A stretch of DNA of 64,000 nt from contig NZ_JBBAYJ010000010.1 in the NCBI RefSeq assembly GCF_037153975.1, positions 1-64,000 of the forward strand, read 5' to 3'. The notes under the pieces are model-generated. The model saw only the letters and a list, made by a program, of their open reading frames with translations, was not told where the DNA came from and did no database searches. This document shows positions 1 through 64,000 of this stretch, piece after piece; position 1 is the first letter of the stretch; the number at the start of each line of letters is the position of its first letter. The stretch comes from Aquipuribacter sp. SD81. Its GTDB lineage: Bacteria; Actinomycetota; Actinomycetes; Actinomycetales; JBBAYJ01. The position numbers were made by a program, and so were the translations under genes.

Positions 1-1
1 C

Positions 2-472
2 GACCGGCCGCACCAGTCGCTGGAGGACGAGGTGCCCGCCGCCCGCTTCGCCGGGCGCAGCGGTCAGGGCGGCCAGGGCGGTCAGGGCGGTCAGGGCAGC
101 CAAGGCAGCCAGAGCGGCGGCGCACCGGCAGTGGTGCCGCAGCAGCGAGCCTCAGGACACATTGCTGGGAAGCCGGCCCGGGGGTCGGCTCGTGGGGTGG
201 AGGCGGTACAACGTCCGAAGGGAGTCCCGGAGCAGTCCGGTGAGCAGTGGGTCGCGCGCAGGATCACGACCAACGGGGTGGTGTCGGTGGCCGGGCAGGT
301 CGTGTGCGTGGGCAAGCACTACGCCGGCTCACGGGCGGACGTGCTGGTCAAGGCCGACCTGCTGCAGTTCTGGGTGGCGGAGGTCCTGGTCAAGACCGTC
401 GCCAGGACCAATGATCGACCGGTGCGGTGGAAGAACGCCGCGGCCCGCCGGGCCAAGATCACAAACGAATGA
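2..472 (+). pseudogene. IS481-type transposase, C-terminal part, cut by the window edge
   Basis: The frame is open from base 2 and starts with RPHQSL, the motif near the end of the DDE integrase core of IS481-type transposases (usually RPHQAL or RPHQSL followed by PAxRF, here PAARF). After a Gly/Gln-rich stretch (bases 60-115) comes the family's C-terminal beta region, with a TNGVVSVAGQVVCVGKHYAG-type segment and LLQFWV. The catalytic core lies outside the window, so intactness cannot be judged. The Gly/Gln insertion is unusual for the family and may mark a decaying copy. The family call is confident; activity is not. Confidence 0.75.
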
Positions 473-656
473 GTGTCAAGGATCTACCGACACAGATCTG
501 TCAAGCATGTCCCGAAGGTCGACAGGCCCACCGGTCGGTGTGTGCACCTTCGCCTCATCCTTGACGGTTCGTCGTCGGGTGATGCGTGACGGCGTCTCGG
601 CGGATGCTCTGCACAGCCCCGGGACGGCGGCCGTGGGCGACCGGGGAGGGGGCAGG
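473..656. mobile_element. Probable right end of the IS481-type element
   Basis: This gap follows the transposase stop. It contains the phrase ctgtcaagcatgtcccga, of the kind often seen just after IS481-type transposase genes, and a 9-bp inverted pair GTCAAGGAT (475-483) and ATCCTTGAC (557-565). The exact terminus and target duplication cannot be set without the left end. The last bases hold the ribosome site of the hydrolase that follows (GGAGG near 645). Confidence 0.35.
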
Positions 657-1538
657 ATGCGGTCCGTGCGCAGCCGCTACCGGACGGACGAGGGTCGGCG
701 GGTCGTCGTCGCGTGGTGCCGGGAGCGCCTCGCCGAGACCGACGTGGCGCACGAGGAGCGCAGCGTCGAGACCGGCGCGGGCAGCTCGCACCTGCTCGTC
801 GCCGGGCGCGGCGGTGCCACCGTTCTCCTCCTGCCGGGCACCGACATGGCCGCGGCCACGAGCCTGCCGCTCGTGCGCGCCCTCGTGGAGGAGGGTCTGC
901 GGGTCGTTGTCGCGGACCTGCCGGACCAGCCCGGGCTCAGCGACGCCGACCTCCCCCGTCGGCACCGCATGACGGCGTACGGGACGTGGGCCGGACAGGT
1001 GGTCGAACGGCTGCGGCACGAGTCGCCCCAGCCCGGACCGCTCGTCGTCGTCGGGCACTCGCTCGGCGCGGCCGTCGCGCTCGCGATGCCCACCGCCGGC
1101 GTCGCCGCGCTCGTGCTCGTGGACCCGGCTGGGCTCGTGCGGCTGCGCGTGGGCCGGCGGGTGCTCGCGGCGACGCTGCCGTGGGTGCTGCGGCCCACCC
1201 CGGCCCGGTCCCGCGCCCTCCTCGAGCAGCTGACCGGTCCGGGCCACCCCCCGAGCGCGCAGCTCGTCGAGTGGTTCACCCTCGTCGCCCGTTGCTGCCG
1301 ACCCGTCGGCGCACCCGGGCCGCTGCCCGGAGCCGTCCTCGACCGCTGGCGCGGCACCCCGGTGCACGTGCTGTCCGGCGAGCACGACTGCTTCCTGCCA
1401 CCCGACGCGCTCGCGGCCGCCGCCCGCGACCGGCTCGGCACCGCGCTGACCGTCCTGCCCGGGCTCGGCCACCTCGCGGTGGACGAGGACCCCGACGCGG
1501 TCGCCCGGGCCGTCGCGGAGGTCGCCCGTCCGCGGTAG
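657..1538 (+). CDS. Alpha/beta hydrolase
   Basis: A 293-residue protein of the alpha/beta hydrolase fold, probably a cytoplasmic esterase or related hydrolase of unknown substrate. The nucleophile elbow GHSLG, an acid in SGEHD and the final histidine in GLGHL form a complete Ser-Asp-His triad in the usual order. The oxyanion-side strand reads LLLPGTD. The ATG at 657 is chosen because GGAGG lies about 8 bases upstream and the conserved fold begins shortly after; longer in-frame starts run into IS sequence. It is followed by a VOC/SRPBCC pair on the same strand after a 116-base gap, so it is probably a separate unit. Confidence 0.85.
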   Translation: MRSVRSRYRTDEGRRVVVAWCRERLAETDVAHEERSVETGAGSSHLLVAGRGGATVLLLPGTDMAAATSLPLVRALVEEGLRVVVADLPDQPGLSDADLPRRHRMTAYGTWAGQVVERLRHESPQPGPLVVVGHSLGAAVALAMPTAGVAALVLVDPAGLVRLRVGRRVLAATLPWVLRPTPARSRALLEQLTGPGHPPSAQLVEWFTLVARCCRPVGAPGPLPGAVLDRWRGTPVHVLSGEHDCFLPPDALAAAARDRLGTALTVLPGLGHLAVDEDPDAVARAVAEVARPR

Positions 1539-1654
1539 GGCGCGTGGCACACCCGCCCTCCCGCTCGGCACCGATGAGTCCGCGGTCCCGCCCCGGTCCA
1601 CCCTCGGCCACGTCACGCCGTGCCCGCCATGCACCCGGCCACCGAGGAGCAGCC

Positions 1655-2077
1655 ATGACCGCCGAGTCGACCGAGACCGCCCACCGCCACACCCCCGGCC
1701 TGCACGGCTGGGTGACCCATACGGAGCTGTCGAGCGACGACCCCGCTGCGACGCGCGAGTGGTGCGCCACCGTCCTCGGCTGGCGGTTCCGGCCCGTCAT
1801 GGCCACCCCCGCCGGCGACTACCACCTCTTCTCCTACTCCGAGCAGGGCGGCGGCGGAGTCCGCGCGACCGCGCCCGGCGAGCCACCCGGCTCCACGCCG
1901 ACCGTGCACGTCGACGACGCCGACGCCGCCTTCACCGCGGCGCTCGCGGCCGGCGCGTCGGCGGTCGAGGACCCGCACGACGTCATGCCGGGCGTGCGGG
2001 TGGCGCTCGTGCGCGCGCCGGGTGGGGTCCTGCTCGGCTTCTCCGGTCCGAGCCGAGACGGGCAGGCGCCCGCATGA
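1655..2077 (+). CDS. VOC (glyoxalase/bleomycin-resistance fold) protein
   Basis: A 140-residue protein of the vicinal oxygen chelate superfamily. The sequence shows the typical paired beta-alpha-beta modules: HTELSSDDPAATREWCATVLGW at the start (function pairing metal with substrate in this family) and VHVDDADAAFTAALAAGA in the second half, ending in a GGVLLGF strand. The substrate cannot be read from the sequence. ATG 1655 has GAGGAGC just upstream. Its TGA overlaps the ATG of the next gene by four bases (ATGA), so the two are translationally coupled. Confidence 0.85.
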   Translation: MTAESTETAHRHTPGLHGWVTHTELSSDDPAATREWCATVLGWRFRPVMATPAGDYHLFSYSEQGGGGVRATAPGEPPGSTPTVHVDDADAAFTAALAAGASAVEDPHDVMPGVRVALVRAPGGVLLGFSGPSRDGQAPA

Positions 2078-2529
2078 GCGCCCGCACCATCGAGAAGTCC
2101 GTGCACGTCGCCGCGCCACCGGAGCGGGTGTGGAGCGTCCTGCTCGACGACACCACGTACCGGCGGTGGACGGCCGCGTTCATGCCCGGCTCCTACGCCG
2201 AGACCGACTGGCAGGAGGGCAGCACCGTCCGCTTCGTCGACCCGTCCCGCACCGGCATGCTCGGCCGCGTCCTGACGAGCAGGTACCCGGAGCTGGTCGA
2301 CATCGAGTACGACGGCATCGTCACCGAGGGCCGCGACGACACCGACAGCGACGCCGCCCGGGAGTACCGCGGCACCCGGGAGACCTACCGGCTCACCCCG
2401 ACGGACGGCGGCACCCACCTGGCGGTCTCCGCGCCGAGCGCCGAGGAGTACTACGACGACATGGTCGCCGCGTGGGACCGGGCGCTCGCCACGCTCAAGG
2501 AGCTCGCCGAGGCACCCTCCGGCGGCTGA
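2074..2529 (+). CDS. SRPBCC (START/Bet v1-like) family protein
   Basis: A 151-residue SRPBCC protein, the helix-grip fold that binds a hydrophobic ligand. The N-terminus IEKSVHVAAPPERVWSVLLD is the standard first strand and helix of AHA1/polyketide-cyclase-like members, and the C-terminal long helix carries DMVAAWDRALATLKELAE. Its start overlaps the VOC stop by four bases. VOC plus SRPBCC pairs are common in actinobacteria, often in small-molecule handling; the ligand is unknown. A weak hairpin follows the stop. Confidence 0.85.
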   Translation: MSARTIEKSVHVAAPPERVWSVLLDDTTYRRWTAAFMPGSYAETDWQEGSTVRFVDPSRTGMLGRVLTSRYPELVDIEYDGIVTEGRDDTDSDAAREYRGTRETYRLTPTDGGTHLAVSAPSAEEYYDDMVAAWDRALATLKELAEAPSGG

Positions 2530-2541
2530 GGCTCCCTGGGT

Positions 2542-2568
2542 GACCGCCACGCGCGGCGTGTCGCGGTC
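2542..2568. terminator. Possible bidirectional terminator hairpin
   Basis: GACCGC-CACGC pairs with GCGTG-GCGGTC around a 3-base loop, with a two-base bulge in the right arm. It sits between two convergent genes. There is no T tract, as is usual for terminators in this genome. Confidence 0.4.
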
Positions 2569-2597
2569 GCGGAGGAGGAGTCACCGCGCGGGCGGCG

Positions 2598-3038
2598 TCA
2601 GCCCCAGCTGCTGCCCGGCAGGTAGGTGCCCCCGCTCCACTCCCGCCCGGCGGGGTCGAGCACCCGGCACCGCCGGGTGCCCCACTCGGTGTCCTCCGGC
2701 GGCGTCACCGAGGTCCCGCCCGCGGCGACCGCCGCGTCGTGGAACGCGTCGACCTCGGCCGCGTCGGCCATGCCGAGGTAGAGCCCGGCGCCGCTCGAGC
2801 GGCCGACGAGCGGCGCGACCGTGTACGCGGCGTCGTCGCTCGCCACCATGCAGACGACGTCGCCGAGCCGCACCTCGCTGTGCAGGACGCTGCCGTCCTC
2901 GCCGTCCTGCCGGGCGACCACCTCGAAGCCGACGGCGCGGAGCCAGTCGAGCGCCGCGGGCGCGTCGGGGTAGCTGAGGTACGCGAACAGCTGCGTGGCC
3001 ACGACAGCATGCTCCGGACCCCGGGGGCGCGGCGTCAA
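2598..3038 (-). CDS. VOC (glyoxalase-like) protein
   Basis: A second, unrelated VOC-superfamily protein of up to 146 residues. It has the module start LFAYLSYPDAPAALDWLRAVGFE, a middle strand VVCMVASDD, a second module GLYLGMADAAEVDAFHDAAVAAGG, and the end RCRVLDPAGREWSGGTY. The last motif (DPxGxxW) is typical of PhnB/glyoxalase-like family members. The conserved region starts at residue 14, so a GTG start at 3002 is a serious alternative to the start at 3038. Substrate unknown. Confidence 0.8.
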   Translation of the reverse strand: MTPRPRGPEHAVVATQLFAYLSYPDAPAALDWLRAVGFEVVARQDGEDGSVLHSEVRLGDVVCMVASDDAAYTVAPLVGRSSGAGLYLGMADAAEVDAFHDAAVAAGGTSVTPPEDTEWGTRRCRVLDPAGREWSGGTYLPGSSWG

Positions 3039-3063
3039 CGGTGGCGCGGGGACCGTCCCGGGG

Positions 3064-4776
3064 TCAGCCTCGTCGCGCCCGGACCCGGCGCACGAGGCTC
3101 GCGAGCACCTCGGTCACCTCGCGGACGCCGAGCGCACGGGCCGACGGCACGTACACGGCACCGAGCAGGGCGACCGCGGCGAGACCGCCCACCTCCGGCG
3201 GCAGGGTGAGCAGCAGCGGCCGGGCCAGCCCCGCGACCGCACCGGCCGCCGCGGCGGCGAGGGCGATCCGGCCGAGCTGGCCGCCGCCGAGCCGGACCGG
3301 GCCGAGCCGGCGCCGGACGGCCCGGCGCAGCGCCACGACCTCGACCCAGGCGGCGAGCCCGCTGCCGAGCGCCAGGCCCGCCGCACCGAGACGCACGACG
3401 CCGGCGGTGTCGTCGCGCTCGTCGGCGGGCAGCGGGGTGAGGGCGGGCAGGTCCCCGAGGACGCGCAGCCCGTCCGGCGTGACCGCCACCCGGTCCAGCT
3501 GCAGCATGAGGACGGCCCCCACCACCAGGGACACGACGACACGGACGGTGGCGGTGACCGCGGGGATCCGCGTCTCCGAGCCGGCGTACAGGGCGGCCTG
3601 GAGCAGCCGGCCCGATGTGGTGGCGGTGAGCCCGACGGTGAAGCCGGCGAGCACGAGCCACACCGCCACCACCTCCAGCCGCCCGAACTCACCCGTCTGG
3701 AAGAGCGTCGCGGTCACGAGGTCCCCGACCACGAGGTAGCCGACCGCGGTCGGCACGACGAGGGCGGCGACCCGGCCGAGCCCCGCCTCGACGTGCCGCA
3801 GCGACGACTCCCGGCCGCCCCCCGCCGCGCGCTCCTGCGCCGAGCCGGCCGACAGCCGTGGCAGCGCCGCGGCGGCGACCGCCATGCCGAAGAGGCTGAC
3901 GGGCAGCAGGTAGAGCACCTGCGCGTACCGCAGGCTCGCGAGCGCACCGGCGGCGAGGTAGCTCGCGAGCAGCACCTGCAGGTACGTCGAGACCTGCACG
4001 ACGCCCTTGGCCGCCACCACGGGCCCGAACGCGCGCAGCACCTCCGGCACGCCGGGTACGCGCACGCGCGGGACCGGCCGCAGCCCGCGCGTGAGCCGCA
4101 GCACCGCCGGCAGCTGCACGAGCAGCTGCAGCCCGCCTCCGACGACGGTGCCGACGCCCAGCCAGCGGACGAGCTCCTCCTGCACCCGGACCGTCCCGGC
4201 CGTCCCGTCGACGAGGTACCAGGCAGCCAGGGCGAGCGCGACGACCTGCGCCACGTTGAGCAGCGACGGCGCGACGTAGGAGAGGAAGAACCGGCCGTGG
4301 CTGTTGAGGACCCCGAGGCACCACGCGCTCACGACCAGCAGGCCGACGGCGGGGAACATGAGCCGGACGAGGTCGACGGTGAGCGCGAACGTGTCCGGTC
4401 GGGCGCGCAGGCCACCCGCGATCAGGACCGTGAGCGGCTCGGCGAGGGCGACCCCGAGCAGGGTGAGGCCACCTGCGGCGAGGACGAGCAGGCCGAGCAC
4501 CGCCGAGGCGACCCGGCCGGCGTCGCGCGGCCGCCCCTCGGCCAGCAGCCGGCTGTACACCGGGATGAACGACGCCGACAGCACCCCCTCCCCCAGCAGG
4601 TGCTGCAGCAGGTTCGGGATGCGGAACGCGACGGTGAAGGCGTCGGCGGCACCGCTCGTGCCGAGGTAGTGCCCGAGCGCGCGCTCGCGCACGAGCCCCG
4701 TGACGCGGGAGACGAGGATGCCGGCGGCGACCAGGCCCGAGCTGCGCCGCCCGGAGCCCCGCGCTGGCCCGCTCAG
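3064..4776 (-). CDS. MurJ/MviN-type lipid flippase (start uncertain, possibly CTG)
   Basis: A membrane protein of about 570 residues of the MurJ/MviN branch of the MOP superfamily, which moves lipid-linked precursors such as lipid II across the cytoplasmic membrane. Family signatures are clear: LVSRVTGLVRERALG in the first helix, RIPNLLQHLLGEG and SASFIPVYSRLL in the second, followed by many hydrophobic helices. No ATG, GTG or TTG occurs in frame between GTG 4920, which would overlap the upstream gene by about 150 bases, and the conserved N-terminus. A CTG at 4776 overlaps the stop of the upstream gene as CTGA, matching the GTGA/ATGA couplings elsewhere here. It is coupled to an ATP-grasp ligase, so it may be a paralogue serving a dedicated polymer rather than the essential MurJ. 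Confidence 0.85.
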   Translation of the reverse strand: MSGPARGSGRRSSGLVAAGILVSRVTGLVRERALGHYLGTSGAADAFTVAFRIPNLLQHLLGEGVLSASFIPVYSRLLAEGRPRDAGRVASAVLGLLVLAAGGLTLLGVALAEPLTVLIAGGLRARPDTFALTVDLVRLMFPAVGLLVVSAWCLGVLNSHGRFFLSYVAPSLLNVAQVVALALAAWYLVDGTAGTVRVQEELVRWLGVGTVVGGGLQLLVQLPAVLRLTRGLRPVPRVRVPGVPEVLRAFGPVVAAKGVVQVSTYLQVLLASYLAAGALASLRYAQVLYLLPVSLFGMAVAAAALPRLSAGSAQERAAGGGRESSLRHVEAGLGRVAALVVPTAVGYLVVGDLVTATLFQTGEFGRLEVVAVWLVLAGFTVGLTATTSGRLLQAALYAGSETRIPAVTATVRVVVSLVVGAVLMLQLDRVAVTPDGLRVLGDLPALTPLPADERDDTAGVVRLGAAGLALGSGLAAWVEVVALRRAVRRRLGPVRLGGGQLGRIALAAAAAGAVAGLARPLLLTLPPEVGGLAAVALLGAVYVPSARALGVREVTEVLASLVRRVRARRG

Positions 4777-6020
4777 CCCAGGACCCGGGAGTCCGACACG
4801 ACGGCCCCACCGACGGTCGGGTCCCCCGCGTCCGGTCGGGACGAGCCGGTGCCGACCGCCGGTCCGGGACCCACGGCACGGCGACCGGTCGGTCGCAGCC
4901 GGCTCGTGACGAGGTGCCACGTGGGAGCCGGGTCGCGCCGCGACCACACGCTCGTGCGCGCGGACGCCGCCCAGCGCAGGGTGCCCGCCACGTCGCGGAC
5001 GAGCCCGCCGCGGCGCTCCACCGTCGCCCGTCGCAGGTCGCCCGCCCCCCAGGAGAACCGCACGCCCGCCGGCGCGTCGGGCAGGTCGGGGACGGGCAGG
5101 CCGAGGGCCTGCCGTGCCCACGCGTCGGCGAGGCCCGGGCGTGCCGCGTCGGCGAGGCCCATCGAGCCGTAGAAGCGGCCGTTGAGGTCGATGAGGTGCG
5201 GTACGCCGTCGTCGCCGGTGAGGAACTGCAGCTCGACGAGCCCCGTCCAGCCGAGCCCGGCCAGCAGCCGCTCGGCCCGCGCGGCCAGGTCGGCGTCGAC
5301 CGCCACGGTCTCCGCGCTCGCCGAGACGCCGCTCGGGGTCGGCCAGAGCGTCCGGGCCCGCTGCTGCACCCTCCCCACGAGCCGGCCGTCGTGCACGAGC
5401 CCGATGAGGGCACCGAGGCCACCGCTCACCGGGCGCTGCAGGACCGCCTCGAGACCGGCCGCCTCGATCTGCCGCAGCCGCTCGCGGGCGGCGCCGTCGT
5501 GCGCGCTCGCGAACACGCGCGTCTCCACGCGCAGCGGCTCCCGCTGACCGGGCCGCCAGTGCGAGCGGCACTTGACGACCACGGGGCCGTCCCAGGACGC
5601 GAGCGCCTCGGTCGTCCCGGTCGTGGTCGCCGGCGAGGCGATGCCGACCGCGCGGGCGCGCTCACCGAGCTCGGCCTTGTCCAGCGCGCGGGCGACGACG
5701 TCGGGGGCCGGGTGGGCGACACGCGCCGGGACGTCGGCCGCGAACCACGACAGGGCGGCCATCCAGTCGTCGGCGCCGCCGAAGACGACGTCGTAGCCGC
5801 CCTCACGGACGGCCCGCTGCACCCCGGCGAGGAAGTCCTGACCGTCGCCGCGCGGGCGGGGCACCGTGTGACGGGCGGCGCAGGCGCGGGACGCGCCGAC
5901 CATGCCGCCCCCGTCGGGCGTGCCCACCCCGACCGTCCAGCCGGCGGCCGTCAGGGAGCGGACGGCCGCGAGAGCACCGCGCGCCCGCCCCAGGGTGACG
6001 ACCAGTGCCCTCCGGCTCAC
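4773..6020 (-). CDS. ATP-grasp domain ligase
   Basis: A 415-residue ATP-grasp enzyme, a family that uses acyl-phosphate intermediates to join a carboxylate to an amine or thiol. It has an N-terminal Rossmann-like pre-ATP-grasp region (RALVVTLGRARGALAAVRSL), an ATP-binding lysine strand (VVVKCRSHWRPG), an adenine-contact strand (EAVLQRPVSGG) and the metal-binding end VELQFL followed by LIDLNGRFYGS. GTG 6020 is preferred to the ATG at 6083, whose extra residues are Pro/Arg-rich and unlike the fold. The stop overlaps the probable start of the flippase, suggesting the ligase makes or modifies something the flippase exports. That link is inference. Confidence 0.85.
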   Translation of the reverse strand: MSRRALVVTLGRARGALAAVRSLTAAGWTVGVGTPDGGGMVGASRACAARHTVPRPRGDGQDFLAGVQRAVREGGYDVVFGGADDWMAALSWFAADVPARVAHPAPDVVARALDKAELGERARAVGIASPATTTGTTEALASWDGPVVVKCRSHWRPGQREPLRVETRVFASAHDGAARERLRQIEAAGLEAVLQRPVSGGLGALIGLVHDGRLVGRVQQRARTLWPTPSGVSASAETVAVDADLAARAERLLAGLGWTGLVELQFLTGDDGVPHLIDLNGRFYGSMGLADAARPGLADAWARQALGLPVPDLPDAPAGVRFSWGAGDLRRATVERRGGLVRDVAGTLRWAASARTSVWSRRDPAPTWHLVTSRLRPTGRRAVGPGPAVGTGSSRPDAGDPTVGGAVVSDSRVLG

Positions 6021-6095
6021 GGGCCGCGACGCTACCCGCCGGTCCGTCCCGATCCGCGGAGGCGGGGCCGGAGGTGCGGGCACCGCGCGGCTCCC

Positions 6096-6247
6096 GCCAC
6101 CAGCACGTCATCCCCCGCTCCCGCGGCGACGGCCTGCGCGTGTGGCTCGGGCCGCGCCGGCGCTACCGGGACGAGGCGCACGCGGCGGCGACGGCGACGG
6201 CCGTCCGCGACGCGCCGGCCGGGCTCCCGGACGGACAGCCCGGCTGA
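6096..6247 (+). pseudogene. Orphan C-terminal fragment of a HIT-family gene
   Basis: This short stretch encodes HQHVIP, then GDGL, WLGPRRRYRDEAHAAA and a stop. It closely matches the C-terminal third of the intact HIT gene at 14513-14962 (HVHQHVIP, DDGL, WLGPRRRYRDDAHAAA). Upstream sequence encodes none of the rest of a HIT domain, and no start or ribosome site is sensible. Similarity is visible at DNA level (for example gcacgtcatcccccgc in both). I read it as the leftover of a duplicated HIT gene whose 5' part was lost. Confidence 0.8.
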
Positions 6248-6263
6248 GACCGGTCCGACCGCG

Positions 6264-8720
6264 TCAGGGTCGGCCGTCGACCAGCGGGACGTCGGGCTCG
6301 GCCGACGCCCACGACGGGAGGTCGACAGCCCCGGCCTGGAGCGGTCGGGGCCGGTCCTGGTGGTGCAGCCGGACCGCGACGAGCGCGACGTCGTCCCGGC
6401 CGCGCTCGGGCAGCATGCGCGCGAGCACCTCGTCGCACAGCGCGTCCAGACCGTCCGCGACGTCACCGGCCGCCTGCGCGCGGGCCACGGCGGCCACGGT
6501 CGCCCGCAGCCGCTCGAGCCCGGCGTCGAGGCCCTCGCGGCGCCGCTCCACGAGCCCGTCGGTGTAGAGCAGCACGGTCGAGCCACGCGGCACCTCGGCC
6601 GTGTGCTCGCCACGGTCGACGTCGGGGTCGACCCCGAGCAGCAGGTCGGCGCCGGCGTCCGGCGCGTGGAGGAAGCGGGCCCCGCCGTCCTCGTCGAGCA
6701 GGACGGGGGGCGGGTGGCCCGCGTTGGACCAGCGCAGCGTGGTCACGCGCCGTTCCACCTGCTCGGCGTCCTGCTCGAGCCGAAGGACCACCGCCGTGAC
6801 GGTGGGACCGACCTCGAGCGCGCGGACCGCCCTGTCGGTGGCCCGCAGCACGCCCGCGGGTCCCTCGCCCGTCATGACGGCTGCTGCGCGCACGAGCGTC
6901 CGCACCTGTCCCATGGCGGCGGCCGCGTCGGTGTCGTGGCCGAGCACGTCGCCGATGACGAGCACCGTCGCCCCGGGCGGCTGGAGGAAGGCGTCGTACC
7001 AGTCGCCGCCCACCTGCGCGGCCGCCGCGGCGGGCACGTACCGCACGACGACGTGGGCGTGGTCGGGCTCGGGAGGCGCGGTGAGCAGGGCTCGCTGCAG
7101 CTGCTCGGCGATCCGCACCTGCTGCTGCGCCGCGGCGACCGCGTCGACGACGATCCCCGCGCGGTCGGCGACCGCGCGCACCAGCGACACGACCTCGGGG
7201 GTCGGGCCGCTCGCGCCCAGTGCGGTGCGCGTGTCGACGGGGTCGACCCCGAGCTCTTCCACCGGGCTGGCCCCGAGCCGCGCTCCCGCTGCCACCGAGG
7301 CGCCGGAGGCGTCCGCTCGGTGCGCGGGCGCCGCGTCCCAGCACAGGCTCACCATGCCGAGGGTCCGGCCGCGGGCCACGACCGGGACCATGAGGGCCGA
7401 CTCCGGGGCGAGCGCCTCCAGCGCGTGCACCGCCGGGTGGGGCGGGTGCGTGGGGAACGTGTCGCGCACCGCCGCCGTCGCCCCGGAGGCGATGACGCTG
7501 GGTGCGCCGTCGAGCAGCGCCCGCGCCATGTACGGCGACACGGTCGGCACCGGCGAGGACCGGTAGGCGTCGAGGCGCGCGGCCGCGTAGCGCTCGACGT
7601 CACCCACCCGGGCCGGGTCGCGGTGCGCGACGGCGACGTCGTGCATCCGCTGCAGCCGGGCGGCCGCACGCACCCGGTCGGCGGTCTCGTCGAGGACCGA
7701 CGTCGCCTTCCGCCGTCGTGGGTCGTGCGCGCCGTCCGGGTCGTCGACGGCGCCCTCGACGACCGTCACGACCGCCCAGTCCGCGACGGCCGGCACGAGC
7801 AGTCCGGCGAGCGCGGCGAGTGCCTCCTCGGCGTCGGCCACGCCCGCGAAGAGCTCCCCGGCCTCGGCGAGCAGCTCGGCGCGCCTGAGAGCGACCTGCG
7901 CGTCGCGCTGGGCCCGCACCCTCACGGTGATGTCGGTGAAGTACAGCGCGACGCCGTCGCCCTCCGGGGTGGCCCGCACCTCGTACCAGGCGTCCAGCGG
8001 CGGCGGGTAGTACGCGTCGAAGCTGACGGGGCGGGCCGAGTCGCGCGCCCGGCGGTAGCCCTCCTCGAAGGCGGTGCCGACCGTCTCGGGGAACAGCTCC
8101 CAGATGGTGCGCCCGACGAGGGCCTCGCGGCTGCGTCCGAGGGCGGCGACGGCGTGGGCGTTGACGTGCGTCACCCGCCAGTCCGCGTCCATCGCGAGGT
8201 AGCCGACGACCATCGACTCGGTGATGTGCTCGATGCGCGCGGAGGAGCGCTGCACCTGCGCGGCGAGCTCGGTCTCGACCGTCACGTCGTCGACGACGAC
8301 GCACAGGCCCACGACCTCCCCGTCGCCGGGGAGCTCCTGCCCCTCGGGAGCCCGGGCCCGCGGCAGCCGGATGGGGTGGAAGGCGAGGTCCCAGTGGCGC
8401 CGGTCCCCCGGCCGGGCGCTGACCTCGCCGGACAGCCGGACGCCTCGCATCGGCTCGCCGCCGGCCATGACCTGCCGGTACAGCGTCTCCGCCTGCTCGC
8501 CCACCTCGCCGTTCACCTCCGCGGGCGTGCGGCCTATGAGCTCGTCGGCGTCGCGCCCGTTCATCTGCGCGAGCACGGCGTTGACGCGCACGTGCCGGCA
8601 GTCGCGGTCGAACACGCCGATGCCGAGGGGGGCGTTGGCGAGCAGCGTGTCGAACGTCGCCGCCAGGCGGCTCAGGTCCTGGGTCGGCACCCCGGGAGTG
8701 TCCCAGCCCGACGCGTCCAC
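6264..8720 (-). CDS. PAS-PAS-GAF PP2C-type (RsbU/SpoIIE) serine phosphatase
   Basis: An 818-residue cytoplasmic sensor phosphatase. PAS1 covers about 15-150 and PAS2 about 160-270, a GAF domain about 280-465, and an RsbU/SpoIIE phosphatase domain about 540-785. Phosphatase signatures include GGDWYDAF (571-578), GDVLGHDTDAA, SNAGHPPP, LLYTDGLVE and RDDVALV, so the metal-binding acids are present. In this family the enzyme dephosphorylates an anti-sigma-factor antagonist (RsbV type) and releases a stress sigma factor. No RsbV or RsbW is adjacent. It is the last of four same-strand regulatory genes, with 166 bases separating it from the next. Confidence 0.9.
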   Translation of the reverse strand: MDASGWDTPGVPTQDLSRLAATFDTLLANAPLGIGVFDRDCRHVRVNAVLAQMNGRDADELIGRTPAEVNGEVGEQAETLYRQVMAGGEPMRGVRLSGEVSARPGDRRHWDLAFHPIRLPRARAPEGQELPGDGEVVGLCVVVDDVTVETELAAQVQRSSARIEHITESMVVGYLAMDADWRVTHVNAHAVAALGRSREALVGRTIWELFPETVGTAFEEGYRRARDSARPVSFDAYYPPPLDAWYEVRATPEGDGVALYFTDITVRVRAQRDAQVALRRAELLAEAGELFAGVADAEEALAALAGLLVPAVADWAVVTVVEGAVDDPDGAHDPRRRKATSVLDETADRVRAAARLQRMHDVAVAHRDPARVGDVERYAAARLDAYRSSPVPTVSPYMARALLDGAPSVIASGATAAVRDTFPTHPPHPAVHALEALAPESALMVPVVARGRTLGMVSLCWDAAPAHRADASGASVAAGARLGASPVEELGVDPVDTRTALGASGPTPEVVSLVRAVADRAGIVVDAVAAAQQQVRIAEQLQRALLTAPPEPDHAHVVVRYVPAAAAAQVGGDWYDAFLQPPGATVLVIGDVLGHDTDAAAAMGQVRTLVRAAAVMTGEGPAGVLRATDRAVRALEVGPTVTAVVLRLEQDAEQVERRVTTLRWSNAGHPPPVLLDEDGGARFLHAPDAGADLLLGVDPDVDRGEHTAEVPRGSTVLLYTDGLVERRREGLDAGLERLRATVAAVARAQAAGDVADGLDALCDEVLARMLPERGRDDVALVAVRLHHQDRPRPLQAGAVDLPSWASAEPDVPLVDGRP

Positions 8721-8886
8721 CGGAAACGGACGGCGGCGTGGCGTCGCGGCCCGCGGGCGGTGGCCCCCGGCCGCGCACGACGCTCAGCCTGCACGTGACC
8801 GAGGACGTCACGAAGGAGATGACGCGGTCGGCCGCCGACGCCCCGGACGTCGACCTCGCCGCCCGGGCGCAGCGTCTGGCCCAGGC

Positions 8887-10710
8887 TCAGGCGCCTGGGT
8901 CCCTGCCCGCGACCGGCCCCTCGGGGCGCACGCCGTCGACGACGTCCCGGGCGACGTCGCGGAGCTTGCGGTTGCTCGTCCTCGACCGCACGCGCAACCA
9001 GGCGAAGGCCGCGTCGGCGTCGAGCCCCTGCGTCGCGACCACCACACCCTTGGCCTGCTCGATGACCGCCCGGCTCTCCATGGCCTGCAGCAGCTGCCGC
9101 CGCTCCCGCACCAGCCGCTCCCACCTCGCCGCGTCGACCAGCGCGGGCTCCATCCGGCGGGCGAGGGCGAGGAGCGCCGCCTCGTCCGCGGCCGTGTAGG
9201 CGGCGGGGCCGTAGAGCACGAGCGAGAGGGTCGGGGAGTCGGGCACCGGCACCTCCCCCGGCGGGCCGACGGGCAGCGGGCCCACCTCGGCGGGGCCGAC
9301 CGGCACGGCGAGGCAGCCCTCCACCCCGCGCCGGTGCGCCGCCGCGGCGAAGTCCGCCCACGACGCCGCGGTCACGGAACCCGGGCCCGTGCCGTCGACG
9401 GGGCGGACCACGTGGCCGGTGAGGGCCGCGCGCCGGCCGGGACCGCCGTCGTCGTACTGCCGCTCGTCGAGCGCGGCGGCCGGCGGGCCGTCGAGCACCA
9501 CCGCGTCGAGCCGGGCGCCGACGACGACCGTGACCGACGCCGCCAGCGTGCCCGGGACGACGTCCCTCGCGGCGACGGCGGCGTCCCGCAGCACGCGCGA
9601 CAGGGGCCGGCGGCCCACCGGCTCCCACGCCCGTGCGGGCTCCGGCGGGGGGTCGGCCGGCCGCAGGCGCAGCACGGTGGCGTCGGTGCGCCGCCGGCGC
9701 TTGACCGCGTACATGAGGAGGTCCGCGCGGTGCCAGGTCCGTCCCAGCGGCTCACCGGCCTCGCGCACCGCCGCCCCGGTGGACGCCCCGATGCCGTGAC
9801 CGGCGAGCCCTCGGCGCACGCGCGCGGTCAGGTCGTCGAGCCTGGCCGCCGACGTGAGCACCGCGAACTCGTCCCCGCCGCAGCGGGCGACGACGTCGCC
9901 GGGGCCGACCGCCGCGCTCAGCAGCTCCGCCACCTGCCGGAGCAGGCGGTCGCCGGCCGCGTGCCCGGACGCGTCGTTGACGGCCTTGAGCCCGTCGAGG
10001 TCGAGGACGAGCACGGCCGCGGTCCCGCCGGCAGGGTCCTCGGGACCGCCGTTGTCGACCACGAGCGCGCGGTACCAGCCGCGGCGGTTGCGCAGCCCGG
10101 TGAGCACGTCGGTGCAGGCCTGCTCGCGGGCGGCGGCCGCCTGCTCGCGGTGGGTACGGAGCTCCGCGAGCAGCGACGAGCCCGAGACGTCGCCCGCCGC
10201 CACCTCCACCAGCGCCCCGAGGACGCCGGCGGTCAGGCCGAGGGCGGCGACGGCGGCGGCCAGAGCCGGGTCGTGACGGTGCCGCGAGACCCCGGTCACG
10301 GCGCCCCACAGGCCGTCCGGGCCGGTCACGACGGCACCGGCGTAGGAGTGGGTGCCGCGGCGCCGGTCCGCGCCGACCGTGGCGTACGCCGGCTCCTGCT
10401 CGACGTCAGGACACCACGAGGGTGCCCCGGCGGCCAGGGCGAGGGCGAGGGAGCCGAGCCACGGCGTCCGCGTCCCGACGGACGGAGGGTCGGGCTGCCG
10501 GCCCGAGGCCGCGACCACCACCTCGTTGGCCCCGTCGAAGCGGCTGACGAGCCACAGGTCGGCGGGCCAGCGCTCGTGCAGGCCGGTCACGAGCGCCGCG
10601 GCCGGGCTCGTCAGCAGCTGCGTGAGGGGCGCCTCGAGGACGGCCTCGCCCGACGGGCCGGCCCCAGGAGGTCGTGGCGTGGTGTCCGCGAGGTGGCCGG
10701 TCTCGTCCAC
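8887..10710 (-). CDS. GAF-GGDEF-GAF-ANTAR hybrid: diguanylate cyclase with RNA-binding domain
   Basis: A 607-residue four-domain protein. An N-terminal GAF-like sensor (about 30-170) leads through a helical linker (180-200) to a GGDEF domain (about 200-345) with TDVLTGLRNRRG, DLDGLKAVNDASGHAAGD and an intact GGDEF signature at 278-282. No RxxD inhibitory site is visible at the usual position before it, where the residues read GPGDVV. A second GAF-like region covers about 370-530. An ANTAR domain (about 540-593) with SRAVIEQAKGVVV and a final SNRKLRDVARDVV closes the protein. ANTAR domains bind paired-hairpin RNA and block termination. Joining one to a c-di-GMP synthase suggests a protein that both makes a second messenger and controls transcript elongation. 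Confidence 0.9.
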   Translation of the reverse strand: MDETGHLADTTPRPPGAGPSGEAVLEAPLTQLLTSPAAALVTGLHERWPADLWLVSRFDGANEVVVAASGRQPDPPSVGTRTPWLGSLALALAAGAPSWCPDVEQEPAYATVGADRRRGTHSYAGAVVTGPDGLWGAVTGVSRHRHDPALAAAVAALGLTAGVLGALVEVAAGDVSGSSLLAELRTHREQAAAAREQACTDVLTGLRNRRGWYRALVVDNGGPEDPAGGTAAVLVLDLDGLKAVNDASGHAAGDRLLRQVAELLSAAVGPGDVVARCGGDEFAVLTSAARLDDLTARVRRGLAGHGIGASTGAAVREAGEPLGRTWHRADLLMYAVKRRRRTDATVLRLRPADPPPEPARAWEPVGRRPLSRVLRDAAVAARDVVPGTLAASVTVVVGARLDAVVLDGPPAAALDERQYDDGGPGRRAALTGHVVRPVDGTGPGSVTAASWADFAAAAHRRGVEGCLAVPVGPAEVGPLPVGPPGEVPVPDSPTLSLVLYGPAAYTAADEAALLALARRMEPALVDAARWERLVRERRQLLQAMESRAVIEQAKGVVVATQGLDADAAFAWLRVRSRTSNRKLRDVARDVVDGVRPEGPVAGRDPGA

Positions 10711-10783
10711 TCGTTCTCCCGGGCTCGCTCGTGCGTCGGAGCAGCCGGGTCCGGGGCCGTGGGGACCGAGGGTAGGGCACGCC

Positions 10784-10799
10784 GCACCCCGCGGGGTGC
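10784..10799. repeat. 16-bp perfect palindrome between regulator genes
   Basis: GCACCCCGCGGGGTGC is a perfect palindrome just downstream of the GAF-ANTAR gene start side and upstream of the GGDEF-ANTAR start. It could be an operator or the core of a transcript hairpin. The lack of a loop makes it a poor terminator. Confidence 0.35.
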
Positions 10800-10807
10800 A
10801 GGGACGC

Positions 10808-11530
10808 TCAGGACGCGGCGGGCCCGTCCGGGACGAGCGTGCCGTCGATCACCTGGCCGGCGACCTGGGTGAGCGGCAGGCCGCGACCCCGCGCGTGCAA
10901 GCGCATCCGCCGGAACGCCTCCTCCAGGCTGACGCCGGCCCGCTCGGAGAGCATCCCCTTCGCCAGCTCGACCTGCACCCGGCTGTGCAGCGCGTACTGC
11001 AGCTGCTCGCTCAGCACGGTCTGCTCCTGCAGGCTCCGCTCCTGCAGGAGCCCGATGGTCGCGACGTCCGCCATCGCCTGCCCCACCTGGAGGTCCTCCT
11101 CGCTCATCCGCTGATCCGCGTCGGTGAAGAGGTTGAGCGCGCCGATGACCCGCCCCCGCAGCCGCATGGGCAGGGCGTGCGTCGAGCCGAACCCGGCTGC
11201 GAGCGCGGCCTCGGTGAAGCGGGGCCACCGCTCGCGGGCGTCGGCCAGGCGCACGTTGGCGACCGCGACGCCCGTCTCGAAGCAGTCCCGACAGGGCCCC
11301 TCGTCGATCTGCAGCTCGAAGGTCTCCAGGTGCCGCATGCGCTCCAGCGTCGAGGCCATGAGCCGCAGGCCGCCCCGCTCGTCGGCGAGCATGAGCCCGG
11401 CCGCGTCGGCCCCGAGCAGCTCGACGCTGCGCTCGGCGAGGACCTGGACGAAGTCCACGATGTCGAAGCGCTCCACCAGCGTGTCCGCCAGCTCCACGAA
11501 GACCGACGCCAGACGCACGGTGCTGTTCAT
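10808..11530 (-). CDS. GAF-ANTAR transcription antiterminator
   Basis: A 240-residue regulator with a GAF sensor domain (about 5-165) and a C-terminal ANTAR domain (about 170-230). The GAF segment carries DEGPCRDCFETG and PRFTEAALAAGFGSTHALPMRLRGRVIGALNLF, the form common to actinobacterial GAF-ANTAR proteins. The ANTAR part reads LHSRVQVELAKGMLSERAGVSLEEAFRRMR. Such proteins bind two-hairpin leaders and prevent termination. ATG 11530 follows a strong GGAGGT six bases away. The 5' leader holds an unusual CTG/CAG-rich run. Confidence 0.9.
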   Translation of the reverse strand: MNSTVRLASVFVELADTLVERFDIVDFVQVLAERSVELLGADAAGLMLADERGGLRLMASTLERMRHLETFELQIDEGPCRDCFETGVAVANVRLADARERWPRFTEAALAAGFGSTHALPMRLRGRVIGALNLFTDADQRMSEEDLQVGQAMADVATIGLLQERSLQEQTVLSEQLQYALHSRVQVELAKGMLSERAGVSLEEAFRRMRLHARGRGLPLTQVAGQVIDGTLVPDGPAAS

Positions 11531-11539
11531 GGGGACCTC

Positions 11540-11595
11540 CTGCTGCTCCTGGTGCTGCTGTTGTCGCTGCTGCTGCTGCTCTTGCTGCTGCTGCC
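11540..11595. repeat. CTG/CAG trinucleotide-rich run in a gene leader
   Basis: About 56 bases read as imperfect tandem CTG on the + strand, equivalent to CAG on the transcribed sense of the GAF-ANTAR gene, ending roughly 10 bases before its start codon. It lies in the leader rather than in a supported coding region. Such runs can slip in replication or alter ribosome access; an effect here is inference. Confidence 0.8.
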
Positions 11596-11633
11596 CTGCG
11601 GTCCGGCTGCCCGCCCCGGTGGGCCGCCGCCCC

Positions 11634-12413
11634 TCACCCGTCGTCCTCCGGCGCGAACGTCGTGGCCCGCGCCAGCACGTCACGGGCCACGTCGACGACC
11701 GGTCGGCCCGTGCCGAAGGCCCGCGCCCGCAGCAGCACGAGCGCCTGCGCGAGGCCCACCCCCGCCTGGACGGCGACCACGCCGGTGGCCTGGTGCACCT
11801 CCGCGCGGTCGTCGAGCAGCACGAGCGGCGCCGGGGTGTCGTCGCCGTGAGCGCCGGGGCCGGCGCTGTCCCGCACCTCGTCGAGGGCGTCGGGACCCAC
11901 GCCGCCGTCGCCGTCGCCGGCGGACTGCACGTGCAGCACCACGGTGAGGGCCGCCTCGGCGAAGTCGAGCGCGCACTGCAGCTCCTCCGCGTCCAGCCCG
12001 CCCGGGCGGTCGCGGTACAGGTCGAGCACGCCGAGCGCGATCGCCCCCACCCGCAGCGGCAGGGCGAAGACGGCGTGGACGCCGCGGTCGAGCGCCTCGG
12101 GCACGAACCCCGGCCAGCGCGCGCGCACCCCGGAGCGCTCCAGGTCGGGCAGCAGCACCGGTCGCCCGGTGTGCGCGGCCTCGACGCACGGGCCCTCCCC
12201 GAGGGTGAACTGAAGGTCCTCCATGCCCTGCGCGAGGCGGTCCGAGGCGGCGACCACCCCGACCGGCTGCCCGCGGTCCATGATCACCAGTCCGACACCG
12301 CTGACCGGCAGCCGGCGGGCGCAGGCGTCGACGAGCTGGCGGACCAGCGGCACCGCCGAGCGCCCGCTCACGTCGAGGCCCGCGAGGATGCGGGCGACAG
12401 CCACCGACGGCAT
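11634..12413 (-). CDS. GAF-ANTAR transcription antiterminator
   Basis: A 259-residue GAF-ANTAR protein, paralogous to its downstream neighbour. The GAF domain (about 10-165) shows VSGVGLVIMD, LGEGPCVEAAHTGRPVLLPDLE and HAVFALPLRVGAIALGVLDLY. A Gly/Asp-rich linker (about 165-190) joins it to the ANTAR domain (about 195-250) with EVHQATGVVAVQAGVGLAQALVLLRARA. The ANTAR first helix departs from the common AKG form (it has ATG in that place). It is the first gene of the four-gene same-strand series, with 103 bases to the next. Confidence 0.88.
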   Translation of the reverse strand: MPSVAVARILAGLDVSGRSAVPLVRQLVDACARRLPVSGVGLVIMDRGQPVGVVAASDRLAQGMEDLQFTLGEGPCVEAAHTGRPVLLPDLERSGVRARWPGFVPEALDRGVHAVFALPLRVGAIALGVLDLYRDRPGGLDAEELQCALDFAEAALTVVLHVQSAGDGDGGVGPDALDEVRDSAGPGAHGDDTPAPLVLLDDRAEVHQATGVVAVQAGVGLAQALVLLRARAFGTGRPVVDVARDVLARATTFAPEDDG

Positions 12414-12845
12414 CAGCCCTCCGCGCCCGAGTCACCCGCGAGGACGGGAGGCGTGCCGCGACTGTAGCCCCCGCGTCACCGACGCCGGTCTCCTCCGACG
12501 GTGCGCGGCGCGGCGGCGGACCGACGGCGGCGAGCGGGTTTGCGGACCCGCTCCCGGGGTAGGGGTCGCGAGCCCGCACCTTGCGGGCGTGTCGCCCCGG
12601 ACCCGGTGACGCGCGGCAGCACGGCCGCAGCGCACCGCCTCCCGCGTGGCATCGCCGCGGTCCCCGTACGACGACGACCCGCGCCGTGGACCCGTGCGTC
12701 GCACCGGCCCTCACCGCCCCGCAGGACGGGACCGCCGCCGCCCAGCGGGACGCCCACGACGCCCAGAGCGCCCGGCCGCTCGCGCCGCGCCGCCCCACCC
12801 GCCCGGCACACGCCCGGGTCGGACCCACGCACACCAGGAGCAGAC
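12414..12845. other. 432-base divergent intergenic region
   Basis: This gap separates the GAF-ANTAR gene (leftward) from the PRC-barrel gene (rightward) and contains no gene I can support. It holds the SigF-like promoter match at 12537-12562. The remaining 280 bases before the PRC-barrel ATG are GC-rich with several small hairpins, so a long leader or a second promoter nearer the gene are both possible. A ribosome site (AGGAG) lies just before 12846. Confidence 0.6.
12537..12562 (+). promoter_or_regulatory. SigF/SigB-like promoter match
   Basis: GGTTT (12537-12541), a 15-base spacer, then GGGTAG (12557-12562). This fits the actinobacterial SigF/SigB consensus GGTTT-N15-17-GGGTA. It points toward the PRC-barrel/DUF2382 stress gene, but the start codon is 285 bases away, which lowers confidence. 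Confidence 0.5.
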
Positions 12846-13667
12846 ATGATCACCACTGACCAGGTCCAGGCACTGCTCGACGGCGACGGCACGGTCGTCG
12901 GCCGCGACGGCGAGAAGCTCGGCTCCGTCGGGCAGGTCTTCCTCGACGACAGGACCGGCACGCCGGAGTGGGTGACGGTCACGACCGGCCTGTTCGGCAC
13001 CTCGCAGTCCTTCGTGCCGCTCGCCGAGGGCACCGCGGACGGCAGCCGCGTCACCGTCCCCTACGCGAAGGACACGGTGAAGGGCGCCCCGCGCGTCGAC
13101 GACTCCGCCGGTCACCTCTCGCAGGAGCAGGAGGGCGAGCTGTACCGCCACTACGGGCTCGCGGACCCCTCCCACGACGAGGCCGACCGCACCGACCGGA
13201 CCGACCGCGCGCAGACCGGTGGCGCCCCGGCCGGCGCCCAGGGCCGCGACACCTCCGGGCCCACCACCGACGAGGCCATGACGCGCTCGGAGGAGCAGCT
13301 GCACGTCGGCACCGAGCGGGTCGAGAGAGGACGCGCCCGGCTGCGCAAGTACGTCGTGACGGAGGACGTCACCACCACGGTGCCGGTCAGCCACGAGGAG
13401 GTCCGGCTCGAGCGCGAGCCCGTGACCGACGCCAACCGCGACGAGGCCATGAGCGGCGGCGACCTCACCTCCGAGGAGCACGAGGTGGTCCTCACCGAGG
13501 AGCGGGTCACCGTCGACAAGGAGACCGTCCCGGTCGAGCGCGTCCGCGTCGGCACGGAGACCGTGACCGAGGACCGCGAGGTCACCGAGCAGGTCCGCAA
13601 GGAGCAGATCGAGCAGGTCGACGGCGGCGAGGGCTCCGACGCCCCCCGCCCCGACGCCCGCCGCTGA
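12846..13667 (+). CDS. PRC-barrel and DUF2382 (YsnF/AvaK-type) stress protein
   Basis: A 273-residue cytoplasmic protein. An N-terminal PRC-barrel (about 1-80) shows GTVVGRDGEKLGSVGQVFLD and GTPEWVTVTTGLFG. A charged linker follows, then DUF2382 (about 160-260) with paired repeats KYVVTEDVTTTVPVSHEEV and EVVLTEERVTVDKETVPVERV. Proteins of this architecture are typical general-stress proteins of unknown biochemistry. ATG 12846 has an AGGAG site. A SigF-like promoter lies upstream and a strong hairpin follows the gene. Confidence 0.9.
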   Translation: MITTDQVQALLDGDGTVVGRDGEKLGSVGQVFLDDRTGTPEWVTVTTGLFGTSQSFVPLAEGTADGSRVTVPYAKDTVKGAPRVDDSAGHLSQEQEGELYRHYGLADPSHDEADRTDRTDRAQTGGAPAGAQGRDTSGPTTDEAMTRSEEQLHVGTERVERGRARLRKYVVTEDVTTTVPVSHEEVRLEREPVTDANRDEAMSGGDLTSEEHEVVLTEERVTVDKETVPVERVRVGTETVTEDREVTEQVRKEQIEQVDGGEGSDAPRPDARR

Positions 13668-13706
13668 GCGACGGCCGGTCCGGACCGGGCCGGCCCGCCC
13701 CAGACC

Positions 13707-13741
13707 CCCGGCACGCCGCGACGCCGTCGCGGCGCGCCGGG
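13707..13741 (+). terminator. Strong terminator hairpin
   Basis: CCCGGC-A-CGCCGCGAC pairs with GTCGCGGCG-C-GCCGGG: 15 base pairs, one A-C mismatch and a 3-base loop, 40 bases after the DUF2382 stop. It separates the stress gene from the membrane protein gene that follows. Confidence 0.7.
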
Positions 13742-13770
13742 CCCACCGGCCCCGCACCCGAGAGGCACCC

Positions 13771-14460
13771 ATGAGCAGCAGCACAGGACCGACCCGCCCG
13801 CCCTCCGACCACGACGCCGACGGCGACCACGGCACGGCCCCGGCCCCGGCGGCCGACGACGGCTCGGGAGCGGTCTCGACCGGGCTCCTCGCCCGGGACC
13901 GCACGAGCGTCGTGGCGAAGGAGAAGGCCGCCTACGGGGGCGTCAAGGTGGGGTCGGCGTTCTTCGGCTGGCTCACCGCCACCGGCACCACGGTCCTGCT
14001 GGCCGCCGTGCTGGCCGCCGCGGGCACCGTCGTCGGCCTGGCCACCGGCACGACCGCGAGCGAGGCCGCCGACGACGCGGCCGGCTCGGCGCAGGCCAGC
14101 GGCGTCGCCGGTGGCATCGCCCTGCTCGTCGTCCTGCTCGTCGCGTACTTCTGCGGCGGGTACGTGGCCGGTCGCATGGCCCGCTTCGGCGGGGCCGTGC
14201 AGGGGCTCGCGGTCTGGCTGTGGGCCGTCGTGGTCGCCGTCGTGGTGGCCGCGCTCGGGGCCGTCGCCGGGGACCGGTTCGACGTCCTCGCGCAGCCCGA
14301 CAGCCTCCCGAGCATCCCGGTCGGCACGGACGCCCTCACGACGAGCGCCGTCGTCGCCGCGCTCGCGGTCGCCCTCGTCGCCCTGGTCGGGGCCGTGCTC
14401 GGCGGTCTCGCCGGCATGCGCTTCCACCGCAAGGTCGACCGGGCAGGCCTCGGCGACTGA
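13771..14460 (+). CDS. Four-helix membrane protein of unknown function
   Basis: A 229-residue protein. Residues 1-60 are hydrophilic, acidic and probably disordered. Four membrane helices follow, roughly FFGWLTATGTTVLLAAVLAA, GIALLVVLLVAYFCGGYVAG, GLAVWLWAVVVAVVVAALGA and VVAALAVALVALVGAVLGGL. The GGYVAGRMARFGGAVQG loop between helices 2 and 3 resembles the TIGR04086-like membrane proteins often found beside PRC-barrel stress genes in actinobacteria. ATG 13771 has GAGAGG upstream. I do not recognise a function. Confidence 0.8.
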   Translation: MSSSTGPTRPPSDHDADGDHGTAPAPAADDGSGAVSTGLLARDRTSVVAKEKAAYGGVKVGSAFFGWLTATGTTVLLAAVLAAAGTVVGLATGTTASEAADDAAGSAQASGVAGGIALLVVLLVAYFCGGYVAGRMARFGGAVQGLAVWLWAVVVAVVVAALGAVAGDRFDVLAQPDSLPSIPVGTDALTTSAVVAALAVALVALVGAVLGGLAGMRFHRKVDRAGLGD

Positions 14461-14512
14461 GGGAGCACGCCGCCGGCTCGCGCCCCGTCCCGGGGCCGGG
14501 CACAGTGCACCG

Positions 14513-14962
14513 GTGGCGCCGGACTACACCCCGCGCGGGTCCCGCGCCCGCTGCGTGTTCTGCGCGGTGGTCGCGGGCGCCGCGCCCGCCCACGAGGTGC
14601 TCCGCACCGACCGGGTCGTGGGCTTCCTCGACCGGAACCCCCTGTTCCACGGCCACGTGCTGCTCGTGCCGGTCGTGCACGTGCAGACCCACGACGAGAT
14701 CCCGGCCGACCTCGCGACGGACTGGCTCGCCGCGAGCCAGGCGCTCCAGCGGGCGGTCGAGCAGGCGACGGGAGCCGACGGGGCGCTGCTCATCGTCAAC
14801 AACGTCGTCAGCCAGTCCGTGCCGCACGTGCACCAGCACGTCATCCCCCGCCACCGGGACGACGGCCTGAGCCGCTGGCTCGGCCCGCGGCGGCGCTACC
14901 GCGACGACGCGCACGCGGCGGCCACGGCCGCCGCGGTCCGCGCGGCCCTCACCCTGCGCTGA
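14513..14962 (+). CDS. HIT-family nucleotide hydrolase/transferase
   Basis: A 149-residue histidine-triad protein. CVFCAVVAG is the zinc-knuckle-like start typical of HIT proteins. The domain continues with LDRNPLFHGHVLLVPVVHV and ends in the catalytic triad motif HVHQHVIP. Family members cleave nucleoside phosphoramidates or dinucleoside polyphosphates. The GTG start at 14513 is chosen because the family N-terminus begins within 15 residues. A truncated copy of its 3' end lies at 6096-6247. The stop overlaps the convergent methyltransferase gene by 14 bases. Confidence 0.92.
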   Translation: MAPDYTPRGSRARCVFCAVVAGAAPAHEVLRTDRVVGFLDRNPLFHGHVLLVPVVHVQTHDEIPADLATDWLAASQALQRAVEQATGADGALLIVNNVVSQSVPHVHQHVIPRHRDDGLSRWLGPRRRYRDDAHAAATAAAVRAALTLR

Positions 14963-15644
14963 CGCCGTCGTCCGCAGCCGCGGTCGCCACGCCCCGGCGC
15001 CGGGCGACGACCGCCCACAGCGGGTCGCCGGCCGAGGCGCGCGGCGTGCGGAGGCTGACCTCCGGCTCGTCGAAGCCGCCCGCGGCGCGCACGTACGCGG
15101 CCGCGATGTCGCAGCGGCCCGCCTCGTCGGCCTCGAGCCACCCCCGCACCGCCTTGGTCCAGAACAGCCGGTTCGAGAACGTCAGCACCACCGGCTGACC
15201 CGGCCGCAGGACGCGGCCGACCTCGCGCAGCACCTCGACGGGACGGACGAGGTAGTCGACGGACACGCAGCAGACGACGGCGTCGAACGAGGCGTCCGGA
15301 AAGGGCAGTGACGGGTCGGCGTTGAGGTCCCGCACGACCCGCTCCGTCGCGGCGGGGTTCGCGGCGAGCTCGGCGGCGTTGAGCCCGAGCACGACCAGCT
15401 CGTGCGGCGGGACACGGAAGTGCGACACCCACGAGCCCATGAGGTCGAGGACCCGGCGCGGCTCCTGCGCCGAGCCGTCGACGCCCAGCTCGGCGTACAG
15501 CGCCCCGACGGCCGCGACCGCCCGGTCGTCGATGTGGGTGACGAGGCGCGGCTGGTCGTAGAAGCGCGCGTCCGGCGAGTCGTCGAACCGGTCGAAGAAG
15601 CCGTCCGGGAAGCCGTGACCGCCGTCAGCCGCCTCGTCCGCCAC
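14949..15644 (-). CDS. Class I SAM-dependent methyltransferase
   Basis: A 231-residue protein with a class I methyltransferase layout. Motif I is the variant VLDLMGSWVSHF rather than the usual GxGxG, a form I know from a subfamily with DLMSSW. Then VVLGLNAAELAANP (acidic-loop region), FDAVVCCVSVDYLVRP (motif IV/V) and VLREVGRVLRPGQPVVLTFSNRLF follow. Substrate unknown. It starts divergently from the PaiB-like gene, with 107 bases between. Confidence 0.85.
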   Translation of the reverse strand: MADEAADGGHGFPDGFFDRFDDSPDARFYDQPRLVTHIDDRAVAAVGALYAELGVDGSAQEPRRVLDLMGSWVSHFRVPPHELVVLGLNAAELAANPAATERVVRDLNADPSLPFPDASFDAVVCCVSVDYLVRPVEVLREVGRVLRPGQPVVLTFSNRLFWTKAVRGWLEADEAGRCDIAAAYVRAAGGFDEPEVSLRTPRASAGDPLWAVVARRRGVATAAADDGVSAG

Positions 15645-15751
15645 GCCCCCATGCTCGCCGAGGCGCGCGCGCCGGGCACCTGCACCGGGCTGCGCGCCGG
15701 AGCCGACGGGGCCACGGTGGCGGGAGCCGACCCGAGCGAGGAGCCGCCGAC

Positions 15752-16357
15752 ATGCGCACCGAGCCGCCGTACCGCATGGACGACCCGGAGGAGGTGCGCC
15801 GACTCGTGAGGCGCCACCCGTGGGCGACCCTCGTCAGCGCGACGGAGGCGGGCCTGGTCGCCTCGCACTACCCGGTGCTGCTCGACGAGGCGGCCGACGG
15901 GCTCGCGCTGTTCAGCCACGTGGGCCGGCCCGACGAGGAGCGTCACGAGCTGGGCCGCCACGAGGTGCTCGTCGTCGTGCAGGGCCCGCAGCACTACGTG
16001 TCGCCGAGCTGGTACCCGCCGGAGCAGGTGGTGCCGACGTGGAACCACGTCACCGTCCACCTGTGGGGGACGCCGCGCCTGCTCGGGCCCGAGGAGAACT
16101 GGGCGGCGCTCGCCGCCCTCACCGACCACCTCGAGGCAGGCCGGCCGGGCGCTCGCCGCCTCGCCGAGGACGAGGCGGGGACCCGGGCCCTCGCGCGCGG
16201 CACCGTCGGCTTCCACCTCCGCGTCGACCGGTTCGAGGGGCGCGCCAAGCTGAGCCAGGACAAGGCACCGGAGGTGGTCCGCTCGGTCGTCGAGCACCTC
16301 GACGGGCTCGACCCGGCCCTGGCGGCCGAGATGCGCCGGCACCACGGCGGGCGGTGA
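15752..16357 (+). CDS. FMN-binding PaiB-like protein
   Basis: A 201-residue protein of the PaiB / FMN-binding split-barrel family (sometimes called protease synthase and sporulation negative regulator). The sequence shows HPWATLVSATEAGLVASHYPVLLD, LFSHVGRPDEE, VLVVVQGPQHYVSPSWY and VPTWNHVTVHLWGTPRLL, then a C-terminal KLSQDKAPEVV. These match the conserved blocks of the family over its usual length of about 200 residues. ATG 15752 is preceded by GAGGAG. Whether it acts as regulator or flavin enzyme cannot be told. Confidence 0.9.
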   Translation: MRTEPPYRMDDPEEVRRLVRRHPWATLVSATEAGLVASHYPVLLDEAADGLALFSHVGRPDEERHELGRHEVLVVVQGPQHYVSPSWYPPEQVVPTWNHVTVHLWGTPRLLGPEENWAALAALTDHLEAGRPGARRLAEDEAGTRALARGTVGFHLRVDRFEGRAKLSQDKAPEVVRSVVEHLDGLDPALAAEMRRHHGGR

Positions 16358-16385
16358 CCCGCCTCGACGTGGGTGCCGCCGCACC

Positions 16386-16883
16386 TCACACCCAGTACGT
16401 GTCGTGGCGGGCCATGAACAGGGCCCGCTCGACCGGGTCGGTCGGTGCGCCGCGCGCGAGCGTCTCGAAGTAGTCCTCGCGCGGGCCGCCGGGGGCGAAC
16501 ACCAGCAGCATCGACGCACCACCGGAGCCGCGGAAGGCGTGCACCCCGCCCTCGGGCACGTAGAGGAAGTCGCCGACCCCCGCCGTCAGCCAGTCGCGGC
16601 CGTCGAACAGCCGCACCTCGCCGGACAGCACGTAGAACTGCTCGGAGATCGACCGGTGGAAGTGCGGCTCAGGCCCCGTCTCGGCCTCGCCGAAGGTCCA
16701 CCGGTACAGCCCGAACCGCCCGCGCGTCCGGTCGCCGGTCGCGAGGTACTCGCACGTGCCGCCGCTGGGGTACGTGACGTCGGGCGGGGCGCCGTCGCGG
16801 CGCAGCCACGCCGACACCTCACCGTCGGCACCGGTGTGGACGGCCCGTGGGTAGGGCCGGTGCAGCGGGTCGGGCCACGACAT
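16386..16883 (-). CDS. Cupin-domain protein
   Basis: A 165-residue single-domain cupin. Metal-site motifs are present in order: EPHFHRSISEQFYVLSGEVRLFDG (His, His, Glu) and VPEGGVHAFRG (final His). This suits a small metal-binding dioxygenase, isomerase or sensor; the substrate is unknown. The ATG at 16883 follows GAGGGGAG by five bases and is preferred over longer frames reaching 17039. It converges on the PaiB-like gene with only 28 bases between. Confidence 0.88.
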   Translation of the reverse strand: MSWPDPLHRPYPRAVHTGADGEVSAWLRRDGAPPDVTYPSGGTCEYLATGDRTRGRFGLYRWTFGEAETGPEPHFHRSISEQFYVLSGEVRLFDGRDWLTAGVGDFLYVPEGGVHAFRGSGGASMLLVFAPGGPREDYFETLARGAPTDPVERALFMARHDTYWV

Positions 16884-17108
16884 GACGGCTCCCCTCTCCG
16901 GCGGCGGCGCGCCGCTCACGTGCACCGACCGGCCGGGGCACGGGAAGTCATCGCCGACGACGGGCGGCGACCGTGGTCGCGCCGACTCCACCCGCTTTCG
17001 CGGAAATCGCGTGCTTGGCGGCGTCCGGAGTGGCAGCATTCCGTGCGCGCGCCGTCGCGGGCCCTGCCGGACCCGGACGGGAGGCGGTGCGCCCGCGGAG
17101 GCGACGGC

Positions 17109-17714
17109 ATGGACTCAGCGACCCGGCACGTGGTGCCCTCGACGCGCACGGAGCCCGCTCCGGTCCTCGAGGTGAGGTCCCGCGCCGGCGGCCCGGCGGC
17201 GCAGCCGGTGGAGGAGTCGCTGCTGCTGTCCCTCATCAGCACCCGCGTCACCGAGGTGGCGCTGCTCGTGCAGGCCCTCGCGGGACGCCCGGCGGTGGTC
17301 CACGTCGGCGAGGGGACTGAGCCCGGCACGCCGGTGCCGTCGCACCGCGCGGCGTCGCAGCCCGTCACGGTGCTGCACGTGCCGCGCCGGCGGACCGGTG
17401 CGGTCGAGGCTCCCCCGGCCACGGGACCCGACGGGCGGACGACACCCGGGCCGGGGACCGCGCCCGACCCGCCGCCCGGGCGCGACGGGCGGGCCACCCC
17501 GGACCTCCTCGCACGCCTGAGCCGGCGCGAGCTCGACGTGCTGCGCCTCATGGCGCAGGGCTGGTCGAACGCCGCCGTCGCGCAGCGGCTCCACGTGAGC
17601 GAGCGGACGGTCGAGGCGACGACCGCGCACGTGTTCCGCAAGCTCGAGCTCGAGGCCTCCCCGCAGGTGAACCGGCGCGTGCTCGCGGTCCTGCTGCTCC
17701 TCGACGCCCGCTGA
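17109..17714 (+). CDS. LuxR-type helix-turn-helix regulator
   Basis: A 201-residue protein. The C-terminal third is a LuxR/GerE helix-turn-helix: LLARLSRRELDVLRLMAQGWSNAAVAQRL then HVSERTVEATTAHVFRKLEL. The first 80 residues include a possible helical sensing segment (ESLLLSLISTRVTEVALLVQALAG). A Pro/Gly-rich linker occupies about 100-130. No receiver domain is visible, so it is not a two-component regulator. GGAGG lies seven bases before the ATG. Confidence 0.85.
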   Translation: MDSATRHVVPSTRTEPAPVLEVRSRAGGPAAQPVEESLLLSLISTRVTEVALLVQALAGRPAVVHVGEGTEPGTPVPSHRAASQPVTVLHVPRRRTGAVEAPPATGPDGRTTPGPGTAPDPPPGRDGRATPDLLARLSRRELDVLRLMAQGWSNAAVAQRLHVSERTVEATTAHVFRKLELEASPQVNRRVLAVLLLLDAR

Positions 17715-17791
17715 GCGCGACCCCGCGAGGTGCCCTGACGCGCTGTTCCTCGGCCCGGTGCAGCAGCACGCACGCGGGCAGGCGGGCAGGT

Positions 17792-17824
17792 GTGCGGGTC
17801 GCGTGCGGGTCGCGTGCGGGTCGC
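17792..17824. repeat. 11-base tandem repeat, three exact copies
   Basis: Unit GTGCGGGTCGC occurs three times head to tail with a partial fourth copy (GTGC). It lies between the LuxR-type gene and the secreted-protein gene, about 100 bases before the latter's start, where it could be a stack of regulator sites or simple slippage. Confidence 0.85.
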
Positions 17825-17921
17825 GTGCGCGTGCTGGTCGTGGTGCCGGCGAGGGCCTCCGCGACAGGCTCCTGGCAGTCGGCGGCACGGTGCCGCCGCA
17901 GGACCAACGGGAGACCCCACG

Positions 17922-18344
17922 ATGATCCGCAGGACCACCACCACCCTCGCGCTCGCGGCCGCCCTGGTCGTGAGCGGTGCGGGTGCCGCGTCGGCCCACG
18001 AGTGCTACGTCGCGAACCGTTCGGACAAGGGCAACGCCGGTGCCGCGAACTCCGCCAACTGGTACACGCTCCAGGTCGCCGAGCTCTACTCCTCCGTCCA
18101 CTTCTTCATGCCGGAGCTGTTCCCGCAGCCGCTCACGGAGGCGCAGGTCGCCCACGCCGTCGAGCTGACCGCGCAGGCCGGCGTGCCGACGAGCTTCACG
18201 GTGTTCGAGAAGTTCACGGTCCCGAGGAGCATGGACGAGGCCTCGGACAAGTCCTCCGACGGCAAGGGCATCGACCACTTCTTCGCCGGCTACGGCGAGC
18301 AGCTGATCGGTATCGCCCTCGAGGCCTCCCAGGCGCCGGCATGA
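17922..18344 (+). CDS. Secreted protein of unknown function
   Basis: A 140-residue protein with a clear Sec signal peptide (MIRRTTTTLALAAALVVSG, cleavage likely after ASA). The mature part begins HECYVANRSDKGN and has a single cysteine, then alternates amphipathic stretches (WYTLQVAELYSSVHFFMPEL) with an acidic, Lys-rich tail. I recall similar short secreted actinobacterial proteins starting HECxVANRS but know no function for them. A strong terminator follows. Position after a LuxR-type regulator and tandem repeats suggests, without proof, control by that regulator. Confidence 0.8.
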   Translation: MIRRTTTTLALAAALVVSGAGAASAHECYVANRSDKGNAGAANSANWYTLQVAELYSSVHFFMPELFPQPLTEAQVAHAVELTAQAGVPTSFTVFEKFTVPRSMDEASDKSSDGKGIDHFFAGYGEQLIGIALEASQAPA

Positions 18345-18377
18345 GGAAGTTCTGACCAGCGCCCTCCTCACTGCGTG

Positions 18378-18412
18378 GGGACCCCGCCACCGCGACCCGG
18401 TGGCGGGGTCCC
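18378..18412. terminator. Strong bidirectional terminator
   Basis: GGGACCCCGCCACC pairs perfectly with GGTGGCGGGGTCCC: 14 base pairs with a 7-base loop. It lies between two convergent genes and probably serves both strands. Confidence 0.85.
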
Positions 18413-18426
18413 GCGCGTCGTCGCGC

Positions 18427-20862
18427 TCAGCCGCCGAGGACGAGCGCGGCGCAGGCTGCGACGTCGAGTCCCCGGCCCCGGTCGAGGGCGTCGTCGAACC
18501 CGTCCGGTCCGAGCACCTCCCGCGAGCGGGCGACCGCGGCGTCGTACGCCTCACCGTCCGGGACGTAGAAGCCGTAGACGGGCGCGCTCCCCGACTCCCG
18601 CAGCCCGAGGGCGGCGCCGACCAGGACCGGGACGCGGTCGTGACGGGCGTCGGCCGACTCCACGACCGCGAGCATGTCGAGGACGAACGCGAGGTTGGCG
18701 GCGTCGCCGGTCTCGACCGACAGCCGGCACGCCTCGTGCAGGCGGTCGCGCGCCTCACCGGCCGAGCCGTGCGCGAGGGCCACGCGGGCCAGGGTGAAGA
18801 GCGCGACGTAGGACACGAGCCGGTCCCCGCGCTCCCGGGCGAGCGAGAGCCCGGTCGTCGCCTCGCGCGCCGCGACGTCGACGTCCCCCCGCAGCAGTGC
18901 GACGGTCCCGAGCCACACGTGCGTGAGCGACCGCAGCCAGCTGCCCTCCTCCCCCGCCCGCTCGGCGTTGGCCAGGCCGGTACCGAACCAGCGCTCGGCG
19001 CCGGGCAGGTCACCGACGGCCAGCGCGGTCAGGCCGCTGCCGGCGGTCGCCCCGGCCACGACGGCCGGCATGTCCGCCGGGGCGAGGCTGCGCGCCATGG
19101 CCCACTCGGCCGTCGCGACCGGCACGTCGTCCGCCGCGAAGGCCATGCTCGCGAGGACCAGGTGCAGCCGCGCCCGCCACTCGACCGGGACGGCGTCCCC
19201 GGCCGCGCCGAGGGCGTGCTCGGCCGCGCGCCGGCCCGTGCTGATGCGCCCGCGCATCCACCAGTACAGCCACGTCGACCAGACGATGCGGGTCGCGGTG
19301 AGCGCGCCACCGCCCGCGAGGGCCCGCTCGACGGCGACGAGCAGGTTGGCCTCCTCCGCGTCGGTGCGCTCGAGCCAGGCGACCTGCTCCTCACGCTCGA
19401 GCGCCGGCGCGAGCCGGTCCGCGAAGTCCGCTGCCCACTCCGCGTGGGCGGCCTCCACGGCGAGGAGCTCCTCGCCCCGCAGGTGCAGGCGGGCGTACTG
19501 GGCGACGGGTTCGAGCATCCCGTAGCGCACGGCACCACCCGGTCCCCGGGCCGCCGTCACCAGCGAGTGCTCGACGAGGGCGGAGAGCAGCCCGACCACC
19601 TGCTCCCGCGCCACGTCGGTGCTCGCCGCGACGACCTGCTCCACCGCGGTCAGCACCGCCCCGCCGCGGAACACGCCGAGCACGTGGAAGACCGTCCGCT
19701 CCGGTCCGCTCAGCAGGTCGTGGCTCCAGTCCAGGGCAGCCCGCATCGTGCGCTGGCGCTCGGGCAGGTCGCGCGCCGCGGACGCGGGCGACAGCTCGTC
19801 GAGCCTGTCCAGCAGCTCCCCCGGGGTCAGCAGACGGAGCCGGGCGGTGGCGAGCTCGAGGGCGAGCGGCAGGCCGGCGAGCACGTGGCACAGCTCGGCG
19901 AGGGCCTCGACGTCGTCGCCGGTCGGCGCCCCGGCACCCGGCGCGGCGGCCCGGGCCCGCTCGAGGGCGAGCGCACCGGCGGCCGAGGCCGCGAGCGCGG
20001 CCAGGTCACGGGTGCCCCGCGACGGCAGGGCGAGCGGCGGCACGGGGTGCTCGGCCTCGCCCCGCACCCTCAGCGGCGCCCGGCTCGACACCAGCACCGT
20101 GAGCTCCGGGCAGCGCGCGACCAGGACCCCGACGTCCTGCGCGGCGGGCAGCAGGTGCTCGAAGTTGTCGAGCACGAGCAGCAGCCGGCACCCCGTGAGG
20201 CGGTCGACGACCGCATCGAGACCGTCGCCGTCGGCGCCGGTGGCCCGGGCCACGGCCGGAACCACGTCGGCGGGGTCGAGCAGCGGCACGAGCGGCACGG
20301 CGACGTTGCCGTCGGGGTGCCCGTCCCGCAGCGCGGCCGCCGCTGCCGCCGCGAGGCGGGTCTTGCCGACCCCGCCCGGCCCGGTGAGGGTGACGAGCCG
20401 CGCCCCGCCCCGCACGAGCGACACGACCTCGGCGACGTCGTCGTCCCGCCCGTGCAGCGACGTCGGGGGCACCACCAGCGGGGTCACCGGCGCGGACGCG
20501 CGGCCACGCCCTCCTGCGCCACCGGCAGGACCCGGCGGCCCGGGGGCCGTGTCGCCACCGGGTCCCCCGGGGTCCGCGGGCGGCGCTGCTGAGGCGGCAC
20601 GCGGAGGCCGGCGGGGGACGGCCGCGACCAGACGCGCACGGTCGTCGTCGGCCAGACCGAGGGCGTCGGCGAGGGAGCGGACCGTGTGGGGGTAGGGGCG
20701 CGTGCGCACTCCCCGCTCCAGCGCCCCGACGCCGTGCGGGGTCAGCCCCGCCCGCGCCGCGAGCTCCTCCTGGGTCAGCCCCGCCCGCTCCCGCAGGTCG
20801 CGCAGCAGCCCACCGAAGGACGTCGTCCCGTCCGGGCTGCCCGCCGTCGTCCGCCCCAGCAC
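18427..20862 (-). CDS. XRE-STAND (NB-ARC/TPR) transcriptional regulator
   Basis: An 811-residue signal-integrating regulator. An XRE helix-turn-helix (about 17-75) has LRERAGLTQEELAARAGLT. A Pro/Gly-rich linker leads to a STAND-type NTPase (about 135-420) with Walker A GPGGVGKTR, Walker B LLLVLDNFEHL and sensor-like LVSSRAPLRV and GLPLALELA. The C-terminal half is helical and TPR-like. In such proteins ligand sensing by the repeats drives NTP-dependent oligomerisation and DNA binding. It faces the F420 oxidoreductase gene across 135 bases and may regulate it, which is inference. Confidence 0.9.
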   Translation of the reverse strand: MLGRTTAGSPDGTTSFGGLLRDLRERAGLTQEELAARAGLTPHGVGALERGVRTRPYPHTVRSLADALGLADDDRARLVAAVPRRPPRAASAAPPADPGGPGGDTAPGPPGPAGGAGGRGRASAPVTPLVVPPTSLHGRDDDVAEVVSLVRGGARLVTLTGPGGVGKTRLAAAAAAALRDGHPDGNVAVPLVPLLDPADVVPAVARATGADGDGLDAVVDRLTGCRLLLVLDNFEHLLPAAQDVGVLVARCPELTVLVSSRAPLRVRGEAEHPVPPLALPSRGTRDLAALAASAAGALALERARAAAPGAGAPTGDDVEALAELCHVLAGLPLALELATARLRLLTPGELLDRLDELSPASAARDLPERQRTMRAALDWSHDLLSGPERTVFHVLGVFRGGAVLTAVEQVVAASTDVAREQVVGLLSALVEHSLVTAARGPGGAVRYGMLEPVAQYARLHLRGEELLAVEAAHAEWAADFADRLAPALEREEQVAWLERTDAEEANLLVAVERALAGGGALTATRIVWSTWLYWWMRGRISTGRRAAEHALGAAGDAVPVEWRARLHLVLASMAFAADDVPVATAEWAMARSLAPADMPAVVAGATAGSGLTALAVGDLPGAERWFGTGLANAERAGEEGSWLRSLTHVWLGTVALLRGDVDVAAREATTGLSLARERGDRLVSYVALFTLARVALAHGSAGEARDRLHEACRLSVETGDAANLAFVLDMLAVVESADARHDRVPVLVGAALGLRESGSAPVYGFYVPDGEAYDAAVARSREVLGPDGFDDALDRGRGLDVAACAALVLGG

Positions 20863-20997
20863 GCGCGCACCCTAGCCATGCGCGGGGCCCCGGGGCGGCC
20901 GTTCCCGCGCGCGCCGGGTGCGTAGGCGCGCGGTGCTGCGGGTACCGGTGTGGCGACAGGGACGACGACACACCACCGACGCACCGGAGGACACCAC

Positions 20998-21960
20998 ATG
21001 CAGGTCGGCTTCAAGCTCGCCACGGAGGGTCACGACCCGAAGGAGATCATCGAGCTCGGCGTGCACGCCGAGCGCGCCGGCTTCGACTTCGTCGAGCTGA
21101 GCGACCACTACCACCCCTGGCTGGAGGAGCAGGGTCACAGCGGGTTCACGTGGACCATGCTCGGCTCGCTCGCCGCCCGGACCGAGCGCCTCGGCCTGGC
21201 CACCGGCGTGACGTGCCCGATCATCCGCTACCACCCGGCGGTCGTCGCCCAGGCGGCCGCCACGACCGCCCTGCTGAGCGACGGACGCTTCACGCTCGGG
21301 ATCGGCGCGGGCGAGCGGCTCAACGAGCACGTGGTCGGTGGCGGCTGGCCCGCGGTGTCCGTCCGCCACGCCATGCTCGTGGAGGCCCTGGAGATCATCC
21401 ACAGGCTGTTCGAGGGCGGCTACCAGTCCTACGAGGGCCGCTACCTCACGCTGGAGGACGCCCGCGTGTTCGACCTGCCGAAGGAGCCCGTCCCCCTCGC
21501 GGTCGCGGCCGGCGGTCCGCGGGCCGCGCGCCTCGCGGCGGACAAGGGCGACGGCCTGTTCGTCACCGAGCCCGACCCGGACCTGCTCGCGACGTTCCGC
21601 GAGGCCGGCGGGACCGGTCCGTCCTACGCGGAGGTGCCGCTCGCCTTCGGTACGACCGAGGACGAGGCCGCCCAGGAGGCGCACCGCACGTCGCGCTGGA
21701 CGCTGAGCGGCTGGAAGGTGATGGCGGAGCTGCCGAACCCCGTCAACTTCGACGCCGCGAGCGGCACGGTCACCCTCGACGACATCAAGGGCCAGTTCTC
21801 CTGCGGGCCGGACGTCGAGCGGCACGTCGAGCAGGCCCGGCCCTTCGCCGAGGCCGGCTACGACCACCTCGTCCTCATGGACGTGGGTCCCGACCCCCAC
21901 GCCTTCCTCGACTTCGCGGCCGACGGCCTCATCGACCGGGTGCGCGCGCTCGGGGGCTGA
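20998..21960 (+). CDS. F420-dependent LLM-class oxidoreductase (TIGR03557-like)
   Basis: A 320-residue luciferase-like monooxygenase-fold protein of the F420-dependent group related to F420-glucose-6-phosphate dehydrogenase. Characteristic blocks are VGFKLATEGHDPKEII, FVELSDHYHPWLEEQGHSGF, GVTCPIIRYHPAVVAQAAAT, FTLGIGAGERLNEHVVGGGWP and KEPVPLAVAAGGPRAARLAA. It implies that the host makes coenzyme F420. The oxidised substrate is not determined by sequence. GGAGG stands seven bases before ATG 20998. Confidence 0.9.
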   Translation: MQVGFKLATEGHDPKEIIELGVHAERAGFDFVELSDHYHPWLEEQGHSGFTWTMLGSLAARTERLGLATGVTCPIIRYHPAVVAQAAATTALLSDGRFTLGIGAGERLNEHVVGGGWPAVSVRHAMLVEALEIIHRLFEGGYQSYEGRYLTLEDARVFDLPKEPVPLAVAAGGPRAARLAADKGDGLFVTEPDPDLLATFREAGGTGPSYAEVPLAFGTTEDEAAQEAHRTSRWTLSGWKVMAELPNPVNFDAASGTVTLDDIKGQFSCGPDVERHVEQARPFAEAGYDHLVLMDVGPDPHAFLDFAADGLIDRVRALGG

Positions 21961-21979
21961 CCCCGGCGCACGGGCCGGC

Positions 21980-22735
21980 TCAGCCCGCCAGCCGCAGGCG
22001 GCGCTCGCGCAGCCGGTCGTAGGCCGGTCGGCAGGCCGCGGCCACAGCGGCCCCTCGGGGGTCCAGGTGCACCTGCCGCTCCCGGTACGGCGCGAAGCCC
22101 GTCGAGGCGAGGACGGCGTCGTACCAGTGGGGCGCCCAGACGCCGTCGGAGTCCCGAGGGCCGGCGGGCCAGGCCAGCATCCGCTCGGAGAAGGGGATGC
22201 CGAGCCAGTCGCACACCCACCTCAGGTACGTCTCCGGCTCACGCAGTACGTCGGCGGCGTCGAGCACCGGCGGGTCCGGCTGGCCGAGCTGCTCCAGCAC
22301 CGCGAGGAGCCGCTCCTGCTGCAGCAGGCCGATGTCCCGCGGCGCGCACGCCTCCCGGGAACGGACGTAGGAGGCCACGACCTCCGCCGGGTCGCGGATG
22401 AGGAGGACGTTGCGGCAGCGCCCCACCCAGTCCAGGTCGGGGACCGCGTCGAGGTGGTGCGTCATGTGCTTGGCGTAGTGCACGCGCACGCCGTCGGGCA
22501 CCGGAGCGAGCAGCCCCGCGACGACGGCGGCGGGGTCCTGCGGCTGCGCCCGGAGCACCTCGTCGCGACCCGGGTGGTCCAGGCGCGTGGCTGCGAGGTA
22601 GGCGGCGTAGAACGGCTCGTCGACGACCACGGTGTCGGGCCGGTTCTCCCAGGCGCGCATCATCGCCGTGGAGATGTTGCGCGGCCCCGACCACATCGCC
22701 ACGCGCAGGACCGGCGCGCCCGGGGGCTCGCTCAC
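21980..22735 (-). CDS. Sulfotransferase-like P-loop protein
   Basis: A 251-residue protein of the sulfotransferase superfamily. The phosphosulfate-binding loop is the variant MWSGPRNISTAMMRAWE near the N-terminus. VVVDEPFYAAYL and a core strand RNVLLIRDPAEVVASYVRSR (3'-phosphate-binding Arg/Ser region) follow. GTG 22735 overlaps the TGA of the upstream aminotransferase as GTGA, so the two are tightly coupled. The family transfers sulfate from PAPS to hydroxyl or amine groups. The substrate here is unknown and may relate to the aminotransferase product. Confidence 0.85.
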   Translation of the reverse strand: MSEPPGAPVLRVAMWSGPRNISTAMMRAWENRPDTVVVDEPFYAAYLAATRLDHPGRDEVLRAQPQDPAAVVAGLLAPVPDGVRVHYAKHMTHHLDAVPDLDWVGRCRNVLLIRDPAEVVASYVRSREACAPRDIGLLQQERLLAVLEQLGQPDPPVLDAADVLREPETYLRWVCDWLGIPFSERMLAWPAGPRDSDGVWAPHWYDAVLASTGFAPYRERQVHLDPRGAAVAAACRPAYDRLRERRLRLAG

Positions 22736-23670
22736 GGGGCCGTCCGCGAGGCGACGTCCGCCTCGACGTGCTCGGCGTACAGCCGCTGGAGCCGTTCGAC
22801 GACCGGGCCGCGGGCGCCGGAGCCGATCGTCCGGCCGTCGACGCTGCGCACCGGGACCACACCGGCGAACGTGCCCGTGACGAAGGCCTCCTGCGCCGAG
22901 TAGACGTCGGTGAGGCTGAACGTGGTCTCCCGGGCGGCGATCCCCGACGCGCGGCACACGTCGAGGACGTTGGCCCGCGTGATCCCGCCCAGGCAGTAGC
23001 GACCGTCGGAGGTCCACACCTCGGGCTGCTCGGGCGTGCCGAGCACGGCGAAGAAGTGGGTGGAGTTGCACGTGGCGACGAAGCCGTGCGGGTCGAGCAT
23101 GAGCGCCTCGTCGGCGCCCGCGGTGTAGGCCTGGATGCACGCGGCGATGTCGTTGAGCTTGCTGTGGGCGTTGAGCTTCGGGTCGAGCGTGTCGGGGCTC
23201 GCGCGGCGCACGTGCGTGGTGAACAGCGTGATCCCCTCGCTCACGGTGCGCGGCGACGGCTCCTTGTGCTCGGCGACGACGACCACCGTCGCGGGGCCGA
23301 CCGTGACGCGCGGGTCCTGGTACGGCGTCGACTTCAGGCCCCTCGTCACCATGAGCCGCACGTGGACGCCGTCGCGCATGCCGTTGGCACGCAGCGTCTC
23401 GTAGAGCGCGGCGGCCAGCTCCTCGCGGCTCATGCCGATGTCGAGCATGATCGCCGTGGCTCCCTGGAAGAGCCGGTCGAGGTGGCGCTCGAGGAACGCG
23501 GGGTGCCCGTCGCGGACCCGTAGCCCCTCCCACACCCCGTCACCGAGCACGAACCCGGAGTCGAAGACCGACACCACCGCCTCGGCCCGCGGTCTCAGCC
23601 GCCCGTTCACCCAGACGAGGACGTCCTCGTTGCGCGGGTCGTCGGCGTGGTCGTGCGTCCCGTGGGCCAT
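22732..23670 (-). CDS. PLP class IV aminotransferase (BCAT/DAAT-like)
   Basis: A 312-residue fold-type IV PLP enzyme. It has WVNGRLRPRAEAVVSVFDSGFVLGDGVWEG at the start, then VRLMVTRGL, the catalytic-lysine region DPKLNAHSKLNDI, DEALMLDPHGFVATCNSTHFFAV and GGITRANVLDVC (phosphate-binding). This is the usual order and length for branched-chain or D-amino-acid aminotransferases and aminodeoxychorismate lyases. The specificity motifs are not decisive. It is translationally coupled to a sulfotransferase-like gene, suggesting a shared pathway rather than general branched-chain metabolism. Confidence 0.88.
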   Translation of the reverse strand: MAHGTHDHADDPRNEDVLVWVNGRLRPRAEAVVSVFDSGFVLGDGVWEGLRVRDGHPAFLERHLDRLFQGATAIMLDIGMSREELAAALYETLRANGMRDGVHVRLMVTRGLKSTPYQDPRVTVGPATVVVVAEHKEPSPRTVSEGITLFTTHVRRASPDTLDPKLNAHSKLNDIAACIQAYTAGADEALMLDPHGFVATCNSTHFFAVLGTPEQPEVWTSDGRYCLGGITRANVLDVCRASGIAARETTFSLTDVYSAQEAFVTGTFAGVVPVRSVDGRTIGSGARGPVVERLQRLYAEHVEADVASRTAP

Positions 23671-23721
23671 GCGCGCAGGCTATGCGCGCGTCGACGCGGG
23701 AGGTCGTGTCGGCGGGCCGGC

Positions 23722-24441
23722 TCACTCCACGACACGGCCGCCCTCGAGGCGGACGACGCGGTCGGCTGCGGCGACCACCCGGTCGTCGTGGGTGGCGACG
23801 AGCACGCAGCAGCCGGCCGCGGCCGCCTCCCGCAGCGCGGCGACGACACGGTCCACGTTCGCGTCGTCCTGGTGGCCCGTGGGCTCGTCGAGCACCGCGA
23901 CGAGCGGACGCGGCGCCAGCGCACGGGCGAGCGCGGTGCGCTGCTGCTCCCCGAGCGACGTCGAGCGGGCCGGACGGTCGAGCAGGTGCGCAAGGTGCAG
24001 GCCCGTGAGGAGACCGTCGGGCACCTCGCGGCCGGCGAGCCGGCACGGCCACTCGACGTTCTCGGCGACCGTCAGGTCCTCGACGAGCGCGAGCCGCTGC
24101 GGCAGGAGGGTGACGACGGACCACGCCGGCGGGGGCTGCGCGGGCCGGCCGGCCACGGCGACCGTCCCGTCGCTGGGCCGCGTCACCCCGGCGACGAGGT
24201 GGCACAGCGTCGACTTGCCGGAGCCCGAGCGGCCGGCGAGCACGACGACGCTGCCGCCGCGCACCCGCAGCGACACGTCGTCGAGGACCGTCGAGCCGCC
24301 CGCGCGGTGCGTCACGCCGGCCACCACCACGACGTCCCCTGGGGAGCGCGCGCCCCCGTCCGTACCGCGGACCCCGCCGGCGGACGCGCCGTCGGCGGGC
24401 ACGCCGGCGACGGGCGGGCCGGCCGCGTGCCGGCCGCTCAC
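23722..24441 (-). CDS. ABC transporter ATP-binding protein
   Basis: A 239-residue ATPase of the LolD/MacB-like group that partners FtsX-type permeases. Walker A is AGRSGSGKST, the signature is the degenerate TSLGEQQRTALARALA, Walker B is LVAVLDEPTGHQDD, and the switch is VATHD. A low-complexity Gly/Ala tail precedes the domain at the N-terminus. GTG 24441 overlaps the stop of the upstream ATPase as GTGA. It is the last gene of a three-gene exporter operon. Confidence 0.9.
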   Translation of the reverse strand: MSGRHAAGPPVAGVPADGASAGGVRGTDGGARSPGDVVVVAGVTHRAGGSTVLDDVSLRVRGGSVVVLAGRSGSGKSTLCHLVAGVTRPSDGTVAVAGRPAQPPPAWSVVTLLPQRLALVEDLTVAENVEWPCRLAGREVPDGLLTGLHLAHLLDRPARSTSLGEQQRTALARALAPRPLVAVLDEPTGHQDDANVDRVVAALREAAAAGCCVLVATHDDRVVAAADRVVRLEGGRVVE

Positions 24442-25328
24442 GGCCGCGGCCCCGGCGGCACGACGCGGACCCCTGCGTCGTCGACCACGAGCACCGCCCG
24501 GCCGTCGGGGAACAGCCGCAGCGCGTGCGGCGGCAGCTGCAGCCGGCCCGTGGAGTCGATGACCGTCTCCGCGCCCCCACCGCGCCGCGCGTCGGTCGAC
24601 AGCACGCCGTGGCGCAGGAGCAGCACCCGCTCGGCGGCCGTGGTGACGCGTGCGTCGTGGGTGGAGACCACGACGCACGACCCGGCGGCCGCCGCACGAC
24701 GGAAGCGCGCGAGGACGAGGGCGGCCGAGTCGTCGTCGAGCTCGGCCGTCGGCTCGTCGGCGACGACGAGCGGCGGGTCGCCGAGGCACGCGAGGGCGAC
24801 CGCGAGCCGCTGCTGCTCCCCGCCGGACAGCCGGGCCGGCAGGGCGCGGCGCCGGTCGGCGAGCCCGACCTCGGCGAGCACCTCGACCGGGTCCGCGCCG
24901 GCGGCGCCGGGTCGCACCCGGGCCACGTGGCGGACGTGGTCGGCCGCGCTCAGGTGCGGCAGCAGGGCCTCCGTCGCGCGCTGAGGCGCCCACGCGACGA
25001 GGTCGCGGCGCCAGCGCCGGCGCGCGCCCCGGGGGGCCGGGACGGTCCGCGCCCCGGCCAGCCAGACCTGTCCGCCGTCGGGCACCTCGCGCAGCGCGAG
25101 AACCGCGAGCAGGCTCGACTTGCCGCTGCCCGAGGGACCGACCACACAGCTGACGGTGCCCGCGTCGAAGTGCGCGTCGACGCCGCGCAGCGCGTGCGTC
25201 TCGCCGGCCGGCGACCGGTAGAAGCGGGTGACCGCCTCGCACCGCACCGTGGGAGCTGTCGCCTCCACCTCGCGCGCCGCGCCGCCGGCGCCCCGGTCGT
25301 GCGCGGTGCGCCCGTCACCGGAGGCCAC
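24438..25328 (-). CDS. ABC transporter ATP-binding protein
   Basis: A 296-residue ATPase. Walker A VVGPSGSGKSS, a canonical signature RLSGGEQQRLAVALA, Walker B PLVVADEPTAELDDD and a STHD switch are present. About 50 residues beyond the usual domain end carry a small beta-rich tail (VIDSTGRLQLPPHALRLFPDGRA). GTG 25328 lies inside the 3' end of the permease gene (14-base overlap), with GGAGGT five bases upstream. Together with its downstream paralogue it gives two distinct ATPases for one permease gene. Confidence 0.9.
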   Translation of the reverse strand: MASGDGRTAHDRGAGGAAREVEATAPTVRCEAVTRFYRSPAGETHALRGVDAHFDAGTVSCVVGPSGSGKSSLLAVLALREVPDGGQVWLAGARTVPAPRGARRRWRRDLVAWAPQRATEALLPHLSAADHVRHVARVRPGAAGADPVEVLAEVGLADRRRALPARLSGGEQQRLAVALACLGDPPLVVADEPTAELDDDSAALVLARFRRAAAAGSCVVVSTHDARVTTAAERVLLLRHGVLSTDARRGGGAETVIDSTGRLQLPPHALRLFPDGRAVLVVDDAGVRVVPPGPRP

Positions 25329-28224
25329 GCAGCACCTCCTCCTGCCCACGCGCCCGGCTGCCCGCCCACGCCACCGCACCGGCCGCCGCCAGCGCGGCGA
25401 GCACGGCGAGACCCACCGGCGCGACCGCCGCAGGCAGCACGAGGGGCACCGCCCCGGTGTCGAGCAGCGGCGGGACCGACGGCTCCGGCTCGAGCAGCCG
25501 CTGCTGCAGCGGCAGCGTGAGGGCCCAGCCGAGCACGCCGAGCAGGACGCCCGCGACGAGCAGGGCGACCGCCTCGGCGACGAGGAGCAGGCGGGTGCCG
25601 CGGGCGCCGAGCCCGGCGCGGGCGAGGACGAGGTCGCCGGCCCGCGTGCGGGTGGCCGCCCGGTCCACCGCGAGGCACAGCGCGAGCACCGCCGCCGCGA
25701 GCAGCAGGCCCGCGAGCGCGACGAGGTACGGCTCGGCGAGGCCGGCGGCGACGAACGCGGGCCGCACGAGGACCTCCGACGCGGAGCGGACCCGCCGCTC
25801 GTCGTCGAGCAGGCCAGGGTCGACGCCCCGGTCGACCAGCGCGGCCGTGAGGTCCGCCAGCGGCAGCGAGGACCACACCTCTGCCCGGTCGACGCCGATG
25901 AGCGGCGACCGCGACACGAAGCGGACGTCACCGTTCGGCAGCCGCGGCGAGTACGACGACGTGGCCGCGACGAGCCCCGTGGGCAGGTCGGGGTCGAGCC
26001 CGGGGAACGCCGGCACGTGCCCCACGACCTGCAGCGCGACGCGCCCGCCCGAGGTCTGCAGCGACGTGCTGTCGCCGACTGCGAGACCCGCCGGGTCCCC
26101 CACGAGCAGGACCGGCGCGCGGCCGGGCGGCACCGGCGGGGGCAGGGGGTCCTCGTCCTCGTCGACCGGCGGCCGGGTGGGGTCGAAGGGGTACCGGGGC
26201 GGACCGTCCGGCACTGCCTCGCGGTCGGCGGCCGCGAGCCCGGTGAGGGCGGCGCGCGCCCGCTCGAGCGGGCCGCCCGCGGCCCCCCACAGCGCCGCCG
26301 TCCGCACCTCGTCGGGCTGCACGACGACGACGTCGACCCGGGTGTCGCCGGGCAGGGTGCCGCTGTCGCGCAGCACGACCGTGGACCCCGCGGGGGCCCG
26401 GATCCCCCGGACCGGCCCGTCGACGGGCATGGTGGGGTCGAGCTCGACCGGGAACGACGCCTCCACGACCGAGGTCGCGGCGGCGAGCACCGCGGCCTTG
26501 TCGGTGACCGCCCGGCCCACGAGCGCGCCCCCGGCGAGCACGTGGACCGCCAGGGCGGTCGCCGCCGCAAGCGCCGTCACCACGACGACGCGACCGTCGT
26601 CCGCAGCGAGCCGGCGACGCAGCACCGTGACGCCGAGGGCGCGTGCCGTGGCCGCCGCGGGCGGTCGACCGCCGGCGCGCCGCGTGAGGAGCCGGCGAAC
26701 GAGCCCGGCCCCGAGCGCCCCGGCCGACGCGCCGACGAGGACGGGCACGAGCAGGTCGAGGCCGCGGGCGTCGCCGACGGGGGCGACGACGAGGCCGACC
26801 ACGGCGGCGAGGGTGGCCGCGACGAGCACGGGTCGCCACGGGACACCGCGCCGCTCGGTCCGCTCCTGCCGCGAGCCCCGCCGCGCGGCCGCGAGCGCCG
26901 CGGCACCCTGCACGGCACCGTGCGCGAGGACGCCTGCCGCCACGACGACACCGGCCTGCGCGGCCGCCGCCGGCAGCAGGACGGCCTGCGGCTGCGCCCC
27001 GGTGACCGCGAGGACGCCGGCCCACGCGAGCGGCAGCGACAGCGCCCACGCGAGCAGGGCGGCGGGCAGCACCTCGACGACCCCCAGCGCCGCCACGGCG
27101 ACCGGTCGGTGACCGAGGCCCACGAGCAGCTCGAGCTCGAGCCGCCGCCGGGCGACGTCGAGGACCGCGACCGCCAGGACGAGCGCCAGGCCCAGCCCGA
27201 TCGCGCCGAGCGCGGCGGGACGCGCCTCCCGGACCGTGCGGAGGGCCACGTCCTGCGCGTCGGCCGCGAGGCCCTGCAACCCGCTGACGGCGAGGAACGG
27301 CAGGTCCTCGTCGACCTGCGGCGGCCGCGCCGCCACCGACTGCTGCAGCCGGCTCGTGGCGGCGGCGGCGGCGAACAGCCGCTCGGGGGTGATGCCGTCG
27401 TCGAGGCGGGAGTCGACCGACCACAGAAGCGTGTCGCCGAGCGAGCCGGCGAGCCGGGCGGCGTCCAGCGGCTCGGCGAGCACGACCGGGGCCCGCCGCT
27501 GCTGACCGGGGTCGGAGGGCAGCCGTGCCGCGCGCTCGGCCCAGAAGGTCGAGCCCGGCACGTCGGCGGGTGTCGTGCCGTCGCCGGCGGTCCCGACGAC
27601 TCCGGCGAGCACCGCCTCCCGGCGCTCCTCGGCCACGAGGCGCGAGCCGCTCGACGTGCGCTGGAGGACCTCGACCGTCCCGCCGGGCCGCACCCCGAGC
27701 GCGGCGGCGGTGTCCGCGCCGAGCCACACCCTCGGCTCGGGGCCGTCGGGGACGGCGCGTGCCTCGCCCTGGACCGTCACGACCCGGGAGCCGACGTCGT
27801 CGACCGACACCAGCCGCGCCGGGGTCTCGCCGTCCGGTCCTACGACGAGCCCCTCGACGCGGACGAGCGCCTCGGTCTGCAGCTCGTCGCCGAACGAGCG
27901 GCCGAGCAGCTCGGCGGGTCGCATGCCGGGCAGCGCGTCGACGCGCTCGAGCAGCACGTCGAGCTCGGGACCCGGCCCGGGGACGCCCGTCATGCGCAGC
28001 ACGGGCGCCACCCGGGGTGGTGCGCCCGGCGGGACGGCGGACACGACCCGGTCGACGGCCTGGCGTTGGAACGCCGACGCCGACAGGACCTCGGCGGCAC
28101 CCGCCGTCGCGACGAGCAGCAGCGCGGCGAGCACGAGCAGCCCCCACGCCCCCTGCCGCGCGAGCCGGGTCGGTGCGCGCTCCCACAGCGGCCCCGGCCC
28201 GCGCGCGCCCGCCCGCCGCGCCAT
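25315..28224 (-). CDS. FtsX-like ABC permease, large two-module protein
   Basis: A 969-residue permease of the FtsX/MacB type. A first membrane helix (about 27-46) precedes a 270-residue extracytoplasmic domain. A bundle of about six helices (around 330-530), a second extracytoplasmic domain (about 560-800) and three terminal helices ending near 955 follow. This is two FtsX modules in one chain, the layout of transporters that act on envelope lipids, lipoproteins or peptides by mechanotransmission. No adaptor or substrate gene lies beside it. The start follows a gap of 111 bases that contains a terminator. Confidence 0.88.
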   Translation of the reverse strand: MARRAGARGPGPLWERAPTRLARQGAWGLLVLAALLLVATAGAAEVLSASAFQRQAVDRVVSAVPPGAPPRVAPVLRMTGVPGPGPELDVLLERVDALPGMRPAELLGRSFGDELQTEALVRVEGLVVGPDGETPARLVSVDDVGSRVVTVQGEARAVPDGPEPRVWLGADTAAALGVRPGGTVEVLQRTSSGSRLVAEERREAVLAGVVGTAGDGTTPADVPGSTFWAERAARLPSDPGQQRRAPVVLAEPLDAARLAGSLGDTLLWSVDSRLDDGITPERLFAAAAATSRLQQSVAARPPQVDEDLPFLAVSGLQGLAADAQDVALRTVREARPAALGAIGLGLALVLAVAVLDVARRRLELELLVGLGHRPVAVAALGVVEVLPAALLAWALSLPLAWAGVLAVTGAQPQAVLLPAAAAQAGVVVAAGVLAHGAVQGAAALAAARRGSRQERTERRGVPWRPVLVAATLAAVVGLVVAPVGDARGLDLLVPVLVGASAGALGAGLVRRLLTRRAGGRPPAAATARALGVTVLRRRLAADDGRVVVVTALAAATALAVHVLAGGALVGRAVTDKAAVLAAATSVVEASFPVELDPTMPVDGPVRGIRAPAGSTVVLRDSGTLPGDTRVDVVVVQPDEVRTAALWGAAGGPLERARAALTGLAAADREAVPDGPPRYPFDPTRPPVDEDEDPLPPPVPPGRAPVLLVGDPAGLAVGDSTSLQTSGGRVALQVVGHVPAFPGLDPDLPTGLVAATSSYSPRLPNGDVRFVSRSPLIGVDRAEVWSSLPLADLTAALVDRGVDPGLLDDERRVRSASEVLVRPAFVAAGLAEPYLVALAGLLLAAAVLALCLAVDRAATRTRAGDLVLARAGLGARGTRLLLVAEAVALLVAGVLLGVLGWALTLPLQQRLLEPEPSVPPLLDTGAVPLVLPAAVAPVGLAVLAALAAAGAVAWAGSRARGQEEVLRGLR

Positions 28225-28291
28225 GGCCGTACTGTGCCAGGCCCGCGCCGCACGGGAGGGCCGTCGACCCGAGGACCATCACCCGGCCCCA

Positions 28292-28320
28292 CCCCGGCGG
28301 ACCGGAACCGTCCGCCGGGG
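28292..28320 (-). terminator. Strong terminator hairpin
   Basis: CCCCGGCGGAC pairs perfectly with GTCCGCCGGGG across a 7-base CGGAACC loop, starting 15 bases beyond the stop of the small acidic gene on the minus strand. It isolates that gene from the ABC exporter operon. Confidence 0.75.
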
Positions 28321-28335
28321 CGCGGGACCGGTGGG

Positions 28336-28605
28336 TCAGTCGGGCGGCTCCGTGCCGTCGTCCGTCGTCCCGGCGGCGGCCGGCGTCGGCTCGTCGGCGG
28401 CGTCGTCGCCGGGGCGGGTGTTGTCCGTGTGCAGCTCCCGAGGAAGGGGGTCCGTCTGCTCGCCGGTCACCTGCGCAGGCTCGGTGTCCGGCTCCGGCGA
28501 CACCGGCGCCGCCTCCGGCGGGTACGGCCGGGCGGTGTCCTGCGGGGCGCGCGGCACCGGTTCGAACGAGCTGCCCTCGTGTCTCGGGACGTCGGCTGCT
28601 GCCAT
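28336..28605 (-). CDS. Small acidic, Pro-rich protein of unknown function
   Basis: An 89-residue protein, rich in Pro, Glu, Asp and Thr, with no predicted helix longer than a few turns, no signal peptide and no membrane segment. It looks intrinsically disordered. The case for a real gene rests on a purine-rich ribosome site (GAGGAGAGGAGC) before ATG 28605, its own promoter-sized upstream gap, and a strong terminator right after the stop. I recognise no family. Confidence 0.6.
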   Translation of the reverse strand: MAAADVPRHEGSSFEPVPRAPQDTARPYPPEAAPVSPEPDTEPAQVTGEQTDPLPRELHTDNTRPGDDAADEPTPAAAGTTDDGTEPPD

Positions 28606-28854
28606 GGTGCTCCTCTCCTCTGGGTCCCCGTCCGGAGCGGCTGGTCCTGTCTCCTGCGACGGGTGCACCTCGAGAGGAGCGTTCCCCGATGCGACGCGCC
28701 CCATGCGCGTCCGGCATCCCTTTCCGACCACTTTGCGGTCGACAACCGGCGACATCCCCGCTAGACAGGAGATCTGTCCCGGGGGGCCAGATGATCCCGG
28801 GGACCGGCGCTCCAGACCAACGGCGCCTCTGCCAGCGACACGTGGAGCTGGGTC

Positions 28855-30021
28855 ATGACCGTCACCGTCCTCGTGGGACCCGCCGGACGGCGTCCGCTCG
28901 CGGCATCCGCCCGCAGCCTCGCCGACGCGGCTGCCCTCACCGCCCGCCTGCGCGCGCGAGACCACGACGTGCGCCTCGCCTCCGCCCTCGAACCGGCCGT
29001 CCTGGACCACTGCGGCGGGACCGCCGTCGGCGTCGACGTCGACGTGTACGAGCCCGCGCCTGCGGGCGCGCAGCGCCACGACGGCATCTCCGCCGCAGGT
29101 CCCATCGCCAAGCGGCTCGGCGACGTCGCCCAGGAGGGGAGCGTGCACGCCGTCGGCTGGCGCGCGACCGCCGTGGCCGCGACCGCCCGGGCCCGCACGG
29201 GCGTCCCCGTCGTCGCGCACGCGGACCAGCTGCCGTCCTGGCCGGGCGACGAGCGGCTCGACGGCTCGGTCCTCGGCCGCCTCGGGTGGGCCGCGCTCGC
29301 CGCGGCCGACGCCGTCATCGTCGAGACCGACTGGGCGCGGGCGGTCGCCACGAGCCGCGGCGTGCCCGCGGGCGTGCTCCGCGTGGCCAACCCCGGTCTC
29401 GCCGTCGGCCCGGACATCGACCCGGCCGTCGTCGCGGAGGGCGAGCCCGTCACCGTCCTGTCGCTCGGCGACCCCGCCGACGTCGCCAGCCTGCGGCCCG
29501 TCGCGGAGGCCGTCCTGCACCACCCGGGCGCCCGGCTCGTCGTGGGTCGCACGACCGGCCTCGACGAGGCGTCCGCGGGCTTGGTCAAGGAGCGGCTGCG
29601 CACCCTGCCCGTCGTGCGACGCCTCGGCACCCGCTGCGTCGTCGAGCGGCGGCCGGCCGACCAGCTCTGCGGCGAGGCGCACGTCGTCGTCGACGTCTCG
29701 AGCCAGCCGGGGCGCGGCCTCGGGGTGCTCGCCGCCATGGCGGCGTGCCGTCCGGTCGTCGTGTCCGCCACCGGCGGCGCCGACGAGATGGTCGTCGACC
29801 GCGTGAGCGGTCTCGTCGTGGAGCCGCGCGACCGGACCGGGACCCGGCAGGCCGTCGCCGACCTCCTCGCCGACGCCTTCCGCCTCGAGGCGTACGGGCT
29901 GGCCGGTCACGAGCGCGTCCGCGCCGCGTACGACCCCGGCCGGTTCACCGACGTGGTCGCCGACGTGCACGAGGCCCTGTCACCCGCGCCGGTCGACGAC
30001 GCCGTGGCGGTGACCGCGTGA
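28855..30021 (+). CDS. Family 4-like glycosyltransferase
   Basis: A 388-residue GT-B fold protein. The N-terminal half has a GPAGRRPLAASARSLADA start and alternating Rossmann strands (VVAHADQLPSW, ADAVIVETDWAR). The C-terminal half contains LRVANPGLAVG, VVDVSSQPGRGLGVLAAMAACRPVVVSATGGADEMV and SGLVVEPRD, the nucleotide-sugar site of GT4 enzymes. Donor and acceptor are unknown. It heads an operon with SigF: its TGA overlaps the GTG of the sigma factor gene. Confidence 0.85.
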   Translation: MTVTVLVGPAGRRPLAASARSLADAAALTARLRARDHDVRLASALEPAVLDHCGGTAVGVDVDVYEPAPAGAQRHDGISAAGPIAKRLGDVAQEGSVHAVGWRATAVAATARARTGVPVVAHADQLPSWPGDERLDGSVLGRLGWAALAAADAVIVETDWARAVATSRGVPAGVLRVANPGLAVGPDIDPAVVAEGEPVTVLSLGDPADVASLRPVAEAVLHHPGARLVVGRTTGLDEASAGLVKERLRTLPVVRRLGTRCVVERRPADQLCGEAHVVVDVSSQPGRGLGVLAAMAACRPVVVSATGGADEMVVDRVSGLVVEPRDRTGTRQAVADLLADAFRLEAYGLAGHERVRAAYDPGRFTDVVADVHEALSPAPVDDAVAVTA

Positions 30022-30830
30022 CCGCACGGGCCGAGGAGCGCGCCGGCGCCCGGGCCGACGTCGAGCAGCGCACCCGCGAGCTGTTCGACCGGATAGCGAC
30101 GTGCGACGACGAGACGGAGGCCCGTCTGCTCAAGGACGAGGTCGTGCTGCTCAACCTGCCTGCGGCGCGCGCACTCGCCCTGCGCTACCGCGACCGGGGC
30201 GTGGCGGTCGACGACCTCGTGCAGGTGGCCTCGCTCGGCCTCGTCAAGGCCGTGCACGGCTACGACAGCGAGCGCGGCTCGGAGTTCATGGCCTACGCCG
30301 CGCCGACCGTGACGGGCGAGATCAAGCGCTACTTCCGCGACACGGGCTGGGCGGTCCGCCCGCCGCGGCGCGTCCAGGAGCTCCGGGCCGCCGTCGCCTC
30401 GGTCACGCAGCGGCTGGCGGGCGAGCTCGGCCGCTCGGCCACCGTCGCGGAGGTCGCACGCGCCCTGGAGGCCAGCGAGGAGGACGTGCTCGAGGCGCTC
30501 GTGTCCGGCAACGGGTACACGACGGCCTCGCTGGACGCCCCTCCGGGCGACGACAGCAGCGCGTCGTGGGCCGACACGGTCTCCAGCGGCGAGCCCGAGC
30601 AGGCCGGCGTCGCCGACCGGGTGGCTCTCGAGCAGCTGCTCGCGCGGCTGCCCGCCCGCGACCGCCACATCCTGTCGCTCCGCTTCTTCTCGGAGAAGAC
30701 CCAGTCGGAGATCGGTGAGCAGATCGGCGTCACGCAGATGCAGGTGTCGCGCCTGCTGTCCAGGGCGCTGGCGCGGCTGCGGACCGAGCTCGAGCACGAA
30801 CCGGAGGAGCCGGGGCGGCGCCCCGGCTGA
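30018..30830 (+). CDS. sigF: SigF/SigB-type stress RNA polymerase sigma factor
   Basis: A 270-residue group 3 sigma factor. Region 2 carries LALRYRDRGVAVDDLVQVASLGLVKAVHGYD and FMAYAAPTVTGEIKRYFRDTGWAVRPPRRVQEL, diagnostic of the SigB/SigF family. Region 3 and a region 4 helix-turn-helix follow (LLARLPARDRHILSLRFF, TQSEIGEQIGVTQMQVSRLL). Such factors read GTTT-N15-GGGTA promoters and are normally held by an RsbW-type anti-sigma, none of which is adjacent. GTG 30018 overlaps the glycosyltransferase stop as GTGA. Symbol given for the family, not the exact orthologue. Confidence 0.92.
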   Translation: MTARAEERAGARADVEQRTRELFDRIATCDDETEARLLKDEVVLLNLPAARALALRYRDRGVAVDDLVQVASLGLVKAVHGYDSERGSEFMAYAAPTVTGEIKRYFRDTGWAVRPPRRVQELRAAVASVTQRLAGELGRSATVAEVARALEASEEDVLEALVSGNGYTTASLDAPPGDDSSASWADTVSSGEPEQAGVADRVALEQLLARLPARDRHILSLRFFSEKTQSEIGEQIGVTQMQVSRLLSRALARLRTELEHEPEEPGRRPG

Positions 30831-30845
30831 CCAGGAGCACCTCCC

Positions 30846-31652
30846 GTGCCCGCCCGACCGTCCCCCACCGACCACCGGGGTCCTCCCGGCGGTGGGGCGG
30901 GCACGGGAGGCACGGGCCGGGACGGCACGACGCCGTCGGCGGCGGGTCCGGCCCGCGGGACGCCCCGGCGGCCGCTGGACGGTGACCGCGCGCTCGTCGT
31001 CGGCGGCGAGCGCGGCCTCGGCCGGCACGTCGTCGCCGCGCTCGCCCGGGCCGGTGCGGACGTGGCCGTGGCCTACGACCTCGACCGCCCCGACGCCCAC
31101 GACGACGCGCGCGAGGCGGAGGACCTCGTGACGAGGTCCGGGCGCGCGGGACTGCTGCTGCCCGCCGACCTCACCGACCACGCCCGGTGCCACCAGCTCG
31201 TCGGCGACACCGTCGAGCACCTCGGCGGCCTCGACGTGCTCGTGCACGTCGTGACGCCGGAGGAGACCGCGTCCGGCGCGGCCGTGCGCGACGTCGAGCC
31301 GGCGGCCTGGCGGCGGACGTGGGCGCTCCTCGTGGACTCCCTCGTGCACACCACGACCGCGGCGCTCGACCCGCTCGCGGGTGGCGGGAGGCTGCTGACG
31401 ACCGCCCGGCCACCGGCCGGCGCCCGGTCCGGGGAGCCGCTGGGGCCGCGTGTGGCCGCGGCCGCGGTCGAGGAGCTCTCGCGCGCCCTCGCCGAGCAGC
31501 TCGCCGGCACCGGCACGCGCGTCGTGTGCGTCGTGCCCGCACCCGGCGCCGACGTCGACCTCGTCGCGGAGGGGTACGTCCGGCTCGCCGCGCCGGGCGA
31601 GGGGCCCGCGCCGGCCGGACCCGTCGTCGTCGGGCGCCCGGCGCCGTCGTGA
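30846..31652 (+). CDS. Short-chain dehydrogenase-like protein lacking catalytic residues
   Basis: A 268-residue protein with a disordered first 45 residues followed by a Rossmann fold: ALVVGGERGLGRHVVAALARAGADVAV (cofactor loop GGERGLG at 53-59), LLLPADLTDHARCHQLV and VEHLGGLDVLVHVV. The SDR catalytic set is missing. The NNAG segment reads VHVVTPE, and the Ser/Tyr-x3-Lys region is replaced by TTARPPAGARSGEPLGPRVAAA. It may bind a nucleotide as a sensor or partner rather than catalyse. It follows sigF by 15 bases and is coupled to cheR by GTGA. Confidence 0.85.
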   Translation: MPARPSPTDHRGPPGGGAGTGGTGRDGTTPSAAGPARGTPRRPLDGDRALVVGGERGLGRHVVAALARAGADVAVAYDLDRPDAHDDAREAEDLVTRSGRAGLLLPADLTDHARCHQLVGDTVEHLGGLDVLVHVVTPEETASGAAVRDVEPAAWRRTWALLVDSLVHTTTAALDPLAGGGRLLTTARPPAGARSGEPLGPRVAAAAVEELSRALAEQLAGTGTRVVCVVPAPGADVDLVAEGYVRLAAPGEGPAPAGPVVVGRPAPS

Positions 31653-32515
31653 CCCAGGCTGCGGGGGTGCGAAGTCCCTCGAGCGGCCGCCCGGCCCCGC
31701 CGGTGTCCGAGGCGGCCGTGCTGCGCGACGTCGTGGCGGCCGTGCGCTCGGTGACCGGGGTCGACCTCACCGGGTACCGGGCGGAGACCGTCCTGCGTCG
31801 CACCGCGCAGCACGCGGCGGCCGCCGGTGGCGACGTGCGGGACTTCGCCGCGGGCCTCGCCGGGGACCCGGTCCGGGCGCGCGCGCTGCTGGAGGCGGTC
31901 CTCGTGCAGTGCACGGGCTGGTTCCGTGACGAGCGGACGTGGCAGGTCCTCGCCGAGGAGGTCCTCCCGCGCCTCGCGGCCGGCGGCCGCCCGCTGACCG
32001 CGTGGTCGGCCGGGTGCGGCGACGGCCGGGAGGTGTGGTCGCTCGCCTCCCTGCTGCAGGTCGTCGCGCCCGATCGGTGGCGGCTGGTGGCGAGCGACCT
32101 GTCGGGGACGGCCCGCCTCGCCGCCGCGGCCGCCGTCTACGCCGGCGGACCCGTCGTCGGCGACACGCACGCCGCGACGGTCCTCGGCGCGACCGCGGAG
32201 CGCGGGCCGGGCGGCTGGCGGGTGGGCGCGGCCCTGCGGAGCCGGGTCACCGTGCTCCGCCACGACGTGCGCACGCCACCGCCCGACGCGGTCGGCCCGG
32301 CCGGCTGCGACGTGCTGCTGTGCCGGAACGTGCTCATGTACCTCGACGACAGCGAGCAGGAGCGGGCCCTGGACCACCTGCTCGGGGCGCTGCGCCCGGG
32401 CGGGGTCGTCGTGCTCGGCGAGGCCGAGGTCGCGCTCGGCCACCGCGACGTGCTCGTACCGGTCGACCTCGCCGCGCGGGTCTACCGGCTCATCGCGACG
32501 CCGGTGGCCGGCTGA
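31649..32515 (+). CDS. CheR-type methyltransferase
   Basis: A 288-residue protein matching CheR: an N-terminal helical domain (VTGVDLTGYRAETVLRRTAQHA), GWFRDERTWQVLAEEVLP, the SAM site WSAGCGDGREVWSLASLL and the end block DVLLCRNVLMYLDDSEQERAL. CheR methylates glutamates on chemoreceptors. In actinobacteria stand-alone CheR-like proteins occur in signalling clusters without chemotaxis genes, as here beside SigF. GTG 31649 overlaps the SDR-like stop. The 3' end overlaps the convergent PAS-GAF-ANTAR gene by 26 bases. Confidence 0.9.
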   Translation: MTQAAGVRSPSSGRPAPPVSEAAVLRDVVAAVRSVTGVDLTGYRAETVLRRTAQHAAAAGGDVRDFAAGLAGDPVRARALLEAVLVQCTGWFRDERTWQVLAEEVLPRLAAGGRPLTAWSAGCGDGREVWSLASLLQVVAPDRWRLVASDLSGTARLAAAAAVYAGGPVVGDTHAATVLGATAERGPGGWRVGAALRSRVTVLRHDVRTPPPDAVGPAGCDVLLCRNVLMYLDDSEQERALDHLLGALRPGGVVVLGEAEVALGHRDVLVPVDLAARVYRLIATPVAG

Positions 32516-33797
32516 CCTCCTCCACGAGCAGCCGCGCGACGTCACGCACCTTCACGTTGCTGCGCCGGCTCGTGGTGACGAGCTGGGCGAAGGCCTCGTC
32601 GGCGCTGCACCCGCCGCGGCTCATGAGGACGCCCTTGGCCTGCTCGATGACCGCGCGAGAGGCGAGCGCCTCGCGCAGCTGCGCGCTGAGCGTCGTGAGC
32701 TCGGCGCGGTCGCGCGTCTCCTGCACGACGGCGAGCACCGCGGCGACGAGCAGGTCGGCCACCCGGCGGTCGCGCGGGCCGAACGCGTCGACGTCGCGGC
32801 CGTAGACGTTGAGCACGCCCAGCGAGTGCCGTTCGGTGCGCAGGGGCAGGCCGAGGACCGACGCCACCCCGACGTCGGCGGCCAGCTCCGCGAGGCGCGG
32901 CCACCGGGCGTCCTCACGGAGGTCGTCGGTCTCCTGCGCGCGGCCGGTGCGGTACGCCTGCAGGCACGGGCCGTCGCCGGCCTGCAGCTGCGCGCCGTCG
33001 ACGGCCTGGGCGAAGGCGTTGTCGGTGGCCTGCTCCTGCGGCTGCTCGGGCGGGCCGAGCGTGATGCTCACGCCGTCGCAGGCGGGCATGGCCTGCTCCA
33101 CGAGCAGGGCGGCGCGGGCCAGGAGGCGGCGCGTGTCGTTGTCGACCTGCAGCGGCAGCCGGCACATCTCGGCGAACGCCTCCGCGGTGCGCACGTCGTC
33201 GCGGTCCGCCGGGTTCGCCTCGCCGCGTCCGCCGACCCACGTGACGGCGCCGTCCTCGGGGTCGCTGGCCGCCACGAGGTCCACCGTCGTGGAGCGGCCG
33301 TCCGCGTCGGGCAGCCGCAGGGTGACCCGCTGCGTCGCCCCCCGTCCGCGCACCCGCTCGACGGTGCCCGCGACGAGGCGCCGGTCGTCCTCGGCGACGA
33401 GCTCGGTGAGCGGCCGCTCGAGCACCTCGTCGCGCCGCCGGCCGACCAGCGACCGGGCCGCGCCGTTGAGGTCGACGAGCACCCCGTCGGGGTCCGTGAC
33501 GAGGACGGGGACGGGCAGCCCGTTGAGCAGCGCGCGCCGCCAGCCGCCGGGGCTGTCGCGCTCCGCGAGCAGCTCGTCGATGCGGCTCTGCTGCGCACGC
33601 AGCTCCTGCTCGGCGACCCGGAGCTCCTCGTGGGCGACGTCGATCTCGTCGAGGACGCCTCCGAGGTCGGCGGTGTCCGAGCCTTCGCCGGTGAGCCCCT
33701 GCACCCGCCGGCGCTGCTCCTCCACGCCCGCGAGCAGCTCGGCCGCGGTCGAGCTGCCGGAGCGCTCTCCCGGCTCCGAGGACCTCGCCGTCACCAC
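32490..33797 (-). CDS. PAS-GAF-ANTAR antiterminator
   Basis: A protein of about 435 residues. A coiled-coil-prone N-terminus (EEQRRRVQGL, DVAHEELRVAEQELRAQQSRIDELL) precedes a PAS domain (about 95-215) with LPVPVLVTDPDGVLVDLNGAA. A GAF domain (about 240-375) has AGDGPCLQAYRTG and SVLGLPLRTERHSLGVLNVYG. The ANTAR domain (about 375-430) has LASRAVIEQAKGVLMSRGG and SNVKVRDVARLLV. GTG 33797 is the likely start, since no ATG exists near the conserved part. It faces the sigF operon and is the fourth ANTAR protein of the window. Confidence 0.9.
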   Translation of the reverse strand: MVTARSSEPGERSGSSTAAELLAGVEEQRRRVQGLTGEGSDTADLGGVLDEIDVAHEELRVAEQELRAQQSRIDELLAERDSPGGWRRALLNGLPVPVLVTDPDGVLVDLNGAARSLVGRRRDEVLERPLTELVAEDDRRLVAGTVERVRGRGATQRVTLRLPDADGRSTTVDLVAASDPEDGAVTWVGGRGEANPADRDDVRTAEAFAEMCRLPLQVDNDTRRLLARAALLVEQAMPACDGVSITLGPPEQPQEQATDNAFAQAVDGAQLQAGDGPCLQAYRTGRAQETDDLREDARWPRLAELAADVGVASVLGLPLRTERHSLGVLNVYGRDVDAFGPRDRRVADLLVAAVLAVVQETRDRAELTTLSAQLREALASRAVIEQAKGVLMSRGGCSADEAFAQLVTTSRRSNVKVRDVARLLVEEVSRPPASR

Positions 33798-33853
33798 CGG
33801 ACCATGGTCGCAGCGGGTGTTTGGGGTGTCGAGCGCGGGGGTAGTCGCCCGGT

Positions 33854-34378
33854 GTGAGCCAGCCGCACCCGCCGGCGCACGCCGCGCCGCGCCAGGACGG
33901 GGACGACCCGGGCCCGGCACCGGGTCGCGACGAGGACGAGTTCGAGCGGCTCGACCGCAACTACAACGAGCTGCTGCAGGAGCTGCGCGTCACGCAGACG
34001 GGCACGCAGATCCTCTTCGCCTTCCTCCTCACGATCGCCTTCACCCGCGAGTTCCAGGAGCGGGACGAGTTCACGCACGCCGTCTACGCGGTGACGCTCG
34101 TGGCGTGCGCGGTCGCCACGTCGCTCCTCATCGCGCCGGTGGCGCTGCACCGGACGGTGTTCCGCCGCGGGCTCAAGGAGGACATCGTCAGCTGGACGAA
34201 CCGGGCTGCCATCGCGGGCGTGTACGTGCTCATGCTCGCGGTGGTCGGCGCCCTCGTCATCGCCCTCGACGTCGTCATGTCCCGCGGGCTCGCGCTGGGG
34301 GTGGCAGGCGCCGTCACCGTCGTGACGGTAGGGCTGTGGGTCGTGCTGCCGGTGACGCTGCGCGTCCGCGGCCGCTGA
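33854..34378 (+). CDS. DUF6328-like membrane protein
   Basis: A 174-residue protein. An acidic N-terminus leads to FERLDRNYNELLQELRVTQTGTQILFAFLLTIAF, the conserved start of this family of four-helix membrane proteins. Further helices are YAVTLVACAVATSLLIAPVA, VYVLMLAVVGALVIALDVV and VTVVTVGLWVVLPVTL. An RTVFRRGLKEDIV loop lies between helices two and three. Function unknown. GTG 33854 is used; an overlapping GTG at 33852 is out of frame. Confidence 0.8.
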   Translation: MSQPHPPAHAAPRQDGDDPGPAPGRDEDEFERLDRNYNELLQELRVTQTGTQILFAFLLTIAFTREFQERDEFTHAVYAVTLVACAVATSLLIAPVALHRTVFRRGLKEDIVSWTNRAAIAGVYVLMLAVVGALVIALDVVMSRGLALGVAGAVTVVTVGLWVVLPVTLRVRGR

Positions 34379-34396
34379 GCCGCACCGGCCGACGTC

Positions 34397-36070
34397 CTAC
34401 GCGTCGGGCGCAGCCCACGTCCGCTCCCCCGCGCACCAGGTCGCCCGCACCTCGACCTCGCGCAGCCGGCCGGGGTGGTCCGCGGCCACCTCGACGGGGT
34501 CCGCGGACAGCCGGACGAGGTCGGCGACCGCCCCGGGACGGAGGACACCCCGGTCGTCGGCGAACGCCTGGTGGGCGCTGCCGACCGTGTACGCGTGCAG
34601 CGCCTCCTCGACCGTGAGCCGCTCGTGCGGCAGCCACGCCGCGCCGTCCCCGCCGGGCGGCACGCGGGTGACGGCGACCTGGACGCCCTCGAGCGGGACG
34701 TGGCTCGTCACCGGCCAGTCCGAGCCGAACGACACCGGCGCGCCGGAGCGGACGAGCGTCGCGAGCGGGTACTGCCGGCGGGTCCGCTCGGGCCCGAGCC
34801 GGGGCGCGGTGAGCTCCGCCTGGACCGGGTCCCACGCCGCCCACAGCGGCTCGCAGTTCGCGACGACGCCGAGCTCGGCGAAGCGCGGCAGGTCGGCCGG
34901 GTCGACGAGCTGGCAGTGCGCGAGCACCGCGCGCAGCTCCCTCAGCCGCCCGCGCGGGCTGTCGAGGGCGGCCAGCGCGTCGAGACCGAGGCGGACGGCG
35001 GCGTCGCCGATGGCGTGCAGGTGCGGGCGGAGGCCGCCCTCGACCACGGCGGCGACGGCGGCGTGGAGCTCGCCGGCGCGCCACACCGGCATGCCGTGGT
35101 CCTCCGGCGCCGGGTGCGGGCACGGGTCGTGGCCGGCCGCGGCGCCTGGCAGCGGCAGGTAGGGCTCGAGCAGCGTCGCGGTGCCGCCCTCGAGCACGCC
35201 GTCGACGAACAGCTTGACCGAGCGCGCGGAGAGCCGGGCGTGCCCGAGCGCCCGCACCTGCGCGACCGTCTCCCGCACGTCCGGGAGCTGCGCGCGCCAG
35301 CGCGCGGGGTCGAGCCGGAACGCGAGCTCGACCCTGGCCGCGAGGCGGTCCTCGCGTGCGGCGGCCAGCCACGCGGGCAGGGCGTCCAGCTCGACCCACG
35401 CGTCGGTCACCCACGTGACGCCGGCGGCGGCGAGCGTCGTGGTGGCGGCCGCGAGCGCGCCGACCTGCTGCGCGCGCGTCCACGCCGGCACGTGCGCCCG
35501 CACGAGGTCGCACGCGTCCCACTCGCGCAGCGTGCCGAGGGGGCTGCCGTCGTCTCGCCGCACGACCCGCCCGACGGGCGGGTCCGGGGTGCCGGCGTCG
35601 ATCCCGGCGCGACGCAGCGCCTCGGTGTTCACCCACATCGTGTGGTGGTCCGACGCGTCGAGCACCACCGGGCGGTCCGGGACGGCCGCGTCGAGCCAGC
35701 GCGCGTCGAAGTCGCCTCCCGGGGCGAGGGTGGGGTCGTAGCGACCGCCCACGACCCACCCGTCACCTGGGTGCTCGGCGACCCAGCCCGCGACGGCCGC
35801 GACGACCGCCTCGACCGACGTGCACGACGACACCGGCGGCCCGAGGGCCTGCAGCCCGGCGAACAGCGGGTGCGCGTGCCCGTCGCCGAAGGCCGGGAGC
35901 AGCGCGTCCCCGGCCAGGTCGACGACCTCGTCGGCCTGCCTCGCGAGCGCGGCCGCCTGCGGCCCGAGCGCGACGACCCGCTCGCCGCGGACGGCGAGGG
36001 CGTCGGTCACGGGCAGGCCGCCTCCGGGCCGGACCGTTCCTCCGCGCAGGACGGTGAGCGCCGCGGGCAC
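34397..36070 (-). CDS. Amidohydrolase of the YtcJ-like family
   Basis: A 557-residue metal-dependent hydrolase. The metal site HxH is in PAFGDGHAHPLFAG near residue 65. The active-site lysine is in SARSVKLFVDGVLEGG, histidines in LRPHLHAIGDAAVRLG and AVLAHCQLVDP, and the final aspartate in VSFGSDWPVTS. These match the amidohydrolase group that includes YtcJ and NfdA N-substituted formamide deformylase. Substrate unknown, probably an amide or formamide. It converges with the DUF6328 gene. Confidence 0.9.
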   Translation of the reverse strand: MPAALTVLRGGTVRPGGGLPVTDALAVRGERVVALGPQAAALARQADEVVDLAGDALLPAFGDGHAHPLFAGLQALGPPVSSCTSVEAVVAAVAGWVAEHPGDGWVVGGRYDPTLAPGGDFDARWLDAAVPDRPVVLDASDHHTMWVNTEALRRAGIDAGTPDPPVGRVVRRDDGSPLGTLREWDACDLVRAHVPAWTRAQQVGALAAATTTLAAAGVTWVTDAWVELDALPAWLAAAREDRLAARVELAFRLDPARWRAQLPDVRETVAQVRALGHARLSARSVKLFVDGVLEGGTATLLEPYLPLPGAAAGHDPCPHPAPEDHGMPVWRAGELHAAVAAVVEGGLRPHLHAIGDAAVRLGLDALAALDSPRGRLRELRAVLAHCQLVDPADLPRFAELGVVANCEPLWAAWDPVQAELTAPRLGPERTRRQYPLATLVRSGAPVSFGSDWPVTSHVPLEGVQVAVTRVPPGGDGAAWLPHERLTVEEALHAYTVGSAHQAFADDRGVLRPGAVADLVRLSADPVEVAADHPGRLREVEVRATWCAGERTWAAPDA

Positions 36071-36164
36071 GTGCGTACCGTCCCACAGCGCGCCGCCCCC
36101 GGCCCCGCCCCCGACCCTCCGGTCGTGGGACGTCCGGGTCGCCCCGCCGCCCGCGAAGGGTGCG

Positions 36165-36202
36165 CGCCGTCCCCCGACGCGTGTGGGCCTGCGGGGACGG
36201 CG
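36165..36202 (-). terminator. Terminator hairpin after the FAD/Rieske gene
   Basis: CGCCGTCCCC pairs perfectly with GGGGACGGCG (10 base pairs, 18-base loop) immediately beyond the stop of the oxidoreductase on the minus strand. Confidence 0.6.
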
Positions 36203-36205
36203 GGT

Positions 36206-37882
36206 TCAGCGGGTGGGCGGCTCGGGGGTGTCGTCGGTCCCGGGGCAGGGGGGCAGGTCCTTGACGGCCGGGCCGTCGAGGACCTGGCCGTCGGGGGCGA
36301 AGCGGGAGCCGTGCAGCGGGCAGTCCCACGTGCGCTCGGCGTCGTTCCACGCGACGACGCCACCGAGGTGGGTGCACACCGCCGAGCGCTCGCGGGTGAC
36401 GCCGTCGACGGTGCTGATCCCGCAGGGCAGCCGCGTGCCGCCCTGCCGCACCTCGCCCCCGCCCTCGGCGGGCGGGGTGTCGGAGGGCCCGGTCGCCACG
36501 GCGCGAGCCCAGCCCGTCGCCAGCCGCACGCCGACGCCCGCGCCCATCTTCGCGGCCCCGACGGCCTGGGTGACGGCGTCGGTGCGCCACGGGTGCCACG
36601 GCCACTGCGCCGAGCCGCCGGAGCGCGCGGCGAGCACGCCCTCGGCCAGCTGCAGGGCCGCGGCCGTCCCGCCGGTCATGCCCCACTTGGCGAAGCCGCC
36701 CGCGCCGAGCACGCGGTGGGAGCCGGGCACGAGCGGGCCGACCCACGGCAGCCGGTCGGCGGTCGTGTAGTCCTGCGCCGCCCACGCGCCCGTCACCTCG
36801 GTGACGTCGAAGTGCCGGCGCGCCCAGCGGTCGAGCTCGGCCAGCCGCGGCGACGTCGCGCCGCCGCGGCCGGTCACGTGCCCCTCCCCGCCGACGAGGA
36901 GCTCGTCGTCGGCGGTGGCGGTGCGCAGCGACCGGGTGGGGCTGTCCACGTCGAGGTACATCGCGGTGGGCGCCGGGCCCGCGAGCCGGACGGACACGCA
37001 CCACGAGCGGTGCGGCTCGGAGCGGGCCCAGAGCCCGGTGCGGTCCAGGAACGGCAGCAGGGTCGCCACGACGAGCCGCTCGGCCGCCATGCGGAACGGG
37101 GCCCCGTCCCGCACCCCCTCCAGCTGCACGGGGCTGCCGGTGTGCACGGCCGTCACCCGCGCCCCCTCGACGACCCGCACGCTGCCGCTGCCGCTGAGCC
37201 CCGCGGTGGGGCCGGACGTCTCGCCCGCGGCCTCGGCGAGCAGGTGCTCGAGGTAGCGCACCGGGTCGATCTGCAGCTGCCCGGGCAGGCAGATCGCGCC
37301 TGTCGTCGGGTACGGCAGGCCCGTGTCGTCGCGCCAGGTGACGTCGACGCCCGCTGCGGCGAGGGCCTCGGCCTCGCGCTCGAGCGTGCGCCGGCCGCCG
37401 GGCCGGGTCGAGTACGTGATGTTGTCGCGCACGTCGCCGAGCGCCTCGCCGCGCGCGACCTCGTCGCGCACCCACGCGAGGGCGCGGGCGTTCTCGGCGA
37501 CGTAGCGGGCGCCGCCGTCCTCGCCGTGGCGCGAGCGCACGTCCTGCACGCGGCTGCCCTGCAGCAGCGTCACCTTGCCGGTCGTGCCGCCGGTCGTGCC
37601 GGCGCCGACCGTCCTCGCCTCGAGCACGACCACGTCGAGGCCCGCGCGCCGCAGCAGGACCGCGGTCGTGAGCCCCGTGATGCCGGCGCCGACCACGACG
37701 ACGGGGGCCGAGCCCGGCAACGGCGCCGCGGGGTCGGTCCCGGCCGGCACCGGCACCCGGACCTCGCCCCACACCCGTCGTGTCGCCCGTGTCGTCCGTG
37801 TCGCCCCTGTCGCCCGGCCGGGCTCGCGCCCCTGCGTGCCGCCCTGGTCGCCGGTGCCGGTCGTCGTCTCGTCCCCGCTCAT
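36206..37882 (-). CDS. FAD-dependent oxidoreductase with C-terminal Rieske domain
   Basis: A 558-residue enzyme of the DAO type. After a Thr/Arg-rich N-terminus, a dinucleotide-binding fold starts at PVVVVGAGITGLTTAVLLRRAG and VVVLEART, with later FAD contacts LPWVGPLVPG and GAGGFAKWGMTGG. The last 80 residues are a Rieske [2Fe-2S] domain with CTHLGG and CPLHGSRF (two Cys, two His), and the end DGPAVKDLPP. Such fusions are described as glycine/D-amino-acid-oxidase-like proteins with a Rieske module. ATG 37882 is chosen over 37915 because the extra residues are unconserved. The reaction is unknown. Confidence 0.9.
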   Translation of the reverse strand: MSGDETTTGTGDQGGTQGREPGRATGATRTTRATRRVWGEVRVPVPAGTDPAAPLPGSAPVVVVGAGITGLTTAVLLRRAGLDVVVLEARTVGAGTTGGTTGKVTLLQGSRVQDVRSRHGEDGGARYVAENARALAWVRDEVARGEALGDVRDNITYSTRPGGRRTLEREAEALAAAGVDVTWRDDTGLPYPTTGAICLPGQLQIDPVRYLEHLLAEAAGETSGPTAGLSGSGSVRVVEGARVTAVHTGSPVQLEGVRDGAPFRMAAERLVVATLLPFLDRTGLWARSEPHRSWCVSVRLAGPAPTAMYLDVDSPTRSLRTATADDELLVGGEGHVTGRGGATSPRLAELDRWARRHFDVTEVTGAWAAQDYTTADRLPWVGPLVPGSHRVLGAGGFAKWGMTGGTAAALQLAEGVLAARSGGSAQWPWHPWRTDAVTQAVGAAKMGAGVGVRLATGWARAVATGPSDTPPAEGGGEVRQGGTRLPCGISTVDGVTRERSAVCTHLGGVVAWNDAERTWDCPLHGSRFAPDGQVLDGPAVKDLPPCPGTDDTPEPPTR

Positions 37883-37945
37883 GACCCACCTGTACCCGAC
37901 CCGGTGCGCCGACATGCCGCCCGGCGGCGACGGACCCGCGTCGCC

Positions 37946-38911
37946 TCAGACGGTGGGGCGCACCACGAGCACCGGGCACGGCGCGTGGTGGAGCACGGCC
38001 CGGCTCACCGAGCCCAGCAGCAGGGCACGCAGCTCGCCGTGCCCGCGCGACCCGACGACGAGGACGCGCGCCTCGGCGGCGTGCCGGCGCAGCGCGTCGG
38101 CCGCGGTGTCCGCCTCGAGGACGACGTCCACCGAGGCGAGCCGCTCGACGCCGGTGGCGGTGAGCAGGCGCCCGACGAGCCGGCGGACCGCGGCGGCCCG
38201 CTCGCGCTCGGTGGTCGCGGCCACCGCCGGGTCGCCGACCGCGTCCGGCAGGGGCGGGACGGCGGAGACGACCCGCAGCGGGGCGCCGAGCCGCTCGGCC
38301 TCGGCCCGGGCGTGGGCCAGCACCGACCACGAGGCGGGCGAGCCGTCGACGCCCGCCACGACCGCGCCCCGCCGGGTGTCGCCTCCCGCGGGCGGCACCA
38401 GCGGCCGCCGCGCGTCGACCGGGACGACGAGGACCGGGCACGGCGCGTGCGCCGCGACCGCCACGCTCGTCGACCCCAGCAGCCACCGGCCGAGCCGCCC
38501 GTGCCCGCGCGCGCCGACCACGACGAGGTCGTCCTCGCGCGCCAGACCGAGCAGGACGGTGGAGGGGGTTCCGCTCACCACGTGCTGCTCGACGGCGTCG
38601 GCGGGCAGGCGCTCGCACGCGCGGGCGCGCGCCTCGGCGGCGACGACGAGGGCGAGCTGCTCGAGCTCGCCCTGCACGGCCGCGGCGAAGGGCACGATCT
38701 CGGCGACCCCCACGACGACCAGCGGGGCGTCGACCGCGAGCGCCCGGTCGACGGCCTCGGCGAGCGCCGCGTCGGCCTCGGCGGAGCCGTCGACGCCCAC
38801 GAGGACGCGGCGCGGGGCGACGTCGCGGAGCGGCACGTCGGCGGACGGCGCCGGCGCGGGGTCGGCCGGGCCGAAGGGGGGGCCCGGCGGCAGGAACGTC
38901 ACGGTCCTCAC
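37946..38911 (-). CDS. Tandem universal stress protein
   Basis: A 321-residue protein with two UspA domains (about 33-165 and 180-320). Each begins with a VLVGVDGSAEA- or VVAGVDGSPAS-type strand and ends with the ATP-binding loop: GARGHGRLGRWLLGSTS and GSRGHGELRALLLGSVS, followed by CPVLVV. Tandem USPs of this kind are common members of DosR/DevR hypoxia regulons in actinobacteria. A DosR-like palindrome lies about 130 bases upstream of the start (39042-39061). Confidence 0.92.
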   Translation of the reverse strand: MRTVTFLPPGPPFGPADPAPAPSADVPLRDVAPRRVLVGVDGSAEADAALAEAVDRALAVDAPLVVVGVAEIVPFAAAVQGELEQLALVVAAEARARACERLPADAVEQHVVSGTPSTVLLGLAREDDLVVVGARGHGRLGRWLLGSTSVAVAAHAPCPVLVVPVDARRPLVPPAGGDTRRGAVVAGVDGSPASWSVLAHARAEAERLGAPLRVVSAVPPLPDAVGDPAVAATTERERAAAVRRLVGRLLTATGVERLASVDVVLEADTAADALRRHAAEARVLVVGSRGHGELRALLLGSVSRAVLHHAPCPVLVVRPTV

Positions 38912-39041
38912 CGTTCCGGCCGGTCCGTGCAGGGCGCGGCGGAGCGGTGGTCGTGCCTCGTGCTCGGCATGCTGCCCGACCTCCGTCGCTGCCGTCAGGA
39001 CCTGGGGACGGGTCCAGGGTCGGCCGGGACGGCGGACGCCG

Positions 39042-39061
39042 ACAGGGACCTAGGTCCCGTG
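39042..39061. promoter_or_regulatory. DosR/DevR-like palindromic box upstream of a USP gene
   Basis: The core GGGACCTAGGTCCC (39045-39058) is a perfect 14-base palindrome. It matches 12 of 14 positions of the DosR core GGGACTWWAGTCCC. It overlaps the last bases of the phosphoesterase gene and lies 134 bases upstream of the tandem USP start. Confidence 0.55.
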
Positions 39062-39604
39062 AGCCGCGTCCCGGCGGGCGCCGGCGGCGGCCCTCGGTGG
39101 CAGGCGGTGCAGCCGCACGTCGGTGAGCGCGCCGTCGGCGACCCGGGCGGTCGTGTACGTGCAGTGCGGCTGGCGTCGGCGGTCGGTGGGCGAGCCGGGG
39201 TTGATCAGGCGGAGACCGCCGGGGGTGACGGTGTCCCACGGGATGTGCGAGTGCCCGAAGACGAGGAGGTCGACGGGCTCGGGCGCGCCGGGGCCGAACC
39301 GCTCGTCGCAGCGGCGCTCCCGCCCGCGGGCGTCACCGGTCTCGTGGACGACCGCGACGCGGAGGCCCGCGAGGTCGGCGCGGGCCACCTCGGGCAGCCG
39401 GGAGCGCAGCGCCGCCCCGTCGTTGTTGCCGTGGACTGCGACGAGCCGGGCGGCCCGGGCCTCGAGCCGGTCGAGCAGGGCCACGTCGACCCAGTCGCCC
39501 GCGTGCACGACGACGTCCGCGGCGTCCACGGCGCGCCACACCTCCTCCGGCACGTCGCGGGCGCGGGCGGGGACGTGGGTGTCGGCGAGCAGCAGCAGCC
39601 GCAC
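39050..39604 (-). CDS. YfcE/MJ0936-type metallophosphoesterase
   Basis: A 184-residue calcineurin-like phosphoesterase. The dinuclear metal motifs appear in order: LLADTHVP (D-x-H), VVVHAGDWVD (GD), VAVHGNNDG (GNND) and LVFGHSHIP (GHSH). The substrate strand region reads LINPGSPTDRR. The family hydrolyses phosphodiesters. It probably starts at GTG 39604. A terminator hairpin lies upstream (39648-39693), so it is transcribed separately from the SRPBCC gene. Confidence 0.9.
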   Translation of the reverse strand: MRLLLLADTHVPARARDVPEEVWRAVDAADVVVHAGDWVDVALLDRLEARAARLVAVHGNNDGAALRSRLPEVARADLAGLRVAVVHETGDARGRERRCDERFGPGAPEPVDLLVFGHSHIPWDTVTPGGLRLINPGSPTDRRRQPHCTYTTARVADGALTDVRLHRLPPRAAAGARRDAAHGT

Positions 39605-39647
39605 GTCACGTCACCTCCGCGGCGGCCGGCGCCGGGCCGGCGGACAA

Positions 39648-39693
39648 GGTCGAGCCCCGCACCCGAGGGGGGAGGCCGGGGCGGGGCTCGACC
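39648..39693 (-). terminator. Terminator hairpin after the SRPBCC gene
   Basis: GGTCGAGCCCCGC pairs perfectly with GCGGGGCTCGACC (13 base pairs) around a 20-base purine-rich loop, about 80 bases beyond the SRPBCC stop. Confidence 0.65.
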
Positions 39694-39774
39694 GTCACGG
39701 GGCCGCGGTGCCGGTCCGGCGCGGTGCGTCGGTCACGGGGCGGCAGGGGACGGGGGCTGGTGGGGGGGAGCGGG

Positions 39775-40245
39775 TCAGAGCGGGCCGGTGGAGCCGCTGT
39801 CGACCTGGCCGCGCCAGGCGCCGGTGGCGGTGCCGCGCTCCTCGATGAAGTGCTTGAAGCTGTCGAGGTCCTTCTTGACCTGCCCCTCGACGACGCCGAG
39901 CGCGTCGCCCGCCTTCTCCACGACGCCCTCCGGCTCCCAGTCCATCGCGAGGGTGACCTCGGTGCGGTTGTCGGTGAGCGGGTTGAACGTCACGCGGCCG
40001 GCGTGGGTCGGGCCGTCGACGCTGCGCCACGACACGCCCTGGTCGGGCTGCTGGACGAGCACCTCGGCGTCGAACTCGCGGCTGACGCCCGCGATCTTCG
40101 TGACCCAGTGCGTGCGGGTGTCGGACTGCTGCTGGATGGTCTCCACGCCGCCCATGAACTGGGGGAAGTCCTCGAACTGCGTCCACTGGTCGTAGGCGAC
40201 CTGCAGCGGCACGTCGACCTCGATGCTGCGCGTGATGGTCTCCAT
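39775..40245 (-). CDS. SRPBCC (polyketide cyclase/dehydrase-like) stress protein
   Basis: A 156-residue SRPBCC protein beginning ITRSIEVDVPLQVAYDQWTQF followed by DFPQFMGGVETIQQ. It has the middle strand THWVTKIAGVSREFDAEV and a C-terminal helix DLDSFKHFIEERG. This subgroup (cyclase/coenzyme Q-binding Coq10-like) is frequently in general-stress regulons. ATG 40245 follows GGAGAGAGG. A SigF-type promoter (GTTT-N15-GGGTA) lies 39 bases before the start, the best such match in the window. Confidence 0.9.
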   Translation of the reverse strand: METITRSIEVDVPLQVAYDQWTQFEDFPQFMGGVETIQQQSDTRTHWVTKIAGVSREFDAEVLVQQPDQGVSWRSVDGPTHAGRVTFNPLTDNRTEVTLAMDWEPEGVVEKAGDALGVVEGQVKKDLDSFKHFIEERGTATGAWRGQVDSGSTGPL

Positions 40246-40283
40246 GTCGTCCTCTCTCCTCCGGTTGGCGGACGAGAGCGGGG

Positions 40284-40307
40284 TACCCCACGGCCAGGAG
40301 GGCAAAC
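40284..40307 (-). promoter_or_regulatory. SigF/SigB-type promoter of the SRPBCC gene
   Basis: On the minus strand GTTT (40307-40304), a 15-base spacer and GGGTA (40288-40284) match the SigF/SigB consensus exactly. The start codon is 39 bases downstream, a natural distance. The sigma factor that would read it is encoded at 30018-30830. Confidence 0.7.
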
Positions 40308-40328
40308 GCGACGCGACGGCCGGGGGCG

Positions 40329-40859
40329 TCACACGCGGGTGCCGAGCTCCTCCAGCGCCGCCCACACGAGCACGGGCGTGACGGCGTCGACGCCGAACGC
40401 GAGCCGCGCGTCGACGCTGCGCCCGGCGCCGGCCACCCGCAGCACGACGCCGTCGCGGTCCAGGCGCACCGGCACGGGCGGGCGCTCGGGGTCGACGACG
40501 ACGCACGCCGGCAGCAGACCGGCGAGACCCGCGACCAGCCCGGGCGCGGCGGCGAGGGCGAGGAGCAGGTCGGCCTCGTCGGCCGCGAGCGGGTCCGGCG
40601 ACGCGCCGCGGTAGGCCGCGAGGTCGACCGCGGCGGCCGGTCGCGCCCGGCCGCCGGGGCGGACGGCCGGCTGCCAGCGCACGAGGTCCGGCACGAGCCG
40701 GCCGTCGGCGTGCAGGGCGCCCGCGAGCGCGGCCCGACCGCGCACGCGCTCCCGCACGGCGAGGGGCGAGACGTCGGTCACGGTGAGGACGACCGGGAGC
40801 CGACCGCCGTCGCGGCCGCTCGCCAGGCGCTCGGCCGCGAACCTCACCCGGAAACGCAA
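40329..40859 (-). CDS. Hypothetical protein
   Basis: A protein of up to 176 residues with no motif I recognise. It is Ala/Arg/Val-rich, with a central run of short hydrophobic helices (DLLLALAAAPGLVAGLAGLLPA) and a beta-rich C-terminal third (VPVRLDRDGVVLRVAG). The reading start is TTG 40859 or GTG 40847; neither has a clear ribosome site. Codon use resembles the neighbours and the region is otherwise empty, which supports coding. It is divergent from the ABC exporter with about 56 bases between. Confidence 0.55.
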   Translation of the reverse strand: MRFRVRFAAERLASGRDGGRLPVVLTVTDVSPLAVRERVRGRAALAGALHADGRLVPDLVRWQPAVRPGGRARPAAAVDLAAYRGASPDPLAADEADLLLALAAAPGLVAGLAGLLPACVVVDPERPPVPVRLDRDGVVLRVAGAGRSVDARLAFGVDAVTPVLVWAALEELGTRV

Positions 40860-40915
40860 CGCGCGTGCACCCGAAGCCGCACAGGCGCACCACGCAGTGG
40901 TGCGACCCTTCTGCC

Positions 40916-42796
40916 GTGCACCCGCTCCGCGCCCTGTGGTCCCGCTACCGCGCCTACCGGCCGCGGCTGGTCCTCGCGGTCACCACGTCGACGGTCAACA
41001 AGGTCATGGACGTCGTGCCCGAGCTCGTCATCGGCGCGGCCATCGACGTCGTCGTGCGTGGCGACGACTCCCTGGTCGCCGCGCTGCTCGGCGTCGAGGA
41101 CCGCTTCACCCAGCTCGCGTGGCTCGCGGTGGTCAACGTCGTGGTGTGGGTGCTGGAGTCGGTGAGCGACTACGCGGCCTCGGTGCTGTGGCGCGGCCTC
41201 GCGCAGGCCGTCGAGCACGACCTGCGGGTCGAGGCGTACGCGCACGTGCAGGGCCTCGACGTCGGCTGGCACGAGCGCCGGCCCGCCGGTGCGACGCTCG
41301 CGGTGCTCAACGACGACGTCAACCAGCTCGAGCGGTTCCTCGACGTCGGCGCGCCGCGCGTGCTGCAGACGACCCTCAACGTGGTGCTGGTCGGGGCGGT
41401 GTTCGCGGCGAGCTCGTGGACGCTCACCCTGCTCGCGTTCGCGCCGATCCCCGTCATCGTCGTGGGGTCGCTGCGGTTCCAGCGCCGCCTCGTGCCGCTG
41501 TACGCGCGGGTGCGCGAGGCGGTGTCGTCGCTGAGCGGGACGCTCGCGGCGAACCTCGGCGGGCTGCACACCATCAAGGCGTTCACCGCCGAGGAGCGCG
41601 AGCTCGAGCGCGTCACGGCCGCCTCGCACGAGTACCGGCTCGCGAACACGCGCGCGATCCGGTCCTCGGCGGCGTTCGTGCCGCTCATCCGCATGGCGAT
41701 CCTCGCCGGCTTCACCACCACGCTGCTGCTCGGCGGCTGGGCGGCGCTGCGCGGAGACCTCGAGGTGGGTCTGTACTCGGTCCTCGTCTTCATGACGCAG
41801 CGGCTGCTGTGGCCGCTGACGGACGTGGGCGAGGTGCTCGACCTCTACCAGCGCGGCATGGCCTCGACCCGGCGCGTGCTCGCGCTGCTCGGGGAGCAGC
41901 CGGGCGTCCGGCCCGGCACGGGCGTCCTGCCCGGTCCGGCCCGGGGACGGGTGGAGCTGCGCGGCGTGCGCGCGGGCTACGACGACGGCCCCGACGTGCT
42001 GCGCGGCGTCGACCTCGTGGTGCCGGCGGGCGAGGTGCACGCCGTCGTGGGGTCGACCGGCGCGGGCAAGTCGACGCTCCTGCGGCTCGTGCTCCGCTTC
42101 ACCGACCCCCGGGAGGGCCAGGTGCTGCTCGACGACGTCGACGTCCGGCAGCTCGGCTGGGAGCCGCTGCGCGGCGCGATCGGCTACGTGGCGCAGGACG
42201 TCTTCCTGTTCCGCGGCACCGTGCGGGACAACATCGCCTACGGCCGCCCCGACGCGGGCGACGCCGAGGTCGAGGCCGCGGCCCGCGCGGCGGAGGCGCA
42301 CGACTTCGTCCGCGCGCTGCCCGACGGCTACGGCACGCTCGTGGGCGAGCGCGGCGTCACCCTGTCCGGCGGGCAGCGGCAGCGCCTCGCCCTGGCCCGC
42401 GCGATCCTCCGCGACCCCGCGGTGCTCGTGCTCGACGAGGCGACCTCCGCGGTCGACAACGAGACCGAGGCGGCCATCCAGCGCTCGCTCGCCCGCGTCA
42501 CGGCCGGACGCACGGCGCTCATGGTCGCCCACCGGCTCTCGACGGTCCGCGACGCCGACCGCATCTGGGTGCTCGACGCGGGCCGGGTCGTGGAGGCCGG
42601 CACGCACGAGGAGCTCGTCGCGCGCGGCGGCGCCTACGCCGCGATGTGGTCGGTGCAGACCGGCACGTCGCGCGCCGACCCGCCCGCCGACCCGCCCGCC
42701 GACCCGCCCGCCGACCCGCCCGGCAGCGCGTCCGGCAGCGCGCCCGGGACCCCGCACGAGCCGAGCGGCCCCCTCACGGCACCAGCTCCACGCTGA
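40916..42796 (+). CDS. ABC exporter, fused membrane and ATPase domains
   Basis: A 626-residue half-type exporter (ABCB/MsbA-like). The membrane domain (about 1-310) has helices such as LVLAVTTSTVNKVMDVV and LAWLAVVNVVVWVLESV, with the coupling stretch LHTIKAFTAEERE. The ATPase has Walker A VGSTGAGKST, VAQDVFLFRGTVRDNIAYG, signature TLSGGQRQRLALARA, Walker B VLVLDEATSAVDNET and AHRLSTV. The C-terminus carries a repeated ADPP tail encoded by 12-base repeats (42677-42724). GTG 40916 has no clear ribosome site and may be leaderless. It likely acts as a homodimer. Confidence 0.9.
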   Translation: MHPLRALWSRYRAYRPRLVLAVTTSTVNKVMDVVPELVIGAAIDVVVRGDDSLVAALLGVEDRFTQLAWLAVVNVVVWVLESVSDYAASVLWRGLAQAVEHDLRVEAYAHVQGLDVGWHERRPAGATLAVLNDDVNQLERFLDVGAPRVLQTTLNVVLVGAVFAASSWTLTLLAFAPIPVIVVGSLRFQRRLVPLYARVREAVSSLSGTLAANLGGLHTIKAFTAEERELERVTAASHEYRLANTRAIRSSAAFVPLIRMAILAGFTTTLLLGGWAALRGDLEVGLYSVLVFMTQRLLWPLTDVGEVLDLYQRGMASTRRVLALLGEQPGVRPGTGVLPGPARGRVELRGVRAGYDDGPDVLRGVDLVVPAGEVHAVVGSTGAGKSTLLRLVLRFTDPREGQVLLDDVDVRQLGWEPLRGAIGYVAQDVFLFRGTVRDNIAYGRPDAGDAEVEAAARAAEAHDFVRALPDGYGTLVGERGVTLSGGQRQRLALARAILRDPAVLVLDEATSAVDNETEAAIQRSLARVTAGRTALMVAHRLSTVRDADRIWVLDAGRVVEAGTHEELVARGGAYAAMWSVQTGTSRADPPADPPADPPADPPGSASGSAPGTPHEPSGPLTAPAPR

Positions 42797-43412
42797 CGCG
42801 GCGCGGCGGCGTGCCGGGCGGCGCCGGGTCCGCGGCCCCCGCGGCGACCGTGCGCACGCGCTGCGCGTCGACCCCCTCCGCGAGCAGCACCTCGACCACG
42901 GCCTCCGCACGACCGAGCGACAGCTGGTCCTCCAGGACCGCGTCGCCGCTCGGCTCGGCGAAGCCCGTCACGACGAAGCGGGACGACGGGCCCGCGTCGG
43001 ACACGAGGTCGTCCAGCCGGTCGAGGTCCGCCTCGGGCACGGTGACGGCGCCGGTGTCGAACGACACGACGACGGTCTGGGCGGCGGCGGCGGACGCCTC
43101 CGGCACCGCCTCCTCCTCGCTCGACCGGCTCGTCTCGCCGGGGGCGTCCGACGGGCCCGGGCGCGCGGGCCCGTCGGACGCGCCGGCCGAGGTCTCGCCC
43201 GGTCCCTGCGTCGGCCCCGTCGGGACGGCGGGCGTGGGGGGCGGCGCGGCGACGGCGGTGCCGCCGCCCGCGGCGCCCGGGTCGAGGGCGCGGTCGACGA
43301 GCGCGACCTGCACCGGCACCAGGACGGCGAGGGAGAGGACCCCCGTGGCCACCGCCGGCCACGGGCTGCGTGCCCGGGGCTCGTGGAAGCGGACGGGCCA
43401 GCGGGGGGTCAC
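42774..43412 (-). CDS. OmpA-like domain protein with one membrane anchor
   Basis: A 212-residue protein. A short cytoplasmic start is followed by a membrane helix (WPAVATGVLSLAVLVPVQVAL, about 19-39), then a long Pro/Ser/Glu-rich extracellular linker (45-110). An OmpA/MotB-type C-terminal domain ends it: VVVSFDTGAVTVPEADLDRL, RFVVTGFAEPSGD, QLSLGRAEAVVEVLLAEGV and PRRVSVEL. That domain usually holds peptidoglycan. GTG 43412 overlaps the TGA of the small upstream gene (GTGA). Its 3' end overlaps the exporter gene by 23 bases. Confidence 0.85.
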   Translation of the reverse strand: MTPRWPVRFHEPRARSPWPAVATGVLSLAVLVPVQVALVDRALDPGAAGGGTAVAAPPPTPAVPTGPTQGPGETSAGASDGPARPGPSDAPGETSRSSEEEAVPEASAAAAQTVVVSFDTGAVTVPEADLDRLDDLVSDAGPSSRFVVTGFAEPSGDAVLEDQLSLGRAEAVVEVLLAEGVDAQRVRTVAAGAADPAPPGTPPRRVSVELVP

Positions 43413-43597
43413 CGACCGGACCTGCCGTCCGGCCGCGGCCCGCGCTCCTGCTCCAGCCGGACGAGCGCGAGGGACTCCGCGTCCTGCCGGGTGAGCCGTC
43501 CGACGAAGAACCGCCGGCCCCAGTACAGCCAGCCCACGAGCAGCCCCGCACCGAAGGCGAGCAGGGTCACGACGACCGCCAGGAGGACCCAGCCCAC
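43409..43597 (-). CDS. Small single-helix membrane protein
   Basis: A 62-residue protein with an N-terminal membrane helix (WVLLAVVVTLLAFGAGLLVGWLY) and a charged cytoplasmic tail (RLTRQDAESLALVRLEQER). It is coupled to the OmpA-like gene by a four-base overlap, so the two probably act together in the envelope. No family recognised. Confidence 0.7.
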   Translation of the reverse strand: MGWVLLAVVVTLLAFGAGLLVGWLYWGRRFFVGRLTRQDAESLALVRLEQERGPRPDGRSGR

Positions 43598-43709
43598 GAC
43601 CGACCACCCTCCCTCCGGCTCGCACTGCGCGACGTACCGTCACATGATGACGGGCGTGGTCGCCACTGCACGCGACCTCTGCGTACCCTGCGTGACCCCC
43701 GGAGGACCG

Positions 43710-44696
43710 ATGGTGCACACGATGCGGCAGGACACGACCGTCCGCGACCGAACCGCCACTCGCCGCGACGGCATCCGGTCGGGCCGACGACGGGCTGCTG
43801 CGGCGCGGACCCTCCTCGCCGTCCTCGTGGCCGGGGCGCTCGCGGCGGTCCTCGCCCCGGGTGCGACCGCCTCGGCGGGCGGCTCCGCCCCGGCGTACCT
43901 GCGCCCGGCGCACCTCGTGCCCGAGCTCGGCACGATGGACATCCGGCTCACCCCCTTCTCCGCGGAGGGCGGCGACGGCAGCAACACGGCGCCGCTGCTG
44001 CAGACGTCCGCGTCCTACGGCGGGGTCGGCGACTACGTGCCGCTGGACCCGGGCCGCTACGCGGTCGGTCTGCGCCCGGCCGGCACGGACCCCTCCGAGC
44101 CGCCGCTGCTGCAGCTCACGTTCTCCCTGGCTCCGGGCCAGGCGTACACGGTCGCCGGGCTCGGGTCGGCGTCCGACCCGCGGCTGGAGCTGCTGGAGGA
44201 CCGCCTCGACACGCCCGCCGCGGGCAGCGCCGACGTGCGCGTGCTCGCGGCGTCGGCGCGCGCCCCCGAGGTGACGGTCGCCGTCGCCGGTGAGCAGGTC
44301 GGCACCGCCAGCCTGGGCACCGCGAGCGGCTACAGCGGGGCGCCGGCCGGCACGAGCCCCGTCGAGGTGACGGGCCCCGCGGGGACCGCCGCCGACGACG
44401 AGGTCGACCTGCAGGCGGGCGGGGTGTACACGCTGCTCGTCCTCGACGACACCGACTCCGACGACGGCGTCGAGGTGCGGCCGGTGCTCGACGCCGCCGG
44501 CCCGCAGACGGTGCCGCAGGGTGCCGCCGCCACCGGCTTCGGCGGGCTGGCCGCGCCGGAGCCGGGGTCGCGCGCGGTGACGACGCTCGCCGCGCTCGTC
44601 GCCGGTGCCGCCGCGCTCGTCCTCGTGGTGCTCGGCGTCACGAGGCAGCGACCCGCGCCGGCGCGAGCCCGCAGGACCCGCGCCCGGCGGTCGTGA
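43710..44696 (+). CDS. DUF4397 secreted, sortase-anchored protein
   Basis: A 328-residue exported protein. A long signal region ends in LLAVLVAGALAAVLAPGATA. Two DUF4397 immunoglobulin-like repeats follow (YLRPAHLVPELGTMDIRL, GDYVPLDPGRYAVGLRPAG; SADVRVLAASARAPEVTVAV, GGVYTLLVLDD). Near the C-terminus AAATGFGG precedes a hydrophobic span (VTTLAALVAGAAALVLVVLG) and a basic tail, the layout of a sortase substrate. It is coupled by GTGA to a class F sortase, which is probably its anchoring enzyme. GGAGG lies four bases before ATG 43710. Confidence 0.88.
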   Translation: MVHTMRQDTTVRDRTATRRDGIRSGRRRAAAARTLLAVLVAGALAAVLAPGATASAGGSAPAYLRPAHLVPELGTMDIRLTPFSAEGGDGSNTAPLLQTSASYGGVGDYVPLDPGRYAVGLRPAGTDPSEPPLLQLTFSLAPGQAYTVAGLGSASDPRLELLEDRLDTPAAGSADVRVLAASARAPEVTVAVAGEQVGTASLGTASGYSGAPAGTSPVEVTGPAGTAADDEVDLQAGGVYTLLVLDDTDSDDGVEVRPVLDAAGPQTVPQGAAATGFGGLAAPEPGSRAVTTLAALVAGAAALVLVVLGVTRQRPAPARARRTRARRS

Positions 44697-45514
44697 CGGG
44701 AGCCCGCCACCGCGCGGCCGCACCGCCGCGACGGACGTCGCGGAGCGGCGCGCTCGCCGTGGCGGCGCTCGTCCTGCTCGTCTCGGCGACGGCGACGCTC
44801 GTCGTCCGGGGCCTCGCCCCGGGCGGTGACGGGCCGGCCGCGCTCCCGGCTCCCACCCTGTCGTCCGCGTCGTCGTCCGGCCCGTCGTCCGGCCCGACGT
44901 CCGGCCCGACGTCCGGCCCGACGTCCGGCCCGACGTCCGGGTCGCCGTCGGGATCGGGGTCGCCGTCGTCGTCCGTCGTGCCGCAGTCCCCGGCTCCCTC
45001 GGCGGAGGCGGAGAGCGGGCCGGCCGCCCCGCCCGCGCCGTCGTGGGCGGGAGCCGCCACGGTGGCCGCGGGTGTCGCCCCCGCGCGGCTGCGCGTGCCC
45101 GCGCTCGGGCTCGACGAGCCGCTCGTCGGGCTCGGGGTGCAGGCCGACGGGACGATCGAGGTCCCCGGCGACGCCGGCACCGCGGGCTGGCTGCGGGCGT
45201 CGGCCGTCCCGGGCCGCACCGGCCCCGCGGTGCTCGCCGGGCACGTCGACTCCGCGACGGGGCCCGGCGTGTTCGCGCGGCTCGGCGAGCTGGTCCCGGG
45301 TGACGCCGTCGACGTCGACCTCGCGGACGGCACGACGGTCACCTTCGACGTCGTCGACGTGCAGCAGCACGACAAGGACGACTTCCCCACCGCCGCCGTC
45401 TACGGCCCCACCCCCGTGCCGACCCTGCGGCTCCTCACGTGCGGCGGGGTGTTCGAGCGCGACCGGCGCTCCTACGCCGACAACGTCGTCGTGTTCGCGG
45501 TCGCCCGGACCTGA
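44693..45514 (+). CDS. Class F sortase
   Basis: A 273-residue membrane-anchored transpeptidase. A single N-terminal helix (LAVAALVLLVSATATLVVRG) is followed by a Ser/Gly/Pro-rich stalk built on a 12-base repeat (44876-44935). The sortase domain starts near residue 120: RLRVPALGLDEPLV, PAVLAGHVDSA (catalytic His), LRLLTCGGVFERDRRSYADNVVVFA (catalytic Cys, then Arg). GTG 44693 overlaps the DUF4397 stop, so enzyme and presumed substrate are made together. Confidence 0.9.
   Translation: MTGARHRAAAPPRRTSRSGALAVAALVLLVSATATLVVRGLAPGGDGPAALPAPTLSSASSSGPSSGPTSGPTSGPTSGPTSGSPSGSGSPSSSVVPQSPAPSAEAESGPAAPPAPSWAGAATVAAGVAPARLRVPALGLDEPLVGLGVQADGTIEVPGDAGTAGWLRASAVPGRTGPAVLAGHVDSATGPGVFARLGELVPGDAVDVDLADGTTVTFDVVDVQQHDKDDFPTAAVYGPTPVPTLRLLTCGGVFERDRRSYADNVVVFAVART
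44876..44935. repeat. 12-base tandem repeat coding a sortase stalk
   Basis: Five near-identical copies of TCCGGCCCGACG (first copy with T for A) encode Ser-Gly-Pro-Thr/Ser units in the stalk of the class F sortase. Being in frame, copy number can change stalk length without breaking the gene. Confidence 0.9.
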
Positions 45515-45538
45515 CGAGCGACCGGATCGCACCGCCGG

Positions 45539-45556
45539 CCGACCTCACCCGGTCGG
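45539..45556 (+). terminator. Possible terminator hairpin
   Basis: CCGACC pairs with GGTCGG around a six-base loop, 25 bases after the sortase stop. It is short, so confidence is limited. Confidence 0.35.
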
Positions 45557-45635
45557 AGCATCGAGGCCCGGCCGCGCCGCGACGATGACCCCCCTCGTGC
45601 GCCCGAGGGCGGGTGCCCTGACCGAGAGGGACCTC

Positions 45636-45806
45636 ATGAAGCGCTTCCGCTGCGGCGACGTCGTGCCCGGCTGCTCCGCCACCTTCGTCGGCGGTGAGGA
45701 CGACATCCTCGTGGGGGTCGGCGAGCACGCCGTCCGCGACCACGGCCTCGTCGAGGTGCCCGCCGAGCTCGTCCTCGCCGTCCGCGGCGCGCTGGTCGAC
45801 GCCTGA
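45636..45806 (+). CDS. DUF1059 small protein
   Basis: A 56-residue protein starting MKRFRCGDVVPGCSATF, the diagnostic N-terminus of DUF1059, with two cysteines. ILVGVGEHAVRDHG and an Ala/Val-rich end follow. Family proteins are small, cytoplasmic and of unknown function. ATG 45636 has GAGAGGG just upstream and fits the family start; an in-frame ATG at 45585 would add unconserved residues. Confidence 0.85.
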   Translation: MKRFRCGDVVPGCSATFVGGEDDILVGVGEHAVRDHGLVEVPAELVLAVRGALVDA

Positions 45807-45817
45807 GCGGGACCGAC

Positions 45818-46879
45818 GTGCGGGCCGTCCCCCGGCAGGGCGGCGGCGCGCGGGTGACGGCCGAGGACGCCGTCCGGGCAGTGCTCTCCGACCCCTCGCT
45901 CCTCACGGTCGTCGCGCAGCCGCTCGTCGACCTCACGACGGGCGGGGTGGCCGGCTACGAGGCGCTCGCGCGCGTGCCGGCGGAGTGGGACGTCGCCCCC
46001 GACAGGCTCTTCGCGGCCGCGCACCGGCTCGGGGGCTCGGCCGCCCTGCAGGCGCACGTCTGCGAGGCGGTCCTGCGCCTGCTGCCCGAGCTGCCGGGCG
46101 ACACCTTCCTCACGGTCAACGTCGACCCCGGCGACCTCGTCGCGGCGGGGGCGGTCGCGCCGCTGCTGGCCCGGCGCTCTCTCACCCGCCTCGTCGTGGA
46201 GATCACCGAGCACGCGTGGCCCGACGACACCGCACCGGTCGACGAGGTGGTGGCCCGGCTGCGCGCCGCGGGCGCGCTCGTCGCCGCGGACGACGTGGGG
46301 GCCGGCTACGCGGGGTTGCACCAGCTCATGCGGCTGCGCCCGGACATGGTGAAGGTCGACCGCGGGCTCGTCCGCGAGCTCGGCGACGACCCGGCCGCCG
46401 AGCTGCTCGTGCAGGTCCTCGGCGAGCTGTGCAGCCACCTCGACGCGTGGGTCGTCGTGGAGGGCGTCGAGACCGAGACCCAGCTGGCCGCGCTCGCCCG
46501 GCTGGGCGTGCCGATCGGCCAGGGCTGGCTGCTCGGTCGTCCCGCCGCGCCGTGGGCGGGCTGCGCGGACCCGGAGCTGGTGCGGCGACGCGCGCGCATG
46601 GCCCGGGTGGAGGACACCGTCGCCTCGCTGCTGGACACCGCGCCGCTGGGGCACGTGCGCGACGACGTGGGGACGTACTGGCTGCTCGGTGACGACGGCG
46701 CGGTGCGCGCGACCGTCATGGCGCCCTCGACCCCGGTCGTGGACGCCGCGCAGCGCGCCGTCGCGCGCGGTCCCCGCGAGCGGTGGTCGCCGTTGCTCGT
46801 CACCAGCCGGACCGGCGAGGTGCTCGGGCACGTGCGGGTCGAGTCGCTCGTGACCGCGCTCGCCCGCGCGGCGCGCTGA
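45818..46879 (+). CDS. EAL-domain c-di-GMP phosphodiesterase
   Basis: A protein of about 353 residues (341 if the GTG at 45854 is used). The EAL domain fills residues 15-250 and keeps its catalytic set: YEAL, the Asn of FLTVNVDP, Glu of VVEITEH, AADDVGAGYAGL (DD), the Lys of DMVKVDRG, EGVETETQ and IGQGWLLGRP. The loop-6 sequence DDVGAGY replaces DDFGTGY. The last 90 residues form a small unassigned domain (VGTYWLLGDDGAVRATVM, WSPLLVTSRTG). It would degrade c-di-GMP and could balance the GGDEF-ANTAR enzyme. Confidence 0.88.
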   Translation: MRAVPRQGGGARVTAEDAVRAVLSDPSLLTVVAQPLVDLTTGGVAGYEALARVPAEWDVAPDRLFAAAHRLGGSAALQAHVCEAVLRLLPELPGDTFLTVNVDPGDLVAAGAVAPLLARRSLTRLVVEITEHAWPDDTAPVDEVVARLRAAGALVAADDVGAGYAGLHQLMRLRPDMVKVDRGLVRELGDDPAAELLVQVLGELCSHLDAWVVVEGVETETQLAALARLGVPIGQGWLLGRPAAPWAGCADPELVRRRARMARVEDTVASLLDTAPLGHVRDDVGTYWLLGDDGAVRATVMAPSTPVVDAAQRAVARGPRERWSPLLVTSRTGEVLGHVRVESLVTALARAAR

Positions 46880-46901
46880 GCGTCCCGCGGCGCCCGACGC
46901 G

Positions 46902-48014
46902 TCAGGTCGGCTGGGGACTCCGCTCCGTCCAGTGCGGGGCCACGGGTCCCGGGACCGGGCCCGACGGCAAGACGTCCAGCCACAGCAGGGCGACGTCGTC
47001 GCGCAGCCGCCCGCCGACGTGCTCGCGCAGCGACGCGACCACCGCGTCGAGCAGCGCGTCGGACTCCAGCCCCCCGAGCGGCCGGAGCACGCGCCCGACC
47101 TCGAGGAACCGTCCGTCGGACCCGCGCGCCTCGGTCAGCCCGTCGCTGTGCAGGAGGATCCCCCCGGGCGCCGGGTGCGCGAGACCCGCAGGACGTGCCG
47201 TGCCGGCGCCCAGCCCGAGCGGCACGTCGACCGGCAGCCCGCCCTCGCGGTGCCCGCCGTCGCACGCGAGCAGGAGCGGCTGGGGGTGCCCGCACGACAC
47301 GCCGGTGACGGTGCCGTCGCCCACCTCGAGGACGACCGCCGTCACGAAGTCCTCGGAGCCGCCCTCCGTGGCGACGATCATCTCGAGGGCGGCCACCACG
47401 TCGCGCAGCTCGGGCTCGCGGCGGGCCGCGTCCCGGAACGAGCCCAGGACGTAGTTGGCGAGCCGCACCGCGCCGAGGCCCTTGCCGCGCACGTCGCCGA
47501 CCACGACCCGCACGCCGAAGGGTGTGGCGACGACGTCGTAGAAGTCGCCACCGAGGTCGGCCTCCGCGTCCGCACCGAGGTAGCGGGCCGCGACGCGGAC
47601 CGGGCCGACGCGCTCCGGCATGGGCCGGATGATCGCGTCCGTCACCGCCTCGACGACCCGCTGGGCTCGGGCCACGGTCCGCTCGCCCTGGACCCGGTGC
47701 GCGGCGACGAGGACCGCGACGACGGTGAGCACCGCGAGGACGACGAGCCGCGTCACCTGCGCGGACACCTGTCCGTCGGCGGCCTGCTGCCCGTACAGCC
47801 ACGCGGCGAGGATCGTCACGGCGCCGACGCCGGCCACGGTGAGCGGGCGGCCGAAGACCGCCGACAGCATGGGGACCGCGACGAGCACCCCGACGAACGC
47901 CGTCTTCGGGCCCTCGAGGTGGTCGGCGACGAGGATGCCCGCCACGAGCAGCAGCGGCAGCACGACCGACCCGAGCGGCCGCTCTACCCGGCCCCACCGG
48001 GGCAGACGGGACAT
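46902..48014 (-). CDS. Membrane-bound RsbU/SpoIIE-type PP2C phosphatase
   Basis: A 370-residue protein with four N-terminal membrane helices (for example GSVVLPLLLVAGILVADHL and RLVVLAVLTVVAVLVAAHRV) followed by a PP2C/SpoIIE phosphatase domain (about 135-355). Its signatures are DLGGDFYDVVAT, VVVGDVRGKGLGAVRLANYV, SCGHPQPLLL, LLHSDGLTEARG and RDDVALLWL. The metal acids are present. It probably dephosphorylates an RsbV-like antagonist in response to an envelope signal. It converges on the EAL gene with 22 bases between. Confidence 0.9.
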   Translation of the reverse strand: MSRLPRWGRVERPLGSVVLPLLLVAGILVADHLEGPKTAFVGVLVAVPMLSAVFGRPLTVAGVGAVTILAAWLYGQQAADGQVSAQVTRLVVLAVLTVVAVLVAAHRVQGERTVARAQRVVEAVTDAIIRPMPERVGPVRVAARYLGADAEADLGGDFYDVVATPFGVRVVVGDVRGKGLGAVRLANYVLGSFRDAARREPELRDVVAALEMIVATEGGSEDFVTAVVLEVGDGTVTGVSCGHPQPLLLACDGGHREGGLPVDVPLGLGAGTARPAGLAHPAPGGILLHSDGLTEARGSDGRFLEVGRVLRPLGGLESDALLDAVVASLREHVGGRLRDDVALLWLDVLPSGPVPGPVAPHWTERSPQPT

Positions 48015-48035
48015 GACGACGCCGACCTCCTCCCG

Positions 48036-49646
48036 TCACCGCGACGTCGCACAGCGTGCACCCTCCGGAGCCCGCGTGGCGAGTCGCGGCGCGCGCACCA
48101 CGAGCACCTCGACCCGGCCCGGGTCGCTCGTCGTCGTGAACGGGTGGTCACCCGCCGCCGGCGCCTCGAACGTCGCGAACGTGCGTCCGGGGACGGTGAG
48201 GGCGAAGCCGCCGTCCTCGGCGGTGAGGGTGACGGTGCCCCGGCTGCTGTTGTAGACGGTGACGGGCCGGCCCGGCCGGGCGACGCTGCCGACGTGGGCG
48301 CGGTCGCCGTCCAGGAGCACCCCCACGGACAGCTCCCCGTGGTCGTGGCCGCTCATGTCCTCCAGGCCCGCGGGACCGTCCGCCACGGCCGCAGGGTCCG
48401 GTGCCGCTGGGTCCGCGGCCGCGGGGTCCGGTGCCGCGGGGTCCGGTGCCGCGGGGTCCGGTGCCGCGGGGTCCGTCGCCGCGGGGTCCGTCGCCGCCGG
48501 CGGCCCCGGTGCCGGGCTCGACGCTCCCGCGGGTGCGGGCGGCGGGGAGCCCGCGAGCGCGACGGCGACGGCGACCGTCGCGGCCATCACGACGACCTCC
48601 ACGACGAGCAGCCGACGGAACGCACCCGGCCGTCCCGCCGCGAGCAGCGGGAGCGTCCGGCGCCGGTGGGCGGCGCCCACGACGACGAGCAGGCCGAGCG
48701 CGGCGGACTTGACCGCGAGCAGCACGCCGTACCCGCTGCCGAGAAGCACCGGCACCGCCGCCCACGACGGCGTGCCCGACGGCGAGGCGAGGGCGAGCGC
48801 CGACACCGGGCCGCTCACCCCCAGCACGACGACGGCGGTGACGGCCGTCGGACCGAGCCGCCGGGCGGGCACGAGCGGGTCGGTGAGCCACGCCCGCCAG
48901 CGCACGATCGAGACGACCGCGCCGAGCCACAGGAGGGCGGCCACGACGTGGGCGACGAGCGACCAGGCGACGAGCCGGTGGCCCTCGCCGGCGCCGTGGC
49001 CGGTGAGGACCGGCAGCGCGGCCGCGGCGAGCAGCGGCAGGAGCACGAGGCGACGGGCCGTGCCGTCGGGCACCGCACCGAGCGCCGCGGCGGTGACGGC
49101 GAGGAGGAGCGCGCCGACGGCGGCCGCGGTCCCGGCGGGCAGGCGGGCGACGTCGGCGACGACACCGGGCGACAGCTGCCAGGCCGGCTCGCCGACGAGC
49201 GTGCTCGCGAGCAGGACCAGGCGCAGCGCCTCCGTCACCGCCCAGGCCGCGACGACGGCCCGCGCCCCCCGCCACGCCCGGGCGGCCGCGACACCGGGCG
49301 CACCGCGGACGCGTGGGAGCAGCCAGGCGGCGAGGAGCACGTCGCCGACCGCCACGACGGCGAGCAGACGGCTCGCGAGCGTGAGCGCGGGCAGGCCCCA
49401 ACGGGTCACGAGGCCCGCGTCCGGCAGCCCCGGCGCGGTGGCGGTGGGCGCCCCGCCGCCGGCGCGGAGGGCAGCCACCAGCACGGCGACCAGGAGCGCC
49501 ACGAGGGCGACGGCGGCGAGGACCCCCAGGGCGGACGGCCCGAGGCGGGCCGCAGCACGCGGGCGGCGGAGGCGCGCTGCCGACGTCCCGCGCCGGACGA
49601 CGGGGGCGAGCGGCCGGCCGGGGGTGCCGCCCGCGACCGTCGCCAC
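48036..49646 (-). CDS. CopD-like copper/membrane protein with extracellular domain
   Basis: A 536-residue protein. About eight to nine membrane helices fill residues 40-370 and include the CopD-type region (WSLVAHVVAALLWLGAVVSIVRW; GYGVLLAVKSAALGLLVVVG). A stalk of DPAAP/DPAAT repeats (about 395-435), encoded by 15-base repeats, leads to a C-terminal extracellular domain. That begins MSGHDHGE, a likely metal-binding motif, and has a beta-sandwich look (RPVTVYNSSRGTVTL, FATFEAPAAGDHPF). Copper binding or uptake is the family role; the C-terminal domain's role is inferred. Confidence 0.82.
   Translation of the reverse strand: MATVAGGTPGRPLAPVVRRGTSAARLRRPRAAARLGPSALGVLAAVALVALLVAVLVAALRAGGGAPTATAPGLPDAGLVTRWGLPALTLASRLLAVVAVGDVLLAAWLLPRVRGAPGVAAARAWRGARAVVAAWAVTEALRLVLLASTLVGEPAWQLSPGVVADVARLPAGTAAAVGALLLAVTAAALGAVPDGTARRLVLLPLLAAAALPVLTGHGAGEGHRLVAWSLVAHVVAALLWLGAVVSIVRWRAWLTDPLVPARRLGPTAVTAVVVLGVSGPVSALALASPSGTPSWAAVPVLLGSGYGVLLAVKSAALGLLVVVGAAHRRRTLPLLAAGRPGAFRRLLVVEVVVMAATVAVAVALAGSPPPAPAGASSPAPGPPAATDPAATDPAAPDPAAPDPAAPDPAAADPAAPDPAAVADGPAGLEDMSGHDHGELSVGVLLDGDRAHVGSVARPGRPVTVYNSSRGTVTLTAEDGGFALTVPGRTFATFEAPAAGDHPFTTTSDPGRVEVLVVRAPRLATRAPEGARCATSR
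48388..48495. repeat. 15-base tandem repeat coding a Pro/Ala stalk
   Basis: About seven imperfect copies of GCGGGGTCCGGTGCC (+ strand) encode Asp-Pro-Ala-Ala-Pro/Thr units between membrane and extracellular parts of the CopD-like protein. In-frame copy changes would alter stalk length. Confidence 0.85.
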
Positions 49647-49652
49647 GGTCGC

Positions 49653-50441
49653 TCAGACCTCTCGGGCGAAGATCACGACGTTGTCCTCGAAGTGGCCCGT
49701 GCTCTCCGCGATCGTGCCGCCGCACGTGATGAGGCGGAGCTCGGGACCGGGCGTGTTGCCGTACACCTGCAGGGTCGGGAAACCCTCCTTGGGGAACTGC
49801 TGGACCTCGTAGACCTCGAAGGCCGCGGTCGTGCCGTCGGCCCGGTCCACCTCGACGCGGTCGCCGGGTCGCAGGTCCCCGAGCTCGTAGAACACCGACG
49901 GGCCGCGGGCGGCGCTGCTGACGTGGCCGAGCAGGACGGCGGGACCGACCTCACCAGGGCGCGGCGAGCCGTCGAACCACGCCGCGGTGTCGAAGTCGGG
50001 GCCCTCGGGCACCTCGAGCGTGCCGTCGTCCTGCAGCCCGAGGTGGAGCAGCTCCGAGGAGATCGCGGCGGCGGGGACACGGACCGCGACGGGCGCCGCC
50101 ACGGGGGCCGCCGCGACCGGGGCGGGGCTGGACGTGGACGGCTCCGGCGACGGGGTGGCCGACGGCGGGGCCGCGAGCGCCCGTCCCTGCGCGCCGTCCC
50201 CGGCGGCCGCGCCGGTTGCGGCGGGGGCCGTGGGCGTGGGCGAGGGTGCGGAAGCCGTCGGTGCGGGCGTGGCGCTGACCCCGCCCACGGGGACGGCGGG
50301 GGGCGCCGCGGCGTCCCGGCCCGACAGCCCCGCGACGACCGCGGTGCCGCCGCCGAGGACGAGCAGCACCCCGAGCACCGTCGCGAGGACCGTGCGGGCG
50401 GGACGCCGGGCGGCGCGGGGCCGCCCGGCGTCCGTGGCCAT
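49653..50441 (-). CDS. Class F sortase, second copy
   Basis: A 262-residue sortase. An N-terminal helix (TVLATVLGVLLVLGGGTAVVAG) is followed by a Pro/Ala/Thr-rich stalk (45-120), then the domain: VRVPAAAISSELLHLGL, PAVLLGHVSSA (His), LRLITCGGTIAESTGHFEDNVVIFA (Cys). The Arg that follows the Cys by five in the other sortase of this window is Glu here, so the catalytic Arg may be absent or displaced. Its ATG overlaps the stop of the secreted-protein gene by one base (TGATG), giving another substrate/enzyme pair. Confidence 0.88.
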   Translation of the reverse strand: MATDAGRPRAARRPARTVLATVLGVLLVLGGGTAVVAGLSGRDAAAPPAVPVGGVSATPAPTASAPSPTPTAPAATGAAAGDGAQGRALAAPPSATPSPEPSTSSPAPVAAAPVAAPVAVRVPAAAISSELLHLGLQDDGTLEVPEGPDFDTAAWFDGSPRPGEVGPAVLLGHVSSAARGPSVFYELGDLRPGDRVEVDRADGTTAAFEVYEVQQFPKEGFPTLQVYGNTPGPELRLITCGGTIAESTGHFEDNVVIFAREV

Positions 50442-51214
50442 CAGGCCTGGTCCGCCGTGCGGCGACGGGCCAGGAGCAGCGCACCGCCGGCGAGCGCGAC
50501 GGCGCCGCCGGCCGCGAGCGCGACGCCGCCGGTGGTGGCCTGCGCCTCACCGGTCTGGACGCCGCCGGCCGGCATCTCGCCCATCTGCGAGGCCTGCAGC
50601 ACACCGCACAGGGCGGGGTCGGTGGCCTCACCCGGCAGCGACGGGTCGAGGTCGGACGCGCCGCGCTCGCCCTCGGAGTAGGCACCGTCGCCGTCGTGGT
50701 CGACGCCGTGGACCACGACGACGGCCTCACCGGACACGATGTCCTCGGCCACGTCGGCGCTGACCTCGACGTCGCCGCGGGAGTAGCTGATCTCCTCGCC
50801 CACACCGAAGCGGTCGACGGCCAGGCCCGAGTCGGGGGAGGTGTCGCCCTCGGTGGTGAGCGACACGACGATGCTGCCGTACGCCGGCGCACCCTCGGTC
50901 GTCGTGAGGAACCCGTCGCCGTCCGCGTCAGCGTCGGCGGTCGGGCACGCGTTCATGGAGTCCTCGCCGTAGTGGATGTGCGCGGCGTGGGGGGCGTCGG
51001 CGAGCAGGCCGGTGGACTCCAGCATGAAGCTGAGCGTCGTGCCGTCGACCTCGACCATCGCCTGGCCGACGCCGGGGGCGTCGTTGACGGGCACGGGCTG
51101 GAGGTCGGCCTGCGCCGAGCCGGACGCGGTGGAGGACGCGAGCGCCGGGGCGGCGGCGAGGACGAGGGCGGCACCGGCCACGGCGGGCACGGTGAGAAGT
51201 CGGACGCGGTTCAT
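50441..51214 (-). CDS. Secreted CHRD-like protein, probable sortase substrate
   Basis: A 257-residue exported protein with a signal peptide (LLTVPAVAGAALVLAAAPALA). The mature part resembles CHRD/superoxide-dismutase-like secreted domains: GQAMVEVDGTTLSFMLESTG, ADAPHAAHIHYGEDSMNACP and a Ca-binding-like DADADGDGFLTTTEG. The end carries QATTGG, a hydrophobic span (VALAAGGAVALAGGALLLA) and RRR, the layout of a sorting signal. It is immediately followed by a class F sortase. Start by ATG 51214. Its exact family is uncertain. Confidence 0.8.
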   Translation of the reverse strand: MNRVRLLTVPAVAGAALVLAAAPALASSTASGSAQADLQPVPVNDAPGVGQAMVEVDGTTLSFMLESTGLLADAPHAAHIHYGEDSMNACPTADADADGDGFLTTTEGAPAYGSIVVSLTTEGDTSPDSGLAVDRFGVGEEISYSRGDVEVSADVAEDIVSGEAVVVVHGVDHDGDGAYSEGERGASDLDPSLPGEATDPALCGVLQASQMGEMPAGGVQTGEAQATTGGVALAAGGAVALAGGALLLARRRTADQA

Positions 51215-51237
51215 GTCGGTTCCCTTCGGTCGACGAT

Positions 51238-51253
51238 CCCGCCTGACGGCGGG
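51238..51253 (-). terminator. Possible terminator after the siderophore operon
   Basis: CCCGCC pairs with GGCGGG around a TGAC tetraloop, about 75 bases beyond the last gene of the iron-uptake operon. It is short, so moderate support only. Confidence 0.35.
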
Positions 51254-51325
51254 CGGTCGGGAGGGGTACGGCAGGCTCGCGCGTCCGGATTGGTCGGGTC
51301 GGCCGGGTTTCCTCGTCGGACGGGG

Positions 51326-52288
51326 TCAGGGGGTGGCGAGGTTCTGCTCGAGCCACCACAGCTGGCGCTCCGCGCAGCCGGCGGGGTCGCGCAGGGAGCA
51401 GGTCGTGCACACGCGCTGCGCCCCCGTCTCCGGCGGGAAGCGCGCGTAGTACTCCCGCATCGCGTCGGTGAGGTGCTCCTCGGCGAGCGGCTCCGGCTCC
51501 GGGCGCTGGTAGGCGAGGCAGCAGCCGCCCTTCTGGCCCAGGTAGGCCCGGCCCCACGGCGTCGACACCGTGCGCACGTGCGGGCTCACCCGCCACGGCG
51601 CGCCGGGCGCCTGCAGCGCCGCCTGCAGCCGGTGCACCACCTCGTCGCGCACCGGCAGGTGGGGCTGGTAGAGCGTGGCCATGCCGACCTCGTCGGCCAC
51701 CTCGGCCCACAGGGCGCGGGCGCCGACCCGCGCGAGGCCGCGCGCGGCGTCGACGAGCGGGCGGACGGCGCGCACGAGGGAGTCGACGGTCCGGGTGACG
51801 AGCTCGTCCTCGTCGCGCACGAGCTCGACCCGGTGCTGGCCGGGCGGCACGGGCAGGCCCGCCAGCCGCGCCCACGGGTGCCCGGGCGTGACGAGCAGCG
51901 TGGCGCCGCGCACGTCGAGCCGGTCGGCCCAGCCGTCCGGGTCCTGCCGCCAGCGCAGGCCGTCACCGGCCTCCCCCACGGTGTCGGCGAGCAGCCCCGC
52001 GCCGCCCGCGGCGAGGACGAAGCCGACGACGTCGGCGACCCGCCCGGCCGTCCACGTCACCACCCACTTGGCGACCATCTGCGCCGTGCCGCCCTCGCGG
52101 GCGTGCACGGTGCGGTGCAGCCGCGCCAGGCCGCCGTCGAGCAGGGCGCCGTAGGAGGTCCAGCGGTGCGACGCGGCGCCCGGGCCGTCGTGGCGCGCGA
52201 GGTGGGCGTGCAGGTGCTCGGCGAGCCACGCCGTCGGGGTCGGCGCCTGCAGCAGGGGCGGCTCGGGCCGCTCGGGCGCGAGGGTCAC
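51326..52288 (-). CDS. FhuF-like siderophore-iron reductase
   Basis: A 320-residue cytoplasmic protein encoded last in a siderophore uptake operon. The C-terminal cysteine cluster GGCCLAYQ and, 40 residues later, VCTTCSLRDPAGC resembles the [2Fe-2S] site of FhuF-type reductases, which release iron from siderophores. The spacing between the CC pair and CxxC is much longer than the usual ten residues. The middle region (MVAKWVVTWTAGRVADVVGF) fits FhuF-like N-domains. GTG 52288 overlaps the ATPase stop. Confidence 0.82.
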   Translation of the reverse strand: MTLAPERPEPPLLQAPTPTAWLAEHLHAHLARHDGPGAASHRWTSYGALLDGGLARLHRTVHAREGGTAQMVAKWVVTWTAGRVADVVGFVLAAGGAGLLADTVGEAGDGLRWRQDPDGWADRLDVRGATLLVTPGHPWARLAGLPVPPGQHRVELVRDEDELVTRTVDSLVRAVRPLVDAARGLARVGARALWAEVADEVGMATLYQPHLPVRDEVVHRLQAALQAPGAPWRVSPHVRTVSTPWGRAYLGQKGGCCLAYQRPEPEPLAEEHLTDAMREYYARFPPETGAQRVCTTCSLRDPAGCAERQLWWLEQNLATP

Positions 52289-53256
52289 GGCGCGACCTCC
52301 GCGCCGCCGTGCGGCCCGGCCGGCTCCGGGGCGGGCGCACCGACCTCGGGCGCGAGCACCCGTCCGCCGCGCCGCCCGAGCGGCACGACCATCGGCGTGC
52401 CCGTGACGGGGTCGGGCACGACGCGCGCCCGCAGGCCGAACACGTCGGCGACGAGCTCCTCGGTGACGACGTCGGCGGGCGCTCCCTCCGCGACGACGCG
52501 ACCGTCCTTCATCGCGACGAGGTGGTGGCTGTAGCGCGCGGCCTGGTTGAGGTCGTGCAGGACGAGCACGACGGTGCGGCCCCGGGTCTCGTTCAGCTCG
52601 GCGAGCAGGTCGAGCACCTCCACCTGGTGGGCGAGGTCGAGGAACGTCGTCGGCTCGTCGAGCAGCATGAGGTCGGTGTCCTGCGCGAGGGCCATGGCGA
52701 TCCACACCCGCTGGCGCTGGCCGCCGGACAGCTCGTCGACGTGCCGGTCGACGAGGTCGGCGGTGCCGGTGGCGAGCAGCGCGCGCGCGACGGCGGCGTC
52801 GTCGTCGCGACCCCACGGCCGGGCCCACGAGCGGTGTGGGAAGCGGCCGCGGGCCACGAGGTCGGCGACGCCGATGCCGTCGGGCGCGACGGGCTGCTGG
52901 GGCAGGATGCCGAGGCGGCGCGCCACCTCGCGGGTCGGCATCCGCGCGATGTCCCCGCCGTCGAGCACCACCCGACCGGTCTCGGGCGGCAGCAGGCGCG
53001 CGAGGCCGCGCAGGAGGGTGGACTTGCCGCACGCGTTGGCGCCGACGACGCACGTCACGCGCCCGGTGGGGACCCGCACGTCGAGGCGCTCGACCACGCG
53101 CCGGCCGTCGTAGCCGAGGGAGAGCCCCTCGGCGGCGAGCCGCGCGTCGACGGGCACCGCCGGGGGCGCGGCCGCCGCCGGCGCCGCGGGGACGGTCGCG
53201 GCACGGAAGGCGCCGGAGGCCGCGGCGTCGGGTGCGACGGCGTGGAGGATGCTCAT
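52285..53256 (-). CDS. Siderophore/heme ABC importer ATPase
   Basis: A 323-residue FepC/FecE-type ATPase. Walker A is VVGANACGKST, Q-loop region LGILPQQPVAP, signature ELSGGQRQRVWIAMALAQ, Walker B LMLLDEPTTFLDL and switch VLHDLNQAARY. These are classic for iron-siderophore importers. The N-terminal 40 and C-terminal 50 residues are Ala/Pro-rich extensions. Its ATG directly abuts the TGA of the permease gene. It energises the two FecCD permeases encoded upstream. Confidence 0.93.
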   Translation of the reverse strand: MSILHAVAPDAAASGAFRAATVPAAPAAAAPPAVPVDARLAAEGLSLGYDGRRVVERLDVRVPTGRVTCVVGANACGKSTLLRGLARLLPPETGRVVLDGGDIARMPTREVARRLGILPQQPVAPDGIGVADLVARGRFPHRSWARPWGRDDDAAVARALLATGTADLVDRHVDELSGGQRQRVWIAMALAQDTDLMLLDEPTTFLDLAHQVEVLDLLAELNETRGRTVVLVLHDLNQAARYSHHLVAMKDGRVVAEGAPADVVTEELVADVFGLRARVVPDPVTGTPMVVPLGRRGGRVLAPEVGAPAPEPAGPHGGAEVAP

Positions 53257-54432
53257 TCAGCCGGTCCTTCCGAGTCGGTTGGCGCGGGTGAGGAGCCACA
53301 GCAGGTACGGGGCGCCCACCAGGCCGGTGACGATGCCGACGGGCAGCTCCGTGGGCGCGAGGGCCGTGCGCGCCACGAGGTCCGACAGCAGGACGAGCAG
53401 GGCGCCGGTGAGGGCGGCGGGGACAACCGTGAGGGGCGTCCCGACCAGGCGGCGCGCGACCGGGCCGGCCACGAAGGCGACGAAGGCGACGGGTCCCGCC
53501 ACGGCCGTCGCGACCGACACGCAGCCGAGGGCCACGACGACGAGCGCGGCCCTCGACGGCTCGACCCGCACGCCGACACCGCGCGCGGTGTCGTCGCCCA
53601 GCTGCAGCGTCCGCAGCGGGGAGGCGAGCACGAGCAGCAGGGGCACGAGCACCACCAGGGCGAGCGCCATGACGCGGACGTCGTCCCAGCCGCGGCCGTT
53701 GACCGAGCCCGTCAGCCACACGAACGCCCGCTGCGCGTCGGTGATCTCCGCCCGCGTCAGCAGGTAGCTCGTGACGGCGTTGAGCATGGCCGCGACGGCG
53801 ATGCCGACGAGCACCAGGCGGTACGCGGACAGCCCCCGCCGCCACGCGAGCAGGTAGATGGCGGTCGTGGCGAGCAGGCCGCCCACGAAGGCCGCGGGGG
53901 TGAGGAGCGCCTGGTCGACCTGCACCCCGAAGGCGGTGCCCGCGACGAGGACGCCGACGGCGGCCACCGTGGACCCCGCGCTGACGCCGATGACGTCGGG
54001 GCTCGCGAGCGGGTTGCGCGCGAGGCTCTGGAAGACGATGCCGCCGAGCCCGAAGGCCGCGCCCACGAGGACCGCCGTCACCGCCCGCGGCAGGCGCAGC
54101 GTGCCGACGACGAAGGCGGCGTCGTCCCCGCCGCGCCCCACGAGCGCGAGGGCGACCTCGCGCAGCGGGAGGGCGAACTCGCCGACGACCAGGGACGCCG
54201 CGAAGGTGACGACGCAGCCGAGCAGCAGCAGCAGCCCCACCACGACCGCACGGGCGCGGCCCGTGGTCCGGCCCCGCCGCACGGCGGCCACGACGGCCGC
54301 GAGCTGCTCGGGGCCCGGCGTCGTGGTCGACGGGCTCGTCGGCCCGGTCCCCGGCGCGACCGCCGGCGCCGTCCGGACGGAGGCGTGGCGAGAGGTCGTG
54401 GCGGTGGTGGTGGTCGAGGTGGTGGTCGTCAC
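53257..54432 (-). CDS. FecCD-type siderophore permease
   Basis: A 391-residue permease of the BtuC/FecCD family. A Thr-rich N-terminus is followed by about ten helices. Family motifs are RLPRAVTAVLVGAAFGLGGIVFQSLARNPLASPDVIG (here shown across the second helix), GAMLN-like AAMLNAVTSYLL, and GPVAFVAFVAGPVARRLVG near the end. It forms the heterodimeric channel with its upstream paralogue. GTG 54432 starts 11 bases after the upstream gene's stop region. Confidence 0.92.
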   Translation of the reverse strand: MTTTTSTTTTATTSRHASVRTAPAVAPGTGPTSPSTTTPGPEQLAAVVAAVRRGRTTGRARAVVVGLLLLLGCVVTFAASLVVGEFALPLREVALALVGRGGDDAAFVVGTLRLPRAVTAVLVGAAFGLGGIVFQSLARNPLASPDVIGVSAGSTVAAVGVLVAGTAFGVQVDQALLTPAAFVGGLLATTAIYLLAWRRGLSAYRLVLVGIAVAAMLNAVTSYLLTRAEITDAQRAFVWLTGSVNGRGWDDVRVMALALVVLVPLLLVLASPLRTLQLGDDTARGVGVRVEPSRAALVVVALGCVSVATAVAGPVAFVAFVAGPVARRLVGTPLTVVPAALTGALLVLLSDLVARTALAPTELPVGIVTGLVGAPYLLWLLTRANRLGRTG

Positions 54433-54442
54433 GTCGGGCCCC

Positions 54443-55522
54443 TCAGACCTGGGCCAGCGTGCGACGGCGGACGAGGGCGATGAACACGGGCGCGCCGACG
54501 ACGGCGGTGACGATGCCGACCTGCAGCTCGCCCGGGCGGGCCACGACGCGCCCCAGCACGTCGGCGGCCAGCAGCAGCACCGGCGCGAGCACGGCCGAGT
54601 ACGCGAGCACCCAGCGGTGGTCGGGCCCGGTGAGCGCGCGGGCGACGTGGGGGACGGTGAGCCCGACGAAGGCGATCGGCCCGGCGGCGGCGGTGGCGGC
54701 ACCGACGAGCAGCACGACCGAGAGCGCGGCCGCGACCCGGGTGAGGCCGACGCGCGCGCCGAGGGACCGGGCGACGTCGTCGCCGAGGGCGAGGGCGTTG
54801 AGCGCCCGCCCCGACGCGAGCGCGAGCACCGCGCCGACCGCGAGGAACGGGGCGACCTGCGCCGCGACCGACAGGTCGCGACCGGCCACGTGCCCGACCG
54901 CCCAGAAGCGGTACTGGTCGAGCGTCGCGCTGTCGAGCAGCAGGAGCGTCGTCGTCACCGACACGAGGAACGCCGTCACGGCGGCGCCGGCGAGGGCGAG
55001 CGCGACGGGGGTCGCGCCGCTGCGGCCGGTCGAGCCGAGTGCGTACACCACGGCGGAGGCCACCGCGGCGCCGGCGAGGGCGAGCCACACCTGCGCGCCG
55101 AGGGTCGAGACGCCCACGGTGATGCCGACGACGACGGCGAGCGCCGCCCCGGCGGACACCCCGAGGATCCCGGGGTCGGCGAGCGGGTTGCGGGTCAGCC
55201 CCTGCATGACGGCACCGGCGAGCCCGAGACCGAGGCCGACGAGCAGCGCGACGAGGGTCCTCGGCACGCGCAGCGACACGACGACGACGTGGTCCTCCTG
55301 CCCCGGGTCGAAGGCCGTGAGCGCGGCGACGACGTCCGGGAGGGCGACGGGCCTGGACCCCACGGCGAGGCTCAGCAGGCACAGCAGGCCGAGGCCGGCG
55401 ACGGCGAGGAGGAGCCCGACGAGGCGGGACGGCGCCGAGGCGAGGGCACTGCGTCGTGCCGCGGGACGGGTCGGCGGCGAGGGCGCGCCGTCGCGCGCCT
55501 GTACCGTCGACGCCGTCGCCAT
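54443..55522 (-). CDS. FecCD-type siderophore permease
   Basis: A 359-residue BtuC/FecCD permease, first gene of the iron-uptake operon. Motifs include SLRVPRTLVALLVG, GAVMQGLTRNPLADPGILG, VSAGAALAVV and GPIAFVGLTVPHVARALTG, with ten predicted helices. ATG 55522 has GGAGG five bases upstream and is preferred to GTG 55528. An IdeR/DtxR box lies 40 bases upstream, so transcription should rise under iron limitation. No substrate-binding protein gene is in the operon. Confidence 0.92.
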   Translation of the reverse strand: MATASTVQARDGAPSPPTRPAARRSALASAPSRLVGLLLAVAGLGLLCLLSLAVGSRPVALPDVVAALTAFDPGQEDHVVVVSLRVPRTLVALLVGLGLGLAGAVMQGLTRNPLADPGILGVSAGAALAVVVGITVGVSTLGAQVWLALAGAAVASAVVYALGSTGRSGATPVALALAGAAVTAFLVSVTTTLLLLDSATLDQYRFWAVGHVAGRDLSVAAQVAPFLAVGAVLALASGRALNALALGDDVARSLGARVGLTRVAAALSVVLLVGAATAAAGPIAFVGLTVPHVARALTGPDHRWVLAYSAVLAPVLLLAADVLGRVVARPGELQVGIVTAVVGAPVFIALVRRRTLAQV

Positions 55523-55561
55523 ACCCACCTCCCGGGAATATCGGGGCGCTGCCGTGCCGTT

Positions 55562-55580
55562 ATTGGTGAGGCTAACCTAA
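55562..55580. promoter_or_regulatory. IdeR/DtxR iron box
   Basis: ATTGGTGAGGCTAACCTAA matches 16 of 19 positions of the consensus TTAGGTTAGGCTAACCTAA. It lies between the divergent siderophore operon and the dtxR/ideR gene and could control both. Confidence 0.85.
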
Positions 55581-55692
55581 TACGAGGGGGCTCAGGCGCG
55601 TCAGGCCCGTCCCGGCCGACCGTCCGGGCCACCGGAGACCCCCACCGGAAGGCACGACGATGCGGACCGCCCCGGCACGGCAGAATGAGGCC

Positions 55693-56373
55693 GTGAGCCA
55701 CGACCTCATCGACACCACGGAGATGTACCTGCGGGTCGTGCTCGAGATGGAGGAGGACGGCGTCGTCCCCATGCGGGCGCGCATCGTCGAGGCGCTCGGG
55801 CACTCCGGGCCGACGGTGTCCCAGACGGTCGCCCGTATGCACCGCGACGGGCTCGTGGACCTCACCGACGACCGGCGGCTGCAGCTCACCGAGGAGGGCC
55901 GCCGCATCGCCACCGCCGTGCTGCGCAAGCACCGCCTCGTCGAGCGGCTGCTCGTCGACGTGATCGGCCTGGAGCTCGACCACGCCCACGAGGAGGCGTG
56001 CCGCTGGGAGCACGTCGTGTCCGACCGCGTCGAGGAGCGGCTCGTCGACCTGCTGGGGGACCCGAGCACGTCGCCGTTCGGCAACCCCATCCCGACGGCC
56101 GCGGACGGCACGCACCCGCTCGGCCCGGCCGACGGGCAGCTCCCGCTCAGCAGCGTGACGAGCCCGGGCCGCTTCCGCCTCGTGCGGCTCGGCGAGCCCG
56201 CGCAGAGCCCCCGAGCGCTGCTGGTCGCCCTCGTCCGGGCGGGCGTCGTGGCCGGCGCCGAGATCGACGTGACCCCCGAGGACGGCGCGCACCTCGTGGC
56301 CGCCCCCGGCGGCTACCCCGTGCGCCTCGACGAGCCGCCGAGCCGGCACGTGCTCGTCCAGTCCCTGGCCTGA
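55693..56373 (+). CDS. ideR: Iron-dependent repressor, DtxR/IdeR family
   Basis: A 226-residue metal-dependent repressor, the length of DtxR. The winged helix reads LIDTTEMYLRVVLEMEEDG and GHSGPTVSQTVARMHRDGLV. The metal-binding and dimer region RKHRLVERLL (His, Glu), DHAHEEACRWEHVVSD (His, Cys, Glu, His) keeps the known ligands. An SH3-like domain ends the protein. GTG 55693 is chosen because it gives the family start SHDLIDTTEMYLR. A TANNNT-like cagaat six bases upstream suggests a leaderless mRNA. With Fe2+ it would repress the divergent operon through the iron box. Confidence 0.93.
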   Translation: MSHDLIDTTEMYLRVVLEMEEDGVVPMRARIVEALGHSGPTVSQTVARMHRDGLVDLTDDRRLQLTEEGRRIATAVLRKHRLVERLLVDVIGLELDHAHEEACRWEHVVSDRVEERLVDLLGDPSTSPFGNPIPTAADGTHPLGPADGQLPLSSVTSPGRFRLVRLGEPAQSPRALLVALVRAGVVAGAEIDVTPEDGAHLVAAPGGYPVRLDEPPSRHVLVQSLA

Positions 56374-56419
56374 ACGAGGTCCTCCGGCGACACGGCGGGC
56401 GCGGCGGCGGGCGCGGCGG

Positions 56420-56441
56420 GCTCGCGTCCGCTGGCGCGAGC
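56420..56441 (+). terminator. Possible terminator after ideR
   Basis: GCTCGCG pairs with CGCGAGC around an eight-base loop, about 50 bases beyond the ideR stop. Confidence 0.35.
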
Positions 56442-56467
56442 GCGTCAGCGGCGTACCGTCGCGGGCC

Positions 56468-57340
56468 ATGACCCCCACCTCCCGTCGCTCGCGCGACGCC
56501 GCCGACGACCTGCGGGACACCGCGGAGGACGTCAAGGACTCCGACGAGGTCGACACCCTCCAGCGCGTGGGCCGCTACGGCTACGTCGTCTACGGCGTCT
56601 TCCACATCGCCCTCGGCGTCCTCGCCTTCAACCTCGCCTTCCGCGGCGGCGGCGACACCTCCACGAGCGGCGCGCTGCGCAGCCTCGCGCAGCAGCCGTT
56701 CGGCCTCGTCGTCATCTGGCTCATCGCCATCGGCCTCGCCCTCCTCGTGCTCTGGCAGCTCCTCGAGGCGGTGCTGGACCCCGACGACGCGGGCACGAAG
56801 GACCGGCTCAAGGCCGCCGGGCGGGCCGTGGGCTACGGCATCGTCGCGGTCGCCGCCTTCTCGATCGCGATCGGTGGCGGCTCGGGCGGCGGCTCGGGCG
56901 GCGGGTCGTCGGAGGAGACCCTGACGGCGCGGCTGCTGGCGCTGCCGTTCGGGCAGGTGCTCGTGGGGCTCGTGGGCGTCGGCGTCCTCGTCGTCGCGGG
57001 CTACCACGTGTACAAGGGCGTCACGCGCAAGTACATGCAGGACGTGGAGACCCTCGACCTGTCGCACCGTGCGCGCCAGGTCGTCGACTACAGCGGCCGC
57101 ATCGGCTACCCGGCGAAGGGCGTCGCCTACGGGACGATCGGCGTGCTGTTCCTCCTCGCGGCGCTGCGATCGAGCAGCGAGGAGGCGGGTGGTCTGGACG
57201 AGGGCCTGCAGACGCTGCTCGGCATGCCCTTCGGGCCGTACCTCGTCGGCGCGATCGGCATCGGCTTCGCGCTGTTCGGGGTGTACTGCCTCGCGCGGGC
57301 CCGCAGCGCCGGCGACGCGACCGGCTTCGTCGGCCGCTGA
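56468..57340 (+). CDS. DUF1206 membrane protein
   Basis: A 290-residue protein built of three similar two-helix units, each opening with a Gly/Tyr-rich RxGYxxxGxxxxxxG pattern: VGRYGYVVYGVFHIALGVLA (about 33), AAGRAVGYGIVAVAAFSIAI (about 115) and SGRIGYPAKGVAYGTIGVLF (about 205). This is the DUF1206 family. A Gly/Ser-rich loop follows the third helix. The N-terminus is charged and cytoplasmic. Function unknown; members are often stress-associated. A large nested hairpin follows the stop. Confidence 0.9.
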   Translation: MTPTSRRSRDAADDLRDTAEDVKDSDEVDTLQRVGRYGYVVYGVFHIALGVLAFNLAFRGGGDTSTSGALRSLAQQPFGLVVIWLIAIGLALLVLWQLLEAVLDPDDAGTKDRLKAAGRAVGYGIVAVAAFSIAIGGGSGGGSGGGSSEETLTARLLALPFGQVLVGLVGVGVLVVAGYHVYKGVTRKYMQDVETLDLSHRARQVVDYSGRIGYPAKGVAYGTIGVLFLLAALRSSSEEAGGLDEGLQTLLGMPFGPYLVGAIGIGFALFGVYCLARARSAGDATGFVGR

Positions 57341-57415
57341 CCCCGCGCGGTCGTGGGACCGCGCGGCGCTCCGCCGCGCGGCGGACGTGCCGGGGGTCCC
57401 ACGACCGGCGCGGGG
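57341..57415. terminator. Nested bidirectional terminator
   Basis: An outer stem pairs CCCCGCGCGGTCGTGGGACC with GGTCCCACGACCGGCGCGGGG (one bulged G). It encloses a second hairpin GCGCGGCG-CTC-CGCCGCGC. It fills the gap between two convergent genes. Confidence 0.8.
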
Positions 57416-57419
57416 ACGC

Positions 57420-58340
57420 TCAGGTGCGCCGGACGACGGCGACGGCGACGGGGCTGCGGTGCAGCAGGGTCTGGCTCGTCGAGCCGAGCAGGAGCCCGCC
57501 GAAGCCGCCGCGCCCGCGCGAGCCGACGACGACCAGCCGCGCCCCCGCGGCCTCGCGCAGCAGCACCGGGGCCGGCCGGCCCCGTTCCACCACGCGCGTG
57601 ACGGCGACGTCCGGGTAGGCCTCGGCCCAGCCGGCGAGCGTCTCCGACACCATGCGCACCGCCGCCTCCTGCAGGACGGGCCCGGTCGGCACGGGGTCGG
57701 CGAGCTCCGGGGCCCCGATCCACAGCTCGTCCCAGGCGAGGACGGCGTGGAGCGGGCAGCCGTGGCGGTGCGCCTCCGCGAAGGCGAAGCCGACCGCCGC
57801 GCTCGCCTCGCCGGAGCCGTCGACGCCGACCACGACCGGGGCGTCCGGCCCCGGGTCCCGGTGCTCGGCGCCGCGCACGACCACGACGGGACACGAGGCG
57901 TGCGCGCTGACGGGCACGCCGACGGAGCCCAGCAGCAGGCCCGTGAGCCCGCCGTGGTCGCGGGAGCCGACCACGACGAGCGAGGCCCGGCGCGACTCCT
58001 CGCGCAGCGCACCCGCCGCCGCACCCAGGTGCAGCCGGCCCTCGACCGAGATGCCGCTGTCCGCCCCCAGCAGACCCTCGACGTAGCCGACCGCGGTGTC
58101 GAGGACCGCCTGCGCGGCGGACGCCGCCCCCACGTCGGCGCCCTGCGCGGCCAGCTCGATGCGCAGCGCGCTCGACCCGCCGCCGTAGGCGTGCACGAGA
58201 CGCAGGTCGCGCCCGGTGCCGCGGGCGTGCGCCACGGCCCAGTCGACGGCCCGGTACGACTCCTGCGAGCCGTCGACCCCGACCACGACGGGGGCGAGGG
58301 CGAGACCGGCGCGGGGTGCCTGCTGGCTGCCGACCGTCAC
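57420..58340 (-). CDS. Tandem universal stress protein, second copy
   Basis: A 306-residue protein of two UspA domains. Each has the VVVGVDGS start and an ATP-binding loop: GSRDHGGLTGLLLGSVG with CPVVVV, and GSRGRGGFGGLLLGSTS near the end. It is distinct in sequence from the USP at 37946 but has the same build. GTG 58340 follows GGAGG by about eight bases. A DosR-like box at 58414-58433 lies 74 bases upstream, suggesting induction in low oxygen. Confidence 0.92.
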   Translation of the reverse strand: MTVGSQQAPRAGLALAPVVVGVDGSQESYRAVDWAVAHARGTGRDLRLVHAYGGGSSALRIELAAQGADVGAASAAQAVLDTAVGYVEGLLGADSGISVEGRLHLGAAAGALREESRRASLVVVGSRDHGGLTGLLLGSVGVPVSAHASCPVVVVRGAEHRDPGPDAPVVVGVDGSGEASAAVGFAFAEAHRHGCPLHAVLAWDELWIGAPELADPVPTGPVLQEAAVRMVSETLAGWAEAYPDVAVTRVVERGRPAPVLLREAAGARLVVVGSRGRGGFGGLLLGSTSQTLLHRSPVAVAVVRRT

Positions 58341-58413
58341 GAGGACCACCTCCCTGTGCGCGTCGACCGCGGTGGTCGCGCACGTCCAGCCTCCTGCCGG
58401 ACCGGCTCGCCGC

Positions 58414-58433
58414 GTCGGGACGTTGGTCCCGAC
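58414..58433. promoter_or_regulatory. DosR/DevR-like box upstream of the second USP
   Basis: gtCGGGACGTTGGTCCCGac is an inverted repeat (TCGGGAC / GTCCCGA) matching 16 of 20 positions of the DosR consensus TTSGGGACTWWAGTCCCSAA. It is 74 bases upstream of the USP start, a typical operator distance. Confidence 0.6.
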
Positions 58434-58455
58434 GGGCGGGGCCCTGCGCGGGTGG

Positions 58456-59154
58456 TCACGGGCCGGCCGGCTGCGGGTCCTCGGCCCCCGTGCCCGTCGC
58501 CTCGTCGTCGAGCAGCGACCCGGCGAGCTCCGGCGCGAGCGTCGCGGCCGCCACCCCGGCGACGGCGAGCCGCACGAGCGCGTCCTCGTCGAGCACCCCG
58601 GTCGCGAGCAGCGCGGTGCGCTCGCGCGCCCCGGACGCGGCGAGGACGTCCTGCATGCACAGGGCGTCGGCGAGCGCGTCCGCGCGCAGGTGCGCCCCGC
58701 CGTCGGCCGGCCGGGCGCCCGGGCCGGTCCCGCCGCCGAGTCCGGCACCGGACGCGACGTGGGGCGCCACCCACCGGCAGCCCGTCCCGAGCGCGGCGAG
58801 CAGCTGACCGGGACGGACGACGCCGCTGACGAGCACGGTGCGCCCCTCGGCCACGAGCGCCGTCGCGGCCGCGAGCCCCGGCCGCGTGGCGGGGAGCGCG
58901 ACCGTGACGACGGGGTGGACGGTGGTGAGGCGCCGCGCGTCCCGCAGGAGCGTCTCTGGCTCGCGGCCCCGCGCCTCGACGACCACCTCGGGCGCGCCGG
59001 CCGCGACGAGGTCGGCGACCAGCAACGGCACGTCGTCGCGGAGGACGCCGACCCTGGCCAGGGAGCCGGGGGTCGTCGTGACCCCGGCGAACGCGCCCGT
59101 CCGGAGCAGGGGCGCCACGTCACCGACCATCGCGGAGTCGAGGTAGAGCCTCAC
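58456..59154 (-). CDS. Transaldolase/FSA-fold protein lacking the catalytic lysine
   Basis: A 232-residue protein that aligns along its length with fructose-6-phosphate aldolase/TalC: VRLYLDSAMVGDVAPLL (family LFxDTA), GAFAGVTTTPGSLARVG (family GVTTNPSL), VVVEARGREPETLL, HPVVTVALPATRPGLAAATALVAEG, and VLVSGVVRPGQLLAALGTGCRWVAPHV (family TxIFSxxQAxxAAxAGAxYVSPFV). The lysine of the VKIPMT strand, which forms the Schiff base, is Ala here (VALPAT). It therefore probably does not perform aldol chemistry. It follows the Lrp gene on the same strand. GTG 59154 matches the family start. Confidence 0.8.
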   Translation of the reverse strand: MRLYLDSAMVGDVAPLLRTGAFAGVTTTPGSLARVGVLRDDVPLLVADLVAAGAPEVVVEARGREPETLLRDARRLTTVHPVVTVALPATRPGLAAATALVAEGRTVLVSGVVRPGQLLAALGTGCRWVAPHVASGAGLGGGTGPGARPADGGAHLRADALADALCMQDVLAASGARERTALLATGVLDEDALVRLAVAGVAAATLAPELAGSLLDDEATGTGAEDPQPAGP

Positions 59155-59284
59155 CGCGCGCTCACCCGCCACCCGAGGACGCCCACACGGAGATGGTGCT
59201 GCCGATCGGCCCGCGGGTCCATAGCCGGGGCGGGGGCCTGCGCCGGTCGGGCGGGACGAGCCGGCCGGGCACCACGCTCCGGGC

Positions 59285-59782
59285 TCACCCGCGTGCCGGG
59301 TTCGCCCGGGACGGCCACGGCCGCTCCACGGAGCGCAGCAGCGGCAGCACGCGCGGCGCCACCACCGTCGACAGCGCCACGACGCTCGTCGAGCGCACGA
59401 CGACGGACGAGCGGCTGATGGCCAGCAGCGTCTCCTGCAGCTGCTCGTGGGAGGCCGCCGCGACCGTGCACATGACGTCGCCCACGCCGGTGACGGCATG
59501 GGCCTCCACGACCCCCGGGACCGCCGCGAGGTCGCGAGCGGCCTCGGTGAGACCGCCCTGGGCGATCTCGAGGGTGACGAAGGCGCGCACCCCGAAGCCG
59601 GCCGCGGCGAGGTCGACCTCCGGGCCGTAGCCGCGCACGACGCCACCGTCCTCCAGCCGGCGCAGCCGCGCCTGCACGGTGGCGCGCGCCACCCCGAGGG
59701 TCCTCGACAGCTCGAGGGCCCCTGCGCGCGGCTGCTCCCGCAGCGACTCGAGCAGGGCGAGGTCGAGCCCGTCGAGGTCCAC
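59285..59782 (-). CDS. Lrp/AsnC-family regulator
   Basis: A 165-residue leucine-responsive-type regulator. The winged helix is LDLALLESLREQPRAGALELSRTLGVARATVQARLRRLEDGGVV (about 5-48). A RAM ligand-binding domain follows (FVTLEIAQGGLTEAARDLAAVPGVVEAHAVTGVGDVMCTV). It is divergent from hppD with 166 bases between and is probably its regulator, as Lrp-type genes beside HPPD are common in actinobacteria. Effector would be an aromatic amino acid or derivative; inferred. Confidence 0.9.
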   Translation of the reverse strand: MDLDGLDLALLESLREQPRAGALELSRTLGVARATVQARLRRLEDGGVVRGYGPEVDLAAAGFGVRAFVTLEIAQGGLTEAARDLAAVPGVVEAHAVTGVGDVMCTVAAASHEQLQETLLAISRSSVVVRSTSVVALSTVVAPRVLPLLRSVERPWPSRANPARG

Positions 59783-59846
59783 GCGCCCAACCTAGCCGGA
59801 GTGCACAGGTCGTGGCTCCTCGTCTGACCCGTCCTGGGCCTGCTGA

Positions 59847-61154
<1,308 letters not shown>

Positions 61155-61177
61155 CGCGCGTCCCGATCCACCGGCCA

Positions 61178-61240
61178 CGCCGAGAGGGCCGGATGCGCAC
61201 GTCCCCGCGTCGGGGACGTGGACATCCGGCCCTCTCGGCG
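61178..61240. terminator. Very long nested palindrome/terminator after hppD
   Basis: CGCCGAGAGGGCCGGATG pairs perfectly with CATCCGGCCCTCTCGGCG (18 base pairs). Inside it CACGTCCCCG pairs with CGGGGACGTG (10 base pairs, 3-base loop), with only two unpaired bases per side between the stems. Confidence 0.8.
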
Positions 61241-61242
61241 TC

Positions 61243-61282
61243 GTACGGCCGTACAGGCGTACGGGCGTACGGGCGTACGGGC
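61243..61282. repeat. 8-base tandem repeat (GTACGGGC)
   Basis: Five head-to-tail 8-mers: GTACGGCC, GTACAGGC and three exact GTACGGGC. They lie between the hppD terminator and the csbD stop, in apparently non-coding DNA. Confidence 0.9.
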
Positions 61283-61316
61283 GGGTGGCTCGGGTGGTGC
61301 GGGTGGGGCAGGAACG

Positions 61317-61487
61317 TCAGCGGAAGGCGTCCTTCACCTTCTCGCCGGCCTGCTTGAGGTCGGCCTTCGACTGGTCCTTCTGGCCCTCGCGCTCCATCGA
61401 CTCGTCGTCGGTGACCTTGCCGAGGCCCTCCTTGGCCTGGCCGCCCATCTTGTCGATCTGGTTCTCGGTCTTGTCGGAGTCGGACAC
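61317..61487 (-). CDS. CsbD-family stress protein
   Basis: A 56-residue hydrophilic protein with the CsbD pattern: DKTENQIDKMGGQAKEGLGK and ADLKQAGEKVKDAF. CsbD was found as a SigB-dependent general-stress protein of unknown function. GTG 61487 follows GGGAGG. A SigF-like promoter lies about 50 bases upstream, consistent with that regulon. Longer frames upstream add unconserved residues. Confidence 0.9.
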   Translation of the reverse strand: MSDSDKTENQIDKMGGQAKEGLGKVTDDESMEREGQKDQSKADLKQAGEKVKDAFR

Positions 61488-61538
61488 GGTGCCTCCCTCG
61501 TCGTCGCCGTCCCGCAGGTCGAGGCGGTCGCAGGAGGA

Positions 61539-61563
61539 GTACCCGCTGCGCCGCCGGTGAACC
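61539..61563 (-). promoter_or_regulatory. SigF/SigB-like promoter of the csbD-type gene
   Basis: On the minus strand GGTTC (61563-61559), a 14-base spacer and GGGTAC (61544-61539) resemble the SigF consensus GGTTT-N15-17-GGGTA. The -10 is 52 bases before the start codon. Confidence 0.55.
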
Positions 61564-61668
61564 ACGTTCCCGGCCGACCGGACGCCTCGGACGAACCGGG
61601 CTCCCCCGTTCGGACAGGGTCGGGGCGAAGGCCCGTGCCGGCGCCCCGTCCGCTCCTACCGTCGCAGG

Positions 61669-62271
61669 GTGAGAGCGAGCGGCACCGTCCCGGGCGACGT
61701 CCCCGTGGCCCCGGGCAGCGACCCGCTGGGGTCGGCGTCGGGGCTGCGTCACGCCGTGCTGCGACCGGTCGGGCTCGTCGAGCGCGTGCTGCAGGGCGTG
61801 GTCGACGTGCTCGTGCTGCTCCTGCTGCTCTCGGTGCCGTGGCTGCTCGGCCTCGTGGCCGCCGTCACCACGGGCTCCGGCACGGCGCTCACCCTGCTCG
61901 CGTGCACGACGGCCAGCGTCGTCGTGCTCCTCGCCGTCGTCGTGGTGTGGCCGGCGCGGGACGGCGGGCGGACACCCGGCATGCGGTGGGCCGGCCTGCG
62001 CGTGGTCGACCGCCGCGGCCGGCCGGCGGGCCTGGCCGCGTGCACCGTGCGCGCCCTGGTCGTCCCCGCCGACCTCGTGGTCGGGGCCCCGCTCGTGCTC
62101 GCGCGCGAGGACCGTCGGCGCCTCGGCGACCTGCTCGCCGGGACGCAGGTCGTGCGGGACACGCTCCCGGCCCCGCGGCCGCTGCGGCGCGGCAGCCCGG
62201 TCGTCAGCGCAGCGGCGGCGCGGGCTCGTCGTCCGGGAACTGCGACGAGCCCTCGGGCCGGGTCGCGCTGA
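61669..62271 (+). CDS. RDD-family membrane protein
   Basis: A 200-residue membrane protein. Helices are VDVLVLLLLLSVPWLLGLVA and LACTTASVVVLLAVVVVWPA, with DGGRTPGMRWAGLRVVDRRGRPAG between helices, the conserved RDD loop, and a third helix VRALVVPADLVVGAPLVLA before RRRLGDLLAGTQVV. RDD proteins are small three-helix membrane proteins of diverse or unknown function. The last 22 codons overlap the convergent reductase gene by 68 bases; the true stop is fixed by frame. Confidence 0.85.
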   Translation: MRASGTVPGDVPVAPGSDPLGSASGLRHAVLRPVGLVERVLQGVVDVLVLLLLLSVPWLLGLVAAVTTGSGTALTLLACTTASVVVLLAVVVVWPARDGGRTPGMRWAGLRVVDRRGRPAGLAACTVRALVVPADLVVGAPLVLAREDRRRLGDLLAGTQVVRDTLPAPRPLRRGSPVVSAAAARARRPGTATSPRAGSR

Positions 62272-63139
62272 GGCGCTCGACGTCCTCGGGGGTGAGCGCG
62301 AGCCGCGCCGCGCCGACGGAGTCCTCGATCGTCGCCGGTCGCGAGCTGCCGGGGATGGGCACGACGGCAGGGGACAGCGCGCGCAGCCACGCGAGCGCGA
62401 CCTGGTGCGCGCTCACGCCGTGGGCCTCGGCGACCTCGGCGAACGGCGCGTAGCGCGACCCCACCTCGGCCGCCTGCGACGCCCCGCCGAACGGCGACCA
62501 CGGCACGAAGGCGATGCCGCGCTCCTCGCACGTCGTCATGACCCCGGGGTCGCGGCGGAAGCGGGGCGAGAACTCGTTCTGCACCGCCACGACGCCGCCG
62601 TCGTCGGGCCCGCCGGCCACGTCGAGGGCGACCTCGAGCATCTCGGGGGTCACGTTGGACACCGCCACCTGCCGCACGAGCCCCGCGTCGCGCAGCGCGA
62701 GCAGGTTCGCGACCTGCTCCGCGTAGGGCAGCGCGGGGTCGTGCCGGTGCAGGTAGTACACGTCGACCTGGTCGCGCCCGAGCGCGGCCAGGCTCTGCTC
62801 GCACATGCGGCGCAGGCCGTCGCGGCTCGCGTCGCGCACGACGCCGTCGGGACCGGCCCGCAGTCCCGCCTTGCTCGCCACCAGCACCTGGGAGGCGTCA
62901 CCGCCCCAGGTCCGCAGCGCCTCGGCGACGAGGGCCTCGTTGTGCCCGGCCTGGTCGGGTGACGGTGCGTAGATGAGCGCGGTGTCGACGTGCGTGACCC
63001 CGGCGTCCAGCGCCGCGTGCACGGTCGCCACCGCCCGGTCCCGGTCCTGGACCAGGTCGGCGGACGACAGGGGCATCGCGCCGAGACCCACGGGGAACAC
63101 CTGACGGTCGCCGAGACGGCGGGTGCTGACGTCGCTCAC
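62204..63139 (-). CDS. Aldo/keto reductase
   Basis: A 311-residue NADPH-dependent aldo/keto reductase. The tetrad is visible: Asp and Tyr in VDTALIYAPS, Lys in VLVASKAGL and His in VDVYYLHRHD. Cofactor residues near the C-terminus read VVPIPGSSRPATIEDSVGA. It has the usual (beta/alpha)8 length. Substrate unknown. GTG 63139 is the likely start, 30 bases from the EcfT stop. Its 3' end overlaps the RDD gene. Confidence 0.92.
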   Translation of the reverse strand: MSDVSTRRLGDRQVFPVGLGAMPLSSADLVQDRDRAVATVHAALDAGVTHVDTALIYAPSPDQAGHNEALVAEALRTWGGDASQVLVASKAGLRAGPDGVVRDASRDGLRRMCEQSLAALGRDQVDVYYLHRHDPALPYAEQVANLLALRDAGLVRQVAVSNVTPEMLEVALDVAGGPDDGGVVAVQNEFSPRFRRDPGVMTTCEERGIAFVPWSPFGGASQAAEVGSRYAPFAEVAEAHGVSAHQVALAWLRALSPAVVPIPGSSRPATIEDSVGAARLALTPEDVERLSATRPEGSSQFPDDEPAPPLR

Positions 63140-63169
63140 GTGGGCGATCCTGCCAGCGCGGGCGTCGGC

Positions 63170-64000
63170 TCACCCCACCAGCGCGAGCCGCCACGTGCCG
63201 GCGAGGACGCCGACGGTCGTCGCGAGGACCGCGAGCGCGACGCCGCCGAGCACGACCGCCCAGTCCCGGGCGGTGAAGCGGCTCCGGCGCGCCCAGGTCC
63301 GCTCACGCACCGCCCCGAACCCGCGCGCCTCCATGGCCGTCGACAGGACCGTCGCCCGCCGGACGGCGAGCACGAGCAGCGCGAACAGCTGCCCGCCGAG
63401 GGTGCGCAGCCGGCTCCAGCGGCCCCCGCCGCCGAGCCCGCGGGCGCGGCGGGCCTGCGTGAGGACCTGCCACTCCTCGGCGAGCACCCCGAACAGCCGC
63501 ATGCCCGCGAGGCCCGCGAGCACGAAGCGGTGCGGCAGGTGCAGGTCCTGGGCGAGGGAGTCCGCGAGGTCGGTGGGGTCGGTCGTGGCGAGCAGCACGA
63601 CGCCCGGCAGGCCGATCGCGAGGATCCGCAGCGCGATGGCGAGCCCGGACTGCAGCGAGCCCGTCGTGACGTCGAGCAGCGTCGCGCCGCCCACCGACCA
63701 CGCCCACACCACGTCGCCGGAGTCGACCCCGAGCAGGGCGGTGAACACCCCCGACGGCACGGCCGCGACGACGACCACCCAGCCCCGCCGCCACAGCGCC
63801 CGGGGACCGAGGCCGGCGAAGGGCAGGGCGAGCAGGACGCCGGCGAGCGCGACCGCGACCGTCACGAGGTCGGTGGTGAGGACGAGCGCGAGACCGAGCA
63901 CGGCCGCGACGGCGAGCTTGGCGACGGGGTTGGCCCGGGCGAGCGGCGCACCCGTGTCGACGCCGACGGGGCCCGCGAGCACGTCGGTCGGCAGGCTCAC
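63170..64000 (-). CDS. ECF transporter transmembrane component EcfT
   Basis: A 276-residue T component of an energy-coupling-factor vitamin or metal importer. Several membrane helices fill the N-terminal half (AVAAVLGLALVLTTDLVTVAVALAG, VVVVAAVPSGVFTALLG). The two coupling helices carry the Ala-Arg-Gly motifs QARRARGLGGG and STAMEARGFGAV that contact the two ATPases. The GTG at the last three bases of the window is a plausible start. The S and A components are expected just outside. Confidence 0.9.
   Translation of the reverse strand: MSLPTDVLAGPVGVDTGAPLARANPVAKLAVAAVLGLALVLTTDLVTVAVALAGVLLALPFAGLGPRALWRRGWVVVVAAVPSGVFTALLGVDSGDVVWAWSVGGATLLDVTTGSLQSGLAIALRILAIGLPGVVLLATTDPTDLADSLAQDLHLPHRFVLAGLAGMRLFGVLAEEWQVLTQARRARGLGGGGRWSRLRTLGGQLFALLVLAVRRATVLSTAMEARGFGAVRERTWARRSRFTARDWAVVLGGVALAVLATTVGVLAGTWRLALVG

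Follow-up and report, generated by a model that had tools for sequence, protein, structure and literature searches.

A GAF-GGDEF half and a GAF-ANTAR half joined in one open reading frame of Aquipuribacter sp. SD81, a candidate two-output sensor

Can a single bacterial protein make a second messenger and also act on RNA? The question is raised by one gene of Aquipuribacter sp. SD81, located in a window of 64,000 nucleotides (the whole stretch of DNA analysed here), in which an earlier note had read one 607-residue chain holding GGDEF and ANTAR domains and two GAF regions. We found a single uninterrupted frame of exactly this length; it runs on the minus strand, which the earlier note did not state (Table 1). 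When the full chain is searched against Pfam, GGDEF and ANTAR are the matches beyond the 1e-3 level of significance and there is nothing else. Both score far over the curated cut-offs (84.5 bits against 23.8 for PF00990, and 68 bits against 27.3 for PF03861), so that the proposed architecture is supported and the C-terminus is indeed scored by the domain model as ANTAR. A profile search of the whole genome returned the same two domains (GGDEF at C10:9688-10116, ANTAR at C10:8938-9096). The plus-strand reading of 8887-10710 was rejected, as Pfam yields no family there. An antisense open reading frame on that strand (8738-9199) overlies the 3′ end of the gene; its first part is protein-like, and it is probably a chance product at such GC content. 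On balance we favour the view that a complete GAF-GGDEF cyclase has truly been fused to a complete GAF-ANTAR regulator, giving what would most likely be a homodimeric cytosolic sensor with two outputs.

Table 1. Features of the fusion gene and its neighbours (positions in the window).
Feature	Coordinates	Strand	Details
PAS-PAS-GAF-SpoIIE (PP2C-type) phosphatase gene	6264..8720	-	downstream
Fusion gene	8887..10710	-	607 aa; GTG start 10710; stop 8887-8889; Shine-Dalgarno-like GGGAG 10716-10720
ANTAR domain	8938..9096	-	residues 539-591; Pfam PF03861, E 6.1e-19
Second GAF domain	9121..9615	-	residues about 366-530; from similarity to GAF-ANTAR proteins and model
Junction between halves	9616..9687	-	residues 342-365; frame unchanged
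GGDEF domain	9688..10116	-	residues 199-341; Pfam PF00990, E 9.2e-24
GGDEF signature motif	9865..9879	-	residues 278-282
Lost I-site	9895..9906	-	residues 269-272; GPGD in place of RxxD
First GAF-like domain	10201..10614	-	residues about 33-170; from similarity to relatives
GAF-ANTAR gene	10808..11530	-	immediately upstream; likely ATG start 11530 after AGGAGG
Second GAF-ANTAR gene	11634..12413	-	upstream neighbour, same strand as fusion

Judged from its alignments, the gene is a head-to-tail join of two complete, otherwise separate proteins, a GAF-GGDEF half (residues 1 to about 345) and a GAF-ANTAR half (about 366-607). Both halves align over the parental length, and stand-alone relatives end, or begin, near the junction. 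Among actinobacteria, proteins related to one or the other half are common. Those of the N-terminal half are of two types: stand-alone proteins, mostly ending 4 to 16 residues past the GGDEF match, and longer chains that continue into GAF and EAL. Both types align with the fusion over GAF and GGDEF at about 32-40% identity, but none carries ANTAR; in our alignment of 28 sequences (A3), 14 have EAL and the window protein is the only one with ANTAR. Relatives of the C-terminal half are GAF-ANTAR proteins of 230-256 residues, counted from the chosen start codon (the rule used assigned no start to one of them, L050). The stand-alone proteins of Kineococcus rubinsiae and K. siccus (L031 and L032) resemble the entire C-terminal half at about 37-41% identity and share its LDERQY and NRKL motifs; they differ in having no GGDEF, and the GAF of the fusion has gained an insertion and no longer has the Cys that most relatives carry in their GPC motif.

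Of the two GAF regions read by the earlier note, neither is called by Pfam in the fusion chain, both being too diverged. The second nevertheless stands on its relatives and on a model: Pfam recognises GAF_2 in 15 of the 16 sequences aligned for the C-terminal half, BLAST of residues 357-530 matches only the GAFs of GAF-ANTAR proteins (best E 6e-19), and residues 355-533 of the AlphaFold model resemble solved GAF domains with Z about 12, among them DosS GAF-A (Z 12.3 over 131 residues). We assign to this region a predicted GAF fold together with family similarity. The first region has pLDDT below 50 over residues 1-145, and the evidence for GAF there is similarity to relatives that score as such. 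BLAST of residues 1-190 finds first-GAF regions of GGDEF proteins (best E 1e-11), Pfam finds GAF in the corresponding N-terminal stretch of two relatives (L006 and L016), and 23 of the 28 aligned N-half members score as GAF, a count that includes GAF matches elsewhere in the longer proteins. Since the second GAF matches those of GAF-ANTAR proteins and none of the EAL type (second GAFs of EAL proteins gave no BLAST match at E up to 1), the gene is best explained as two whole proteins fused; the same comparison ruled out an exchange of EAL for ANTAR in a GAF-GGDEF-GAF-EAL parent.

The combination had been described as not known to be a standard architecture, and our searches agree with its rarity. 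Protein searches of three overlapping sets of actinobacterial genomes (396, 395 and 296, drawn from order, class and phylum) matched both halves in one chain in the home genome only, with the best 3 to 5 candidates scored per genome, so that a divergent fusion could be missed. Among plasmid records, no location spanned 80% of the query. Of 172 loci scanned with profiles, 111 had ANTAR frames; once copies of the window locus are left out about 105 remain, which include some long frames chosen from the phylum of L033 (Ideonella), and at none of them does GGDEF share the frame with ANTAR. Within the genus, the orthologous fusion locus was not found in the two other genomes examined; contig C70 of G035 has a GAF-ANTAR gene next to SpoIIE phosphatases, with GGDEF absent. 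One candidate second fusion (G184:C505, matching residues 22-486 with four internal stops) proved on closer inspection to be the N-terminal half alone. At another locus (L157, G1217:C43:13000-15300) GGDEF and ANTAR frames lie on opposite strands, as neighbours with no fusion. A literature search confined to open full text found no paper describing an ANTAR-GGDEF chain. The fusion is a new architecture built from known domains, seen in one genome.

Such a distribution also suits the explanation that the fusion is a young accident, in which each half still does what it did as a separate protein and the shared chain adds nothing. Absence from every other genome searched, including the two of the same genus, fits this view, as do the short junction and the full parental length kept in each half; conservation that would show maintenance of the fusion is absent. 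However, signature residues are intact in both halves, and both need dimers, which one chain would link. We consider the accident rather unlikely.

The earlier note held the GGDEF motif to be intact and saw no RxxD inhibitory site, and both observations are borne out. A PDB search with this domain matched diguanylate cyclases (E down to 3e-18). The catalytic and substrate-binding signature is complete, with DLDGLKAVND at 237, GHAAGD at 249, GGDEF at 278 and YAVK at 334. Within the motif itself, G279 and D280 are invariant in alignment A3 and G278, E281 and F282 nearly so. Other positions that are invariant or nearly invariant across the 28 aligned sequences are also kept in the fusion (D201, T204, R209, D237, N245, G249-H250, G253-D254, R276, K337). 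At the position of the lost I-site, RxxD is present in 20 of the 27 listed rows of relatives, among which a few genes appear twice with different locus ids. The I-site is common in diguanylate cyclases and is neither required for activity nor defining of it. The N-terminal half has the appearance of a diguanylate cyclase and would be expected to synthesize c-di-GMP.

It could be argued that the GGDEF domain is not an enzyme but a GTP-sensing input domain for ANTAR. Regulators with degenerate GGDEF domains usually lose the catalytic signature, and here the signature is complete. We find this role improbable, despite the precedent of degenerate GGDEF domains that regulate elsewhere, such as CdgI and CsrD in E. 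coli (PMC5635695), and despite a Pfam score below that of most relatives scanned and the missing I-site.

The ANTAR half is best understood by comparison with NmPAL of Nakamurella multipartita, a light-sensing protein that binds RNA hairpins (PMC11381354). NmPAL is both the closest solved ANTAR structure (PDB 6hmj, E 5e-10) and the top Foldseek match; its sensor, on the other hand, is of the LOV/PAS type, and it has no GGDEF. The modelled ANTAR of the fusion is a three-helix bundle set on a coiled-coil helix (helices 507-561, 565-578 and 583-591), with pLDDT mostly 84-96 across residues 521-590, and it reads SNRKLRD, identical to NmPAL. Mapped through the alignment with 6hmj, Arg142, Glu146, Lys149 and the aromatic character of Tyr164 of EutV are kept, as Arg547, Glu551, Lys554 and Phe569, and the equivalents of Glu160, Met172, Asn173 and Arg175 are altered. 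Alanine changes at several of these EutV positions weaken or abolish binding (PMC8934654). NmPAL itself has Ala at the Glu160 position, also differs at Met172, Asn173 and Arg175, and shares the following NRK with the fusion. RNA binding of a PAL-like kind is plausible on the strength of these residues. As for what such binding would do, the statement that ANTAR proteins control transcript elongation is not universal: in engineered circuits NmPAL is able to govern the initiation of translation (PMC11381354), and PMC8164766 describes actinobacterial ANTAR systems as acting on translation or transcription. Putative targets did not stand out in the window, where a dual-hexaloop scan gave 2 matches on one strand and 1 on the other, numbers at chance level given the 0 to 5 of shuffled sequences; an Rfam search found nothing.

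Two further explanations concern the joint between the halves. It is very improbable that two overlapping or adjacent genes are read as one because a stop codon was lost to a miscalled base; both parents do occur as separate genes in other genomes and the source assembly is a draft of 69 contigs, but the two parent genes were adjacent in none of the loci tested, and a single frame stays open through the joint. A frameshift, which the earlier note had named as a possible sign of two genes, left no trace: frame-specific GC3 is 0.90-1.00 in all full 40-codon blocks of the gene and 0.95-1.00 in the blocks flanking the joint, with joint-spanning blocks continuous, a measure that argues against a frameshift and does not exclude substitution of a stop codon. 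Equally hard to credit is production of the GAF-ANTAR half also on its own from an internal GTG start near residue 365. GGGAG does precede this in-frame GTG at the junction, but by 3 nt, which is closer than a Shine-Dalgarno site usually lies.

Under the favoured reading of a two-output sensor, the need for dimers is what could hold the two halves together functionally. GGDEF catalysis requires a dimer, in which two half-sites meet. For EutV, stable RNA binding requires ANTAR dimers (PMC8934654). Given both needs, one GAF-controlled dimer could set both outputs. We hypothesize that GAF-driven dimer formation or reorientation would bring the two GGDEF half-sites together, leading to c-di-GMP, and that the same dimer would pair the ANTAR helices for binding to an RNA stem-loop; loss of the I-site may free the cyclase from the usual product feedback. 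The AlphaFold model was built from a seven-row alignment and is poor at residues 1-145 and 306-357, with low confidence in the GGDEF half. Were both halves active, the making of a second messenger and the post-initiation control of specific transcripts would be joined in a single protein; until now such a connection has been known from separate proteins. Direct biochemical testing of the fusion protein meets no evident obstacle.

A bolder version can be drawn by analogy, in which c-di-GMP made by the GGDEF domain acts locally on the second GAF and gates the ANTAR of the same dimer, giving a self-contained c-di-GMP-to-RNA switch; we regard it as a doubtful extension of the two-output sensor. 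Its model is mycobacterial PdtaS, where c-di-GMP is reported to act via GAF, upstream of the ANTAR regulator PdtaR (PMC11537054). The likeness is that a GAF domain connects c-di-GMP with an ANTAR protein; unlike the single chain described here, PdtaS and PdtaR are two proteins linked by phosphotransfer, with the cyclase located elsewhere. E. coli offers another likeness, with DosC/DosP and PNPase in the degradosome placing a cyclase beside RNA machinery (PMC5635695), but that is a protein complex and not a fusion, and it involves RNA processing instead of ANTAR binding.

The genome that harbors the fusion has 35 GGDEF, 29 EAL and 7 ANTAR matches by profile search, and the numbers of the first two indicate that c-di-GMP signalling is in place in the host. 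Four of the seven ANTAR matches fall within the window (8938-12413 and 32523-32684), three of them in adjacent same-strand genes, that is, the fusion gene and its upstream neighbours. Between the nearer of these neighbours and the fusion gene lies the palindrome GCACCCCGCGGGGTGC (10784-10799); reading on along the strand of the gene, we saw no run of T behind it. Genome-wide, ANTAR scores best (4.5e-23) in a 476-residue open reading frame at 32490-33920 on the minus strand, with a PAS-GAF front as read by eye. Convergent with it is an open reading frame at 31187-32515 on the plus strand, with a CheR methyltransferase-like reading. Further along the window, at 45902-46543 on the plus strand, an EAL match lies inside an open frame of 393 aa.
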